Shown piece after piece: positions 1 to 40,424 of a stretch of 40,424 nt of DNA. How positions within the stretch are numbered: the stretch's first letter is position 1; every line of letters begins with the position of its first letter. Position numbers and translations under genes: made by a program. Location: positions 1-40,424 of the IMG/VR virus record IMGVR_UViG_3300042924_004017; one strand, written 5' to 3'. This DNA is from a virus. The notes below the pieces were generated by a model. That model was not told where the DNA came from and did not search any database. It saw only the letters and a list, made by a program, of their open reading frames with translations.

Positions 1-28
1 GTTGAGAACGCCTGCAGCGCAAGGGTTC

Positions 29-760
29 TCAGCGCCTGGCCCCGAGCCGCCTGGCCACCTCGGCGTCGAAGGCGGCGATCAGCTGGCCGCGCCAGGCCTG
101 CGTGAAGCCCTGCTCGAGCACCTGCCGCACGGGGAACTGGGGCCGCCTGGTCTTGGGGTTCGGGTCGATCGTGAACAGCCGGCGCGTGGTGCGCTCCAGC
201 GTGGAGGTCCGGCCGATGAACCCCTCCTTCCGCTCGAACACCGCCTTGACGCTGCTGCCCCGCTTGACCGGGCCGACGTAGTAGCGGCCGCCGCCCTGGC
301 GTGCCTCGCCGAGGATGGTGGCGTAGCGGCTAAGCGGCACGTTGCCCGAGGCATTGAGCAGGCCGCTGCCCTTGCTGGGCACCAGCACGGCGCCTGGCGC
401 CTCACGCGCGATCTTGGTGGCCGCCAGGTCGGCGCCCTTCAGCTTCGGCGTGGTGCCGCGCACGACCGGCTGGAGGTAGGCGCCAGCGGGGTTGCCGCCA
501 CGCTGAGCGTCGGAGCGGAAGCCCACCTCAGCGGTGAGGTCGGAGGCCTTGGCGAAGCGCACGTAGGTGCCGCCGAGCGTCCAGCGTGTCGGCCGGTCGA
601 TGTAGCGGGGCGTGGCCTGCTTGAGCTGCTGCTGCGCTGCCTTCGCTGCTTCGGTCATGGCGCGCGCTGCCATGAAGCGCAGGTTCGTGTCGGTCAGCAG
701 CCGCACCCGCTTGTCGAGCTGGGGCAGCTGCGAGTCGAGGTCGATGCGGAGCGTGGCCAT
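29..760 (-). CDS. Putative phage virion protein, minor-tail Z / HK97 gp10-like
   Basis: 243 aa, ATG at 760, stop at 29-31. The N-terminal third is helical and rich in Ala and Gln (FMAARAMTEAAKAAQQQ), followed by RYIDRPTRWTLGGTYVRFAK. This layout resembles the phage minor tail protein Z / HK97 gp10 type of head-tail completion protein, but the assignment is from general resemblance only. The C-terminal half is basic with aromatic residues and no transmembrane segment. No Shine-Dalgarno precedes the start; a 10-bp inverted repeat lies 28-59 bp upstream. It is transcribed alone, downstream of the replication genes. If the genome is circular it lies just upstream of the terminase small subunit, away from the other tail genes. 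It could equally be a packaged internal protein. Confidence 0.5.
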   Translation of the reverse strand: MATLRIDLDSQLPQLDKRVRLLTDTNLRFMAARAMTEAAKAAQQQLKQATPRYIDRPTRWTLGGTYVRFAKASDLTAEVGFRSDAQRGGNPAGAYLQPVVRGTTPKLKGADLAATKIAREAPGAVLVPSKGSGLLNASGNVPLSRYATILGEARQGGGRYYVGPVKRGSSVKAVFERKEGFIGRTSTLERTTRRLFTIDPNPKTRRPQFPVRQVLEQGFTQAWRGQLIAAFDAEVARRLGARR

Positions 761-787
761 GCGCCAAGGGTAGGCGCGAGCCGGTCG

Positions 788-819
788 AGGAGCGATCGAA
801 AAGCCGTGAGATCGCTCCT
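788..819. repeat. 10-bp perfect inverted repeat upstream of the Z-like gene
   Basis: AGGAGCGATC (788-797) and GATCGCTCCT (810-819) are perfect inverted copies separated by 12 bases. They sit in the leader of the minus-strand gene that starts at 760, so they could be an operator or a stem-loop in its mRNA. No run of T follows on either strand, so a simple intrinsic terminator is unlikely. Confidence 0.5.
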
Positions 820-962
820 ACCAACCTGCCGACCTCGCCTACGTTGCCCTTATAGCTCCTTTTTCTCTACACCCTCTCCCTTTATATACTTTATTACTAA
901 GGTTAGAAGGTTAGTAAGGATAGTAGAGACCTTGGGAGGCAAGGGTTTTCGACTCTCCAACC
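819..962. other. AT-rich repeat region, candidate replication origin
   Basis: This gene-free stretch is far richer in A+T than its surroundings, especially 850-925. It holds repeats built on AGGTTGG/AGGTTAG. GAGGTCGGCAGGTTGGTA is present in reverse at 819-836, and AAGGTTAGAAGGTTAGTAAG lies at 899-918. A third, related 20-mer is at 3038-3057, at the other end of the primase gene. Within each 20-mer the short unit recurs at 9-bp spacing, like iterons. The position beside a primase/helicase gene and the AT-rich block suggest an origin, but this is inference; promoters for either strand could also lie here. Confidence 0.35.
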
Positions 963-978
963 TCACTCCCGAGGTTGG
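957..978 (-). terminator. Stem-loop at the 3' end of the replication operon
   Basis: CCAACCTC (957-964) pairs with GAGGTTGG (971-978) around the 6-base loop ACTCCC. It overlaps the last codons and stop of the primase gene. There is no T-run after it on the minus strand, so it may be a weak terminator, an mRNA 3'-end stabiliser, or an inverted pair of the AGGTTGG repeats seen nearby. Confidence 0.35.
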
Positions 979-3005
979 ATAAACACCCATTTATTCCGAC
1001 CTTCCAACCATGCGCGCTTCTTTTCGTAGCCCATGTCGCGAAGGATCGACGCCACCTGCATCTGATCGGCGCGCCCCTGGCGCTCCACCGGCTTGCCGAT
1101 CGCCTCGGTCAGAAGCAGCTCGCTGGTGATCGGTCGGCCGTTGTTCCGAGGGGCTCCAAGCCACTCCTGGATCGCCGCCTTCCACGGGCTCTCGACCAGG
1201 TAGGTCTCGTTCTCGGCGTCCACCTGCGCGGCGTGCTCGCGGCTCAGGTGGTTCGGCTCACCGGCGCGGTAGGCGGCGACTGCAGCGCTCCAGATCGCGT
1301 CGCGCTCAAGCAGCAGCTCATCGACCTGGATGTGGGGCGCCGCGGTGACGGGCACGACCCAGAAGCGGCGATTCCCGGTGTCGTCGACCAGGAAGCCGGT
1401 GTCGCGGTTCGTCGAGCCGACGATGATCGACCTGCGCGGGAATGCTTCCGTGGCGCGTTGGTAGGGCGCGCGGAACATGTCGGTCTGCTGGGTGAGGAAG
1501 GCCTTCACCTGGCCGGCGTGCTTGCGGCCGGTGATGTGGTCGAGCTCAGCCCACTCCATGATCCAGGAGCGATGCAGCACCATCAGGTCGTCCTTCGAGC
1601 CGATGTCGCGGAGCGCGTCGCTGAACCAGAGGCCGCCGAGGTTGCGCCAGAAGGTGCTTTTGCCGCAGCCCTGCGGCCCCATCAGGACGCAGGCGGAATC
1701 GTGCTTGCAGCCGGGCTCGAACACGCGCCGGACGGCCGCGATCAGGGTGGCCTTCAGCATGGCGTCGTAGAGGGTGCCGGGCCGATCGCCAGGCCGCAGG
1801 TAGGCGGTGGCCAGGTGGTCGATCGGGGCAGGGGGTACTTGATCGGCGACGTGCTCGAGGTACTCGCGCACCGGATCGTGCGGGTTCTCCAGGGCCACGA
1901 CGTGCACGGCGTCGGCGGCCAGCTCCTTCGACACCTTCACGCCCTGCTGGGCCAGCTGCAGGTAGAAGTGGTCGATGTGCTCGATCGGCCGCTGGTCGAG
2001 CTCGATGGCGGAGGTGAAGATGTTCCAGCGGAGGCGGTCACCGAGCTGCTGGCGCAGGAGCTCGAGCAGCTCGTTCGACTCGAGCTTCAGGAGCTTGCCC
2101 TCGCGGCCTGTAGGCTTGGGGGCGTCATGCTCCTGTGGGTGGGAGGCAGAGAGCCGTCCGGCTGGTGAGACCGGGCGGCTCTTTTCGTAGCCGGCCATGT
2201 GGGCCAGGGTGCCGAGGGTGACGCCGTGGCCGTTGAAGGAGCGCCACTTCGCCTCGCAGGCACCGGGCTCGAACTTCCCGGAGGTGGCGGACCAGTCGAT
2301 CCAGTAGCGCAGCAGGGAGTCGTCGCCGACGCTGTGAAGCGCCATGCCGACCTTCACCCAGGTGTCGTAGTCGTCGGCGTAGGCGGTGGGCACCCGCTCG
2401 AGGTAGTCGAGTGCGCGCTCGCGGTCGGACTCGGGTAGGCGGATCAGCGGTGCGGGGTCGGGCTGGTGGCGCTGCATCTGCTGGAGCAGCAGCGACGGCG
2501 CGGTGGCGATCGGCAGCTCGGAGGGGCTGCGCCCCTTCAGCCAGCGGTAGGCGCCGGTGATCGGGTGAGCGCCAGCGACGACCGACTGACAGCCGGACCA
2601 GCGGAGCTCGAGCTGCTCACCCTTGATCGAGCTGCGCAGCTTGGTGGTCTTGATGGTGGCCCAGAACGGCTCGGGCACCTGGTAGATGATCTGCAGGCGA
2701 CCGTCGCGGCCGGAGGTGACGGCCCAGCTCTTCGGCAGGTCGCGCAGCGGTGCGCCGATCTGCTCGAGCACCTCGGAGGCGCCGAGGCCATCGTGGTCCA
2801 CGAAGAGCAGGCCGCCGGATGCGGGGCCGGCTAGGACGCCGATCGCGACGGCACGGCCAGCGAGGATCTCAGCGGCGAGCGCGTCGCGGCTGATGGGGTG
2901 CTTCTGCCATTCGGGCTGATAGGGGCGCTTGTCGTTGCCGACGGCGACCAGAGCCCAGGAGGGTGGGAGCTGCTCGAGCTGGGTGATGAGCGGGCGGGTG
3001 GTCAT
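963..3005 (-). CDS. Primase-polymerase / VapE-like helicase replication protein
   Basis: 680 aa, ATG at 3005. Residues 1-180 look like a bifunctional DNA primase/polymerase (AEP) domain, with the acidic motif LLFVDHDG near residue 70 as the likely metal site. Residues 195-275 resemble a PriCT domain (DYDTWVKVGMALHSVGDD). The C-terminal half is a virulence-associated E (VapE/VirE) type P-loop NTPase: Walker A GPQGCGKSTFW near residue 443, followed by WIMEWAELD and STNRDTGFLVDDTGNRRFW, which are typical of that family. The expected role is primer synthesis and helicase loading or unwinding at the phage origin. It follows the VRR-NUC and SF2 helicase genes in one operon. No separate DNA polymerase is visible, so elongation probably uses host polymerase. 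Confidence 0.88.
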   Translation of the reverse strand: MTTRPLITQLEQLPPSWALVAVGNDKRPYQPEWQKHPISRDALAAEILAGRAVAIGVLAGPASGGLLFVDHDGLGASEVLEQIGAPLRDLPKSWAVTSGRDGRLQIIYQVPEPFWATIKTTKLRSSIKGEQLELRWSGCQSVVAGAHPITGAYRWLKGRSPSELPIATAPSLLLQQMQRHQPDPAPLIRLPESDRERALDYLERVPTAYADDYDTWVKVGMALHSVGDDSLLRYWIDWSATSGKFEPGACEAKWRSFNGHGVTLGTLAHMAGYEKSRPVSPAGRLSASHPQEHDAPKPTGREGKLLKLESNELLELLRQQLGDRLRWNIFTSAIELDQRPIEHIDHFYLQLAQQGVKVSKELAADAVHVVALENPHDPVREYLEHVADQVPPAPIDHLATAYLRPGDRPGTLYDAMLKATLIAAVRRVFEPGCKHDSACVLMGPQGCGKSTFWRNLGGLWFSDALRDIGSKDDLMVLHRSWIMEWAELDHITGRKHAGQVKAFLTQQTDMFRAPYQRATEAFPRRSIIVGSTNRDTGFLVDDTGNRRFWVVPVTAAPHIQVDELLLERDAIWSAAVAAYRAGEPNHLSREHAAQVDAENETYLVESPWKAAIQEWLGAPRNNGRPITSELLLTEAIGKPVERQGRADQMQVASILRDMGYEKKRAWLEGRNKWVFIQPRE

Positions 3006-3030
3006 GCATGAGCCTGTGGGCCGTCAGATC

Positions 3031-3399
3031 TTACGGAGAGGTTGGCAGGTTGGTAAGTAGCTGCTCGGCATCCGTCACAGACCGAGCCACGCCGGCGATG
3101 CCACCAGCGCTGCGGACGGCTCCGAGCCAGGCCTGCTGATCAGCGCGCAGCCGGCCGGTGGGGGTCTTGATCTCAATGCTGCAGAACACCGCCAGCCGGC
3201 GGCCCACCATCTCGGGGGTGACCACCACCGAGCGCCAGCCGATCAGGTCGGCCGAGCCCTTGGCCAGGCCGAAGGTGACCAGGCGGCCGGTGCGGGGGTC
3301 GGGGAGGCTGCCGACCTGGTTGCGGAACAGTCGGGCATCAGGCCGCGTGCCGAGCGCGAGACGGATCTGCTGCTGGAGCTGCGTCTCGGCGTTAGCCAT
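3031..3399 (-). CDS. VRR-NUC domain nuclease
   Basis: 122 aa. I chose the ATG at 3399 because MANAETQLQQQIR is a typical family N terminus and it overlaps the helicase stop by 8 bases; the longer upstream reading has helicase-shadow composition. The fold is the compact PD-(D/E)XK nuclease VRR-NUC: LFRNQVG, the FGLAKGSADLIGW segment with the catalytic Asp, and the EIKTPTGRL metal-site motif, then ADQQAWLGAVRSAGG and the closing GVARSV strand. Such nucleases accompany SF2 helicases and VapE primases in many phages and probably process branched or flap DNA during replication. Its final codons contain one of the AGGTTGG repeats. Confidence 0.85.
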   Translation of the reverse strand: MANAETQLQQQIRLALGTRPDARLFRNQVGSLPDPRTGRLVTFGLAKGSADLIGWRSVVVTPEMVGRRLAVFCSIEIKTPTGRLRADQQAWLGAVRSAGGIAGVARSVTDAEQLLTNLPTSP

Positions 3400-4939
3400 G
3401 GCTGCGTGCGGCGTGGAGGCGGTACGCCCAGCCTGGGCTGTAGCCCCGCTGCTCGGCGACGGCCAGGAGCTCCTGCAGGGTACGGGCTGAGCCAGCCTGC
3501 CGCTTGCGTGCCGCCACGGCCCGGCGATACCAGCCCTCATCCACCCGCTTCAGCGTGCGCTCGACCTCGGGGATCGAAAGCACGGTGTCGTTGTGCTGCT
3601 TCGCCCAGGCCTGGATCTCGGCGACGGTCCCAGCGCCTGCGGCTATTGCAGCCTTCACGCATTCGGTGACAGTGGCCACCTTCCGACGGCGCACCTCCTG
3701 CAGCTCGCCTTCCTGCTGCCTGATCTCCCTCTGAACTGGCGCGCAATAGGTGCCGCAGACAGGGCATAGCAGCTGGGGGCGGAACGCCGCGAAGCAGCTG
3801 GGGCAGGTGCGAACGCTCGGTGCAGGGGGTCCACCTGAGCGACTGCGCCGCCGGGCATCGTCCAGGGTCCACTCGCGGTGATCGTCGGGGAAGCCATGGC
3901 GGTGGACGTTGCCCACGTGATCGAGGATCAGCGCCGCCTGCTTGCCTGGTGCCGGCCGCAGCACGCGGCCGACCTGCTGCAGGTAGAGGCCTTCGGACTG
4001 GGTGGGGCGCAGCAGGATGGCGCAGCCGACGGAGGGCACGTCGGTGCCTTCACTGATGACATCCACCGAGACCAGCACCTGAAGCAGACCAGCCCCGAGC
4101 TGCGCGATGAGCTCTTCACGAACGTCAATAGGTGTTTCCCCTAGTACGACCTGCGACGTGATGCCGCTGGCGCGGAACTGCGCGGCGACGTGCTCGGCGT
4201 GCTGCGTGGTGCAGCAGAAGGCAATCGCCGAATTACCAGATGCAAGACGCTGAAAATGCTCGATTGCGTCGCCAGTGATGGTGGGCTTGTCGAGCTGTTG
4301 CGCTGCGTCTTCCGGGGCGTAATCCCCTGATCTGATTCGCAGATTGTCTAATTGAACAGCTGGAGCTGGCGCATAGATCCTTGCCGCCGTGAGGTAGCCC
4401 TCGGCGGTGAGTTGTTGCACCGAGGGACCGAGCACCAGGCGATCGAACATCGAACCAAGGCCGCGGCCGTCACGGCGCACCGGGGTAGCGGTAACGCCAA
4501 GGCGGTACGCATCAGGCCAGTGGCTGAGCACGCTCCCCCACGTGCCGACAACGGCGTGGTGCGCTTCATCAACAACGATCAGGTCTGGGGACCATGTGAT
4601 GCGTTCAAGCCTCCGCACCAGCGTCTGAACCGACGCGACTTGCACCAGGTGATCCGACGGCTCGAAGCCGGCGGCGATCACGCCGTGCTGCACGCCGGCC
4701 CACGTGAGCTTCGCGCTGGCCTGCCGGATCAGCTCACGCCTGTGCACCAGGATCAACACGCGACGACCGCGTTCAACGGCGCCAGCAGTGATGGCGGCGA
4801 ACACCACGGTCTTGCCGCCGCCGGTGGGCAGCACCAGTAGAGGTGCGCGCACGCCGGAGCGGTAAGCAGTGCGCAGATCGTTGATCGCGCGTGCCTGGTA
4901 GTCACGAAGCGTGAGAGAGCTTGAGCTTGACGCCGCCAT
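3392..4939 (-). CDS. Superfamily 2 DEAD/DEAH-box DNA helicase
   Basis: 515 aa, ATG at 4939. N-terminal ATPase core: Q-motif-like LRDYQARAI, Walker A LPTGGGKT (about 37-44), Walker B VVDEAHH (about 122), and motif III VTATPVR. C-terminal helicase lobe: SEGTDVPSVGCAILLRPTQS and motif VI QQVGRVLRP. A four-Cys zinc knuckle follows near residue 380 (CPSC then CPVC). The last 100 residues are helical and basic and may bind DNA. This is the phage-type helicase that usually pairs with VapE/primase and VRR-NUC proteins; the role is fork unwinding or remodelling. It is the first gene of the minus-strand replication operon and diverges from the recombination operon across 77 bp. Confidence 0.9.
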   Translation of the reverse strand: MAASSSSSLTLRDYQARAINDLRTAYRSGVRAPLLVLPTGGGKTVVFAAITAGAVERGRRVLILVHRRELIRQASAKLTWAGVQHGVIAAGFEPSDHLVQVASVQTLVRRLERITWSPDLIVVDEAHHAVVGTWGSVLSHWPDAYRLGVTATPVRRDGRGLGSMFDRLVLGPSVQQLTAEGYLTAARIYAPAPAVQLDNLRIRSGDYAPEDAAQQLDKPTITGDAIEHFQRLASGNSAIAFCCTTQHAEHVAAQFRASGITSQVVLGETPIDVREELIAQLGAGLLQVLVSVDVISEGTDVPSVGCAILLRPTQSEGLYLQQVGRVLRPAPGKQAALILDHVGNVHRHGFPDDHREWTLDDARRRSRSGGPPAPSVRTCPSCFAAFRPQLLCPVCGTYCAPVQREIRQQEGELQEVRRRKVATVTECVKAAIAAGAGTVAEIQAWAKQHNDTVLSIPEVERTLKRVDEGWYRRAVAARKRQAGSARTLQELLAVAEQRGYSPGWAYRLHAARSHG

Positions 4940-5016
4940 GCGGGAAGGAATACCAAGAGCAGCCGCCGGATGCTAGACGGCGCGGTAGGGAATACTTGGA
5001 ACGACTGGGGGAAGGG
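4940..5016. promoter_or_regulatory. Divergent control region between replication and recombination operons
   Basis: This 77-bp gap must carry promoters for the helicase (minus) and RecE (plus) operons. It contains two related direct repeats, GGGAAGGAATACCAAG (4942-4957) and GGTAGGGAATACTTGG (4984-4999), identical at 11 of 16 positions. Their starts are 42 bp apart, close to four helical turns. They could be binding sites for a phage regulator. No strong -35/-10 pair stands out. A purine run lies directly before the ATG at 5017. Confidence 0.4.
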
Positions 5017-5916
5017 ATGACATTGCGGGAACTACTGGTAAGCTCTCAGAGCACCGCATACGGTCTGCCTTTGGAGATCGGCGACTACCACCGCCACCCG
5101 GCGGTATCGAAGAGCCACCTCGACCAGGTGGCGCGCAGCCCGCTGCACTACTGGGCGCGCTACGTGGATCCGAACCGCGTCGAGCAGGAGCCGACCGCGG
5201 CCATGACGATCGGCTCGGCGCTGCACACCCACGTGCTCGAGCTCGACACCTGGGACGACCGGTACGTGACGATGCCCGACGGCATCGACCGGCGCACGAA
5301 GCAGGGGAAGCTCGAGTGGGAGGCGTTCAGCGTCGCCAGCACCGGCCGCACCGTGCTGAGCAAGACCGACGCCGAGCTGGTGATGCGGATGGGCCACGCC
5401 GTGTGGTCACACCCTGCCGCGGCCTTCCTGCTGAACCGCCCCGGCCTGGCGGAGCAGACCTACCTCTGGACCGATGAGGCGACCGGCCTGGAATGCAAGT
5501 GCCGGCCGGATTGGATGACGAACGACGGCCAGCTGATCGTCGACCTGAAGACCACCGAGGATGCGAGCCCGACGGGGTTCCGCAAGTCGGTGGCGAACTT
5601 CCGCTACCACGTGCAGGCCGCCTGGTACTTGGACGGCATCGAACGCGCGACGGGTCGCCGGCCGGAGCAGTTCATCTTCGTGTGCGTCGAGAAAAAGGCG
5701 CCGCACGCCGTGGCGGTGTATGCCGCCAGCGCTGAGATGGTGGCGGCCGGTGCGCTGCAGGCTGAGCAGGATCTGGCGCGGCTGGCGCTGTGCCGCGAGT
5801 CGAACCAGTGGCCTGGCTACTCGAACCAGATCGAGGTGATTGACCTGCCGCCGTGGATGCGGCCGCGGGCCGACGGCAGCCTGCCGCAGGCGCCCGAGCA
5901 GATCGAGTCGTTCTGA
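5017..5916 (+). CDS. RecE-like 5'-3' exonuclease (PD-(D/E)XK, DUF3799 type)
   Basis: 299 aa from ATG 5017. An earlier TTG at 4921 lies inside the helicase gene and adds no family-like sequence. Motifs follow the lambda-exonuclease/RecE fold: AVSKSHLDQVARSP at the N terminus, IGSALHTHVLE, then the active site split over RPDWM and IVDLKTTED (Asp and Lys of PD-(D/E)XK), and VQAAWYLDG, the QxxxY-like helix. It should resect double-strand ends and load the RecT-like protein encoded just downstream. It is the first gene of the plus-strand recombination operon. The C terminus is EQIESF, ending in Phe like the two other recombination proteins. Confidence 0.88.
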   Translation: MTLRELLVSSQSTAYGLPLEIGDYHRHPAVSKSHLDQVARSPLHYWARYVDPNRVEQEPTAAMTIGSALHTHVLELDTWDDRYVTMPDGIDRRTKQGKLEWEAFSVASTGRTVLSKTDAELVMRMGHAVWSHPAAAFLLNRPGLAEQTYLWTDEATGLECKCRPDWMTNDGQLIVDLKTTEDASPTGFRKSVANFRYHVQAAWYLDGIERATGRRPEQFIFVCVEKKAPHAVAVYAASAEMVAAGALQAEQDLARLALCRESNQWPGYSNQIEVIDLPPWMRPRADGSLPQAPEQIESF

Positions 5917-6053
5917 TGGATCAGGCGGCCAATCTCGTCATCCTCGCGTTCACCACATGGTGCGGCGCGATCTTCATCCAACACCTCACCGACGCGTCGC
6001 TGTCTGTGGCGATTGCCGGCGCGTTCTTCACCCTGATGGCCCTTAAGTCATGA
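5916..6053 (+). CDS. Small membrane protein
   Basis: 45 aa. The start overlaps the RecE stop (TGATG) and the stop overlaps the RecT start (ATGA), so coupling strongly supports it as a gene. Residues 5-22 and 28-43 are hydrophobic (LVILAFTTW and SVAIAGAFFTLMAL), compatible with two short membrane passes. The family is not recognised and the function is unknown. Its place between an exonuclease and its annealing partner is unusual. Confidence 0.6.
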   Translation: MDQAANLVILAFTTWCGAIFIQHLTDASLSVAIAGAFFTLMALKS

Positions 6054-6745
6054 CCGAACAATCCACAGCACTGGCTACCACCGGCTCGGTGTTCTCCGGC
6101 ATCCAGGCCTTTGAGGATGCGCAGCGCATCGCCAAGGCACTGGCCAGCTCGACGCTGATCCCGCCCCAGTTCCAGGGGCAGCAGGGGTTCGCAAACTGCT
6201 TGGTCGCGCTCGAGATCTCGCACCGGATGCGGATGAGCCCGTTCCAGGTGATGCAGAACCTCCACATCATCCACGGCCGCCCGAGCTGGAGCAGCCAGTT
6301 CATCATCGGCCTGATCAACGGCTGCGGCCGCTTCAGCCCGTTGCGCTACGAGATGAGCGGCCAGGGTGACGGGCTCACCTGCTACTGCGTCGCCACCGAG
6401 CTGGCCACCGGCACCGACCTGAAGGGTCCGGCGGTGAGCATGGCGATGGCAAAGAAGGAAGGCTGGAGCACCAAGAGCGGCAGCAAGTGGCAGACGATGC
6501 CCGAGCTGATGATCCGCTACCGGGCCGCGGCGTTCTGGGGCCGCCTGTACATCCCCGAGCTGCTGGTCGGCATCCAGTCCGAGGAAGAGGTGGTGGACGT
6601 GGAGCCGGTGACGGTGCGCCCGGCGCCCGAGTTGCCGAAGACCAGCCTGGAAGACCTGAACCAGCAGATCGCAACGCCAGCGCCGGTGGTGATCACCGAG
6701 CCCGAGCCCGAGACCGTGGAGGCCGCCGATGATGAAATCTTCTGA
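6050..6745 (+). CDS. RecT-like single-strand annealing protein
   Basis: 231 aa, ATG overlapping the previous stop. Segments typical of phage RecT-like annealing proteins are present: a helical N terminus (FEDAQRIAKALASSTLIPP), NCLVALEISHRMRMSPFQVM, a long beta region (LHIIHGRPSWSSQFIIG), and the signature WQTMPELMIRYRAAAFWGR followed by YIPELLVG. It should coat single-stranded DNA made by the upstream exonuclease and promote strand annealing. The C-terminal tail is acidic and ends AADDEIF, resembling the protein-interaction tail of bacterial SSB. The adjacent exonuclease supports the call. Confidence 0.85.
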   Translation: MTEQSTALATTGSVFSGIQAFEDAQRIAKALASSTLIPPQFQGQQGFANCLVALEISHRMRMSPFQVMQNLHIIHGRPSWSSQFIIGLINGCGRFSPLRYEMSGQGDGLTCYCVATELATGTDLKGPAVSMAMAKKEGWSTKSGSKWQTMPELMIRYRAAAFWGRLYIPELLVGIQSEEEVVDVEPVTVRPAPELPKTSLEDLNQQIATPAPVVITEPEPETVEAADDEIF

Positions 6746-6953
6746 CTACCTGACGCCGCGCGAGCTGGCTGCGCGGTGGCGGAACATCGTCTCGCTCAGC
6801 ACGCTCGACAACTGGCGCAGCAGCCAGAACCGGGGGCCGCGCTACGTGAAGATCGGCGGCCGCGTCCTCTACCCACTGGAGGAGGTCGTGGCCTACGAAC
6901 AGCGCAACCTGCGCGGCATCCCCAACAATCCCCCTAACCAACCGAGGCCATGA
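6729..6953 (+). CDS. Small helix-turn-helix DNA-binding protein (excisionase/AlpA-like)
   Basis: 74 aa, ATG 6729 inside the end of the RecT-like gene; a second ATG at 6732 is equally possible. The sequence YLTPRELAARW, then STLDNWRSSQ, PRYVKIGGRVLYPLEEVVAYE follows the winged-HTH pattern of the MerR/AlpA/excisionase class. It could be the excisionase for the integrase at 13638 or a regulator of the recombination operon. It is not next to the integrase, so excisionase is only one option. Confidence 0.7.
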   Translation: MMKSSDYLTPRELAARWRNIVSLSTLDNWRSSQNRGPRYVKIGGRVLYPLEEVVAYEQRNLRGIPNNPPNQPRP

Positions 6954-7342
6954 GTTTCAAAGTCAAAGGCGCGATCTTCAAGAACACCCCCGAGAAGCTG
7001 CAGCAGCGTCTCGGCGATCGCTACGACGCCAGCAAGAAGTATCCCGACGTTGATGGCGTGTTCGGCATCAAGGAAGAGGATCGAATGGCGTTCGCCAGCT
7101 ACATCATGAACGCCGACCCCAACGAAAAGGGTGAAATCCCCGTGCGGATCACGGGCTACAACAACACCAGCCAAGGCGGGGTGAAGTATTTGGGGCTGAG
7201 CATCGAGCCCGACTACAAGACCCAGAAGGCGATCGAGGAGAAGTTCGCTGCGGCTCAGGCAGCGGACACCGCCGCGGCCAGCCTGGCGCAGGCCACCGGC
7301 GGAGTGGTGGTGCAGGACGTGACTCAGGACGACGTGTTCTGA
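6950..7342 (+). CDS. SSB-like single-strand DNA-binding protein (putative)
   Basis: 130 aa, ATGA overlap with the HTH gene. Residues 1-75 alternate short strands with aromatic and basic residues (FKVKGAIFKNTPEK, RITGYNNTSQGGVKYLGLSI), compatible with an OB-fold-like domain. The rest is an Ala-rich linker ending in an acidic tail, TQDDVF, like the SSB C-terminal tail. Its place directly after RecE and RecT supports a single-strand DNA-binding role. I do not recognise a named family, so the assignment rests on tail and context. Confidence 0.5.
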   Translation: MSFKVKGAIFKNTPEKLQQRLGDRYDASKKYPDVDGVFGIKEEDRMAFASYIMNADPNEKGEIPVRITGYNNTSQGGVKYLGLSIEPDYKTQKAIEEKFAAAQAADTAAASLAQATGGVVVQDVTQDDVF

Positions 7343-7539
7343 GCCATGAGCAGGATCTCCAGGCGCGCGATCTCATGGACCGCCGCCTGGAGCATCTCCT
7401 GCTGGCGATAGGTCTGCCGGAGCAGCAGCGCAGCAATGGGGCCGGTGTTGGTGCTGGCCTCGAGCGCGCGGCAGTCGGCTTCCAGCTTGAACAGTTTCTC
7501 GGGCGGTATCTCGACCGCCATCCATTCTCCGAAGTTCAT
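7324..7539 (-). CDS. Small helical hypothetical protein
   Basis: 71 aa, ATG at 7539, convergent with and overlapping the SSB-like gene by 19 bases. The sequence is mostly amphipathic helix (PPEKLFKLEADCRALEAST, then LRQTYRQQEMLQAAVHEIAR), suggesting a coiled coil. Its composition is protein-like, whereas the opposite frames are rich in Arg and Gly. No family is recognised. It would be the only minus-strand gene in this part of the island. Confidence 0.5.
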   Translation of the reverse strand: MNFGEWMAVEIPPEKLFKLEADCRALEASTNTGPIAALLLRQTYRQQEMLQAAVHEIARLEILLMAQNTSS

Positions 7540-7561
7540 CTCTCAGGGGCGGGATCGCCCC

Positions 7562-7846
7562 ATGCTGCCCATGGAATGCCCGAGGTGCCGTAGCACCAGC
7601 AACCGGACCAGCTCGACCAATGGGCTGCTGCCGGATCAGATCGTGCGGCGCCGCGTTTGCGGCGACTGCGGCCATGCGTGGTTCACGATCGAGCTGGTGG
7701 TGCCCGATGACGCGATGGGCTGGTCGGCGCTGCATGGCAACCGGCCGGTGCTGCGGGAGCCGGTGCTGCTGCACGCGGCAGCGGTGCCGCCTGGCGTGGT
7801 CGGTCGGCCGCGGAGTGTGACGGAGTGTGAACACCCCGCCTCCTGA
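7562..7846 (+). CDS. Zinc-ribbon protein, NrdR N-terminal-like
   Basis: 94 aa from ATG 7562 (ATG 7571 is also possible). C6-x2-C9 and C33-x2-C36 form a zinc ribbon with IVRRRVCGDCGHAWFTIE, close to the N-terminal ribbon of the transcriptional repressor NrdR. The ATP-cone that follows in NrdR is absent; residues 45-94 are a short hydrophobic and Pro-rich tail. It may be a stand-alone DNA- or RNA-binding ribbon. The 3' end of the gene contains the upstream box and tandem CGGAGTGTGA repeat of promoter module A, so coding and control sequence overlap. Confidence 0.65.
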   Translation: MLPMECPRCRSTSNRTSSTNGLLPDQIVRRRVCGDCGHAWFTIELVVPDDAMGWSALHGNRPVLREPVLLHAAAVPPGVVGRPRSVTECEHPAS

Positions 7847-7897
7847 TGCGCCGCCCGTGGTGTAGGATTAGGGAACGGGGCGGACGGAAGCACCCCG
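7817..7897 (+). promoter_or_regulatory. Repeated promoter-like module, copy A
   Basis: Upstream box GTGACGGAGTGTG (7817-7829), then TGCGCCGCCCGTGGTGTA (7847-7864) with the -10-like TAGGAT at 7863-7868, then a stem CGGGG/CCCCG (7876-7880 and 7893-7897). Copies B (8307) and C (12463) share the same order. The upstream box lies in a perfect tandem 10-bp repeat CGGAGTGTGA (7811-7830). The spacing from the box to the -10 is 46 bases, the same as in copy B. It probably drives the genes from 8102. Confidence 0.55.
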
Positions 7898-8101
7898 GCC
7901 AACCGGCCACGAGGAGCCTCCCGCGGGAACAGTCACACGACCGCGTTACCGAGACGAGACCGAGGCGGTGCAAGGCCGCCATAAGCACCTCGACATAGCG
8001 GCCTCGGCCGCCGCGGGCAGTCAGCCCGGCCTCCGGTGGCGGTTCCGACCAGGCACCCCACAGAGCACCCGCCTGGTGCTCACCACCTACCGGAGACCGA
8101 C
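7877..8101 (+). ncRNA. Long structured 5' leader or small RNA (putative)
   Basis: About 225 bases without a convincing ORF lie between promoter module A and the gene at 8102. Several strong stems are visible: GCGGCC/GGCCGC (7998-8003, 8006-8011), CGGGC/GCCCG (8014-8018, 8024-8028) and ACCAGGC/GCCTGGT (8048-8054, 8071-8077). This is much more structure than a simple leader needs. It may be a regulatory leader or an independent small RNA. No known riboswitch class was recognised. Confidence 0.35.
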
Positions 8102-8281
8102 ATGACTGACGAGACCCGCGCCCTCCTCGCCGAAGGCGAGGCGCTCCGCAGCGAGATCACCGATCTGCTGCTGGAGATCGACGCCACGCTCGAGGCGTGG
8201 GGCCACTCCATCGAGGAGGGGCTGGCGCTCGCACGCGAAGTGCGGGATGCCTGCTCGATCCTCGAGGAGTGGTCCTGCTGA
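8102..8281 (+). CDS. Small acidic coiled-coil protein
   Basis: 59 aa, ATG 8102, preceded by GGAG with 6-base spacing, one of the few clear ribosome-binding sites in the island. The protein is almost entirely acidic amphipathic helix (TRALLAEGEALRSEITDLL, then LALAREVRDACSILEEW), suggesting a coiled-coil dimer. No family is recognised. It is the first gene after module A and is followed by a hairpin and module B. Confidence 0.55.
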   Translation: MTDETRALLAEGEALRSEITDLLLEIDATLEAWGHSIEEGLALAREVRDACSILEEWSC

Positions 8282-8288
8282 GGGGTCG

Positions 8289-8302
8289 GCCCCTTCGGGG
8301 GC
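8289..8302 (+). terminator. TTCG-loop hairpin after the gene at 8102
   Basis: GCCCC (8289-8293), loop TTCG, GGGGC (8298-8302), eight bases after the stop codon. The extra-stable UUCG tetraloop suggests a transcript 3' end or processing barrier, but no T-run follows. It lies immediately upstream of promoter module B. Confidence 0.45.
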
Positions 8303-8306
8303 ACGT

Positions 8307-8386
8307 GTTACGGACTGTTGCCAGTCCGACGCCACCTGCGCCGCCGGTGGCGTATAGTTCTCTCAACGGGGCCGGATCGGTGCCCC
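8307..8386 (+). promoter_or_regulatory. Repeated promoter-like module, copy B
   Basis: Upstream box GTTACGGACTGTTGC (8307-8321), identical over 15 bases to copy C. It is followed by TGCGCCGCCGGTGGCG and the -10-like TATAGT (8353-8358), then TCTCTCA and the stem GGGGC/GCCCC (8368-8372, 8382-8386). CGGACT/AGTCCG forms a local palindrome (8311-8316, 8323-8328). There is no consensus -35 at the normal distance, so it may need a phage activator. The gene at 8415 begins just downstream. Confidence 0.6.
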
Positions 8387-8414
8387 ACTCGGCAGCCCAG
8401 AGGCTGCGCTTCAG

Positions 8415-8585
8415 ATGCAGGAGCAGATCGTCGCCCTGATCGCTCAGTTCAACGCTGAGGCCACGGAGATCGCTCAGGAACTGCGCGGCTGCCTGCCCCA
8501 CAAGGATCCAGGTCGCTACCTCGAGCTGAGCCGTCGCCACGGCGAGCTGCAGCGCTGGATCGCCACCTGCGGGGCTCACCTCTGA
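8415..8585 (+). CDS. Small hypothetical protein
   Basis: 56 aa, ATG 8415, stop 8583-8585. The sequence is largely helical (QEQIVALIAQFNAEATEIAQ, then GRYLELSRRHGELQRWIA) with two Cys residues. It lies directly after module B, and its stop codon is built into a TTCG hairpin. No family is recognised. Gene-like amino acid composition and flanking signals support it. Confidence 0.55.
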   Translation: MQEQIVALIAQFNAEATEIAQELRGCLPHKDPGRYLELSRRHGELQRWIATCGAHL

Positions 8586-8599
8586 GCCCTTCGGGGCTC
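8584..8599 (+). terminator. TTCG-loop hairpin between small genes
   Basis: GAGCCC (8584-8589), loop TTCG, GGGCTC (8594-8599). The stem begins in the stop codon of the gene at 8415. It is followed by a C-rich leader without Shine-Dalgarno sequence leading to ATG 8621. It may be an attenuator or an mRNA-stabilising element. Confidence 0.45.
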
Positions 8600-8620
8600 T
8601 CCACTCCACCCACCCACACC

Positions 8621-8812
8621 ATGCTCACCGCCACCCTCCTGGTGATCTGGAAGCTCCTGCTACCGCTGCTGGTGCTGGTCGCCGTTCTCGACTGGCTGAC
8701 CGCTTCCACCGATCGCCGCGTTCGGCTCCTGCACCGCACTGGGCTCACCCAGCGGCAGATCGCCGATCGCCTCAACGTCACCCGCTACCGCGTCCGCAAG
8801 GCGCTCGCCTGA
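8621..8812 (+). CDS. Membrane-anchored helix-turn-helix protein
   Basis: 63 aa. Residues 3-25 are a continuous hydrophobic segment (TATLLVIWKLLLPLLVLVAV). After a short charged linker, residues 36-63 form a classic HTH: GLTQRQIADRLNVTRYRVRK, as in RNA-polymerase sigma/LuxR-like or transposase HTH units. The predicted topology is a single transmembrane anchor with a cytoplasmic DNA-binding tail. It could be a membrane-tethered regulator sensing envelope state or superinfection. The stop overlaps the next start (TGATG). No named family is recognised. Confidence 0.65.
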   Translation: MLTATLLVIWKLLLPLLVLVAVLDWLTASTDRRVRLLHRTGLTQRQIADRLNVTRYRVRKALA

Positions 8813-9084
8813 TGATCCGCACCACCATCGCCGCTGCGGCCCTGCTGCTGGCGGCCCTGCCGGCCAGCGCCGGCTCCTTCTTCCCCACGCTCTACGGCGC
8901 CCGCTTCTGCGAGCTGCGCCGTGCTGGCATCAGCCTCAGCGAAGCCCGCACCGTGGCAATGAAGGAAGCCTGGTCGGACCACAGAGAGCGCACCTACGTC
9001 ACCTACGAAGGCAAGCAGACCAGCCTCGATGTGCTGGATGCCACCCGCTACGTCGTCACCAACTGCCCGGAGCTCCTCCAGTGA
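8812..9084 (+). CDS. Small secreted protein
   Basis: 90 aa, coupled to the previous gene by TGATG. Residues 1-20 are a signal peptide (MIRTTIAAAALLLAALPASA, cleavage probably after ASA). The mature part has two Cys (FCELRR and VTNCPE) that may form a disulphide, and the phrase LRRAGISLSEARTVAMKEA. It should act in the periplasm or envelope. No family is named with confidence. Superinfection exclusion or host-surface change are possible roles. Confidence 0.6.
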   Translation: MIRTTIAAAALLLAALPASAGSFFPTLYGARFCELRRAGISLSEARTVAMKEAWSDHRERTYVTYEGKQTSLDVLDATRYVVTNCPELLQ

Positions 9085-9224
9085 TCACCAACGTCTGCAT
9101 CAACCGCATCGCCACCATCGTCGTGCTGGTCATGGTCTACGCCGCCGGCTACGACACCGCCCGCCAGGAAGCCGCCCAGGCGCACCACAACCACCCCGCG
9201 GCGCATCAGCCGCTGAAGCCGTGA
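9081..9224 (+). CDS. Short membrane protein with GTG start
   Basis: 47 aa, GTG at 9081 overlapping the previous stop (GTGA). Residues 4-22 are hydrophobic (NVCINRIATIVVLVMVYAAG), giving one N-terminal membrane anchor. The tail is rich in His, Gln and Ala. No family is recognised. Overlaps on both sides support translation. Confidence 0.45.
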   Translation: MITNVCINRIATIVVLVMVYAAGYDTARQEAAQAHHNHPAAHQPLKP

Positions 9225-9388
9225 CCCAGCGCCGCTATTACTTCCAGATCCGCTCGGTGAACGTCATCGAGTGCATCTGGGCCGACAGCCTCACCGAGGC
9301 GAAGCTCAAGGCCGCCGATGAGTGGCTCCCCTGGTGGAACCAGATCGAGTGGCTCCACTCCGACACCGCACCCACCCTCTCTCGCTGA
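9221..9388 (+). CDS. Small hypothetical protein
   Basis: 55 aa from GTG 9221, overlapping the preceding stop. The sequence starts TQRRYYFQIRSVNVIECIWA, then SLTEAKLKAADEWLPWW. This pattern of strand, then helix, with many aromatic residues is seen in short phage proteins that describe a small alpha/beta fold. No function is assigned. The stop overlaps the next ATG (TGATG). Confidence 0.5.
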   Translation: MTQRRYYFQIRSVNVIECIWADSLTEAKLKAADEWLPWWNQIEWLHSDTAPTLSR

Positions 9389-9621
9389 TGCCTCACCCGA
9401 TGGACAACGTGCCCCTCCAGTGGGCACCCGAGCAGCACGGCAGCCACGGCGACGGCATCAGCCGGCCTATGCCCAAGGCGCGCACCAAGATGTTCCGCCT
9501 GCGCGTGAAGCAGCCCGGTGCGCAGCCGATGGTGGTCACCATGCCAGCCGAGAACAAGAGCCGCGCCATCCGCTACGCCGGCGCCCGCTGGCCTGGTGCT
9601 GCGGTGGAGGTGCTGGTCTGA
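9388..9621 (+). CDS. Small basic hypothetical protein
   Basis: 77 aa from ATG 9388, TGATG overlap with the gene before; ATG 9400 is an alternative. The C-terminal half is basic and strand-rich (ARTKMFRLRVKQPGAQPMVV, then SRAIRYAGARWPGAAVEVLV), possibly a small nucleic-acid-binding fold. The N-terminal 35 residues look disordered. No family is recognised. Confidence 0.45.
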   Translation: MPHPMDNVPLQWAPEQHGSHGDGISRPMPKARTKMFRLRVKQPGAQPMVVTMPAENKSRAIRYAGARWPGAAVEVLV

Positions 9622-10097
9622 TGTGCCCGGCCTGCAGCAGCCCCGCGGTCTTCCTGCTTGATGCCCGCTGGCGATCTGATGGCACCCACTGGCGCCGCCA
9701 TGGCTGCCGAGCCTGCCACCACCGCTGGTCCACCTGGCAGCACAAGCAGGAGATGCGCGGGCCACTAAACCCTCGCCTGTGCAAGGCACCGCGGAAACCG
9801 CTCACCAAGAAGCAGGTGAAACAGATCCTGCTCGACCAGCGCTCGCACTACGAGATTGCCCGAGTAATGAACCGCAGCGCGGAAGGCATTCGGAGGCTGC
9901 GCATCGGCATTACCCATGCCGGCATCCACCCCGAGATCCCGCGATGGGCCGCGCCAGTCACGCCGCCTCCGGTCACCGACGGCGAGAGCTGCTACCTCTG
10001 CCAGCACTGGGCCGAGCGCTGCACCTTTGGCTACCCCGACCCGATCGAGGAAGGGCCAGCCTTCGCGCGCGATTGCGCCATGTACGACCCACGATGA
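9621..10097 (+). CDS. Zinc-ribbon / HTH protein with C-terminal Cys cluster
   Basis: 158 aa from ATG 9621 (TGATG overlap). Three parts are visible: an N-terminal zinc ribbon with C2-x2-C5 and C29-x2-C32; a central HTH (residues 62-95, TKKQVKQILLDQRSHYEIAR, then NRSAEGIRRLR); and a C-terminal cluster C124-x2-C127-x-H-W, C134, F148-A-x2-C152. The C-terminal cluster recurs with matching spacing in the protein at 11328. The whole suggests a sequence-specific DNA-binding regulator. The family of the C-terminal module is not known to me. Confidence 0.65.
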   Translation: MCPACSSPAVFLLDARWRSDGTHWRRHGCRACHHRWSTWQHKQEMRGPLNPRLCKAPRKPLTKKQVKQILLDQRSHYEIARVMNRSAEGIRRLRIGITHAGIHPEIPRWAAPVTPPPVTDGESCYLCQHWAERCTFGYPDPIEEGPAFARDCAMYDPR

Positions 10098-10417
10098 TCC
10101 GACTCCTACTCAGCGCCAGCCTGCTGCTGGCTGCCACCCCCAGCCACGCGCGCGAGGTGACCGCCACCGTCTACGACGGCTGGTATCACGGCCGCACCAC
10201 GTCCTGCGGCACCACGTACCAGCACTGGGGCATCAGCGCCGCCCATCCCTGGCTGGCCTGCGGCACCCGCGTGCGCGTCAGCCACCAGGGCCGCACACTG
10301 ACGGTGCCCGTCACCGACCGTTGCGACTGCAGCTCGATCGACCTGTCGGCCGGCGCTGCTCACCGCCTCGGTGTGCCGCTCGATGGCATCGCAACCGTTC
10401 GCATCTCTCATCCATGA
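10094..10417 (+). CDS. Secreted RlpA-like double-psi beta-barrel protein
   Basis: 107 aa, ATGA overlap. Residues 1-19 form a signal peptide ending SHA. The mature protein is a single RlpA-type double-psi beta-barrel: TATVYDGWYHGRTTSCGTTY, AAHPWLACGTRVRV, VTDRCDC with D75, then DLSAGAAHRLG. In catalytic RlpA lytic transglycosylases a Glu follows the Ser/Thr-rich loop; here that place reads SCGTTY, so the key acid seems missing, while D75 is present. The SPOR domain of cellular RlpA is absent. Four extra Cys suggest disulphides. It may bind or remodel peptidoglycan. It lies among the accessory genes, far from the lysis cassette. Confidence 0.75.
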   Translation: MIRLLLSASLLLAATPSHAREVTATVYDGWYHGRTTSCGTTYQHWGISAAHPWLACGTRVRVSHQGRTLTVPVTDRCDCSSIDLSAGAAHRLGVPLDGIATVRISHP

Positions 10418-10617
10418 CCGACTCCTACCGCGCACGGCTGGAGCGGCTGATCTCCGATTCCGGCACCTTCCAGGCCGGCCAGCAGGAGGAACGCCGCCGC
10501 TTGCAGCTGCTGATCGACTGCCGCATTGATGAGCTCCGATCAGCCGGTAGCGTGCCCCACGTCTCGGCCGTGTGCGCCGAGCTGCTCCGAATCCGCCAAG
10601 CCCTCGAACCATGCTGA
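10414..10617 (+). CDS. Small helical hypothetical protein
   Basis: 67 aa, ATGA overlap. It is predicted to be two charged helices (SYRARLERLISDSGTFQAGQ, then EERRRLQLLIDCRIDELRSA) and a third near the C terminus. No family is recognised. Coupling to both neighbours supports expression. Confidence 0.5.
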   Translation: MTDSYRARLERLISDSGTFQAGQQEERRRLQLLIDCRIDELRSAGSVPHVSAVCAELLRIRQALEPC

Positions 10618-10877
10618 ACCGCATCGAACTGGACCAGCGCCGCGCCGACATGATGGACGCCCTCTACGAGCGCAGCGGCCGCACCTGCAACACCTACACC
10701 GGCCTGTGGGAAGAGTTCTGCTACGAGGTGGCGGCCAATTTCCGCGACGCCGACTATGCCGACCTGCACCGCGACGTGGTGACCGCGATCGGCACCACCG
10801 AGTCGGTGCTGCCTGAGAAGCACGCGCAGCAGGCAATCGCCGTCTGCCGTCAGCACCTGCTGGGGCGGTGGGCATGA
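10611..10877 (+). CDS. Small hypothetical protein
   Basis: 88 aa, ATG 10611 inside the end of the previous gene. Helical and acidic, with many aromatic residues: MLNRIELDQRRADMMDALYE, GLWEEFCYEVAANFRDADYA. Contains three Cys. No family is recognised. It is followed by the DUF3310 gene with an ATGA overlap. Confidence 0.5.
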   Translation: MLNRIELDQRRADMMDALYERSGRTCNTYTGLWEEFCYEVAANFRDADYADLHRDVVTAIGTTESVLPEKHAQQAIAVCRQHLLGRWA

Positions 10878-11089
10878 CTGACCAGGTGAACCAGCCCGAG
10901 CATTACCGCCAGGGTGAGATCGAGTGCATCGACGCGATCGAGGCCGCACTGACGCCAGAAGAGTTCCGCGGCTACTGCAAGGGCAACATCCTGAAATATG
11001 TGTGGCGCGAGCGGCACAAGGGGCAGGGCGTCTCACTGGCAAAGGCGCGGTGGTATCTCCAGCGCCTGCTTGCCACACTGGACCCATGA
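10874..11089 (+). CDS. DUF3310 family phage protein
   Basis: 71 aa, ATGA overlap. The sequence VNQPEHYRQGEIECIDAIEA, then EEFRGYCKGNILKYVWRERHKG and KARWYLQRLL, is diagnostic of the short DUF3310 family. These proteins are common in tailed phages and often called nucleotide-kinase-like, but no activity is established for such a short form. The conserved Tyr, Lys and Trp residues of the family are present. Confidence 0.85.
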   Translation: MTDQVNQPEHYRQGEIECIDAIEAALTPEEFRGYCKGNILKYVWRERHKGQGVSLAKARWYLQRLLATLDP

Positions 11090-11331
11090 ATCCCGTGTTC
11101 GCCTTGAGCTGGCTCGAGCGCTGGGCGGTGCGCATCCTGCACCGCAGCCCGCGGATCTCGATGCTGGTGGTGAAGGGTCCAGGCGATCCAGACGTGTGCT
11201 GGTCGGTGGCGCGGGAAGATGAGGTGGCGATCAGCCTCATGGAAGCCATGCTCGGCGTCGATGAACTCGAGCCGCCCAGCATGTTGCTCGAGCGGCTCTA
11301 CCACCTCCCGGCCTACGGCGAGGACGAATGA
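11086..11331 (+). CDS. Small hypothetical protein
   Basis: 81 aa, ATGA overlap. N-terminal ALSWLERWAVRILHRSPRIS is basic and hydrophobic and could lie along a membrane; the rest is acidic (VAREDEVAISLMEAMLGVDE). No family is recognised. Coupled to the Cys-cluster gene that follows by ATGA. Confidence 0.5.
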   Translation: MNPVFALSWLERWAVRILHRSPRISMLVVKGPGDPDVCWSVAREDEVAISLMEAMLGVDELEPPSMLLERLYHLPAYGEDE

Positions 11332-11648
11332 TCTCGCTGCACGGGGGCCGACTGCTGCTGCACTGCGACCATGCGCACAGCTCATGGTCCTGCACCATCA
11401 CCCTCGGCCCCAAGCACCGAGTCACCCGCGACACCGGCCGCGTGCACCTGCAGCAGGCACTGCTCGCGGCCCATCAGTATTACCAGCTCGAGCTGAGCAA
11501 GGCGCGCAAGGTCGCCGACGCGCCGATCTGCTGGGACTGCATCCACTGGGATCCACAGCGATCGGTGTGCTCACTGGGGTTCCCTGAAGCCCGGCAGACT
11601 GGCGGCAGGTTTGCCGCACGCTGCAGCGTGTTCCGGTCGTGTCCGTAG
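11328..11648 (+). CDS. Cys-cluster protein sharing a module with the gene at 9621
   Basis: 106 aa, ATGA overlap. Residues 1-60 form a strand-then-helix domain ending with YYQLELSKARK. The C-terminal 40 residues carry C68-x2-C71-x-H-W, C81-x2-G-x-P, and F95-A-x2-C99. The same pattern, with eight residues between P and F, is present in the 158-aa protein at 9621. A metal-binding knuckle or disulphide-bonded module is likely. Function unknown. Confidence 0.6.
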   Translation: MISLHGGRLLLHCDHAHSSWSCTITLGPKHRVTRDTGRVHLQQALLAAHQYYQLELSKARKVADAPICWDCIHWDPQRSVCSLGFPEARQTGGRFAARCSVFRSCP

Positions 11649-11809
11649 TGCTGTCGAAGGATGAGCCGTTCCCCGGCGTGACGGTCGAGACGCTCGAGCC
11701 CGAAGCTGGTGGCGAGCTCTACTACCGCACCTGCAGCCGCGGGGTGTGCCGCTACTCCAGCGACCGCTGGCAGGCTGACCTTTATGCCGAGCAGATGGTG
11801 GGTCGGTAG
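11639..11809 (+). CDS. Small hypothetical protein with GTG start
   Basis: 56 aa, GTG at 11639 overlapping the previous stop (GTG 11648 is an alternative), TAG at 11807-11809. Sequence VTVETLEPEAGGELYYRTCS, then RYSSDRWQADLYAEQ. Two Cys. It is the last plus-strand gene of this run. No family is recognised. Confidence 0.4.
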   Translation: MSVVLSKDEPFPGVTVETLEPEAGGELYYRTCSRGVCRYSSDRWQADLYAEQMVGR

Positions 11810-11898
11810 CCGTGGCTCGCGCGCCTAACCGGCCTCACCGCTGCCGACCCTTCAGCGGCCATAGCCACAGTTGATCTGTGGAGCCGAAAGCGTAGCCG

Positions 11899-11934
11899 AG
11901 AAAAGAGGGCGCTGCGTTTGCGGCAGAGCGCCCC
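11899..11934 (-). terminator. Rho-independent terminator of the HNH operon (minus)
   Basis: On the minus strand GGGCGCT (11933-11927) pairs with AGCGCCC (11913-11907) around a 13-base loop, followed directly by TCTTTTCTC. This is the cleanest intrinsic terminator in the window. It ends the two-gene minus-strand unit 12420-11952 and separates it from the converging small-gene operon. Confidence 0.7.
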
Positions 11935-11951
11935 GACTTCCCGCGCAGATC

Positions 11952-12257
11952 CTAAGGCTGGTTGAGCCACTGCGCGATCGCCCACTCCCGCTCCGGCCGC
12001 CAGAAGTGCTGCTGCCGATACCAGTCGAGCCACGCCTTGTGGCCCTTCCGGCTGTTGCACATGAAACAGCAGCTGATCAGGTTCTCGCGGACGGTGAGGC
12101 CACCCTGCGCCTTCGGCACCACGTGATCGAGCGTCGGGCTGCGGCCGAGTGGATCGCCGCAGTAAGCGCACTCGTAATTCCAGGCCAGGTGGATCTGATC
12201 GCGGGCTGATCGACGGGTGACCAGGCGGGTCTCGTCAATGTGGTGCCGATCCAGCAT
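11952..12257 (-). CDS. HNH endonuclease
   Basis: 101 aa, ATG 12257, overlapping the end of the 61-aa gene upstream by 23 bases. It has the HNH/McrA layout with a structural zinc: C30-x2-C33, LDHVVPKAQGG (D44, H45), N59, C64-x2-C67-N, K71. It is a single-domain nuclease that could be a homing-type selfish nuclease or act in phage DNA processing. It is distant from the terminase genes, so a packaging role is less likely. A strong terminator follows. Confidence 0.85.
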   Translation of the reverse strand: MLDRHHIDETRLVTRRSARDQIHLAWNYECAYCGDPLGRSPTLDHVVPKAQGGLTVRENLISCCFMCNSRKGHKAWLDWYRQQHFWRPEREWAIAQWLNQP

Positions 12258-12420
12258 CAGCCTCGGGCAGGGGGTACACCGCCACGTCGAGGTCGATCAC
12301 GTCGTCGTCTGACGCGATGAACTCGGCGATCCGGCTGTAGAGGTCGGCTGGGAGATCGGACGGGTCGGTGTCGGACCTGATCAGCACCTTGGCGTTGATC
12401 TCGACCAGGTGGAGCCGCAT
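12235..12420 (-). CDS. Small acidic hypothetical protein
   Basis: 61 aa from ATG 12420; the longer upstream reading has no protein character and runs through promoter module C on the other strand. Sequence MRLHLVEINAKVLIRSDTDP, then ADLYSRIAEFIASDDDVIDL. A short alpha/beta fold is likely. It is the first gene of the minus-strand unit with the HNH nuclease. No family is recognised. Confidence 0.5.
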   Translation of the reverse strand: MRLHLVEINAKVLIRSDTDPSDLPADLYSRIAEFIASDDDVIDLDVAVYPLPEADAGSAPH

Positions 12421-12462
12421 GGAGCTGCCGCCGTTGCACGAACGGTAGCGAGGGAAACCAGA

Positions 12463-12532
12463 GTTACGGACTGTTGCAGGCCACGGGGTGCGCTGCCGGT
12501 GGTGTACAGTTCTCTCATCGGGCGCAGAGCCC
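12463..12532 (+). promoter_or_regulatory. Repeated promoter-like module, copy C
   Basis: GTTACGGACTGTTGC (12463-12477) is identical to copy B. TGCGCTGCCGGTGGTG follows at 12489 and the -10-like TACAGT at 12505-12510, then TTCTCTCA and the stem GGGC/GCCC (12520-12523, 12529-12532). The distance from the box to the -10 is 42 bases, four shorter than in A and B. It drives the genes at 12549 and 12812 and lies between divergent units. Confidence 0.6.
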
Positions 12533-12548
12533 ACCACCCACTCCGACC

Positions 12549-12773
12549 ATGACCCTCCCCACCCTGGCCGATCGCACCAACCACTTCCTGATCTCCGCCG
12601 ATGGCACCGAGCTGGTGCGCTTCTGCGAGGCCGGCGGCCACCAGATGATGATGACCCGCTTCGCTGTCGAGGCTGGCCAGTGGGAGCCTCAGGGCGGCGG
12701 CTACGACTGGATCGGTCAAGTGCGCAAGCGCTACCAAGCGCTCACCGCCAAGGGCTACCGCAAGGTGGCCTGA
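12549..12773 (+). CDS. Small hypothetical protein
   Basis: 74 aa, ATG 12549, placed just after promoter module C with a C-rich leader and no Shine-Dalgarno sequence. Sequence ADRTNHFLISADGTELVRFC, then YDWIGQVRKRYQALTAKGYR. A short alpha/beta protein. No family is recognised. Confidence 0.5.
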   Translation: MTLPTLADRTNHFLISADGTELVRFCEAGGHQMMMTRFAVEAGQWEPQGGGYDWIGQVRKRYQALTAKGYRKVA

Positions 12774-12781
12774 CCCTCACC

Positions 12782-12799
12782 GGGCCGCTCCGGCGGCCC
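12782..12799 (+). terminator. TCCG-loop hairpin between small genes
   Basis: GGGCCGC (12782-12788), loop TCCG, GCGGCCC (12793-12799), between the stop at 12773 and ATG 12812. It is of the same UNCG-loop type as those at 8289 and 8584 and is likewise followed by a C-rich leader. No T-run. Confidence 0.4.
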
Positions 12800-12811
12800 T
12801 ACTCTCCACCC

Positions 12812-13051
12812 ATGACCTACATCCTCGATCTCGGCCTGTGGCACGTTGGGCCGTTCCCCACGCACGTGGCCGCGCAGCACTGGGCCGAGAGCCACGGCTG
12901 CGACGACTACCGGATGATCCCGCTCGATGATCCGGCCGAGGCGCCGGCCAGGATCCACCGGCTTAAAATCGCGGCAGCCGATTCTGAGCGATGGGGCGCA
13001 ACAGCCCGGAATACAGCCGCGCCTACTACGAGCGAAACAAGGAACGGGTGA
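12812..13051 (+). CDS. Small hypothetical protein
   Basis: 79 aa, ATG 12812. The first 50 residues are protein-like (MTYILDLGLWHVGPFPTHVA, then AAQHWAESHGCDDYRMIPLD). The last 20 run in another frame over the start of the HNH gene, a 61-base overlap, and look less natural; the stop may have been lost or displaced. Function unknown. Confidence 0.45.
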   Translation: MTYILDLGLWHVGPFPTHVAAQHWAESHGCDDYRMIPLDDPAEAPARIHRLKIAAADSERWGATARNTAAPTTSETRNG

Positions 13052-13407
13052 AGGCCAAGGCGGCCGAAGGGAATCGCAACCAGCGCCGGCGCCATCGCAT
13101 CAGGATCTACGAGTACCTGCTCCAGCACCCCTGCGTGGACTGCGGCGAGACCGACCCACTGGTGCTGGAGTTCGATCACCGCGATCCCAGTCAGAAGCTG
13201 TTCTCGGTCGCCAACGGCGCGAACCAAACATGGAGCTGGGAGAAGATCGAGGCCGAGATCGCCAAGTGCGACGTGCGCTGTGCCAACTGCCACCGGCGTC
13301 GCACGAAGGCTCAGCACCTGGAATGGTACGAAGGTGCACGGGTCATTGCCGAGGCTGCGCGAATAGTGCGCAAACAGCAGCCGCAGCCAGAAAACTCCGC
13401 CGACTAG
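12991..13407 (+). CDS. HNH endonuclease
   Basis: 138 aa, ATG 12991. Basic helical N terminus (YYERNKERVKAKAAEG, QRRRHRIRIYEYL), then C48-x2-C51, EFDHRDP with D62 and H63, and C97-x2-C100-H. A -10-like TAAAAT lies at 12964-12969. This is a phage-type HNH nuclease, possibly homing. The 3' end of the gene contains one of the integrase arm-type repeats (13355-13374), so the coding region reaches into the attachment region. It is not closely similar to the HNH at 11952. Confidence 0.82.
   Translation: MGRNSPEYSRAYYERNKERVKAKAAEGNRNQRRRHRIRIYEYLLQHPCVDCGETDPLVLEFDHRDPSQKLFSVANGANQTWSWEKIEAEIAKCDVRCANCHRRRTKAQHLEWYEGARVIAEAARIVRKQQPQPENSAD
13355..13374 (+). repeat. Integrase arm-type repeat, left of attP
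   Basis: CTGCGCGAATAGTGCGCAAA matches CTGCGCGAATAGTGCGCGAA at 13605-13624 at 19 of 20 positions. It contains the octamer TGCGCGAA. It lies about 70 bp left of the attP core, inside the HNH coding region. With the right-hand cluster it frames the core as arm-type sites do in lambda-like attP regions. Confidence 0.6.
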
Positions 13408-13441
13408 CTATCTCTCAAGTATTTGATTTTGCTGGATTAAA

Positions 13442-13486
13442 TGGTGCCCAGGGACGGAATTGAACCGCCGACACTGCGATTTTCAG
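13442..13486 (-). other. attP core: 3' part of tRNA-Phe(GAA)
   Basis: On the minus strand these 45 bases fit tRNA positions 32-76 exactly: anticodon loop CTGAAAA with anticodon GAA, 3' anticodon strand TCGCA, variable loop GTGTC, T stem GGCGG/CCGTC with loop TTCAATT, acceptor strand CCTGGGC, discriminator A and CCA. The 5' half does not exist: the bases before the loop do not pair with TCGCA. It is therefore not a working tRNA but the phage copy of the integration core. Insertion into the host gene would restore its 3' end. The identity starts at the anticodon loop, a usual crossover place for tyrosine integrases. Confidence 0.88.
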
Positions 13487-13573
13487 GGGCAAAGATAGAG
13501 CTCATTCTTGTTCATCATTCTTCGCTAATCCTCTGATTCGTCACATAGTTTTCCCTTGACCACTTCACGCCCG

Positions 13574-13624
13574 TTCGCGCAGATTCACCTTCGTTCGCGC
13601 AAATCTGCGCGAATAGTGCGCGAA
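13574..13624. repeat. Cluster of TGCGCGAA arm-type sites right of attP
   Basis: Four copies of the octamer lie here: TTCGCGCA (reverse) at 13574 and 13594, and TGCGCGAA (direct) at 13606 and 13617. A possible -35 TTGACC (13556-13561) precedes them, so they overlap the likely integrase promoter. Binding of integrase here could both form the intasome and repress its own gene. The 230 bp from 13408 to 13637 hold only this, the attP core and an AT-richer spacer. Confidence 0.6.
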
Positions 13625-13637
13625 TGGAGAAGCCCCT

Positions 13638-14759
13638 ATGAAGCGTGAATGGCAGCCCGATCGGAAGATCTCAGGCCTCGGGCTGATGGTCCTGCCGTCC
13701 GGTGTCCGCACCTACTACGTCCGCTATCGCGAGCCGTCCGGCAAGCAACAGACCCAGAAGATCGGCCGCGCCGAGGTGGTCAGCCTGACCATGGCGCGCG
13801 AGGAAGCGATCAAGATCCTGGCGGCCGTCGCCAAGGGCGAGGCACCCGGCACTGACAAGCAGCTGCTGCGCCAGGGCAAGACCATCCGCGAGCTCTCCGA
13901 GATGGTCACCGAGAAGCATTACGCCACCCGCGTGCGGCCGAACACCCGCGTCGGCTACGCCGTGCTCTGGAACAAGCACATCCTGCCCAGGATCGGCGCG
14001 GAGAAGGTCGCGACGCTGCAGACCATCCAGGTGATCGACATGCTCGAGGAGCTGCCCCGCGGCCAGCAGAACCGCGCGCTGGCGGTGCTGCGCAAGGCCA
14101 TGAACCTGGCGATGCTGTGGGGCATCCGCGCCAAGGGCACCAACCCGTGCACCGGCATCCAGGCGAACGGCGAGCGCAAGATCAAGCGCTACCTATCCCG
14201 CGATGAGCTCGAGCGGCTGCTCGCTGCACTGGATGCGTTCGCCGACGCCGGCGTGCGCTGGCGCTTCGCGCAGCTGATCAAGCTGCTGCTGCTCACCGGC
14301 TGCCGCGTGCGGGAGATCATGACGGCTCGCTGGGAGTGGCTCGACCAGGACGCAACGGTGCTCACGCTGCCCCCCGACGCTCACAAGACCGGCGGCCAGG
14401 ACGACGAGCGCAAGGTGCATCTGCCGCCTGCAGCGAGTCTCATCCTAAAAGAGCTGCGTCGCAGGTCGAACAGCGAGTGGATCATCGCCGGCGACGGTGA
14501 CGGACACCTGATCGGCTACTGGTATCTGTGGGAGAAGCTGCTCGAGGATGCGCGCATCACGAACCTGCGCGTGCACGACCTGCGCCACTCCTACGCCTCC
14601 TACGCCATCACCACGGCCGGCCTGACGCTGCCGCAGGTCGGTGCGCTGCTGGGGCACGCCAGCCCGCAGACCACCGCCCGCTACGCCCACCTGGTCGATG
14701 AGGCGGCCGCGGCGATGGCTGCGAAGGTGGCGCTGGCGATCAACCCTTCGATGCGGTGA
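13638..14759 (+). CDS. int: Tyrosine-type site-specific integrase
   Basis: 373 aa, ATG 13638. Short N-terminal arm-binding region (LMVLPSGVRTYYVRYREPSG), a SAM-like core-binding domain around residues 85-175, and the catalytic domain. Active-site residues: R223 in TGCRVREI, K250 in HKTGG, H313-x2-R316 in VHDLRHS, H340 in LGH and nucleophile Y349 in RYAHL. It should recombine the adjacent tRNA-Phe attP with the host copy. It is the last plus-strand gene and its 3' end overlaps the convergent dCTP deaminase gene by 20 bases. Length and domain order are normal for P4/lambda-type phage integrases. Confidence 0.95.
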   Translation: MKREWQPDRKISGLGLMVLPSGVRTYYVRYREPSGKQQTQKIGRAEVVSLTMAREEAIKILAAVAKGEAPGTDKQLLRQGKTIRELSEMVTEKHYATRVRPNTRVGYAVLWNKHILPRIGAEKVATLQTIQVIDMLEELPRGQQNRALAVLRKAMNLAMLWGIRAKGTNPCTGIQANGERKIKRYLSRDELERLLAALDAFADAGVRWRFAQLIKLLLLTGCRVREIMTARWEWLDQDATVLTLPPDAHKTGGQDDERKVHLPPAASLILKELRRRSNSEWIIAGDGDGHLIGYWYLWEKLLEDARITNLRVHDLRHSYASYAITTAGLTLPQVGALLGHASPQTTARYAHLVDEAAAAMAAKVALAINPSMR

Positions 14760-15255
14760 CGCCGAGGTCTGCGTTGTAGCGGCCCGTTCTGGCGTAGCTG
14801 CGCTCGACTCGGCCGCTCACCAGCAGGAACTTCATCTGGCCGACCTTCATCCCCGGCCAGATCGGCAGCGAGTGGTGCCGCCGGCCATTCTTGAGCTCCA
14901 TGGTCAGGCGCGAGCCGTACCAGCCGGGGTCGCACCAGCCGGCTTCGGCATGGTCCCAGCCCTCGCGCGCCCTGCTCGACTTGAGCACGAACTGAGCACC
15001 CACGTGGTCTGGCAGGTTGAAGATCTCCTGCGTCTCGGCCAGGAAGAACTCACCTGGCGCCACCCAGAACGGATCGGCCTCGGTGTGGTGGGTGATGTCG
15101 ATCGGCTCGAGCTCGCGCGTGTGGGTCACCTCGACCAGGATCGTGCCGCCGAGGGTCACGTCCAGGCTGGCGGGGTTCAGCAGGTCTTCATTGAAAGGCA
15201 CCACCATTGCCTCCTGGCGGCAGAGGCGACGGATCTCGTGATCGGGGAGGAGCAT
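14740..15255 (-). CDS. dcd: dCTP deaminase
   Basis: 171 aa, ATG 15255. Family motifs are all present: NPASLDVTLG (27-36), LKSSRAREG (91-99), AGWCDPGWYG followed by the catalytic Glu (E120 in TMELKN), GMKVGQMKF (135-143) and TGRYN (157-161). It converts dCTP to dUTP (or dUMP if bifunctional), feeding dTTP synthesis during phage replication. No dUTPase or thymidylate synthase is visible, so the product must use host enzymes. It is the distal gene of the long minus-strand late operon, six bases after the endolysin. Confidence 0.88.
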   Translation of the reverse strand: MLLPDHEIRRLCRQEAMVVPFNEDLLNPASLDVTLGGTILVEVTHTRELEPIDITHHTEADPFWVAPGEFFLAETQEIFNLPDHVGAQFVLKSSRAREGWDHAEAGWCDPGWYGSRLTMELKNGRRHHSLPIWPGMKVGQMKFLLVSGRVERSYARTGRYNADLGVTASKG

Positions 15256-15261
15256 CTGGGC

Positions 15262-16359
15262 TCAGTAGACCCAGCGGACCCTAGGGCGGCCTTTGCGGAT
15301 GCCGCAATGAACGAATCCTTTAGGCGCGCCGTAGCCGACGCTGAACTCCCAGTAGCGGTCGCAGAACGCCTGCACCGCGTTGATGTCGGCGCCGTTCACG
15401 TAGAAGTCCACCGCGCCCACGCCCGGCGCGTCGAAGAGATGCTCCGAGCCCGAGGCGCCACCCACCTGCCGGTTGATCGCCGGCGGCCGGTAGCCGGAGG
15501 TGATGACGATCGGCTTGTTGCCGAAATTGCGCCGCACCCGCTCGAGGAACGCCGCGATCTCGGCCGCGGTGTCCACCTGGTGCTGATGATCGAAGCGGCG
15601 TGCCTCCTGATCGAGCGCGAACTCACCGAGTCGGATGTGCGGGGTGATGCGCGCGGTGAACGGGCTGTCTGGCGTCAGCTTGGCAGGCTGCTGCTGCACC
15701 GGGGGCGGCACCGGCAGCCCGAGCCCCTGCAGCCACAGCTTGCCCTCAGCCTCGCGGCGCCGGCGCAGGCCAGCCTCGACGTTGCTGCCGGGGTTGCGGT
15801 AGAGCAGCAGCGCATCGGGCACCCTGGCCCAGTCGGGGTCGCGCAGCCTGGCGGTGATCGTCTCGAAGCCCTTCGCGCCGTAGAACCCCGCGCCGAGGTT
15901 GTAGGCGAAGCTGATCAGCGCGCACTTCTGCTCGGTCGCCATCTCGCGCCAGTGCGGCACCGAGCCGCCCAGCTTGTCAGCGATCCGATCGACTTCCTGC
16001 CGCAGCAGCATGTCGGCCTCGATCGCGTTGATCTTGTCGCCGCGCTCGACGCGCCGGCCGTCCTGGTAGCGGGTGGTGCCGTAGCCGATCGTCCAGGGTT
16101 CACCGCCGGAGAGCGGATCGGGATAGGCCTCGAGGTGGCAGCCCTCGAACTGCTTGATCATCTGCAGGGCAGCGCTCAGGTCGTCCTGCTTGCCGGACTG
16201 GCTCCAGTCTTGGAACCAGGCACGATCGCGGCGCATCGCTGCGGCGTAGCCGTTGACGGCCAGATCCTGCTCCAGCAGCTGAATGGCCGCCAGCTGGTGC
16301 GGGAGCGCCTTCCAGTAGCGGAACAGCTGCTCGAGGGTGATCGGTGCTTGGTTCGCCAC
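15262..16359 (-). CDS. Two-domain endolysin: GH24 lysozyme plus M15 peptidase
   Basis: 365 aa, ATG 16359. After a helical N-terminal region (1-60) comes a phage lysozyme (GH24) domain: FEGCHLEAYPDP with catalytic E72, then TIGYGTT. A Pro/Gln-rich linker near 217-226 leads to a D,D-peptidase (M15) domain: VITSGYRPPAINRQVGG, SEHLFDAPGVGAVDFY with H307 and D318, and FVHCGIRKG with H351 as zinc ligands. It should cut both glycan and peptide bonds of peptidoglycan. No signal peptide is present, so release depends on a holin. The holin-like genes lie directly upstream in the operon. Confidence 0.9.
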   Translation of the reverse strand: MANQAPITLEQLFRYWKALPHQLAAIQLLEQDLAVNGYAAAMRRDRAWFQDWSQSGKQDDLSAALQMIKQFEGCHLEAYPDPLSGGEPWTIGYGTTRYQDGRRVERGDKINAIEADMLLRQEVDRIADKLGGSVPHWREMATEQKCALISFAYNLGAGFYGAKGFETITARLRDPDWARVPDALLLYRNPGSNVEAGLRRRREAEGKLWLQGLGLPVPPPVQQQPAKLTPDSPFTARITPHIRLGEFALDQEARRFDHQHQVDTAAEIAAFLERVRRNFGNKPIVITSGYRPPAINRQVGGASGSEHLFDAPGVGAVDFYVNGADINAVQAFCDRYWEFSVGYGAPKGFVHCGIRKGRPRVRWVY

Positions 16360-16363
16360 GATC

Positions 16364-16510
16364 TCAGCGCTTGGGGAACATCAGGCGCAGTGCCTGCAGC
16401 AGCAGCTGAATCCAGCTGTTCGACTTCAGCGGACTGACGGCGATGATCTCGCTGCCGGCAGCAACGATGATCGCGACGGTGGCAACGGTCTGGGCGTCCA
16501 TGTCCGGCAT
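16364..16510 (-). CDS. Small membrane protein, holin candidate
   Basis: 48 aa, ATG 16510, stop 16364-16366, four bases before the endolysin start. Residues 8-26 are hydrophobic (TVATVAIIVAAGSEIIAV) and the C terminus is basic (LRLMFPKR). The phrase SEIIAVSPLKSNSW is familiar to me from short cyanophage and cyanobacterial proteins of unknown role. One membrane pass, small size and position next to the endolysin make it a holin candidate. Confidence 0.65.
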   Translation of the reverse strand: MPDMDAQTVATVAIIVAAGSEIIAVSPLKSNSWIQLLLQALRLMFPKR

Positions 16511-16526
16511 GGGGTGTTGCCTCAGG

Positions 16527-16799
16527 CTATCGCTGCTGATGGATTGCGGCAGGTGCTGGCGACTGCCGACCCAGCGCGACGAGATCCGCGAACCAGCCGA
16601 TCGCGGCCGGGATCACCAGGCCGGCCAGTGCTGCGATGATCACCACCTGCGCCATGCGGCTCTCCAGCGTCCCGATGCGCCTGAAGATCTCGGTGCGGTC
16701 CTGCTCCTCCTTCGCTCGGCTGAGGATCAGGCTGTCCATCTTGCCCTGCAAGATGCCGAGCTCGCGATAGATCTCGGCGTGTGAGACTTCGGCTTCCAT
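16527..16799 (-). CDS. Coiled-coil membrane protein, XhlA-like lysis protein
   Basis: 90 aa, ATG 16799. Residues 5-48 form an amphipathic coiled coil (SHAEIYRELGILQGKMDSLI) and residues 49-72 a transmembrane helix (MAQVVIIAALAGLVIPAAIG). This is the layout of XhlA-type hemolysin/holin-associated proteins. It probably assists membrane permeabilisation for the endolysin. Position in the lysis cassette supports this. An alternative is an antiholin. Confidence 0.65.
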   Translation of the reverse strand: MEAEVSHAEIYRELGILQGKMDSLILSRAKEEQDRTEIFRRIGTLESRMAQVVIIAALAGLVIPAAIGWFADLVALGRQSPAPAAIHQQR

Positions 16800-16830
16800 G
16801 CGCAGGGGATCCGACCACCAGATGCTATCG

Positions 16831-16844
16831 GCTGCAAGTGCAGC
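16831..16844. repeat. Short palindrome between lysis and fibre genes
   Basis: GCTGCA and TGCAGC flank the two bases AG. The 86-bp gap 16800-16885 is the largest between genes in this part of the late operon and may hold an extra promoter or processing site for the lysis genes. No clear terminator is seen. Confidence 0.3.
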
Positions 16845-16885
16845 ACTTCACAGCACGTAGTGGTCGGCCACGGTGGTGCGCGCGA

Positions 16886-17026
16886 TTACCTGCCTTGTCC
16901 GCGCAGTTTCTTGCGGCCACGGCGCTGCGGCCGTGAGCGCTGGCCCTGCCCCTGGCTGGTGGTCTTCGGCGGCCCTGGCGTGTGGCCGGTGCGGCCGAGG
17001 GATCCGGTCTTGGCTTTCGCTGCCAT
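16886..17026 (-). CDS. Very basic short protein, cyanophage-like
   Basis: 46 aa, ATG 17026 (ATGA-type overlap with the next upstream gene), TAA at 16886-16888. Of the overlapping frames this one has coupling and a plausible pattern: MAAKAKTGSLGRTGHTPGPP, then KTTSQGQGQRSRPQ, ending GRKKLRGQGR. Short Gly/Lys/Arg proteins ending KYRGQGR-like are known to me from cyanophages, role unknown. It might bind nucleic acid. Confidence 0.55.
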   Translation of the reverse strand: MAAKAKTGSLGRTGHTPGPPKTTSQGQGQRSRPQRRGRKKLRGQGR

Positions 17027-17283
17027 CAGTAGGGCGAAGGGCCGAGCAGGTCGGCATCCCAGGCGGCCTTCAGATCGTCGGCGGAGGCGGCAGCGACAAT
17101 CGCAGGTGCGGCAGTGGCATCACGCAGCGCCTGCTTCTGCTCAGCTACCGGGGCGGTGTCGGCGCCTTGCTCGAGCGCGCGCTGAAACTCCACGTCGAGC
17201 TTCTGCAGCAGAGGCTGCCGTGCGGCGCGGATGTTGTCCTTGTGGATTTCTTTGGCCTTGGCCAGGTCGAGTCCGATAGGCAT
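17026..17283 (-). CDS. Small helical protein, tail-fibre region
   Basis: 85 aa, ATG 17283. Helical N-terminal half (LDLAKAKEIHKDNIRAARQP, LLQKLDVEFQRALEQG) and a C-terminal Asp-rich end DDLKAAWDADLLGPSPY. It resembles in size and layout the C-terminal part of tail-fibre assembly or tail chaperone proteins, but I cannot name a family. It lies four bases after the gene at 17288. Confidence 0.5.
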   Translation of the reverse strand: MPIGLDLAKAKEIHKDNIRAARQPLLQKLDVEFQRALEQGADTAPVAEQKQALRDATAAPAIVAAASADDLKAAWDADLLGPSPY

Positions 17284-17287
17284 GGGA

Positions 17288-17482
17288 TCAGGCCTCTTCG
17301 TAGGTCCAGGCGTTGCGGAAGGAGCGATCGCTGGGAATCTCGTCAGCGCTGACGATCTGATAGGGCTTGCCCTGGGGCACGTCCTTCTTCGCGATCTCCT
17401 GAATGGTAAGGCCGCAGCCAGGTGCCGGCACGATCACGGCAACGCCGCCATCGTCGGTGGGGTAGATGATGCGCTGGTCCAT
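17288..17482 (-). CDS. Small protein of the fibre locus
   Basis: 64 aa, ATG 17482. Begins MDQRIIYPTDDGGVAVIVPA and ends SFRNAWTYEEA. The N terminus recurs in the 24-residue fragment at 17885-17959 (RIIYPT and GGVAVI identical), so a duplication took place here. It is found with the fibre genes and may be an assembly partner. No function is assigned. Confidence 0.55.
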   Translation of the reverse strand: MDQRIIYPTDDGGVAVIVPAPGCGLTIQEIAKKDVPQGKPYQIVSADEIPSDRSFRNAWTYEEA

Positions 17483-17506
17483 GGTTGGGGTTCCAGTGGG
17501 TTGAGA

Positions 17507-17878
17507 CTAGCGGTGGATCGCCACGTGGATGTACTGAAGATCCGTCAGCGTAGTGGCGCTGTCAGTGGTGCCGATCCTTAGCGCCGAGGTGGTTGGCGCC
17601 GCCTGGAAAGGCGCATTAACCACGCGGCCGCGCGTGGTGCTGGCATCCTCGGAGCATGACGACACGGCGTTGTAGTTGGCATCCGACAGCGCTGAGGTGA
17701 AGTTCATCGTGTAGTCGCCAGTGCCGTTGTCGGTGATGCTGGAGACGTTCAGCGCGGCCCTTATCGCCACCGTGCCAGTGCCGTTGAAGTTCACCCATGC
17801 CTTCGCCGCGCCAGGCACGCTGAGCGAGCCGCTGCCGCCGGAGGTGTCGGTGATGTTATTGACGCGAAGTGTGCTCAT
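17507..17878 (-). CDS. Small tail-fibre-type protein, paralogue 1 of 3
   Basis: 123 aa. The centre, AWVNFNGTGTVAIRAALNVS followed by SITDNGTGDYTMNFTSALSD, is a motif common in phage tail-fibre and receptor-binding proteins. Two further copies of the gene follow upstream at 17972 and 18344. N- and C-terminal parts differ between copies (here ending YIHVAIHR). The protein probably forms or decorates the tail tip. This copy is the most GC-rich and the most divergent of the three. Confidence 0.7.
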   Translation of the reverse strand: MSTLRVNNITDTSGGSGSLSVPGAAKAWVNFNGTGTVAIRAALNVSSITDNGTGDYTMNFTSALSDANYNAVSSCSEDASTTRGRVVNAPFQAAPTTSALRIGTTDSATTLTDLQYIHVAIHR

Positions 17879-17884
17879 GGCGGG

Positions 17885-17959
17885 TTAGCGGAAAAAGGAT
17901 TCGGAGGGGATGATCACCGCGACGCCGCCTTCAGGGGTGGGGTAGATGATTCTGTTCAT
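17885..17959 (-). pseudogene. Remnant of a duplicated small fibre-locus gene
   Basis: A 24-residue frame, MNRIIYPTPEGGVAVIIPSE then SFFR and TAA, matches the first 19 residues of the protein at 17288 and then ends. It sits between two fibre paralogues. The sequence around its stop (TTAGCGGAA) is shared with the 3' ends of the neighbouring fibre genes, which suggests that recombination at this point truncated it. Confidence 0.6.
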
Positions 17960-17971
17960 GGTGGTCATGGG

Positions 17972-18334
17972 TTAGCGGAAGATGGCAAGGCAAACAATTC
18001 CGGTATCATTGACTGCTGATTGAGACTTTGTACCAATCCTGACGCTTCCAGTGTTTTGCGTTGTAATGAAAGGAACGTAGCTGCCGGTTCCGTCGTCTTT
18101 GCTTGTTCCAACGGCAGAATAATTCGCATCTGCCAGCGCATTCGTAAAATTCACCGTGTAGTCCCCCGTCCCGTTATCCGTAATACTGCTCACGTTGTAA
18201 CTCGCCCGGATCGCCACGGTGCCGGTGCCGTTGAAGTTCACCCAGGCTTTTGCCCGGCCTGATGCGATCTCAGCGGGGGTGGAACTGTTGTTGCCGCTGG
18301 TGTCTGCGACATTGGAAACACGTAGGGTGCTCAT
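17972..18334 (-). CDS. Small tail-fibre-type protein, paralogue 2 of 3
   Basis: 120 aa. Shares with paralogues 1 and 3 the core AWVNFNGTGTVAIRA, NVSSITDNGTGDYT and NFTNALADANY. N terminus MSTLRVSNVADTSGN is close to that of paralogue 1 (MSTLRVNNITDTSGG). The C terminus ends VCLAIFR like paralogue 3. At DNA level a 25-base block is identical to paralogue 3 while the flanks are more AT-rich, pointing to recent copying or gene conversion. Confidence 0.7.
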   Translation of the reverse strand: MSTLRVSNVADTSGNNSSTPAEIASGRAKAWVNFNGTGTVAIRASYNVSSITDNGTGDYTVNFTNALADANYSAVGTSKDDGTGSYVPFITTQNTGSVRIGTKSQSAVNDTGIVCLAIFR

Positions 18335-18343
18335 GGTGTGACC

Positions 18344-18724
18344 TCAGCGGAAGATGGCAAGAGATACAAAAGAAGTGTCATAAACACCGCCACCAAGCGC
18401 AATAGAGTAAAAGCGGAATGCGGTTGTAGTAGGCGCTTGATTATACTTCGTCATTATAGCGTTTGCGCTTCCGTCATTATTGCCAGAGAATGCAAAGCAA
18501 TAATTCGCGTCCGCCAACGCATTCGTGAAGTTCACCGTATAGTCGCCAGTTCCATTATCCGTAATACTGCTCACGTTGAACGAAGCCCGAATAGCAACCG
18601 TCCCCGTCCCGTTGAAGTTGACCCAAGCCCGGCACAGCGTGCCGATCTCCGTGCCACTGGTGTTCTGAAACGTCGGCGGCGAGCTGCTGGTGCTCTTGAC
18701 TGTCGCGACTGCAAGCGTGCTCAT
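18344..18724 (-). CDS. Small tail-fibre-type protein, paralogue 3 of 3
   Basis: 126 aa, the first copy in transcription order. The core is the same as in paralogue 2 (VNFTNALADANY). The N terminus MSTLAVATVKSTSSSPPTFQ and the region after the core (SGNNDGSANAIMTKYNQ) differ. The base composition is lower in GC than the gpJ and lysis genes, a sign of separate origin. It follows the larger fibre gene at 18727 by two bases. Confidence 0.7.
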   Translation of the reverse strand: MSTLAVATVKSTSSSPPTFQNTSGTEIGTLCRAWVNFNGTGTVAIRASFNVSSITDNGTGDYTVNFTNALADANYCFAFSGNNDGSANAIMTKYNQAPTTTAFRFYSIALGGGVYDTSFVSLAIFR

Positions 18725-18726
18725 GA

Positions 18727-19326
18727 TCAGACCACCGTCCAGGTTGCGCCACTGCTTACGGTAACCGTGACGCCCGAGCCGATCGTGATCGGTCCTGCGC
18801 TCATCGCGTTCACTGTGCTGGCCACAGTGTAATCAGTGCTCACGGTCTGCCCGTTTTCATAGAAGATCTGATCGGTGCCGCCACCCTTGGCGCCGCCGCC
18901 GATCGTGCCCCATGCGCTGCCGCTGTAGCCCTCAAACTGGCTCAGCGTGGTGTTGTAGCGGACCATGCCGGCGCTGGGCGAGCCGGGCCGCTGCGCGGTG
19001 GTACCGGCCGGCACGTCGATCGCGCCGGTGCCGGTAAGGTTCACGTCACCCGTGAAGGTGGCGGTGCCGGTGAAGGTCGGACTGGCCAGTGGTGCCAGCC
19101 CCCAGCCGGTGCTGCCGAGCGTGCCGATCACCACCCAGGCGCTGTTCGCGGCGTTGCGCTGCTTCAGCTGGCCGGCGGTGGTGTCGGCCCACAGCTGGTA
19201 GGCGTAGGTGGTGCTGGGCTCCGATGCGCCGCTGTTGACGCTGACGATGGCCGCCAGCGCGTTGTTCAGGTCCTGGCGGAACGCCAGGCCTGACTGGTTT
19301 GCAATGCTGTAGTCGTGCTGAGCCAT
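18727..19326 (-). CDS. Tail fibre / receptor-binding protein
   Basis: 199 aa, three bases after gpJ. N terminus HDYSIANQSGLAFRQDLNNA is typical of a tail-fibre attachment domain. The middle has PTFTGTATFTGDVNLTGTGA, a common fibre repeat motif, and the phrase QRPGSPSAGMVRYNTTLSQF, widespread in phage fibres. The C terminus is strand-rich and Gly/Ser/Thr-rich. It probably makes the adsorption fibre with the small paralogues downstream. Confidence 0.78.
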   Translation of the reverse strand: MAQHDYSIANQSGLAFRQDLNNALAAIVSVNSGASEPSTTYAYQLWADTTAGQLKQRNAANSAWVVIGTLGSTGWGLAPLASPTFTGTATFTGDVNLTGTGAIDVPAGTTAQRPGSPSAGMVRYNTTLSQFEGYSGSAWGTIGGGAKGGGTDQIFYENGQTVSTDYTVASTVNAMSAGPITIGSGVTVTVSSGATWTVV

Positions 19327-19329
19327 GCC

Positions 19330-22300
19330 TTAGATCTGCCTCCCGAACCCGATGGCGGTGTAGGTGAACTGGCGGCTCACGGCGCTGCCGGCACTGTTCC
19401 TAAAGGTTACCTGGAACCCTGTCCGCGTCACGGAGCCAATGGTGAAGTAATCGCCGGTTGCCATGTCGAAGCCCGTCACACCGACACTCGGCGCGGAGTA
19501 GAAGGCGTTCTCGAAGGTGACTGTATAGGTGCCGACACCGCTTGTCAGCGTGGCCGATTGCTCGGTGCGCTGCTGCAGCTCCATTTCCACACCGAGTTCC
19601 TCGATGATGATGTTCTGCGTGGGATCGGTGCTGCTGGCGATCGTTTTGAACTGGAAGCCACGGCCGCGCACGATCGCATTGCTGAACTCACGCCAGGCGC
19701 TCCACGTCGGTGTGCCGCTGGGGTCGTCTTGGGTGGTGCGCACGTAGGTGAGCGCGTTGACGCGATCGCCGCCGGTGCCGTCGATCAGGTCCCAGGTGTC
19801 GATGTCCTCGAGCTTGTCGTCCCAGAAGTCGCCGGGGATGTAGGGCAGGGTGACCAGCCGCCGGCGCAGGTTGGCGTCGAAGACACCGGGGAAGGCGTAG
19901 GTCGAGGCAAACTCGTACTCGCCCGACTCGAGCACGCCACCCACGCTGTCGATCGAGGCCAGGCCATCCCAGTTGCCGTCCGTGGCCATGTCGTCCACGT
20001 CTTCGCCGGTGCTGATGATGATGCCGCTGGCGCCGCCTGCCTCCGCCAGGCTCTCGACATAGAACATGTCGGTGTAGTTGCCGTTGAAGGGCGGGGTTTC
20101 GGTCTCCTCGGCGTAGGTCTGCACCAGCAGGCGCGGCTGCGGGGTCGGCAGGTCCACCACCACCGTGCTGGCCACCAGCGAGCGCCGGCCGCCGTCGTCC
20201 TCGAACTTGACCAGGTAGGTGCCCTCGAGCAGCGGCACCTGCTTCTGCGTCTGGCTGCCGGCGGCAGCGGCCACGATCTCCTGGCTCTCTTCCCACAGCG
20301 CGCCGGTCAGCGCGACGTTGTGGCGGATCAGCACCTTGCCACCGAGTAGCACGTCGAGCTCGGTGCTGCGATCCCAGCTCAGGATCGCGCTGGCGCCGTC
20401 GATCGGGATCAGCGACACGCCGGTGGGGGTAGCCGGTGGCGCGGTCTTGCCGAAGGCGTTCACCGTCAGGCTGGCCGGCTCTACCGACTGCCGCAGGCCG
20501 CCGTTGATGCTGTAGACCTCGATCTCGTAGCGGCCGACGCCGGTGTCGAGGATCTCGTAGTCGAGGCGCGTCTCGGTGACGCTGCTCCAGTTGCCGTTCT
20601 GCGGCCGCCAGCGCACGCGGTACTGGTTGACGCCCGGCGCAGCCTGCCAGCTCAGCACCAATTTCGACAGCGCCCGGCCGTTGTTCTCGTAGAGCGCCTC
20701 CAGCGCCTGCAGGTTGGTGGGCGCCGGAGGGATGATGTTCAGGTTGGTGACATCGCGCTGCTCAAGCTGCAGATCGCGCTCGATGTAGCCGTATTTCGAG
20801 GCGTTGTAGGCCAGCGCGCTGATGGCGTATTGCGCGCCGTCCTGCTCCTGCACCGACAGCACTCGCCAAGTCGAGGTCTGAATGTCACTGGTCTGGTAGA
20901 TCCAGACGCTGTTGGCGTTCGGTGCTGCGGTGAGAGCTGTTGCCAGGGTGATTATGTCGCCTTGGATGGTCTGAACGGCGCGGGATTCAACCGAGCCGTC
21001 GGGCAAGATGACCGAGAGCGTTGCGGTTGAAGAGACTGCCAGGCTGCTGGCGTCGTCCACCGTGACCGCGGTGGTGGTGGCCGAGACAAGCCGGCCGCCG
21101 CGACGTGCACCGGCGCGCGTCGGGTCGCTGATCTCGATGATCTGCCCAGGCCGCACCAGCACGCCGGCGTCGATCGAGGCCGTGAAGCTGACCACCTCGT
21201 TCTCGTACCACTCGGAGTAGAGCAGCCATTCGCCAAGGCGATGCGCCTGGCCGCGAGAGGTGCAGGCGAAGGCGGAGATCTCGCGGGTGATCACGCCGTA
21301 CTTGCCGATCGCCTCCTGGTCCTCGACCACCTCGTAGTCGATGTCGCGCTTGTCGAGGTTGAGCCAGCTGACCACCGCCACGGTCGGGCGTGTCTTGAGG
21401 CTGCCGCCCTGGTAGCTGAAGCCTTCCTCGGAGACGTTCGCCAGGGTGAACAGGTAGGCCGGGTCGCTGGGCCGGTCCTGGCTCACGGTGAGCGCGCCGG
21501 TGCTCCAGTAGGGCATGGCCCGGAAGATCGAGCTCATGTCGTTGATGAGCTTGTAGGCGTCTTCCTGCGTCTGGATGTTGACGTTGCAGGAGAAGCGCGG
21601 CTCCTGGCCTCCGAAGCCGTTGGGCACCAGCTCGGAGGCGTAGCCGGAGGCTGCGTAGAACGCCCACTTGTCGAGCTGCGCGGCTTGGATGTGATCGCCG
21701 AAGCCGTAGCGGCTCGAGGTGAGCAGATCCCACAGGATCCATGCCGGGTCGGTCGTCCACTGCGCGGCGCCGAAGCTGCCATTCCACACGCCGCTGTAGA
21801 TCAGCCGGCCGGTGGTCGAGTCCACCATGGCGTTACTGGGAATGCGGACCTTGATCCCGCGGATCAGGTAGGAGCGACCGGGGATCGAGCTGAACTGTTC
21901 GGCATCGACCCGCAGCGCCACCACCGCGCTGTTGGGATAGCGCAGCTTCGCGTAGGTGATCTCGGTGTAGCTCGACCAGCTGAAGGCGTTCTGGATCTTG
22001 GCGCTGCCGCTGTCGGCCGAGGTGCGGACCAATCGGATGTTGACCGGGAAGGCGCCGGAGAGCCCCACCAGGTAGTCGCGCTGGAACTGGTCGCCGCTCC
22101 GGCCGGACACCGTGTCGGCGATCACTGTGTTGTAGCCACCGCCGTTGTACTGGACTTGGATCTCGAAGCTGAAGCTCGAGCCGTTGATGTCGCCGTTGTT
22201 GGCAAACTCCTGCAGCGCTGGCACCGTGATGGTGATGCGTGCGGCGTTGACCGTCGAGCTGGTGATACTGCGCACGATCGGGGCGCCGTATTGCACCTGC

Positions 22301-23073
22301 ACACTCACCGGCTTCTCGTTCTCAACGTCAGCCGTGATCGGGATGTAGCTCTGGTTCTGCGTTCCGTAGCGGTAATCGACCGTGACGTTCTTGAAGTTGT
22401 AGGAACCGTCGGCGTTCTGCAGCGGTACGTTGTCAATAAAGACAGACTGATAGCCGTTCTTCAGACCCTGAATCTCACCCTCGCTGATCAGATCAACCAG
22501 GCTGGCGTATTGCGTGCTGTTGAGGTTGTCGCCGGCCTCTGTCGGCGTGTAGGTGGTCTGGCTGCCACCGCCACCGCCCTTGCCGCTGCTGCTGCGGCTG
22601 CCGCCACCGCCAGCTCCGGCGATGCCCAGGCCGAGGCCGGCGTTGTGCACGCGGATGCCGCCCGCGATGAAGGTGTGGTGGCCCTCGACGGTGAGGTTGT
22701 AGACGGTGCCGCGGCCATGGTCGGCGCGGTCCACGATCGGCCGTAGGTGGCCGTTCTCGTCCACCAAGCAATCGTCGGGGCCGAGCGTGTCGATCTCAAC
22801 GAAGGCGTTGTACTGGTTGAGCACCCAGTGGTTCGGGGTGGCATCCAGCACCGCGCCGCCCCACAGGCTGTAGCGGACCACCCGCTCGCCTTCGTGCACA
22901 TGCACCTTGAGGATCTTGGCCTGATGCAGCTGGCCGCGATCATCGAAGCTCAGCACCAGGTCGCCGGGCTGCAGCGTCTCGATCGCGCGCTGCCCATCAG
23001 GCGTGCGCACCAGCGTGTGCCCTAGGAAGCAGCCGCCGCCGCCACCGCCGCCTGCGCCGAAGATCCTGCTCAT
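19330..23073 (-). CDS. J: Tail tip protein J (host specificity) with inserted intein-like domain
   Basis: 1247 aa, ATG 23073 overlapping the gpI stop. From residue 145 on it follows lambda gpJ: a Gly-rich N-terminal stretch, the SLVDLISEGEIQGLKNG motif, long beta domains, fibronectin-III-like repeats (near TPTGVSLIPIDGASAILSWD) and a C-terminal region probably contacting the receptor. It forms the central tail tip and sets host range. Unusually, residues 15-144 are a Hint (intein-like) domain placed after only 14 residues (MSRIFGAG and a run of Gly), listed separately. Neighbours I, K, L and M are in lambda order. Confidence 0.92.
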   Translation of the reverse strand: MSRIFGAGGGGGGGCFLGHTLVRTPDGQRAIETLQPGDLVLSFDDRGQLHQAKILKVHVHEGERVVRYSLWGGAVLDATPNHWVLNQYNAFVEIDTLGPDDCLVDENGHLRPIVDRADHGRGTVYNLTVEGHHTFIAGGIRVHNAGLGLGIAGAGGGGSRSSSGKGGGGGSQTTYTPTEAGDNLNSTQYASLVDLISEGEIQGLKNGYQSVFIDNVPLQNADGSYNFKNVTVDYRYGTQNQSYIPITADVENEKPVSVQVQYGAPIVRSITSSTVNAARITITVPALQEFANNGDINGSSFSFEIQVQYNGGGYNTVIADTVSGRSGDQFQRDYLVGLSGAFPVNIRLVRTSADSGSAKIQNAFSWSSYTEITYAKLRYPNSAVVALRVDAEQFSSIPGRSYLIRGIKVRIPSNAMVDSTTGRLIYSGVWNGSFGAAQWTTDPAWILWDLLTSSRYGFGDHIQAAQLDKWAFYAASGYASELVPNGFGGQEPRFSCNVNIQTQEDAYKLINDMSSIFRAMPYWSTGALTVSQDRPSDPAYLFTLANVSEEGFSYQGGSLKTRPTVAVVSWLNLDKRDIDYEVVEDQEAIGKYGVITREISAFACTSRGQAHRLGEWLLYSEWYENEVVSFTASIDAGVLVRPGQIIEISDPTRAGARRGGRLVSATTTAVTVDDASSLAVSSTATLSVILPDGSVESRAVQTIQGDIITLATALTAAPNANSVWIYQTSDIQTSTWRVLSVQEQDGAQYAISALAYNASKYGYIERDLQLEQRDVTNLNIIPPAPTNLQALEALYENNGRALSKLVLSWQAAPGVNQYRVRWRPQNGNWSSVTETRLDYEILDTGVGRYEIEVYSINGGLRQSVEPASLTVNAFGKTAPPATPTGVSLIPIDGASAILSWDRSTELDVLLGGKVLIRHNVALTGALWEESQEIVAAAAGSQTQKQVPLLEGTYLVKFEDDGGRRSLVASTVVVDLPTPQPRLLVQTYAEETETPPFNGNYTDMFYVESLAEAGGASGIIISTGEDVDDMATDGNWDGLASIDSVGGVLESGEYEFASTYAFPGVFDANLRRRLVTLPYIPGDFWDDKLEDIDTWDLIDGTGGDRVNALTYVRTTQDDPSGTPTWSAWREFSNAIVRGRGFQFKTIASSTDPTQNIIIEELGVEMELQQRTEQSATLTSGVGTYTVTFENAFYSAPSVGVTGFDMATGDYFTIGSVTRTGFQVTFRNSAGSAVSRQFTYTAIGFGRQI
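22642..23031 (-). other. Mini-intein / bacterial intein-like (Hint) domain within gpJ
   Basis: 130 residues (15-144 of gpJ). Block A CFLGHTLVRTPDGQRAIETL begins with Cys. Block B is LDATPNHWVL (TxxH). Block F is GTVYNLTVEGHHTFIAGG and block G ends IRVHN. No homing endonuclease is inserted. The residue after the terminal Asn is Ala145, not Cys, Ser or Thr as normal splicing needs. That favours self-cleavage, as in bacterial intein-like domains, over clean protein splicing. Both flanks are Gly-rich. Confidence 0.85.
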
Positions 23074-23645
23074 GTCTGCACCGTGTCGATACCAGCCGAG
23101 ATCACGACGGAACCGACCAGGGTCTCGCCGTAGACGATCGGCACCGGAACGCCGGCGCGACTGGTCTGCTGGATGCCGGAGAAGGAGTAAGACTTCCGCG
23201 GATCCTTGGCCGTTTCAGCGGTGCCCCCGTAGGGCGAGTTCAGTGCTGGCACCGGCGTAAGCAGCTGCGCCACGCCGCCGAGCACCAGGCTGGCGCCGAT
23301 ACCGAAGGCGATGGTTCCCAGCGCGATGCCGGCCACCGGCGGCAGGAAGAATGACAGCGCAATGAGCGCCACCCCGGCGATGATGCGACCCACCGCACCA
23401 GCACCGGCCACCACCGGGATGATCCTGATCTCCTGCTGCCCTGCAGGATCGTGCAGCTCATCCTCGGCCAGGTCGTAGCCGCCGACGCTCAGCCGGTAGT
23501 GCCCCTTCGACAGTTCGGGCTCGAGCTGCGGGAAATTGGCCAGCAGGAAGCGCACGGCCTCCGCTGCGCTGGCTACCTCAGCCTGGAACTTCCGGCGCTT
23601 CAGGAACTTCGCCAGGCGCCCGTAGATGCGGATCGTTCGCAGCAT
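23070..23645 (-). CDS. I: Tail assembly protein I
   Basis: 191 aa from ATG 23645, which forms ATGA with the K stop; the longer reading is not supported. Residues 1-80 look like a ubiquitin-like fold (TIRIYGRLAKFLKRRKFQAE, then YRLSVGGYDL), followed by hydrophobic segments (VGRIIAGVALIALSFFLPPV, IALGTIAFGIGASLVLGGVA) typical of lambda gpI relatives. The C terminus ends SRAGVPVPIVYGETLVGS. It acts in assembly of the tail tip with J, K and L. Confidence 0.85.
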   Translation of the reverse strand: MLRTIRIYGRLAKFLKRRKFQAEVASAAEAVRFLLANFPQLEPELSKGHYRLSVGGYDLAEDELHDPAGQQEIRIIPVVAGAGAVGRIIAGVALIALSFFLPPVAGIALGTIAFGIGASLVLGGVAQLLTPVPALNSPYGGTAETAKDPRKSYSFSGIQQTSRAGVPVPIVYGETLVGSVVISAGIDTVQT

Positions 23646-24367
23646 CAGCCCAGCGTGAGCCTCCCTGCATCGTAATGGCGGAGCCTGCGGCCAGTGCACT
23701 TCTGCAGCCAGCCGCCATAAAGGTCACGGCTGCTCAGCCGGCCGCGGATGTGATGCAGCACCAGCTGGTCGCCGATGTAGACGCCGACATGGTTCAGTCC
23801 TGGCCCGCTGATGCTCATCAGCAGCGCATCGCCCGGCTCAAGTCCGTCTTCATCCTCGAGCTCGCTGAAGCCGGCGTCCTTCCAGAACCGGTCAAACAGC
23901 GGCTCCGCCTCAAACAGCTCCGGCGTCAGCGGCCGCTCCCAGTCCGGCAGCTGCAGGCCGTGCTCGGCGTACCAGTCGCGCGTCAGCGTCCAGCAATCGG
24001 TGAGCCCCCACACCCACTCGCGGCCGATCAGCGGCGCCTGGTAGCCGGTGGGGCGCAGCTCGGGGCTCCAGGCCTCGGTCTTGGGGTTGACGATCCACCA
24101 CGGCAGGCCGCTGCGCTCGATCGCCAGCAGGTCGGCCTGGCTGGGCTGCGGGGGTGTGACCGGGTGGCTGTGGAACACCGCCACGATCTCGCCGGCGTCC
24201 TCGGCTGCGGCGTAGTCGTCGGGGTCGAGGATGAACTGCTCGGTGCCGGCCGACAGGTTGCGGCAGGGCCAGTAGCGCTCGCGGCCCTTGACCACCACCA
24301 CCAGGCCGCAGGCCTCGCGCGGGTCTTCCTGCTGGGCGTGCTGCAGGGCTGCCTCGCGCCAGGTCAT
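23645..24367 (-). CDS. K: Tail tip peptidase K (JAB/MPN plus NlpC/P60)
   Basis: 240 aa from ATG 24367, ATGA overlap with L. N-terminal JAB metalloprotease domain: [17 protein letters not shown] with H66, H68 and D79 as zinc ligands. C-terminal NlpC/P60 domain: [12 protein letters not shown] with C125 and [10 protein letters not shown] with H193. This matches lambda gpK, which assists tail tip assembly and may cut peptidoglycan on entry. All key residues are present. Confidence 0.9.
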
Positions 24368-25086
24368 GCGAAATAGGCTCCGATGCCGGGGAAGGAGCCG
24401 AACGGCAGCTCGGCCGTGCTGCCGAACCTGGCCTTGCAGCTGCTGAGCTTCTTCCCGCACACGTCAGCCGCCAGGCTGGTCACGGGCTGGTCGTTTTCGT
24501 TGAAGTAGCTGCTGCCGGCGTAGCCGCACTCTGCCGAGCGGTACTCCCATTGGCAGATGTTGCCGATGCACTGGCGCTTCGGTGCGCGCACGCCGGCCAG
24601 GTCGAAAGCGGCCGCCAGCTCAAACTCCACAACGTCGCGCGTCTCGACCGTCTTGCGATCCACGTAGAAGATCTCGCGCGGGAACTCGGCCGTCGGATCC
24701 GGAGTGCCGTAGGGGTTGGTGCCGCCGGGGAAGTTGGCGCCGTCGAGGTAGCGCGCCAGCGTGCGGATGCGGGTGAACCTGGCGCCCTCGAGCCCTTCCG
24801 GCAGGCTCAGCAGCAGCGCGGTGATGGTGCCCAGGATGTTGCTCACCCGCACCTTCGGCCGCGGCAGCTGGCCGTTGCCGCTGTATTCAAAGCCCTCGGC
24901 CTCGACCGGGAACCGCAGATAGCTGTTGCCGGCCCAGACCACCTCGCCGCTGTTGTTGAGGCTGGTGCCGGCGTGGAAGCGGTAGGTGTCAGCAATGCCG
25001 TGCTGCGTCACGTTGAGCTCGAGCTCGAATAGCTCGATGACGGCGCTAGGCGCGATCTGCTGAAGATCTGAGACGGGAACGCTCAC
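24364..25086 (-). CDS. L: Minor tail protein L
   Basis: 240 aa, ATG 25086. The N-terminal half is strand-rich ([20 protein letters not shown]) and the C-terminal part carries Cys in the pattern [19 protein letters not shown] and VCGKKLSSC. The four conserved Cys of lambda gpL bind an iron-sulphur cluster, and enough Cys are present here for the same. It forms part of the tail tip ring between M and J. Confidence 0.87.
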
Positions 25087-25418
25087 GGCTCAAACACCTG
25101 GCGGAACTTGGCGCGGATCGTGTTGAAGTTGCAGGCGCGTAGCGTCACCTGCCAGCTCTCGCACACGTACTTACCGGCGCTGCCGCGGGGTGGCGTCCAG
25201 TCGAATGCCTCCGCGCCGCCGCGGGCGTCGAGGAAGGCGGTGATCTGATCGCGCTCGGTGTCGCTGCGCTCGCTGAACGTCAGATCCCACTCCTTCGGAT
25301 CAGTGTTCAGACCGAAGCGCACCCGCTGCTCGTAGCCGTCGCCGGCCTGGAACTTGCGGACCCGAGGCTGGCTCGACTCGGTGGCCTCGAAGGATGGAGT
25401 CCAGGTGAAGGTCGCCAT
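25083..25418 (-). CDS. M: Minor tail protein M
   Basis: 111 aa, ATG 25418, ATGA overlap with L. The motifs FEATESSQPRVRKFQAGDGY, EWDLTFSERS, ITAFLDARGGAEAFDWTPP and YVCESWQVTLR are typical of the lambda gpM family. It joins the tail tube to the tip. Position between tape measure and L is as in lambda. Confidence 0.88.
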   Translation of the reverse strand: MATFTWTPSFEATESSQPRVRKFQAGDGYEQRVRFGLNTDPKEWDLTFSERSDTERDQITAFLDARGGAEAFDWTPPRGSAGKYVCESWQVTLRACNFNTIRAKFRQVFEP

Positions 25419-25421
25419 GGG

Positions 25422-28400
25422 TTACGCCGCCAGGAGGCCGCCAGGCCGCTTCTGCCTGACCAATTCTGCCTGCACCGCCTGCGCGACGGCGCGGCCCAGC
25501 TGCTCGCTGCGGCCGGCGTCGCCCTGCACCTGGCTGCCGCTGGCATCCACGCTCACGTTCACCGTGGTGGCACCGCCAGCGCCGCCTTTCATGGCCACCG
25601 GGATGCGCCGGCCGTCGGGCAGGGGCACGTAGGCCTCGGGCATCGAGCCCTCGCCGAAGAGCGCCAGCTGCGGGCTGTTGGCGATGCCGCCGCCGGCGTA
25701 CTTGCGCAGCGGCACCGGCCCCTCGGCCGTCATGATGCCGCCGTCGGCGAAGCCGAAGGCCGAGGTGATGCCTTTGACGATCGGCGCCACCACCATGGTC
25801 TGCGCGATCTGGCGCGCGATGTCCTTCAGCACGCCGGCCGCGATCTGGCGCAGGCTGTCGCCCCAGTTCTCGGTGCCGTCGATCAGCAGGTCGATCGACT
25901 GGCCGATGCCGTTGCCGATAGCGCCGGCGATGCCCTCGACCAGCTGGCGCTTCTGCTCGTATGCCTGGCGCAAACGATCCAGCGCTTGCTCTTCGGCGTT
26001 GAGCCCCTGCACCACGCCTTGCAGCGCTTGCTGGCGCATGATCGTGCTCGCCAGGATCTTCTCTAGGTCGAGTCGCTGCTGCGCGGTCAGATTGAAGCCT
26101 TGCAGGTCCAGGGTGAGCTGATCACGCAGCTTCTGCAGGCTGGCGTCTTCAATCCTTGCCAACCGTTCCCGCTCTGCCACTTGGCGCGCAAGCTCGGGGC
26201 TCAGCCCGCTGCGCTGCAGCTCAAGCATTCGCTGGAAGTCTTCACGCTGCTCACGCACCGAGCGGCGCTGCTGCTCCAGCTGGCCGGTGATGGTGCTGAA
26301 CTCGGCCTGCCGGCTGTTCACCAAGTCGCCCAGTGCAGCTTGGCCCTCGGCGGCACGGTTGGCGCCGACCGCTGCGGTGAGGCGCTGCCCGGCGGCCGTG
26401 ATGCCAGCCATGCCTGGCACGCTGGCGCCAGCGTTGCCGATCAGCCGGCGTGCGCTGCCCACCGGACGCTGCGCCGAGCCGGCCTGCAGGTGCAGGAGCC
26501 GCATCGGCCCCTCGGGCGTCATGATCTCGACGGCGTAGCCGCCGGCGCCGGTGAAGCCGAGGTCGCGGAGCAGGCTGGCGCCACCCCGCAGGCTGATGCC
26601 GCTGCCGGACGGGGTGCCGAAGTCCACGCCACGGTGGAAGCTGCGGCCGAACAGGTTGCGCGGGCCGTAGCCGCTGGTGACGCCGAAGCTCGAGGGGGCG
26701 CGACCGTTGACCATCAGGTAGCGGTCCACATCGGCAGCGGTAATGCGCCGGCCATCAGCCCAGCGGGCATCGAGGTGCGCGCCAGTGCTCTGCCCGGTGT
26801 TGCCCGTGCGGGCGATGATGCCGCCGGGGCCGACCATCGGCGCGCCGGTCATGGCCGCCGCCGCAGCCTGGCCGCCCTTGCGCATCTTGTCGGCGAGCTT
26901 TTCGCCGGCATCCTGCAGGATCTCGCTGATGCCGCGCGCCACGGTGAGCTGGTAGTCGGCCAGCGTGCGCTCGACCTGCACCTTGCGATCGGTGGCGTTC
27001 TGCTCGATCTGGATCCGCTGCTCGGTGTAGCGGCGCGTGGCTTCGTTTAGTCGCGCCTGCGTGTCAAGCGCGTCGGTGCCCAGGCCAGCAGCGCGCAGCC
27101 GCTGCCGCTCGGCCTCGAGGCGGAAGTCTTCCTGCTGCGCCGTGATGCGCCGGCGTGCCTCGGCGGTGCTGCGCTCGAGATCCAGGCGCTGATCGCTCAG
27201 CTGCTGCTCGAGATCCTTGGCTCGCTGCAGCGACTGCTCGCGGAAGTCAGCCAGGCGGCGCTCAGTGTCGAGGCGGATTTTGGCCAACTCTTCTTCGCGC
27301 TTGAGCCGCTCCTTGTCGGCTTCCTGCTGCGCACGCAGCCCAGCGGCCAGGCGCTCCTTTGCGGCCTGCGTCTGCGCCGCCAGCTGGTCGGCATTCGCCT
27401 TGTCCTGTTGCTGGCGCTGCTGATCGGCCTTCAGCAGGTCTTGGTAGATCTGCTGCTGGCGCTCGAGAAAGAACTGGTTCTTGCTGCCCTGCTGGAAATT
27501 GAAGATGCCGAAGCGATCCTGCGTCTCGCGGGCGGCCTGCTGCTGAGCCTGCTGGCGCAGCTGCATCCGACGGCCGGCCTCGCCCTCGCCGGTGATACCA
27601 CCGAGCACGTCGGCTGCATCTCGCACCGCGCCGGTGAAGGTGCGCAGCAGCGACACCGCAGACGGACCGAAGATGCGCGCGAGCGACTTGCCGAGCTCTT
27701 CGCTCGCGACGCGGAAATCCTTTAGCGCCTGCTGGCCGGTGTCGAACTGTTCATTCAGCTTGCCAAGCTGCGTGTCGTTCAGTTTCCCCAGAGCGCGCAG
27801 TACCACGTCGGTGGTCACCTTGCCCTCGGCGGCCAGGTCCTTCAGCTCGCCGATCGTGACGCCGAGCTCCTTCGCAATTGCCTGCGCCACCAGCGGCGCC
27901 TGCTCACGGATCGAGCGCAGTTCCTCGCCCTGCAGCGTGCCGCTGGCTAGACCCTGCTTGAGCTGGATCAGGGCGTTGCTGGTCTCCTGCGCCGTGGCGC
28001 CGCTGTTGCGGGCCGCGGCCGTGAATCCGATAAACGCCTTCTCAAGCTCGGCGATCGTGATGCCTGTGGGGCGCAGCGAGGCGTAGAGGCTGGCAAAGCC
28101 CTGCTCGGCCTCGGTGGTGCTGAGCCGCAGCGTCTGCGCGATCCTGGCGGCCGCAGCCTGCGCTTGGTTGTATTCGCCGAACTCATTGGCCAGCGCGCGC
28201 AGCCGCACGCGCGCCGACTCAGCATCGAGACCCACCTGAGTGATGCCGCGGATGCCAGCGCCGGCCGCACCGGCAGCGGCACCCGCTACCTGCGCCGCAA
28301 TGCCGCCCGCCACGCCAGCAAGCAGCGCCTGGCCGCGGCTGATGCCACCAGCAGAGCCTGCAGCACCCTGGAACCGACGCAGCCGCGCCTCGGCTGCCTC

Positions 28401-28670
28401 AATGTCGCGGGTGAGCAGCTTGAAGGACCGGCTGCCGAACTCGGCATTGTCACGCAGCGCTTTCAGCGATCCGACCGTGCGCTGCAGGCCGGCGATCGTG
28501 TTGCCCGATGCAGCGCCGAGCTTTTGCGTCGCGGTGTAGAGCTGGTCGAGCGACCGCTTGCTGACGGTGCTCTGCTGGCTCAGCCCCTGCAGGTTGCGCT
28601 TCAGCTGGTCGAGGCCGCTGCCCTCGAGCTTGGCCGTGAACTTGATGGCCGTGTCCAGGGTCATCGCCAT
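25422..28670 (-). CDS. H: Tail tape measure protein with embedded M23-like domain
   Basis: 1082 aa, ATG 28670. N-terminal tape-measure domain (KFTAKLEGSGLDQLKRNLQG), a hydrophobic Ala/Gly segment near 120-150, and long coiled coils rich in Gln, Arg and Glu (residues 370-600). Residues about 645-735 hold a peptidase M23-like insert: FGVTSGYGPRNLFGRSFHRG, VDFGTP, then RLLHLQAG; the usual first His of the second motif seems missing. The C-terminal part (FADGGIMTAEGPVPLRKYAG) is common to lambda gpH relatives. It sets tail length and may help DNA entry. Confidence 0.92.
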   Translation of the reverse strand: MAMTLDTAIKFTAKLEGSGLDQLKRNLQGLSQQSTVSKRSLDQLYTATQKLGAASGNTIAGLQRTVGSLKALRDNAEFGSRSFKLLTRDIEAAEARLRRFQGAAGSAGGISRGQALLAGVAGGIAAQVAGAAAGAAGAGIRGITQVGLDAESARVRLRALANEFGEYNQAQAAAARIAQTLRLSTTEAEQGFASLYASLRPTGITIAELEKAFIGFTAAARNSGATAQETSNALIQLKQGLASGTLQGEELRSIREQAPLVAQAIAKELGVTIGELKDLAAEGKVTTDVVLRALGKLNDTQLGKLNEQFDTGQQALKDFRVASEELGKSLARIFGPSAVSLLRTFTGAVRDAADVLGGITGEGEAGRRMQLRQQAQQQAARETQDRFGIFNFQQGSKNQFFLERQQQIYQDLLKADQQRQQQDKANADQLAAQTQAAKERLAAGLRAQQEADKERLKREEELAKIRLDTERRLADFREQSLQRAKDLEQQLSDQRLDLERSTAEARRRITAQQEDFRLEAERQRLRAAGLGTDALDTQARLNEATRRYTEQRIQIEQNATDRKVQVERTLADYQLTVARGISEILQDAGEKLADKMRKGGQAAAAAMTGAPMVGPGGIIARTGNTGQSTGAHLDARWADGRRITAADVDRYLMVNGRAPSSFGVTSGYGPRNLFGRSFHRGVDFGTPSGSGISLRGGASLLRDLGFTGAGGYAVEIMTPEGPMRLLHLQAGSAQRPVGSARRLIGNAGASVPGMAGITAAGQRLTAAVGANRAAEGQAALGDLVNSRQAEFSTITGQLEQQRRSVREQREDFQRMLELQRSGLSPELARQVAERERLARIEDASLQKLRDQLTLDLQGFNLTAQQRLDLEKILASTIMRQQALQGVVQGLNAEEQALDRLRQAYEQKRQLVEGIAGAIGNGIGQSIDLLIDGTENWGDSLRQIAAGVLKDIARQIAQTMVVAPIVKGITSAFGFADGGIMTAEGPVPLRKYAGGGIANSPQLALFGEGSMPEAYVPLPDGRRIPVAMKGGAGGATTVNVSVDASGSQVQGDAGRSEQLGRAVAQAVQAELVRQKRPGGLLAA

Positions 28671-28673
28671 GGA

Positions 28674-28925
28674 TCAGGCCTCCCGGTTCATTGCTGCCAG
28701 CGCCGCGCCTTCCATGATCTGCAGATCCTCCAGCAGGGCGCGCTGGTCTTCCACTGAGTACATCTTAAAGAGCCAGGCCAGCACCGAGTAATCGAGGCCG
28801 ATGGCCCCGCCAGCACTGGTGCGCCATTGCGTCTGCACCCGGCACCACATCTCGATCGCGTCCCAGTTCTCCGGCCATACCTCGAAGAGGTCCGGCGCAC
28901 TCGGTTCCGGCGCGGGGATGCCCAT
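28674..28925 (-). CDS. Tail assembly chaperone T part (DUF1799-like), made as G-T fusion
   Basis: As an isolated frame it is 83 aa from ATG 28925, but the frame is open to 28994 and links to the gene at 28991-29335 through a -1 frameshift. The 23 extra codons begin LIAAAEHWASGGIKDE. The conserved part LFEVWPENWDAIEMW, then VQTQWRTSAGGAIGLDYSVL is typical of the DUF1799 tail-chaperone family. The fusion would be about 220 aa. Like lambda GT it should bind the tape measure and recruit tube protein. Confidence 0.82.
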   Translation of the reverse strand: MGIPAPEPSAPDLFEVWPENWDAIEMWCRVQTQWRTSAGGAIGLDYSVLAWLFKMYSVEDQRALLEDLQIMEGAALAAMNREA

Positions 28926-28990
28926 CGCCTCGGCATCCCTGGCCGTCTCATCCTTGATCCCGCCGCTGGCCCAGTGCTCAGCGGCGGCTA

Positions 28991-29335
28991 TCAGTTTTTT
29001 CGTTTGCCCTTGCTGAGGGAATCCAGCCAGGAGCTCACGATGGCCGCGGCCACCAGCGGCACGTTCAGCAGGTCGGCCTTCGCCTTTTCGCTGTAGGGCA
29101 CCGCCTCGCCCTTGGCGTCGTTGATGCCGGACCAGCCGATCACCACCTGGTCGCAGAGCTCGTCGTCGTTGATGTCGCCAGCTTGGATCTGATCCCAGAT
29201 CTCGCGGATCCGCTGCTGCGGCAGCCGCTTGAACTGCGCATCAAACGTTTGCTTGTCGAACCGGCCACCATCGACGGGGAACTCGACGGTGACCGGCCAG
29301 GTGTACGACTCGCTCTGAGACAGAACGAACGCCAT
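28991..29335 (-). CDS. G: Tail assembly chaperone G
   Basis: 114 aa, ATG 29335, stop TGA at 28991-28993. Sequence ESYTWPVTVEFPVDGGRFDK, then FDAQFKRLPQQRIREIWD matches the phage tail assembly chaperone family. Its last sense codons are AAA AAC before TGA; a fraction of ribosomes should slip here to make the G-T fusion. It lies between the tail tube and the tape measure, as in lambda. Confidence 0.85.
   Translation of the reverse strand: MAFVLSQSESYTWPVTVEFPVDGGRFDKQTFDAQFKRLPQQRIREIWDQIQAGDINDDELCDQVVIGWSGINDAKGEAVPYSEKAKADLLNVPLVAAAIVSSWLDSLSKGKRKN
28994..29000 (-). other. Programmed -1 ribosomal frameshift site A AAA AAC
   Basis: The heptamer AAAAAAC is in the right phase (A AAA AAC) for -1 slippage and is followed at once by the G stop TGA. 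After the slip, reading continues from CTG into the T frame without a stop. Downstream GCCGCCGCTGAG and CAGCGGCGGG can pair to form a stimulating stem. This corresponds to the G GGA AAG site of lambda. Confidence 0.85.
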
Positions 29336-29347
29336 GCAGGGCTCCTA

Positions 29348-30283
29348 TTAGGTGTAGGCCAGGCTCAGCTCGTCGTTGCCTGCCGAGGTGGGGATGGCCA
29401 CGTAGGGCAGGTTCAGCATCTGGATCCCATCCTGGTCGGAATAGGTCGGGCTGCCGATGTCGGACTGAGCGGTGGTGAACGTGACAATGTTGCCAGCCGT
29501 TGCGCCGTGCTGGAAGGTCACGGAGCCGGTGGTCGAGCCGTTCGCGATCGTGAAGAAGTCCTTCGTTGCGATGCTCGGTGCCTCGATCACCACGGTGCCA
29601 GCAGGCTGGCGATCGGTGATCAGCACTTCCTTGGTGCAGCCCACCAGCTCGCGGTAGATGATGCTGTTGGCCACGTTGAACTCGAGGCTCTGCAGGCAGC
29701 CGCTGTAGCTGAAGATCGAGAAGTTGCTGGTGTTGCCGTTCTTGAAGATCAGCGGTGCGGCCTGGTTGGCGTAGGTCGGGCTCGGCAGGCTCTCGTCGGT
29801 GGGGGCGTTATAGATGCCGGTCATGGTGAACTGAATCACCGGGATCTGACCCACCTGAGCGTTGATGCTGAAGGTGCCACGGCAACCGGTCACCTTGTGG
29901 CGGATGCCGTCGTTGTGGAAGTAGATCGTGACCGAGCTGAAGCTGGCGCTCACCGGGGCATAGGTGACGCTGGTGGTGGCCACAACGGTCTCGGACAGGC
30001 CGCAGGCCTTCAGCACGGGGCCGTAGGCCGGAGCGGTGCCGGCAGCGCCGGAGCCAGCCAGCTCCACCTCGAAGGTCACCTCGACGCGGGTCTGCGCCAG
30101 CAGCTGATCGCTCACTCCCAGGTAGGGGCGGATCAGGTCGCGGCTCACCGTCTCCGCCTGCAGCGGGGTGATCTCCAGGTTGCGCACCAGGATGGCGTTG
30201 GCAGAACCGGTCGGGCTCGGATCAACGCCGTAGGAGGATTCAGTCTTCGCCAGGATCAGGCGTTTGCGGCTCAGGAGCGGCAT
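29348..30283 (-). CDS. V: Major tail tube protein
   Basis: 311 aa, ATG 30283. N terminus SRKRLILAKTESSYGVDPSP and NLEITPLQAETVSRDLIRPY are typical of tail tube proteins of lambda-like phages. The body is strand-rich. The C-terminal region (ATAGNIVTFTTAQSDIGSPT) may form an added domain. It polymerises into the tail tube around the tape measure. Position directly before G fits. Confidence 0.87.
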   Translation of the reverse strand: MPLLSRKRLILAKTESSYGVDPSPTGSANAILVRNLEITPLQAETVSRDLIRPYLGVSDQLLAQTRVEVTFEVELAGSGAAGTAPAYGPVLKACGLSETVVATTSVTYAPVSASFSSVTIYFHNDGIRHKVTGCRGTFSINAQVGQIPVIQFTMTGIYNAPTDESLPSPTYANQAAPLIFKNGNTSNFSIFSYSGCLQSLEFNVANSIIYRELVGCTKEVLITDRQPAGTVVIEAPSIATKDFFTIANGSTTGSVTFQHGATAGNIVTFTTAQSDIGSPTYSDQDGIQMLNLPYVAIPTSAGNDELSLAYT

Positions 30284-30413
30284 TGCTCTCTACCTCGTCA
30301 GGTTGGGAGGGTTGGGCCGGCTCCGTCCGCTCGATGAGCTTCCGCTTGCCGGTTTTGGGGTCTTGCAGGTAAGTCCCGCCTTGGCCCCAGTATTCGTCCA
30401 CCATCGTAGCCAT
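30240..30413 (-). CDS. Small protein between tail terminator and tube
   Basis: 57 aa, ATG 30413, two bases after the U-like stop; its end overlaps the tube gene by 44 bases. N-terminal half MVDEYWGQGGTYLQDPKTGK then RKLIERTE is a pattern I associate with short proteins in this place in other phages. The C-terminal half is acidic and Pro-rich, probably disordered. Role unknown. Confidence 0.6.
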   Translation of the reverse strand: MATMVDEYWGQGGTYLQDPKTGKRKLIERTEPAQPSQPDEVESNAAPEPQTPDPGED

Positions 30414-30415
30414 GG

Positions 30416-30841
30416 TCAGCTCGCGAGATTAGTGACGGAGGTTCTGTAGAGGACACGATAGTCGCACTGGATTTCACCAGCTGCGCCATCTGCTTCCGCG
30501 AAATTGAAGGTGACGCTGATCGGCTGGATGTCGATTGCGTAGCCGCCGAGCGTCAGGTCGGCCATCAGCTTGCCGTGCAAGCTCTCGATGATCGGGTCGG
30601 CCAGCTGGTCCGGCACCGCTCCGCGCACGATCACAGTGACGCGCACCGTCATGGCCCAGTCCAGCGTCGGCAGCGCCGTGTTCTGGCTGGCGCTGTCAGT
30701 GAGCGGCTCGACCACGATCGCCGGGCTCTCCTCGCGCGTGATCGGCTCCACCCGCGTGCGGTAGATGCGCGTGCTCACCCCGGTGGTGCCGGTGAGTGCC
30801 GTGCGGATCGCGGCCAGGATCGTCTCGCGTTTAGTCGTCAT
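30416..30841 (-). CDS. U: Tail terminator-like protein (gpU-type)
   Basis: 141 aa, ATG 30841, ATGA overlap with the gene upstream. Helical start (KRETILAAIRTALTGTTGVS), then RIYRTRVEPITREESPAIVV and a strand-rich core with VRVTVIVRGAVPDQLADPI. This is the usual pattern of phage minor tail protein U, which caps the tail tube and joins it to the head. Order supports it. Confidence 0.75.
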   Translation of the reverse strand: MTTKRETILAAIRTALTGTTGVSTRIYRTRVEPITREESPAIVVEPLTDSASQNTALPTLDWAMTVRVTVIVRGAVPDQLADPIIESLHGKLMADLTLGGYAIDIQPISVTFNFAEADGAAGEIQCDYRVLYRTSVTNLAS

Positions 30842-32253
30842 GCGTAGCTCACCAGCAGTTGAACATCACCAGCAGCCACGGCAGTGTTGTCTGTCACGGC
30901 AGCACCGCCAGTAATGGCCACAGCAAGGCCGGTGCCGAAGCGTATGGCAGGCACGTATTCGATCTCCTTGCTGCTGGTCGCCGGCACCGCCACCACCATG
31001 ATCGGCACGTCGGTGCCCACCGTTGGAGCTGTATTGCGGTTGAAGAAGCGGACGTACTTCGTGCTGGCGCTGGCGTTCATCACGCTGATGCCATAGAGGT
31101 TGGCGCCAGTTGCCTTAATACTGGCAGCGTTGGTGGTGGCTGCGCTGTTGACGGTGTATAAGGTCGTGTTGGAGGAAGCTGTTGAAGCTGCAATGTTTCC
31201 GACAGTAACAGTTGCGCTTGAAACACTGGTTGCCGAACTTACTGGTTCACGCAATAAGTTTCCAACAACACTTGCCGTGCCGCTTGTGTAGGTTGTGAAA
31301 CGGATGCGAGCATAATTAAAACCTCCTAGTGGCCCAAACCATGCCCCGTTTGCGGCAGTTGATGAAGACGTGGCCCCAGCGCCTGCAGCGGGAAAAACGC
31401 CCAACCCGTTCCAAGTTATGTTGTCGTTGCTGACCTGGAACGTAATTATTCCCGACCACGTGCCTGTGATCTGAAAGTTGATGCTTCGATAACCGCTGCA
31501 ATCAACCGAAAACAGGTCGGTGTTGTTTGCAGATGCCGAACCAGTGAGCTGCAACGTGGCCGCAGGACCGACTGGGATCGGGTTGCCGGTGTCGTTCTGA
31601 ATCTCAAGCTGGCCGTTCTTGACCAAGACCGGCACCGCGCCGGTATCAAGCGCAGGCAGCTTTCCGTTGACGCTGGCAAGCGTGGTTTCGGTAGCAGCGC
31701 CACTTGGCAGCGGCAGGCTGCTGGCGCTGATCGGCACCGGGTTGCCGGTGTCGTTTTTTACCTCGACTTCGCCGACGTTGATCGACGTGCCCACATCCAC
31801 GGGCACCCGACCGCTGCTCAGAGCAGGCAGCTTGCCGTCGATGCTGCTGAGCGATGCGTTGGCGGTGCTCTGGTTGGCTGACGTTGCAGCTCCACTCGGC
31901 AGCGGTAGCGAGGCGGCGCTGACGGGCACCGCATTGCCCACGTCGTTGCTGATCTCGACGCTGGCGTTTGTTAGCGAGACCTGCGCGTTTTGCCCATCAT
32001 CGACAAACACCTGCAGGCGATCACCCGCGCTCATCGCGCTGGTGTCAGCCTCGAGCGTCAAAGTGGTGTTGCCGCCACCAGTGGAGACAGCACCGCCTTT
32101 GCTGGGCTTGTTGAACTGATAGATCACCGCGCCCGTTGTGACGTTGGTGATCAGCAGAAACTGCTCAAGCGCATAAGAGCCAGACACCACGACAGTGCCA
32201 GCGTTCGCTGCGCCTGGTGTGAAGCTGTAGCTGGTGAGCAGTTTCTTGGCCAT
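30838..32253 (-). CDS. Repeat-containing virion fibre-like protein
   Basis: 471 aa, ATG 32253. Residues 100-230 hold three degenerate repeats with NDTGNPVPISASSLPLPSGA, a variable stretch, and GKLPALDTGAVPV. The C-terminal half is Ser/Thr-rich with a beta-sandwich look (YRSINFQITGTWSGIITFQV, ARIRFTTYTSGTASVVGNLL). Similar repeats occur in phage surface or head-fibre proteins. It lies among head-tail joining genes, so head decoration or neck fibre is likely. Part of the gene (about 31100-31500) is less GC-rich than its neighbours. It is an addition to the lambda order. Confidence 0.65.
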   Translation of the reverse strand: MAKKLLTSYSFTPGAANAGTVVVSGSYALEQFLLITNVTTGAVIYQFNKPSKGGAVSTGGGNTTLTLEADTSAMSAGDRLQVFVDDGQNAQVSLTNASVEISNDVGNAVPVSAASLPLPSGAATSANQSTANASLSSIDGKLPALSSGRVPVDVGTSINVGEVEVKNDTGNPVPISASSLPLPSGAATETTLASVNGKLPALDTGAVPVLVKNGQLEIQNDTGNPIPVGPAATLQLTGSASANNTDLFSVDCSGYRSINFQITGTWSGIITFQVSNDNITWNGLGVFPAAGAGATSSSTAANGAWFGPLGGFNYARIRFTTYTSGTASVVGNLLREPVSSATSVSSATVTVGNIAASTASSNTTLYTVNSAATTNAASIKATGANLYGISVMNASASTKYVRFFNRNTAPTVGTDVPIMVVAVPATSSKEIEYVPAIRFGTGLAVAITGGAAVTDNTAVAAGDVQLLVSYA

Positions 32254-32699
32254 CAGTCCAGCGCCACCGCAATCGCAGTCCCATTATCGTCCTGCCCATC
32301 GACCCAGACGCCGTTCTCGCGCACCAGCACGTCGCCGTCCTGGGCGCCGGTGACATCGACATCGGCCAGGTCTTGCAGGCTGAACTCGCGCGGCTGGCCG
32401 CCGGGAGCGGTGGCGCCAGGAGCAAGCTTCATCAGTCCGATTTCACAGAATGCGCCATCGTCCAGCTTGCGCACCTCGCGCACCTGGTAGTTCACGCCGG
32501 CCACAGTGATGCCGTCGCCATAGAGCAGGCCGCCGAAATCGGCCGTGCGGGCGGTGAGGCTGTAATCGGTCGTGAGCACCATCTCGCCGGAGATGATCTG
32601 GCTGGGCATGTCGAGGATGCCCAACGCCGAAACGGCGCCAGCCGTGCAGCTGACGCCGAAATCGTTCAGGAACACCGTCAGGTCTTCACTGATCGCCAT
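32253..32699 (-). CDS. Head-tail connector, FII-like, with fibre-like tail domain
   Basis: 148 aa, ATG 32699. Residues 1-95 follow the FII pattern (LGILDMPSQIISGEMVLTTD, GITVAGVNYQVREVRKLDDG, FCEIGLMKL). The last 40 residues, SLQDLADVDVTGAQDGDVLV then RENGVWVDG, are a motif known from phage fibre and collar proteins, and not from FII itself. It thus may present a short fibre-like extension at the head-tail joint, beside the fibre-like gene that follows. Confidence 0.7.
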   Translation of the reverse strand: MAISEDLTVFLNDFGVSCTAGAVSALGILDMPSQIISGEMVLTTDYSLTARTADFGGLLYGDGITVAGVNYQVREVRKLDDGAFCEIGLMKLAPGATAPGGQPREFSLQDLADVDVTGAQDGDVLVRENGVWVDGQDDNGTAIAVALD

Positions 32700-32880
32700 C
32701 GCTCGCCTCTGCCTTGGGCTTGCGGGCTGTCTTGGGCTTGGCCTCTTCGGCCGGAGCCTCGACGGCGCGACCGATCCGCATCAGCTCGTCAGCCACCTCA
32801 GGGGTCAGCTCAAACACCTTGCCGGCCTCGAGGAACTCACCGCGAGCAGCGCAGTCGCTCTGGATCAGGATCTTCTTCAT
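32686..32880 (-). CDS. Small head-region protein
   Basis: 64 aa, ATG 32880. N-terminal 40 residues (MKKILIQSDCAARGEFLEAG, then LTPEVADELMRIGRAVEAP) form a short barrel-like unit seen in many phages after the capsid gene; the rest is a Lys/Ala/Glu-rich tail. It overlaps the FII-like gene by 14 bases. It occupies the place of lambda FI but no homology is claimed. Confidence 0.65.
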   Translation of the reverse strand: MKKILIQSDCAARGEFLEAGKVFELTPEVADELMRIGRAVEAPAEEAKPKTARKPKAEASDGDQ

Positions 32881-32917
32881 GCGAAAAGGGGGCCGGTTGC
32901 CCGGCCCCGCCTCCCTA

Positions 32918-34834
32918 TCAGGTGGTGATGTCGAGGATGGCAGCGAAGCTCTTGGGATCGCGCACGGCCACGTCGTAGGAGACGATGCCGCGGACGCTGG
33001 TCAGAGCCTTGCTGAAGTCGTCCTGGTCCTCACCCACGGTGATCTCGAGGCCGTTGCCCCAGAAGCCCACCATGGCCTGGCTGAAGTCACCCATCACCAG
33101 AGCGGAGCAGACGCCGCTACTGGTGCCCTTGGTCAGGTTGCTGGGCACCTGGTTGGTCAGGGCGAGAGGGTAGCCGTTCAGGTTCGCGGGGGTAGGACCG
33201 CGGCCGATGGCGTTCAGCTGATCGTTGACCAGGAAGGGGCCGTCGCCGGTGGTGGAACCACCTGCGCGCAGCTTCTTCAGGGCAGCGGACACCTTGTAGT
33301 TGGTGAGGTAGGCCACGTTCGCAGCGTTCACCACGCCGTTGGCCTGCATCACGGCAGCTTCCAGATCCACCACCTTCTCGACGGTGATGGCGCCACCGTT
33401 GGTGCCCATGGCCACCGAGCCGATGCCGGAGGTCTGCATGATGCCGGTGGGCTGGCCGCTGGAGCCGGAGCCGTTCAGGATGCCGAGGTCGATGGCCAGG
33501 TTGATGCCATCGGTCAGGTCACGACGGACCAGCTCCTCGATGCCAGGGGTGCCCTGCAGCAGGGTCTGGCGGCTGTACTTGGACAGGGCTGCCAGATTCT
33601 TCGGGCTCATGGTCACCTGGTCGAAGGTGGACTCCGACTGGGTGATCGCGGTGGTCTGGGTGCTCAGGTAGTAGGTCGAGGCCACACCGGAGCGGCGGGG
33701 GATGGCGACGTTGCCAACCAGGCCGGGCATGGTGCGCACGCCGAGCTGAAGCATCAGCGCGTTGTTCCGCAGGAACTCGATGAAGTCATCGGCCAGCAGA
33801 TCGGTGGCGACCAGGTTGCCGCCGGTGGTGGCACCAGAGGTCACGTAGGTGGCGCGCTGATTGAGAGCAGCGAACGGCACGAAGAAGGAACGCTCGGCGC
33901 TCTTGGTGATGCCGGACTTCTCGACTTCCTTGGAGAGCTCGCGCACCAGGCCGGCCTCGCGGGAAGACCAGTCGCCGGTCAGCATCGCGCGGATGCCGGC
34001 GGTGATGCTGTAGGAGGCACGCTCCTGGGCAGCCATCTCGACGGGAGCCACGGTCTCGACGGGCTTGGCGCCCAGCTTGTCGAGCACAGCAGCGCGAGCG
34101 TCATCGAGGCTGCGGCCGCCTTCGATCAGCTGACGGCCGAGATCGGCCATGCCGTGCTTCTCGGTCAGAGCAGTGATGCCGGCGATACGGGCGCGCTCAG
34201 CCTTAGCAGCCTCGGCAGCCGCTTCAGCCCGCACCGCTGAAAGATCAGGGGTGTTTTCCATCGGAACCTCAGGTTCTGGTTGGGGGGTTGGAGTTGCGGC
34301 GGGGGCCGCAGGTTGAGCGTCGAGAGCACGCCCGACGCCGACCGTTGGGTCTGCAGGTATGCTAACCACGCTCACTTCGTAGGGACTCCAGCTTGTCGCT
34401 ACGAAGTCGCCCGAGCCACGCTGCTCCATCTCATTGATGGCGTAGCCGAAGCTCACATTCCGCAGCACGCCGTCGCGAACGTCGGCGAGCACTTCCTGCG
34501 CGAAGGCATTGCGGCTGAACCGCACGTTCACGTAGCCGCGCTTCTTTTTGCCGTCGATCCAGGCGCGCTCGACCACGCCGATCACTTTGTTCGGGTCGTG
34601 GTTGAACAGCAGCGGCGCCGAATCGTTCAGGCGGCCGAGATCCACGCTGCGCTCATCGTGCTGCAGGATCTCGTTCCCGAAGTAACGGGCGACGGGGTAT
34701 TCAGAACTGAAGGGGAACTCGATAGAGCGCTCGTCATCGCTGACCGTGAAGTCAGCTACCTCGGCGCGCTTCAGCAGCTGCCCCTCAAGATCACGCGATA
34801 GGTCCATCGGTGTTCTCGGTGTCATCTTCGCCAT
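32918..34834 (-). CDS. Fused prohead protease and HK97-fold major capsid protein
   Basis: 638 aa, ATG 34834 (34825 and 34807 are in-frame alternatives), start within the portal gene. Residues 25-170 are an S78-type prohead protease: LLFNHDPNKVIGVVERAWID with H79, VRDGVLRNVSFGY with S128, and SPYEVSVVSIPADP. A Pro/Glu linker (172-195) and a helical scaffold-like delta region (200-255) lead to the HK97-fold capsid: RATYVTSGATTGGNLVATDL, VAIPRRSGVASTYYLS, DLTDGINLAIDLGILNGSG. Protease, scaffold and capsid are thus made as one chain. No separate scaffold or protease gene is present. Confidence 0.9.
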   Translation of the reverse strand: MAKMTPRTPMDLSRDLEGQLLKRAEVADFTVSDDERSIEFPFSSEYPVARYFGNEILQHDERSVDLGRLNDSAPLLFNHDPNKVIGVVERAWIDGKKKRGYVNVRFSRNAFAQEVLADVRDGVLRNVSFGYAINEMEQRGSGDFVATSWSPYEVSVVSIPADPTVGVGRALDAQPAAPAATPTPQPEPEVPMENTPDLSAVRAEAAAEAAKAERARIAGITALTEKHGMADLGRQLIEGGRSLDDARAAVLDKLGAKPVETVAPVEMAAQERASYSITAGIRAMLTGDWSSREAGLVRELSKEVEKSGITKSAERSFFVPFAALNQRATYVTSGATTGGNLVATDLLADDFIEFLRNNALMLQLGVRTMPGLVGNVAIPRRSGVASTYYLSTQTTAITQSESTFDQVTMSPKNLAALSKYSRQTLLQGTPGIEELVRRDLTDGINLAIDLGILNGSGSSGQPTGIMQTSGIGSVAMGTNGGAITVEKVVDLEAAVMQANGVVNAANVAYLTNYKVSAALKKLRAGGSTTGDGPFLVNDQLNAIGRGPTPANLNGYPLALTNQVPSNLTKGTSSGVCSALVMGDFSQAMVGFWGNGLEITVGEDQDDFSKALTSVRGIVSYDVAVRDPKSFAAILDITT

Positions 34835-36371
34835 TATCGCTAGCCGGGTCGTCTTCGCTGTCGTCAGGCTCGGGCGCCTCCGGTGCCTCGCCAGGTTGTT
34901 GGGTGCCTGCGGCGTTCACCTCGCTGGGGTCGGTGTCGAAGTAGAGGTCGAGCTCTTCGGCCATCTGCACCTCGGCGGCCCTGGCCACCAGCAGCTCCTC
35001 AAGGTCGCCGCCTTGCTCGGCCACCACCTCGCCGAGGGTCTTGAAGCCGCAGCGCACCGCGTCCTTGTAGGCCTGCACTTCCTTGGCCGGATCCACCCAC
35101 GCCCAGCCGCGCGGCATCCACCGGATCGCGCGGTAGCGCTCGGGATCGGTCTCGTAGAACGGCAGGTTCAGCGTGCCGCTGAGCACCGCCATCTCCAGCC
35201 AGGCCTCGAACACCGGCTGGTGGAAGTTCTCGATCAGGTACTGCTGCAGCGCGCGCCAGTGATCGCGGTCCTCAAGCAGCGAGAGGCGGCTGCTGGAGTA
35301 GTTCGTCTGACTGAAATCGCGCGAAATGGACTCATAAGAGCACCCCACGCCGGCCGCCATCGCCCGCAGCATCGCCCGCACGAACGGCTCGAACTGCCCA
35401 TCGGGCGCGTCCAGCTGCGGCACCGTCACCGACTCGCCTGGCGCCAGGTACTTGAACACGCCGGGCTCGAAATTGCTCACCCGCTCGCCGTCGTACACCT
35501 CATCACCCTGCAGCTCGCCTTCGTCGCTGGTGATAAAGCCCATCAGCGCGCTCGAAGCCCGCGCGCGGATCACCTCGGCCTCCTCGTAGCCAGCCAGGTG
35601 ATGAAGGCGCTGGATCGCGGTCGCCAGCCAGGGCACGCCGCGGGTCTGGCCCGGCCGGTCGCACAGGTAGAGGTGGATGATCTCGTCAGCCGGCACCATC
35701 TTGTGCCGCGGCCCCGGCTGCCCCTGGAACGGCGCATCACCGGGATGCTTGTTCAGGAAGGCGTATTGCACCGGGCGGCCCCAACGGTCGCACTCGACGC
35801 CCATCCGCCACTCGTTGCCGTCGATCGTGCTCTTGCCCGTGTAGGTGTCATCGAGCAGGTCCGACTCGATCACCTCGAGCGCAAACGGCACCCGGCTGCC
35901 GCCGAAGGGCTGGCGCACCTTGCGGATGAACACCTCGCCCGACTCGGCCATCGCGCCGATCACCAGGCGCTCCATGTCGTGCCAGCTCAGTCGGCCGCCG
36001 GTGTGGCAGTGCTGCTTCTTGCCCCAGACCTTCCACGCGCTTTCGATCGCGTCGTTCACGGTCTGATCCAGCCGGCCGCCGCCGCGCACCATGCGCACCT
36101 GCGCCTGCATTCGGATCCCGGTGCCGATCACGTTGTTCTTGACCGCACGCACCGCCTGGCGCGCGTAGTCGTTGTCCCGCACCAGCTGGCGGGAGCGGTT
36201 GCGCAGCCTCGGCAGGCTGCCCTTGATCTCGGCGTCGGCGCTGGTGCCGTTGCTCACCCAGTCGCTTGTCAGACGGCTGACGGTCGCGCCCTGATACATC
36301 CGCCGGCGCGGAATCGGTGTGGGCTCAGCGCCGCGCTGGAGCCAACCGAGGATCGAGGATCGGATGCCCAT
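34791..36371 (-). CDS. B: Portal protein (lambda gpB family)
   Basis: 526 aa, ATG 36371, TGATG overlap with the upstream gene. Landmarks: RNRSRQLVRDNDYARQAVRA, VIGTGIRMQAQVRM, WRMGVECDRWGRPVQYAFL, GQTRGVPWLATAIQRLHHLA, and SYESISRDFSQTNYSSSRLS, which are diagnostic of lambda-type portals. The acidic C-terminal tail (EPDDSEDDPASDNGEDDTEN) is probably flexible. It forms the dodecameric DNA channel and packaging motor base. Confidence 0.93.
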   Translation of the reverse strand: MGIRSSILGWLQRGAEPTPIPRRRMYQGATVSRLTSDWVSNGTSADAEIKGSLPRLRNRSRQLVRDNDYARQAVRAVKNNVIGTGIRMQAQVRMVRGGGRLDQTVNDAIESAWKVWGKKQHCHTGGRLSWHDMERLVIGAMAESGEVFIRKVRQPFGGSRVPFALEVIESDLLDDTYTGKSTIDGNEWRMGVECDRWGRPVQYAFLNKHPGDAPFQGQPGPRHKMVPADEIIHLYLCDRPGQTRGVPWLATAIQRLHHLAGYEEAEVIRARASSALMGFITSDEGELQGDEVYDGERVSNFEPGVFKYLAPGESVTVPQLDAPDGQFEPFVRAMLRAMAAGVGCSYESISRDFSQTNYSSSRLSLLEDRDHWRALQQYLIENFHQPVFEAWLEMAVLSGTLNLPFYETDPERYRAIRWMPRGWAWVDPAKEVQAYKDAVRCGFKTLGEVVAEQGGDLEELLVARAAEVQMAEELDLYFDTDPSEVNAAGTQQPGEAPEAPEPDDSEDDPASDNGEDDTENTDGPIA

Positions 36372-36961
36372 CAGAAGCGCACGAACAGGTTGTGGGGATT
36401 GCCGAGGCCGTTGGCCGCCAGCTGCGCGGCTTGCTCGCGCTTCACCTCAGCCTTCAGTTTGCCTTCCAGCGTCAGCAGGTCGACCATCTCCATCTTCTTC
36501 AGCCGGCGATTGCCGATCGTGTACTCGGCAACGGCGCCGCCGGAGATGATCGCGCGGATCGCGGCCTGCACCGCATCGAGATCCTTCTGCGCCTGGCTGC
36601 GGCCGTCGAAGGCGCTCGGCTGGCCGCTGTAATCCAGACCCGGCAGCACGGTCAGCTGGCCGGCGCCGATCGTCGTCACAGCGCCGCCGACGTTGGCGGT
36701 CGCCACCGCCTGCCAGTACCAGGTATCCGCCACGAAGCCGTCGGTCGTGGTCTTGGCGATCGTGAAGGTCCAGCCGGTGCCGCTCGGGGTGCCCGGCACG
36801 GTCACGCCGGCCACCGTCGCGCCTTGGTGGTTGTGGTTCGTGCGCAGGTAATACGTCAGCCCGTGGTTGCTGCCGTCAATCGGATTGCCAAGGTTGTCGC
36901 GGGTCGCTTCGTCCCGCCACACCACCGTGTCACCGGCTCGGATCTGGGCGGGGATGTTCAC
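36371..36961 (-). CDS. gpW-position head protein with N-terminal Ig-like domain
   Basis: 196 aa, ATG 36961. Residues 1-110 are a beta-rich domain (IRAGDTVVWRDEATRDNLGN, WTFTIAKTTTDGFVADTWYW) resembling an Ig-like or structural repeat. Residues 120-196 are helical, ending RRLKKMEMVDLLTLEGKLKA and NPHNLFVRF, a pattern found in proteins encoded between terminase and portal. In lambda this place holds gpW, the 68-residue head completion protein. The fused beta domain is an addition. Function by position only. Confidence 0.6.
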   Translation of the reverse strand: MNIPAQIRAGDTVVWRDEATRDNLGNPIDGSNHGLTYYLRTNHNHQGATVAGVTVPGTPSGTGWTFTIAKTTTDGFVADTWYWQAVATANVGGAVTTIGAGQLTVLPGLDYSGQPSAFDGRSQAQKDLDAVQAAIRAIISGGAVAEYTIGNRRLKKMEMVDLLTLEGKLKAEVKREQAAQLAANGLGNPHNLFVRF

Positions 36962-36965
36962 GGCC

Positions 36966-38840
36966 TCACCAGTTGCGGACGAACGCCGACGCCGCGGCTC
37001 CTCCCGATCTTAGGCGCGGCTTGCGTGGTACAGCATCAGCGTTCTCGAGGCGCTTCTCCAGCTGGTCCCAGAGCGTTCTGCGGTCATACCGCTGATACAT
37101 CCGATTGAGCGCTGCATACGCATACACCAGGCAGTCCAGTGCTTCGTTCCTGGCGCTTGGTTTCTTCACCCACTCCCTCACGGGGAAGCCCTTCACGTAC
37201 CGCAGCGCCTGCTTCTCTGCCGTCAGCTGCTCGAAATACTCGCTGCCCGTCTGCGCGTGGAAGTGCAGGTAGCCCGGCCCCGGTTCGTTGTGCTTCAGCC
37301 GGCCGAACAGCGTGGTCTTGATCGTGTCGCCACCCACCGGGAACACCTGCGCGCCACGCTTCAGCGTCTGGCCCTTGGCGTTGATGTCCACCTTGCCCGG
37401 CTTGCCGATCGGCGGCTTGCCGCGCTGGCTCTGGCCCTTGATCGCAATCACGCCCTGCGCCTGGCGCTCCCGCGCGTACTGGTACACCTCCGCCGTCGCG
37501 TGGCCGCCAGAGTCAATCGCCACCGCGTCCGCGCGCAGCTTGCCGCCGCTCACGTGCTCCCATTCGTGCAGCACCAACACGTCGAGCTGCTTCCACACCT
37601 CCGCCTGGCACGGGTCGCCGTGGATCTCTTGGTGATCCACCAGCCAGCCTTCCTCATCGCGGCCCCACGCCCACACGCTCACCGCCAGGCGATCGCCAGC
37701 CGAGCCGCCACCGCCCTGCACGTCCACGCCGATCGTCACCGCCAGCGCGCCCTCCGGCACCCGGCCGGCCGGATACGCCTCGCACCGCTCCAGCAGCGCA
37801 TCGGCGCTCACCTTGCTGGCGAAGTCCTCCTCCCACGTCTCGGCCAGGCGCGTGTTCACGAACGACTTGAGCATCGGCGCGTCGGCCTTCGCGCGCAGGA
37901 AGTCGTCCACCATGTCGGCCCAGCTCAGCCAGCCCAGAGGGGAGTAGAGCCCCGACAGCTGGAAGCCTGCCGTCTTGCCGTCGCTCGGCGCCGTCGCGCG
38001 CCACTCGCCCTGGCGCAGCAGCGCCGGCTTGTGGATCTCAGCGAACCGCTCGCGGCAGTGCTCACACTCGTAGACCGCCGTGCTCGGGTCGTTCTTCTCC
38101 CACTTCAGCTGCGGCCACTTCAGCCACTGCATCGCGCCACAGCTGGGGCACGGCACGAAATAGCGGCGCTGATCGCTGCGCGCGTACTCCGCCTCGATCC
38201 GACTGAAATCCTTCACCGTCGGCGTGCTGGTCAGCAGGATCTTGCGCCGCGCGAAGGTGGTGGCCCGCTTCTCCGCCAGGCTCACCGGATCGCCTTCGCC
38301 GTCCACGTCAGTAGGGAAGGCGTCGATCTCGTCGCAGAAGATGTAGCGGCAGGGTGTTGAGCGCAGTCCGGTGGCCGAGTTGGCCCCGGTGAGCAACATC
38401 AATCCCCCTGGATACTCTTTTGAGAACATCGTGTTGCCCGAGTCCCTGGCCCTGGCCGGAGCGATCTTCTCCGCCAGGATCGGCGTCTCGGTGATCAGGC
38501 TCTCAAGCCGCTGCTTGCTCAGGCGCTTGGCCATCTCCACCGTCGGCTGCACCAGCAGCATCGGCCCCGGCGCGTGCGCGATCACGTACCCCAGCCAGTT
38601 GCTGCCGCTCTCGGTTTTGCCCGTCTGCGCCGCGAACATCATCACCACCCGCTGCACGCTGCTGCCGGTGCTCAGGCAGTCCATCGGCTCCCTGAGGTAC
38701 GGCGTCCGGTTGGTGCGCCACGGTCCCGGCTCCGCGCTGGCCTTGCTGCTCAGCCTGCGGTGCTTGTCGGCCCACTCGCTCACCGTCAGCGGCGGCTCCG
38801 GACGCAGGCCATCCATGAACGCCTCGCGCCAGACGCTCAC
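36966..38840 (-). CDS. A: Terminase large subunit (GpA family)
   Basis: 624 aa, GTG start at 38840 overlapping the methyltransferase stop (GTGA). N-terminal ATPase: Walker A MFAAQTGKTES (about 68-78), Walker B YIFCDEID (about 166-173), and LTSTPTVKDFSRIE. A zinc knuckle follows (CPSCGAMQW, then CEHCRERF). The C-terminal nuclease domain has VTIGVDVQGGGG and AVAIDSGGHATAEVY. Size is close to lambda gpA (641 aa). It cuts and packages concatemeric DNA, probably at a cos site near the small-subunit gene. Confidence 0.95.
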   Translation of the reverse strand: MSVWREAFMDGLRPEPPLTVSEWADKHRRLSSKASAEPGPWRTNRTPYLREPMDCLSTGSSVQRVVMMFAAQTGKTESGSNWLGYVIAHAPGPMLLVQPTVEMAKRLSKQRLESLITETPILAEKIAPARARDSGNTMFSKEYPGGLMLLTGANSATGLRSTPCRYIFCDEIDAFPTDVDGEGDPVSLAEKRATTFARRKILLTSTPTVKDFSRIEAEYARSDQRRYFVPCPSCGAMQWLKWPQLKWEKNDPSTAVYECEHCRERFAEIHKPALLRQGEWRATAPSDGKTAGFQLSGLYSPLGWLSWADMVDDFLRAKADAPMLKSFVNTRLAETWEEDFASKVSADALLERCEAYPAGRVPEGALAVTIGVDVQGGGGSAGDRLAVSVWAWGRDEEGWLVDHQEIHGDPCQAEVWKQLDVLVLHEWEHVSGGKLRADAVAIDSGGHATAEVYQYARERQAQGVIAIKGQSQRGKPPIGKPGKVDINAKGQTLKRGAQVFPVGGDTIKTTLFGRLKHNEPGPGYLHFHAQTGSEYFEQLTAEKQALRYVKGFPVREWVKKPSARNEALDCLVYAYAALNRMYQRYDRRTLWDQLEKRLENADAVPRKPRLRSGGAAASAFVRNW

Positions 38841-39742
38841 AGCAGCGACCCCTGAGCCGGCACCTGGATGCGGCAGCGCGCGATCTCGAGGTATTCAGCC
38901 TCACGCTCGATGCCGATAAACCGGAAGCCCTCCAGCGCCGCCGCCTTGCCGGTGCTGCCGCTGCCCATGAACGGGTCCAACACCACACCGCCGGGTGGCG
39001 TCACCAGCCGGCAGAGATAGCGCATCAGCTCGGTCGGCTTCACGGTCGGGTGACTGTTGCCGTCGCCACGATCGGCCTTGCTGGCCTTGGCGCAGTAGAA
39101 GAACCGGGCGGCGCTGCCCAGCAGCTCGCACGGCTCATCGCTGCCGTCGTGGATCAGGTTCGCCGGCCAGCGGCCCAGTGGACTTGCCTCAATGTATTGG
39201 TGCTGGCCTGTGGTGTTGGTGGTGAGGCTGGCGCCTTTCTGGTTCCCGCCTCGGGTCCAGACCTTGCCTTGATTGTCGGGGGCAGCCACCCGACACCCAT
39301 CCACGTTGATCGCGCCGGTGCCGTGCTCCAGCACGTTCGCGGCCACCGTGCCCATGAGCGGCTTGCGCGCCACCGTGATCGGCTCCAGCGCAGGCTTCAG
39401 CGCCGTGCCCCAGCCCTGCCAGTCGCCGTCCAGGTTGCGGCTCTTGGGGAATCCGCTGCCATACACCCACGCGATCATGTCGCGGATCTCAAACCCCGCA
39501 TCCTCGATCGGCACTGCCATCCGGTGCTGCGTCCTTGTGCCCGCGAACGCCAACAGGTGCCCGCCAGGCTTCAGCACCCGCAGCACTTCGCGCCACACGT
39601 CCACCGTGGGTACGTCGTAATCCCACGCCTTGCCCATGAAGCTCAGCCCGTAGGGCGGGTCCGTCACGCACGCATCCACGCTGCAGTCCGGCAGCTCCTT
39701 CAGCCGCTCGAGACAGTCGCCGTGCAGGAGCTCAACCATCAC
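38837..39742 (-). CDS. DNA methyltransferase (N6-adenine/N4-cytosine, beta class)
   Basis: 301 aa, ATG 39742, TGATG overlap with the small terminase. Catalytic motif IV DPPYG at 28-32 precedes the AdoMet-binding motif I DPFMGSGSTGKAA near residue 260, the order of the beta class. The segments VLRVLKPGGHLLAFAG and HPTVKPTELMRYLCRLV are typical of such enzymes. No matching restriction gene is present. It may protect phage DNA from host restriction or mark the packaging site. Its place between the terminase subunits is unusual. Confidence 0.92.
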   Translation of the reverse strand: MMVELLHGDCLERLKELPDCSVDACVTDPPYGLSFMGKAWDYDVPTVDVWREVLRVLKPGGHLLAFAGTRTQHRMAVPIEDAGFEIRDMIAWVYGSGFPKSRNLDGDWQGWGTALKPALEPITVARKPLMGTVAANVLEHGTGAINVDGCRVAAPDNQGKVWTRGGNQKGASLTTNTTGQHQYIEASPLGRWPANLIHDGSDEPCELLGSAARFFYCAKASKADRGDGNSHPTVKPTELMRYLCRLVTPPGGVVLDPFMGSGSTGKAAALEGFRFIGIEREAEYLEIARCRIQVPAQGSLL

Positions 39743-40275
39743 CGCAAGTCTGCCAGCGCCAGCAGCGCATCGCGGTGCTCATCGCTCAGCAGCTGGTGAA
39801 TCACCGCCGGGTCCGTCTCGCCGGCCAGCTGGTGCGAGAGCCGGTCGGCCAGGTTGCTCAGCGCTTCGCGGATGCTGCGGCCGATCTGGAACGCTTCCTT
39901 CTTCACCTCATCCGCCGGCACCAGCTCGCGCCGCTGTTGCGCCACCTGCAGCTTCGCCAGCTCCGCCTGGTAGTGCTCGCGCCGTGCCCGGCTCTCGTTC
40001 AGCTCTGGGATCGCATCATCCGGCAGCGCCTGGATGTGACGGCGCAGCTCCCGCGGATCCTCTGGCAGCGGCTCAACCGGGTCCGGCCTGCGGATCTTCG
40101 CGTTGTGCGTGTCCCTGGTGTTGCGATCCCACAGCTCGAGCGCTAGGTCGCGGTCCAGCCAGCGCTTGCCGTCCTTCTCCACCACGGCGTCGGTGATGCG
40201 CGACTTGACCGCGTGCGTCACTGAAGCCCTTGAGCAGCCTTTGATCGCCGCGAACTCGCTAAAGGTGACCAGCAA
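39739..40275 (-). CDS. Terminase small subunit
   Basis: 178 aa. The only start in this frame is TTG at 40273-40275, with GGGAG ten bases upstream; an ATA codon further up is less likely and a TAA closes the frame. N-terminal HTH (FSEFAAIKGCSRASVTHAVK), then RWLDRDLALELWDRNT and a coiled-coil centre (RREHYQAELAKLQVAQQRRE). This resembles small terminases of the Nu1 type, which recognise cos. It leads the late operon. Family membership is inferred from layout and position beside the large subunit. Confidence 0.75.
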   Translation of the reverse strand: MLVTFSEFAAIKGCSRASVTHAVKSRITDAVVEKDGKRWLDRDLALELWDRNTRDTHNAKIRRPDPVEPLPEDPRELRRHIQALPDDAIPELNESRARREHYQAELAKLQVAQQRRELVPADEVKKEAFQIGRSIREALSNLADRLSHQLAGETDPAVIHQLLSDEHRDALLALADLR

Positions 40276-40424
40276 GCCGTTAGGGCTCCCTATTCGGGCT
40301 TAATCATAGAAAACTATTCAACTACTTAACAGGGGCGGGGGTCTATAGATCTCGACTTACCGCTTTTTACCGTTGAATACCTTTCAGGGCTGACGCTAGC
40401 TCTAGCGCGAGGTCGCGAAACACC
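40276..40424 (-). promoter_or_regulatory. Late promoter and candidate cos region
   Basis: This 149-bp gene-free end lies directly upstream of the small terminase. On the minus strand TATGAT (40308-40303) is a good -10 with a weak -35. Further up, TTACCG at 40357 and 40367 and a weaker copy ATACCT at 40377 are spaced exactly 10 bp, on one face of the helix, as binding sites of a small terminase might be. A G-rich block (AGGGGCGGGGG, 40331-40341) and the palindrome CGCTAG/CTAGCG near 40393-40406 lie beside it. The cut site cannot be placed from sequence alone. Confidence 0.45.

Follow-up and report, generated by a model that had tools for sequence, protein, structure and literature searches.

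How a phage tail tip protein comes to carry an intein-like (Hint) domain at its very N terminus, and whether that domain stays there, is the question raised by the window, the whole stretch of 40,424 nucleotides analysed here. The ORF carrying the domain matches PHROG_31 ("central tail fiber J", 3.7e-246) and the Pfam families FNIII-A_GpJ (4.4e-35) and Phage-tail_3 (5.3e-22). It is preceded by genes assigned with Pfam and PHROGs to gpI, a gpK with JAB and NlpC/P60 domains, gpL, gpM and the tape measure protein (Table 1). The tail tip of phage lambda is built around the same protein, a gpJ trimer surrounding a gpI plug and assembling with gpI and gpL (PMC10721106).

The Hint domain of gpJ

The original prediction had placed in gpJ a domain of 130 residues, inserted after only 14 residues of the protein, that starts with Cys, contains TxxH and HHTF, ends in VHN and is followed by Ala at +1. 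Its coordinates proved exact and all of these motifs are present, TxxH as TPNH and the C-terminal end reading VYNLTVEGHHTFIAGGIRVHN (GHHTF, VHN) before A145. The profile search that it had called for returned matches to PT-HINT (1.3e-8) and Hint_2 (1e-7) in Pfam and to both intein_Nterm and intein_Cterm in NCBIfam, and a phmmer search of the PDB gave as top match 2lwy, a bacterial intein-like (BIL) domain of C. thermocellum (1.2e-6). No family clearly modelling the gpJ Hint was found in PHROGs. The domain was modeled using AlphaFold2 from an input alignment of 50 sequences, with pLDDT of ~93-98 across the Hint and disordered flanks. Superposition with VIA-align (Foldseek was also run) matched DnaB inteins, the RecA mini-intein, BUBL BIL2, gp41-1 and BIL4 with Z 20-22 over 126-139 residues, the rmsd being mostly 1.3-1.8. 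Residues 15-144 of gpJ are a complete Hint domain, and no endonuclease is encoded within it.

Table 1. Features of the gpJ locus, with positions in the window.
Feature	Position	Strand	Basis
gpJ, lambda-type tail tip / host specificity protein, 1247 aa, carrying the Hint	19330..23073	(-)	PHROG_31, Pfam
gpI-type tail assembly protein, overlapping the gpJ start	23070..23699	(-)	PHROG_32 tail assembly protein, 4.4e-48
N-terminal flank, residues 1-14, MSRIFGAGGGGGGG, with signature [ILV]xG[AS]xGG	23032..23073	(-)	Signature in 111/116 Hint-bearing copies
Hint domain, A-type-BIL-like, no endonuclease, gpJ residues 15-144 (C15...N144)	22642..23031	(-)	Profiles, PDB search, model
Cys1 of the Hint (gpJ C15), predicted N-S acyl shift nucleophile	23029..23031	(-)	Invariant, 116/116; codon only TGC/TGT
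Block B T-x-N-H (gpJ T79-P-N-H82)	22828..22839	(-)	T, N and H invariant; partly ascertained
Block G His-Asn (gpJ H143-N144), predicted Asn cyclisation	22642..22647	(-)	Invariant, 116/116; codon changes synonymous only
C-terminal flank AGLGLGIAGAGGGGSRSSSGKGG, +1 Ala, second signature copy	22573..22641	(-)	AGLG in 105/105 clade-1 copies

Conservation at a single gpJ site

In pattern scans, 448 and 525 stretches of IMG/VR proved to encode relatives; the best 80 of each were read, and further scans were seeded with the copy of an Oxalobacter prophage and with a copy from a cyanobacterial genome. The set read comprises 116 distinct gpJ-Hints; a 117th sequence (L169) is an unrelated BIL and was left out. 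All 116 copies, among the matches listed, lie in gpJ of phages or prophages, and all show the same arrangement: a short N-terminal flank with Gly as its last residue, then the Hint, then gpJ. Cys1, His-Asn, Gly-1 and Ala/Gly+1 are unchanged in every one of these 116 listed copies, as is T-x-N-H, whose invariance is partly ascertained because block B and block F residues were partly in the search patterns. By contrast, C1, HN, -1 and +1 were absent from every search pattern. The +1 residue is Ala in 105 and Gly in 11 of the 116 listed copies, and none has Cys, Ser or Thr there. The prediction that a Hint lacking the +1 nucleophile is conserved across the phage group is thus borne out in the 116 copies listed, and the random loss of catalytic Cys, His and Asn that would have marked an inert domain was not seen in them; since only the best matches were returned, strongly decayed copies may be under-sampled. 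Other sampled Hints vary at these borders: of 26 toxin-type BILs and inteins taken from bacterial genomes, all outside gpJ, five have Gly-1 and three have Ala/Gly+1.

The C-terminal flank divides the 116 listed copies into clade 1 (AGLG, 105 copies), clade 2 (GGHR or GGFR, 10) and clade 3 (GGGG, one), the Hints of clades 2 and 3 sharing 41 to 56% identity with that of the window. The signature of the N-terminal flank is also that of gpJ itself, as the gpJs of cultured phages of Acinetobacter, Halomonas, Rhizobium, Stenotrophomonas, Pseudomonas and Synechococcus mostly start with a similar motif, which lambda gpJ lacks. In clades 1 and 2 a second copy stands in the C-terminal flank; clade 3 (L162/L213) has it in the N-terminal flank only, its C-terminal flank being GGGGKSGG. 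Covariation of the two copies was significant by shuffling at one position, was carried by two pairs only, and was not used.

The Hint is kept intact by purifying selection. In 89 sequences of clade 1, from which 1612 pairs gave usable dS, the Hint has a median dN/dS of 0.14 and the gpJ body one of 0.29, and the codons of the catalytic residues show synonymous changes only. In contig L078 the N-terminal flank is frameshifted, which may be a sequencing error.

Empty sites, transfer and hosts

A comparison of gpJ homologues with and without the insert, as the original prediction had suggested, revealed empty alleles. The closest, L185, has a gpJ 84% identical to that of the window with the N terminus MSRIFGAGGGGGGGGGKGG, and the piece missing from it is the Hint plus AGLGLGIAGAG; L193-L198 also have an empty site, with 67 to 71% identity in the gpJ body. 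The empty site is a Gly tract predicted to be disordered, and when a Hint-less relative was modeled its first 25 residues had very low confidence, as for a disordered tail, so that an insert would be sterically tolerable there. Other Hint-less gpJs, namely those of lambda, KBS-S-2A, Silvergun, H4907, L338C and others, are the same tail tip protein in the same gene order.

In a 121-tip gpJ tree, Hint presence changes nine times by parsimony and at least seven times with weak nodes collapsed, compared with at least 13 times for shuffled labels. Within clade 1, Hint and gpJ distances correlate (r 0.64), which argues for much vertical descent. Horizontal transfer is clear in the pair L214 and L080, in which near-identical Hints (96% identity in protein, 88% in DNA) lie in phages whose gpJ and gpI are only 40% and 38% identical. 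L214 is a relative of the Synechococcus cyanophage KBS-S-2A. The alignable DNA of the pair is a single 473-bp block reaching from 18 bp upstream of the Hint to ~62 bp downstream and ending in Gly-codon tracts, and the G+C content of Hint and surrounding gpJ is 0.54 vs 0.47 and 0.58 vs 0.46. At least one transfer of the Hint between distantly related phages, into the same gpJ site, is therefore shown. Recombination within GGN (Gly-codon) tracts is a reasonable route for gain and loss alike: the Hint with its Gly-coding borders would move between gpJ genes through such tracts and be lost in the same way. The Hint is an A-type-BIL-like element that is mobile without an endonuclease and keeps to a single gpJ site.

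The Hint-bearing phages form a large uncultured group, probably of freshwater cyanobacterial phages. The sole host hint for the group is a 7-kb contig (L146, or G002:C158) that carries an 89%-identical Hint and was binned in a cyanobacterial MAG (K_Offshore_surface). Among 50,697 records of cultured phages, tblastn found only helicase, terminase and hypothetical-protein matches below 60% identity, none of them in an annotated gpJ. A gpJ-Hint was found in 399 genomes of the Oxalobacter order only in the Oxalobacter source, in 369 genomes of the wider class only in Oxalobacter, and in 291 cyanobacterial genomes only in G002, the source of L146, and G562. The remaining matches read in these genome surveys were toxin-type BILs or inteins, and a survey of the PT-HINT family in 59 cyanobacterial genomes added mostly inteins. 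Outside phages, a secreted-looking cyanobacterial protein (L177) has a BIL-type Hint right behind poly-Gly (RGGGGGGGG|CFAGDT...LVHN|KGGSG).

Known relatives and possible routes of processing

The fold and the chemistry class of the gpJ Hint are known already. A-type BILs (Amitai 2003), especially C. thermocellum BIL4 (2lwy; Z 20.6, rmsd 1.6, 132 residues), are likewise Hints of ~130 residues with Cys1, TxxH, a C-terminal His-Asn, no endonuclease and a non-nucleophilic +1. Of the features that define this type, the gpJ Hint has blocks A, B, F and G without an endonuclease, His-Asn in 116 of 116 copies and no +1 nucleophile; for autocatalytic cleavage or splicing the pointers are indirect, namely the invariant catalytic residues and the dN/dS of 0.14. 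A-type BILs are located in bacterial proteins, mostly secreted ones, and there in variable regions, whereas the gpJ Hint occupies a single fixed site in a phage tail tip, has Gly at -1 and Ala or Gly at +1 in all the matches listed, and is transferred horizontally between phages. Since the gpJ-only location is a difference in distribution and not in mechanism, we use the term A-type-BIL-like. Class 1 inteins and mini-inteins (Npu and Ssp DnaB, Mtu RecA, gp41-1) share the fold (Z 20-22), blocks A, B, F and G, a patchy distribution, a fixed site and horizontal transfer; they differ in having Cys, Ser or Thr at +1 and in sitting in a conserved functional motif, whereas the gpJ Hint has none of these residues at +1, sits in a disordered Gly linker and has no endonuclease. 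A class 3 intein was rejected, as the gpJ Hint has Cys1 and its block F (VYNLTV) places Asn at the position of the WCT-motif Cys. Rejected too was a Hedgehog (Hog) Hint, as the domain ends in His-Asn and runs straight into gpJ with no sterol-recognition region. The best viral match among predicted structures is A0A218MKA3 ("putative gp62" of an uncultured virus, 37% identity), and BFVD also holds unnamed Hint proteins; we found no description of a function for these.

That selection has kept the element intact and that it has moved at the same spot suggests that the Hint excises itself from gpJ, an essential virion protein, and autoprocessing of some kind is very probable. That it stays in the virion as an inactive structural domain, for instance as a folded tail tip plug or spacer, is highly improbable: a disordered N terminus could in principle tolerate a domain, but the catalytic residues are all invariant with synonymous codon changes only, the constraint exceeds that on gpJ, and close relatives lack the Hint.

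If the domain is active, its residues and flanks would tip the balance modestly towards splicing over cleavage. The original prediction held that splicing requires Cys, Ser or Thr at +1, a premise that is not safe and is contradicted by the 2lwy BIL: aminolysis splicing has reportedly been proposed for this C. thermocellum domain, which like the window's gpJ Hint has Ala at +1 (Dassa 2004 and Aranko 2013, cited in PMC7664689 and PMC7765530). By this route, Cys1 would form a thioester with Gly-1, cyclisation of Asn130 would release the amino end of Ala/Gly+1, and this free, unhindered amine would attack the thioester and join the flanks. Spliced gpJ would then carry the canonical signature N terminus followed by AGLG..., and part of the product may be cleaved instead. 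Three observations favour splicing. First, Cys1, Gly-1 and the N-terminal flank are conserved, which is unexpected under C-terminal cleavage alone. Second, direct aminolysis would meet the least hindrance with Gly-1 and Gly/Ala+1. Third, in clade 3, where the signature is confined to the N-terminal flank, only splicing would keep it on gpJ and give the usual N terminus. We therefore lean towards a Hint that resides in the Gly-rich, disordered N-terminal stretch of gpJ and excises itself after translation, likely by nucleophile-free splicing. What speaks against splicing is that a selfish element in a tolerant linker would be easily lost, and its abundance suggests a benefit beyond splicing.

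The strongest competing explanation, a serious one although less likely, is maturation by cleavage, in which Asn130 cyclisation, with or without Cys1-dependent N-terminal cleavage, would yield a virion gpJ beginning at Ala145 (AGLGLGIAGAGGGG...). The absence of a +1 nucleophile in gpJ Hints fits this reading, as do the reports that BILs without this nucleophile give mainly cleaved products (PMC7664689) and, in a review, that A-type BILs are unable to ligate (PMC7765530). AGLG is invariant in the 105 clade-1 copies listed. In clades 1 and 2 the signature recurs in the C-terminal flank, so that a gpJ cleaved only at the C-terminal border of the Hint would likewise begin with a canonical-looking sequence, resembling the N terminus of Hint-less gpJ. 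However, neither Cys1 nor Gly-1 nor a signature-bearing N-terminal flank is needed for C-terminal cleavage, and GGGGKSGG of clade 3 carries no signature. The same conserved Cys1, Gly-1 and N-terminal flank, with a trimeric gpJ that assembles together with gpI and gpL, could suit a Hedgehog-like reaction in which the Cys1 thioester couples the N-terminal peptide to a partner (an adjacent gpJ, gpI, gpL or a lipid) during tail tip assembly; this is the least probable of the readings, since the invariant Asn and small +1 residue would be unnecessary and the Hint stops at His-Asn right before gpJ, leaving no sterol-recognition-like region.

Returning to splicing, we tentatively propose, as a broader and less certain claim, an endonuclease-free, phage-mobile, gpJ-restricted BIL-type element that splices without a +1 side-chain nucleophile through an unhindered Gly-1 and Ala/Gly+1, and whose excision may set the timing of tail tip assembly or license it. 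Searches of the open-access literature turned up nothing on inteins or BILs in tail or host specificity proteins, nor any account of a BIL-type element that is confined to gpJ, occurs widely among uncultured phages and moves without an endonuclease. A domain that probably excises itself would here sit in an essential virion protein of phages that form a widespread uncultured group and, if so, would be a case of naturally occurring protein processing in the siphophage tail tip. The gpJ Hint shows intein-like mobility without a homing endonuclease, and its more than 100 natural copies with Gly/Ala+1 provide material for work on nucleophile-free splicing, studied in very few BILs.

Three further features of the window were noted. 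At the C terminus of gpJ, residues ~1183-1240 (window 19354-19527) match the Pfam H-type lectin family below its curated cut-off (E 0.001), possibly a receptor-binding lectin domain. An integrase family match at 13638-14759 (+) (PHROG_1, 4e-58) suggests a temperate phage, although relatives turn up mostly as viral contigs. Finally, the 638-aa protein encoded at 32918-34834 (-) has major head protein and head maturation protease family matches along one chain and is probably a protease-capsid fusion.
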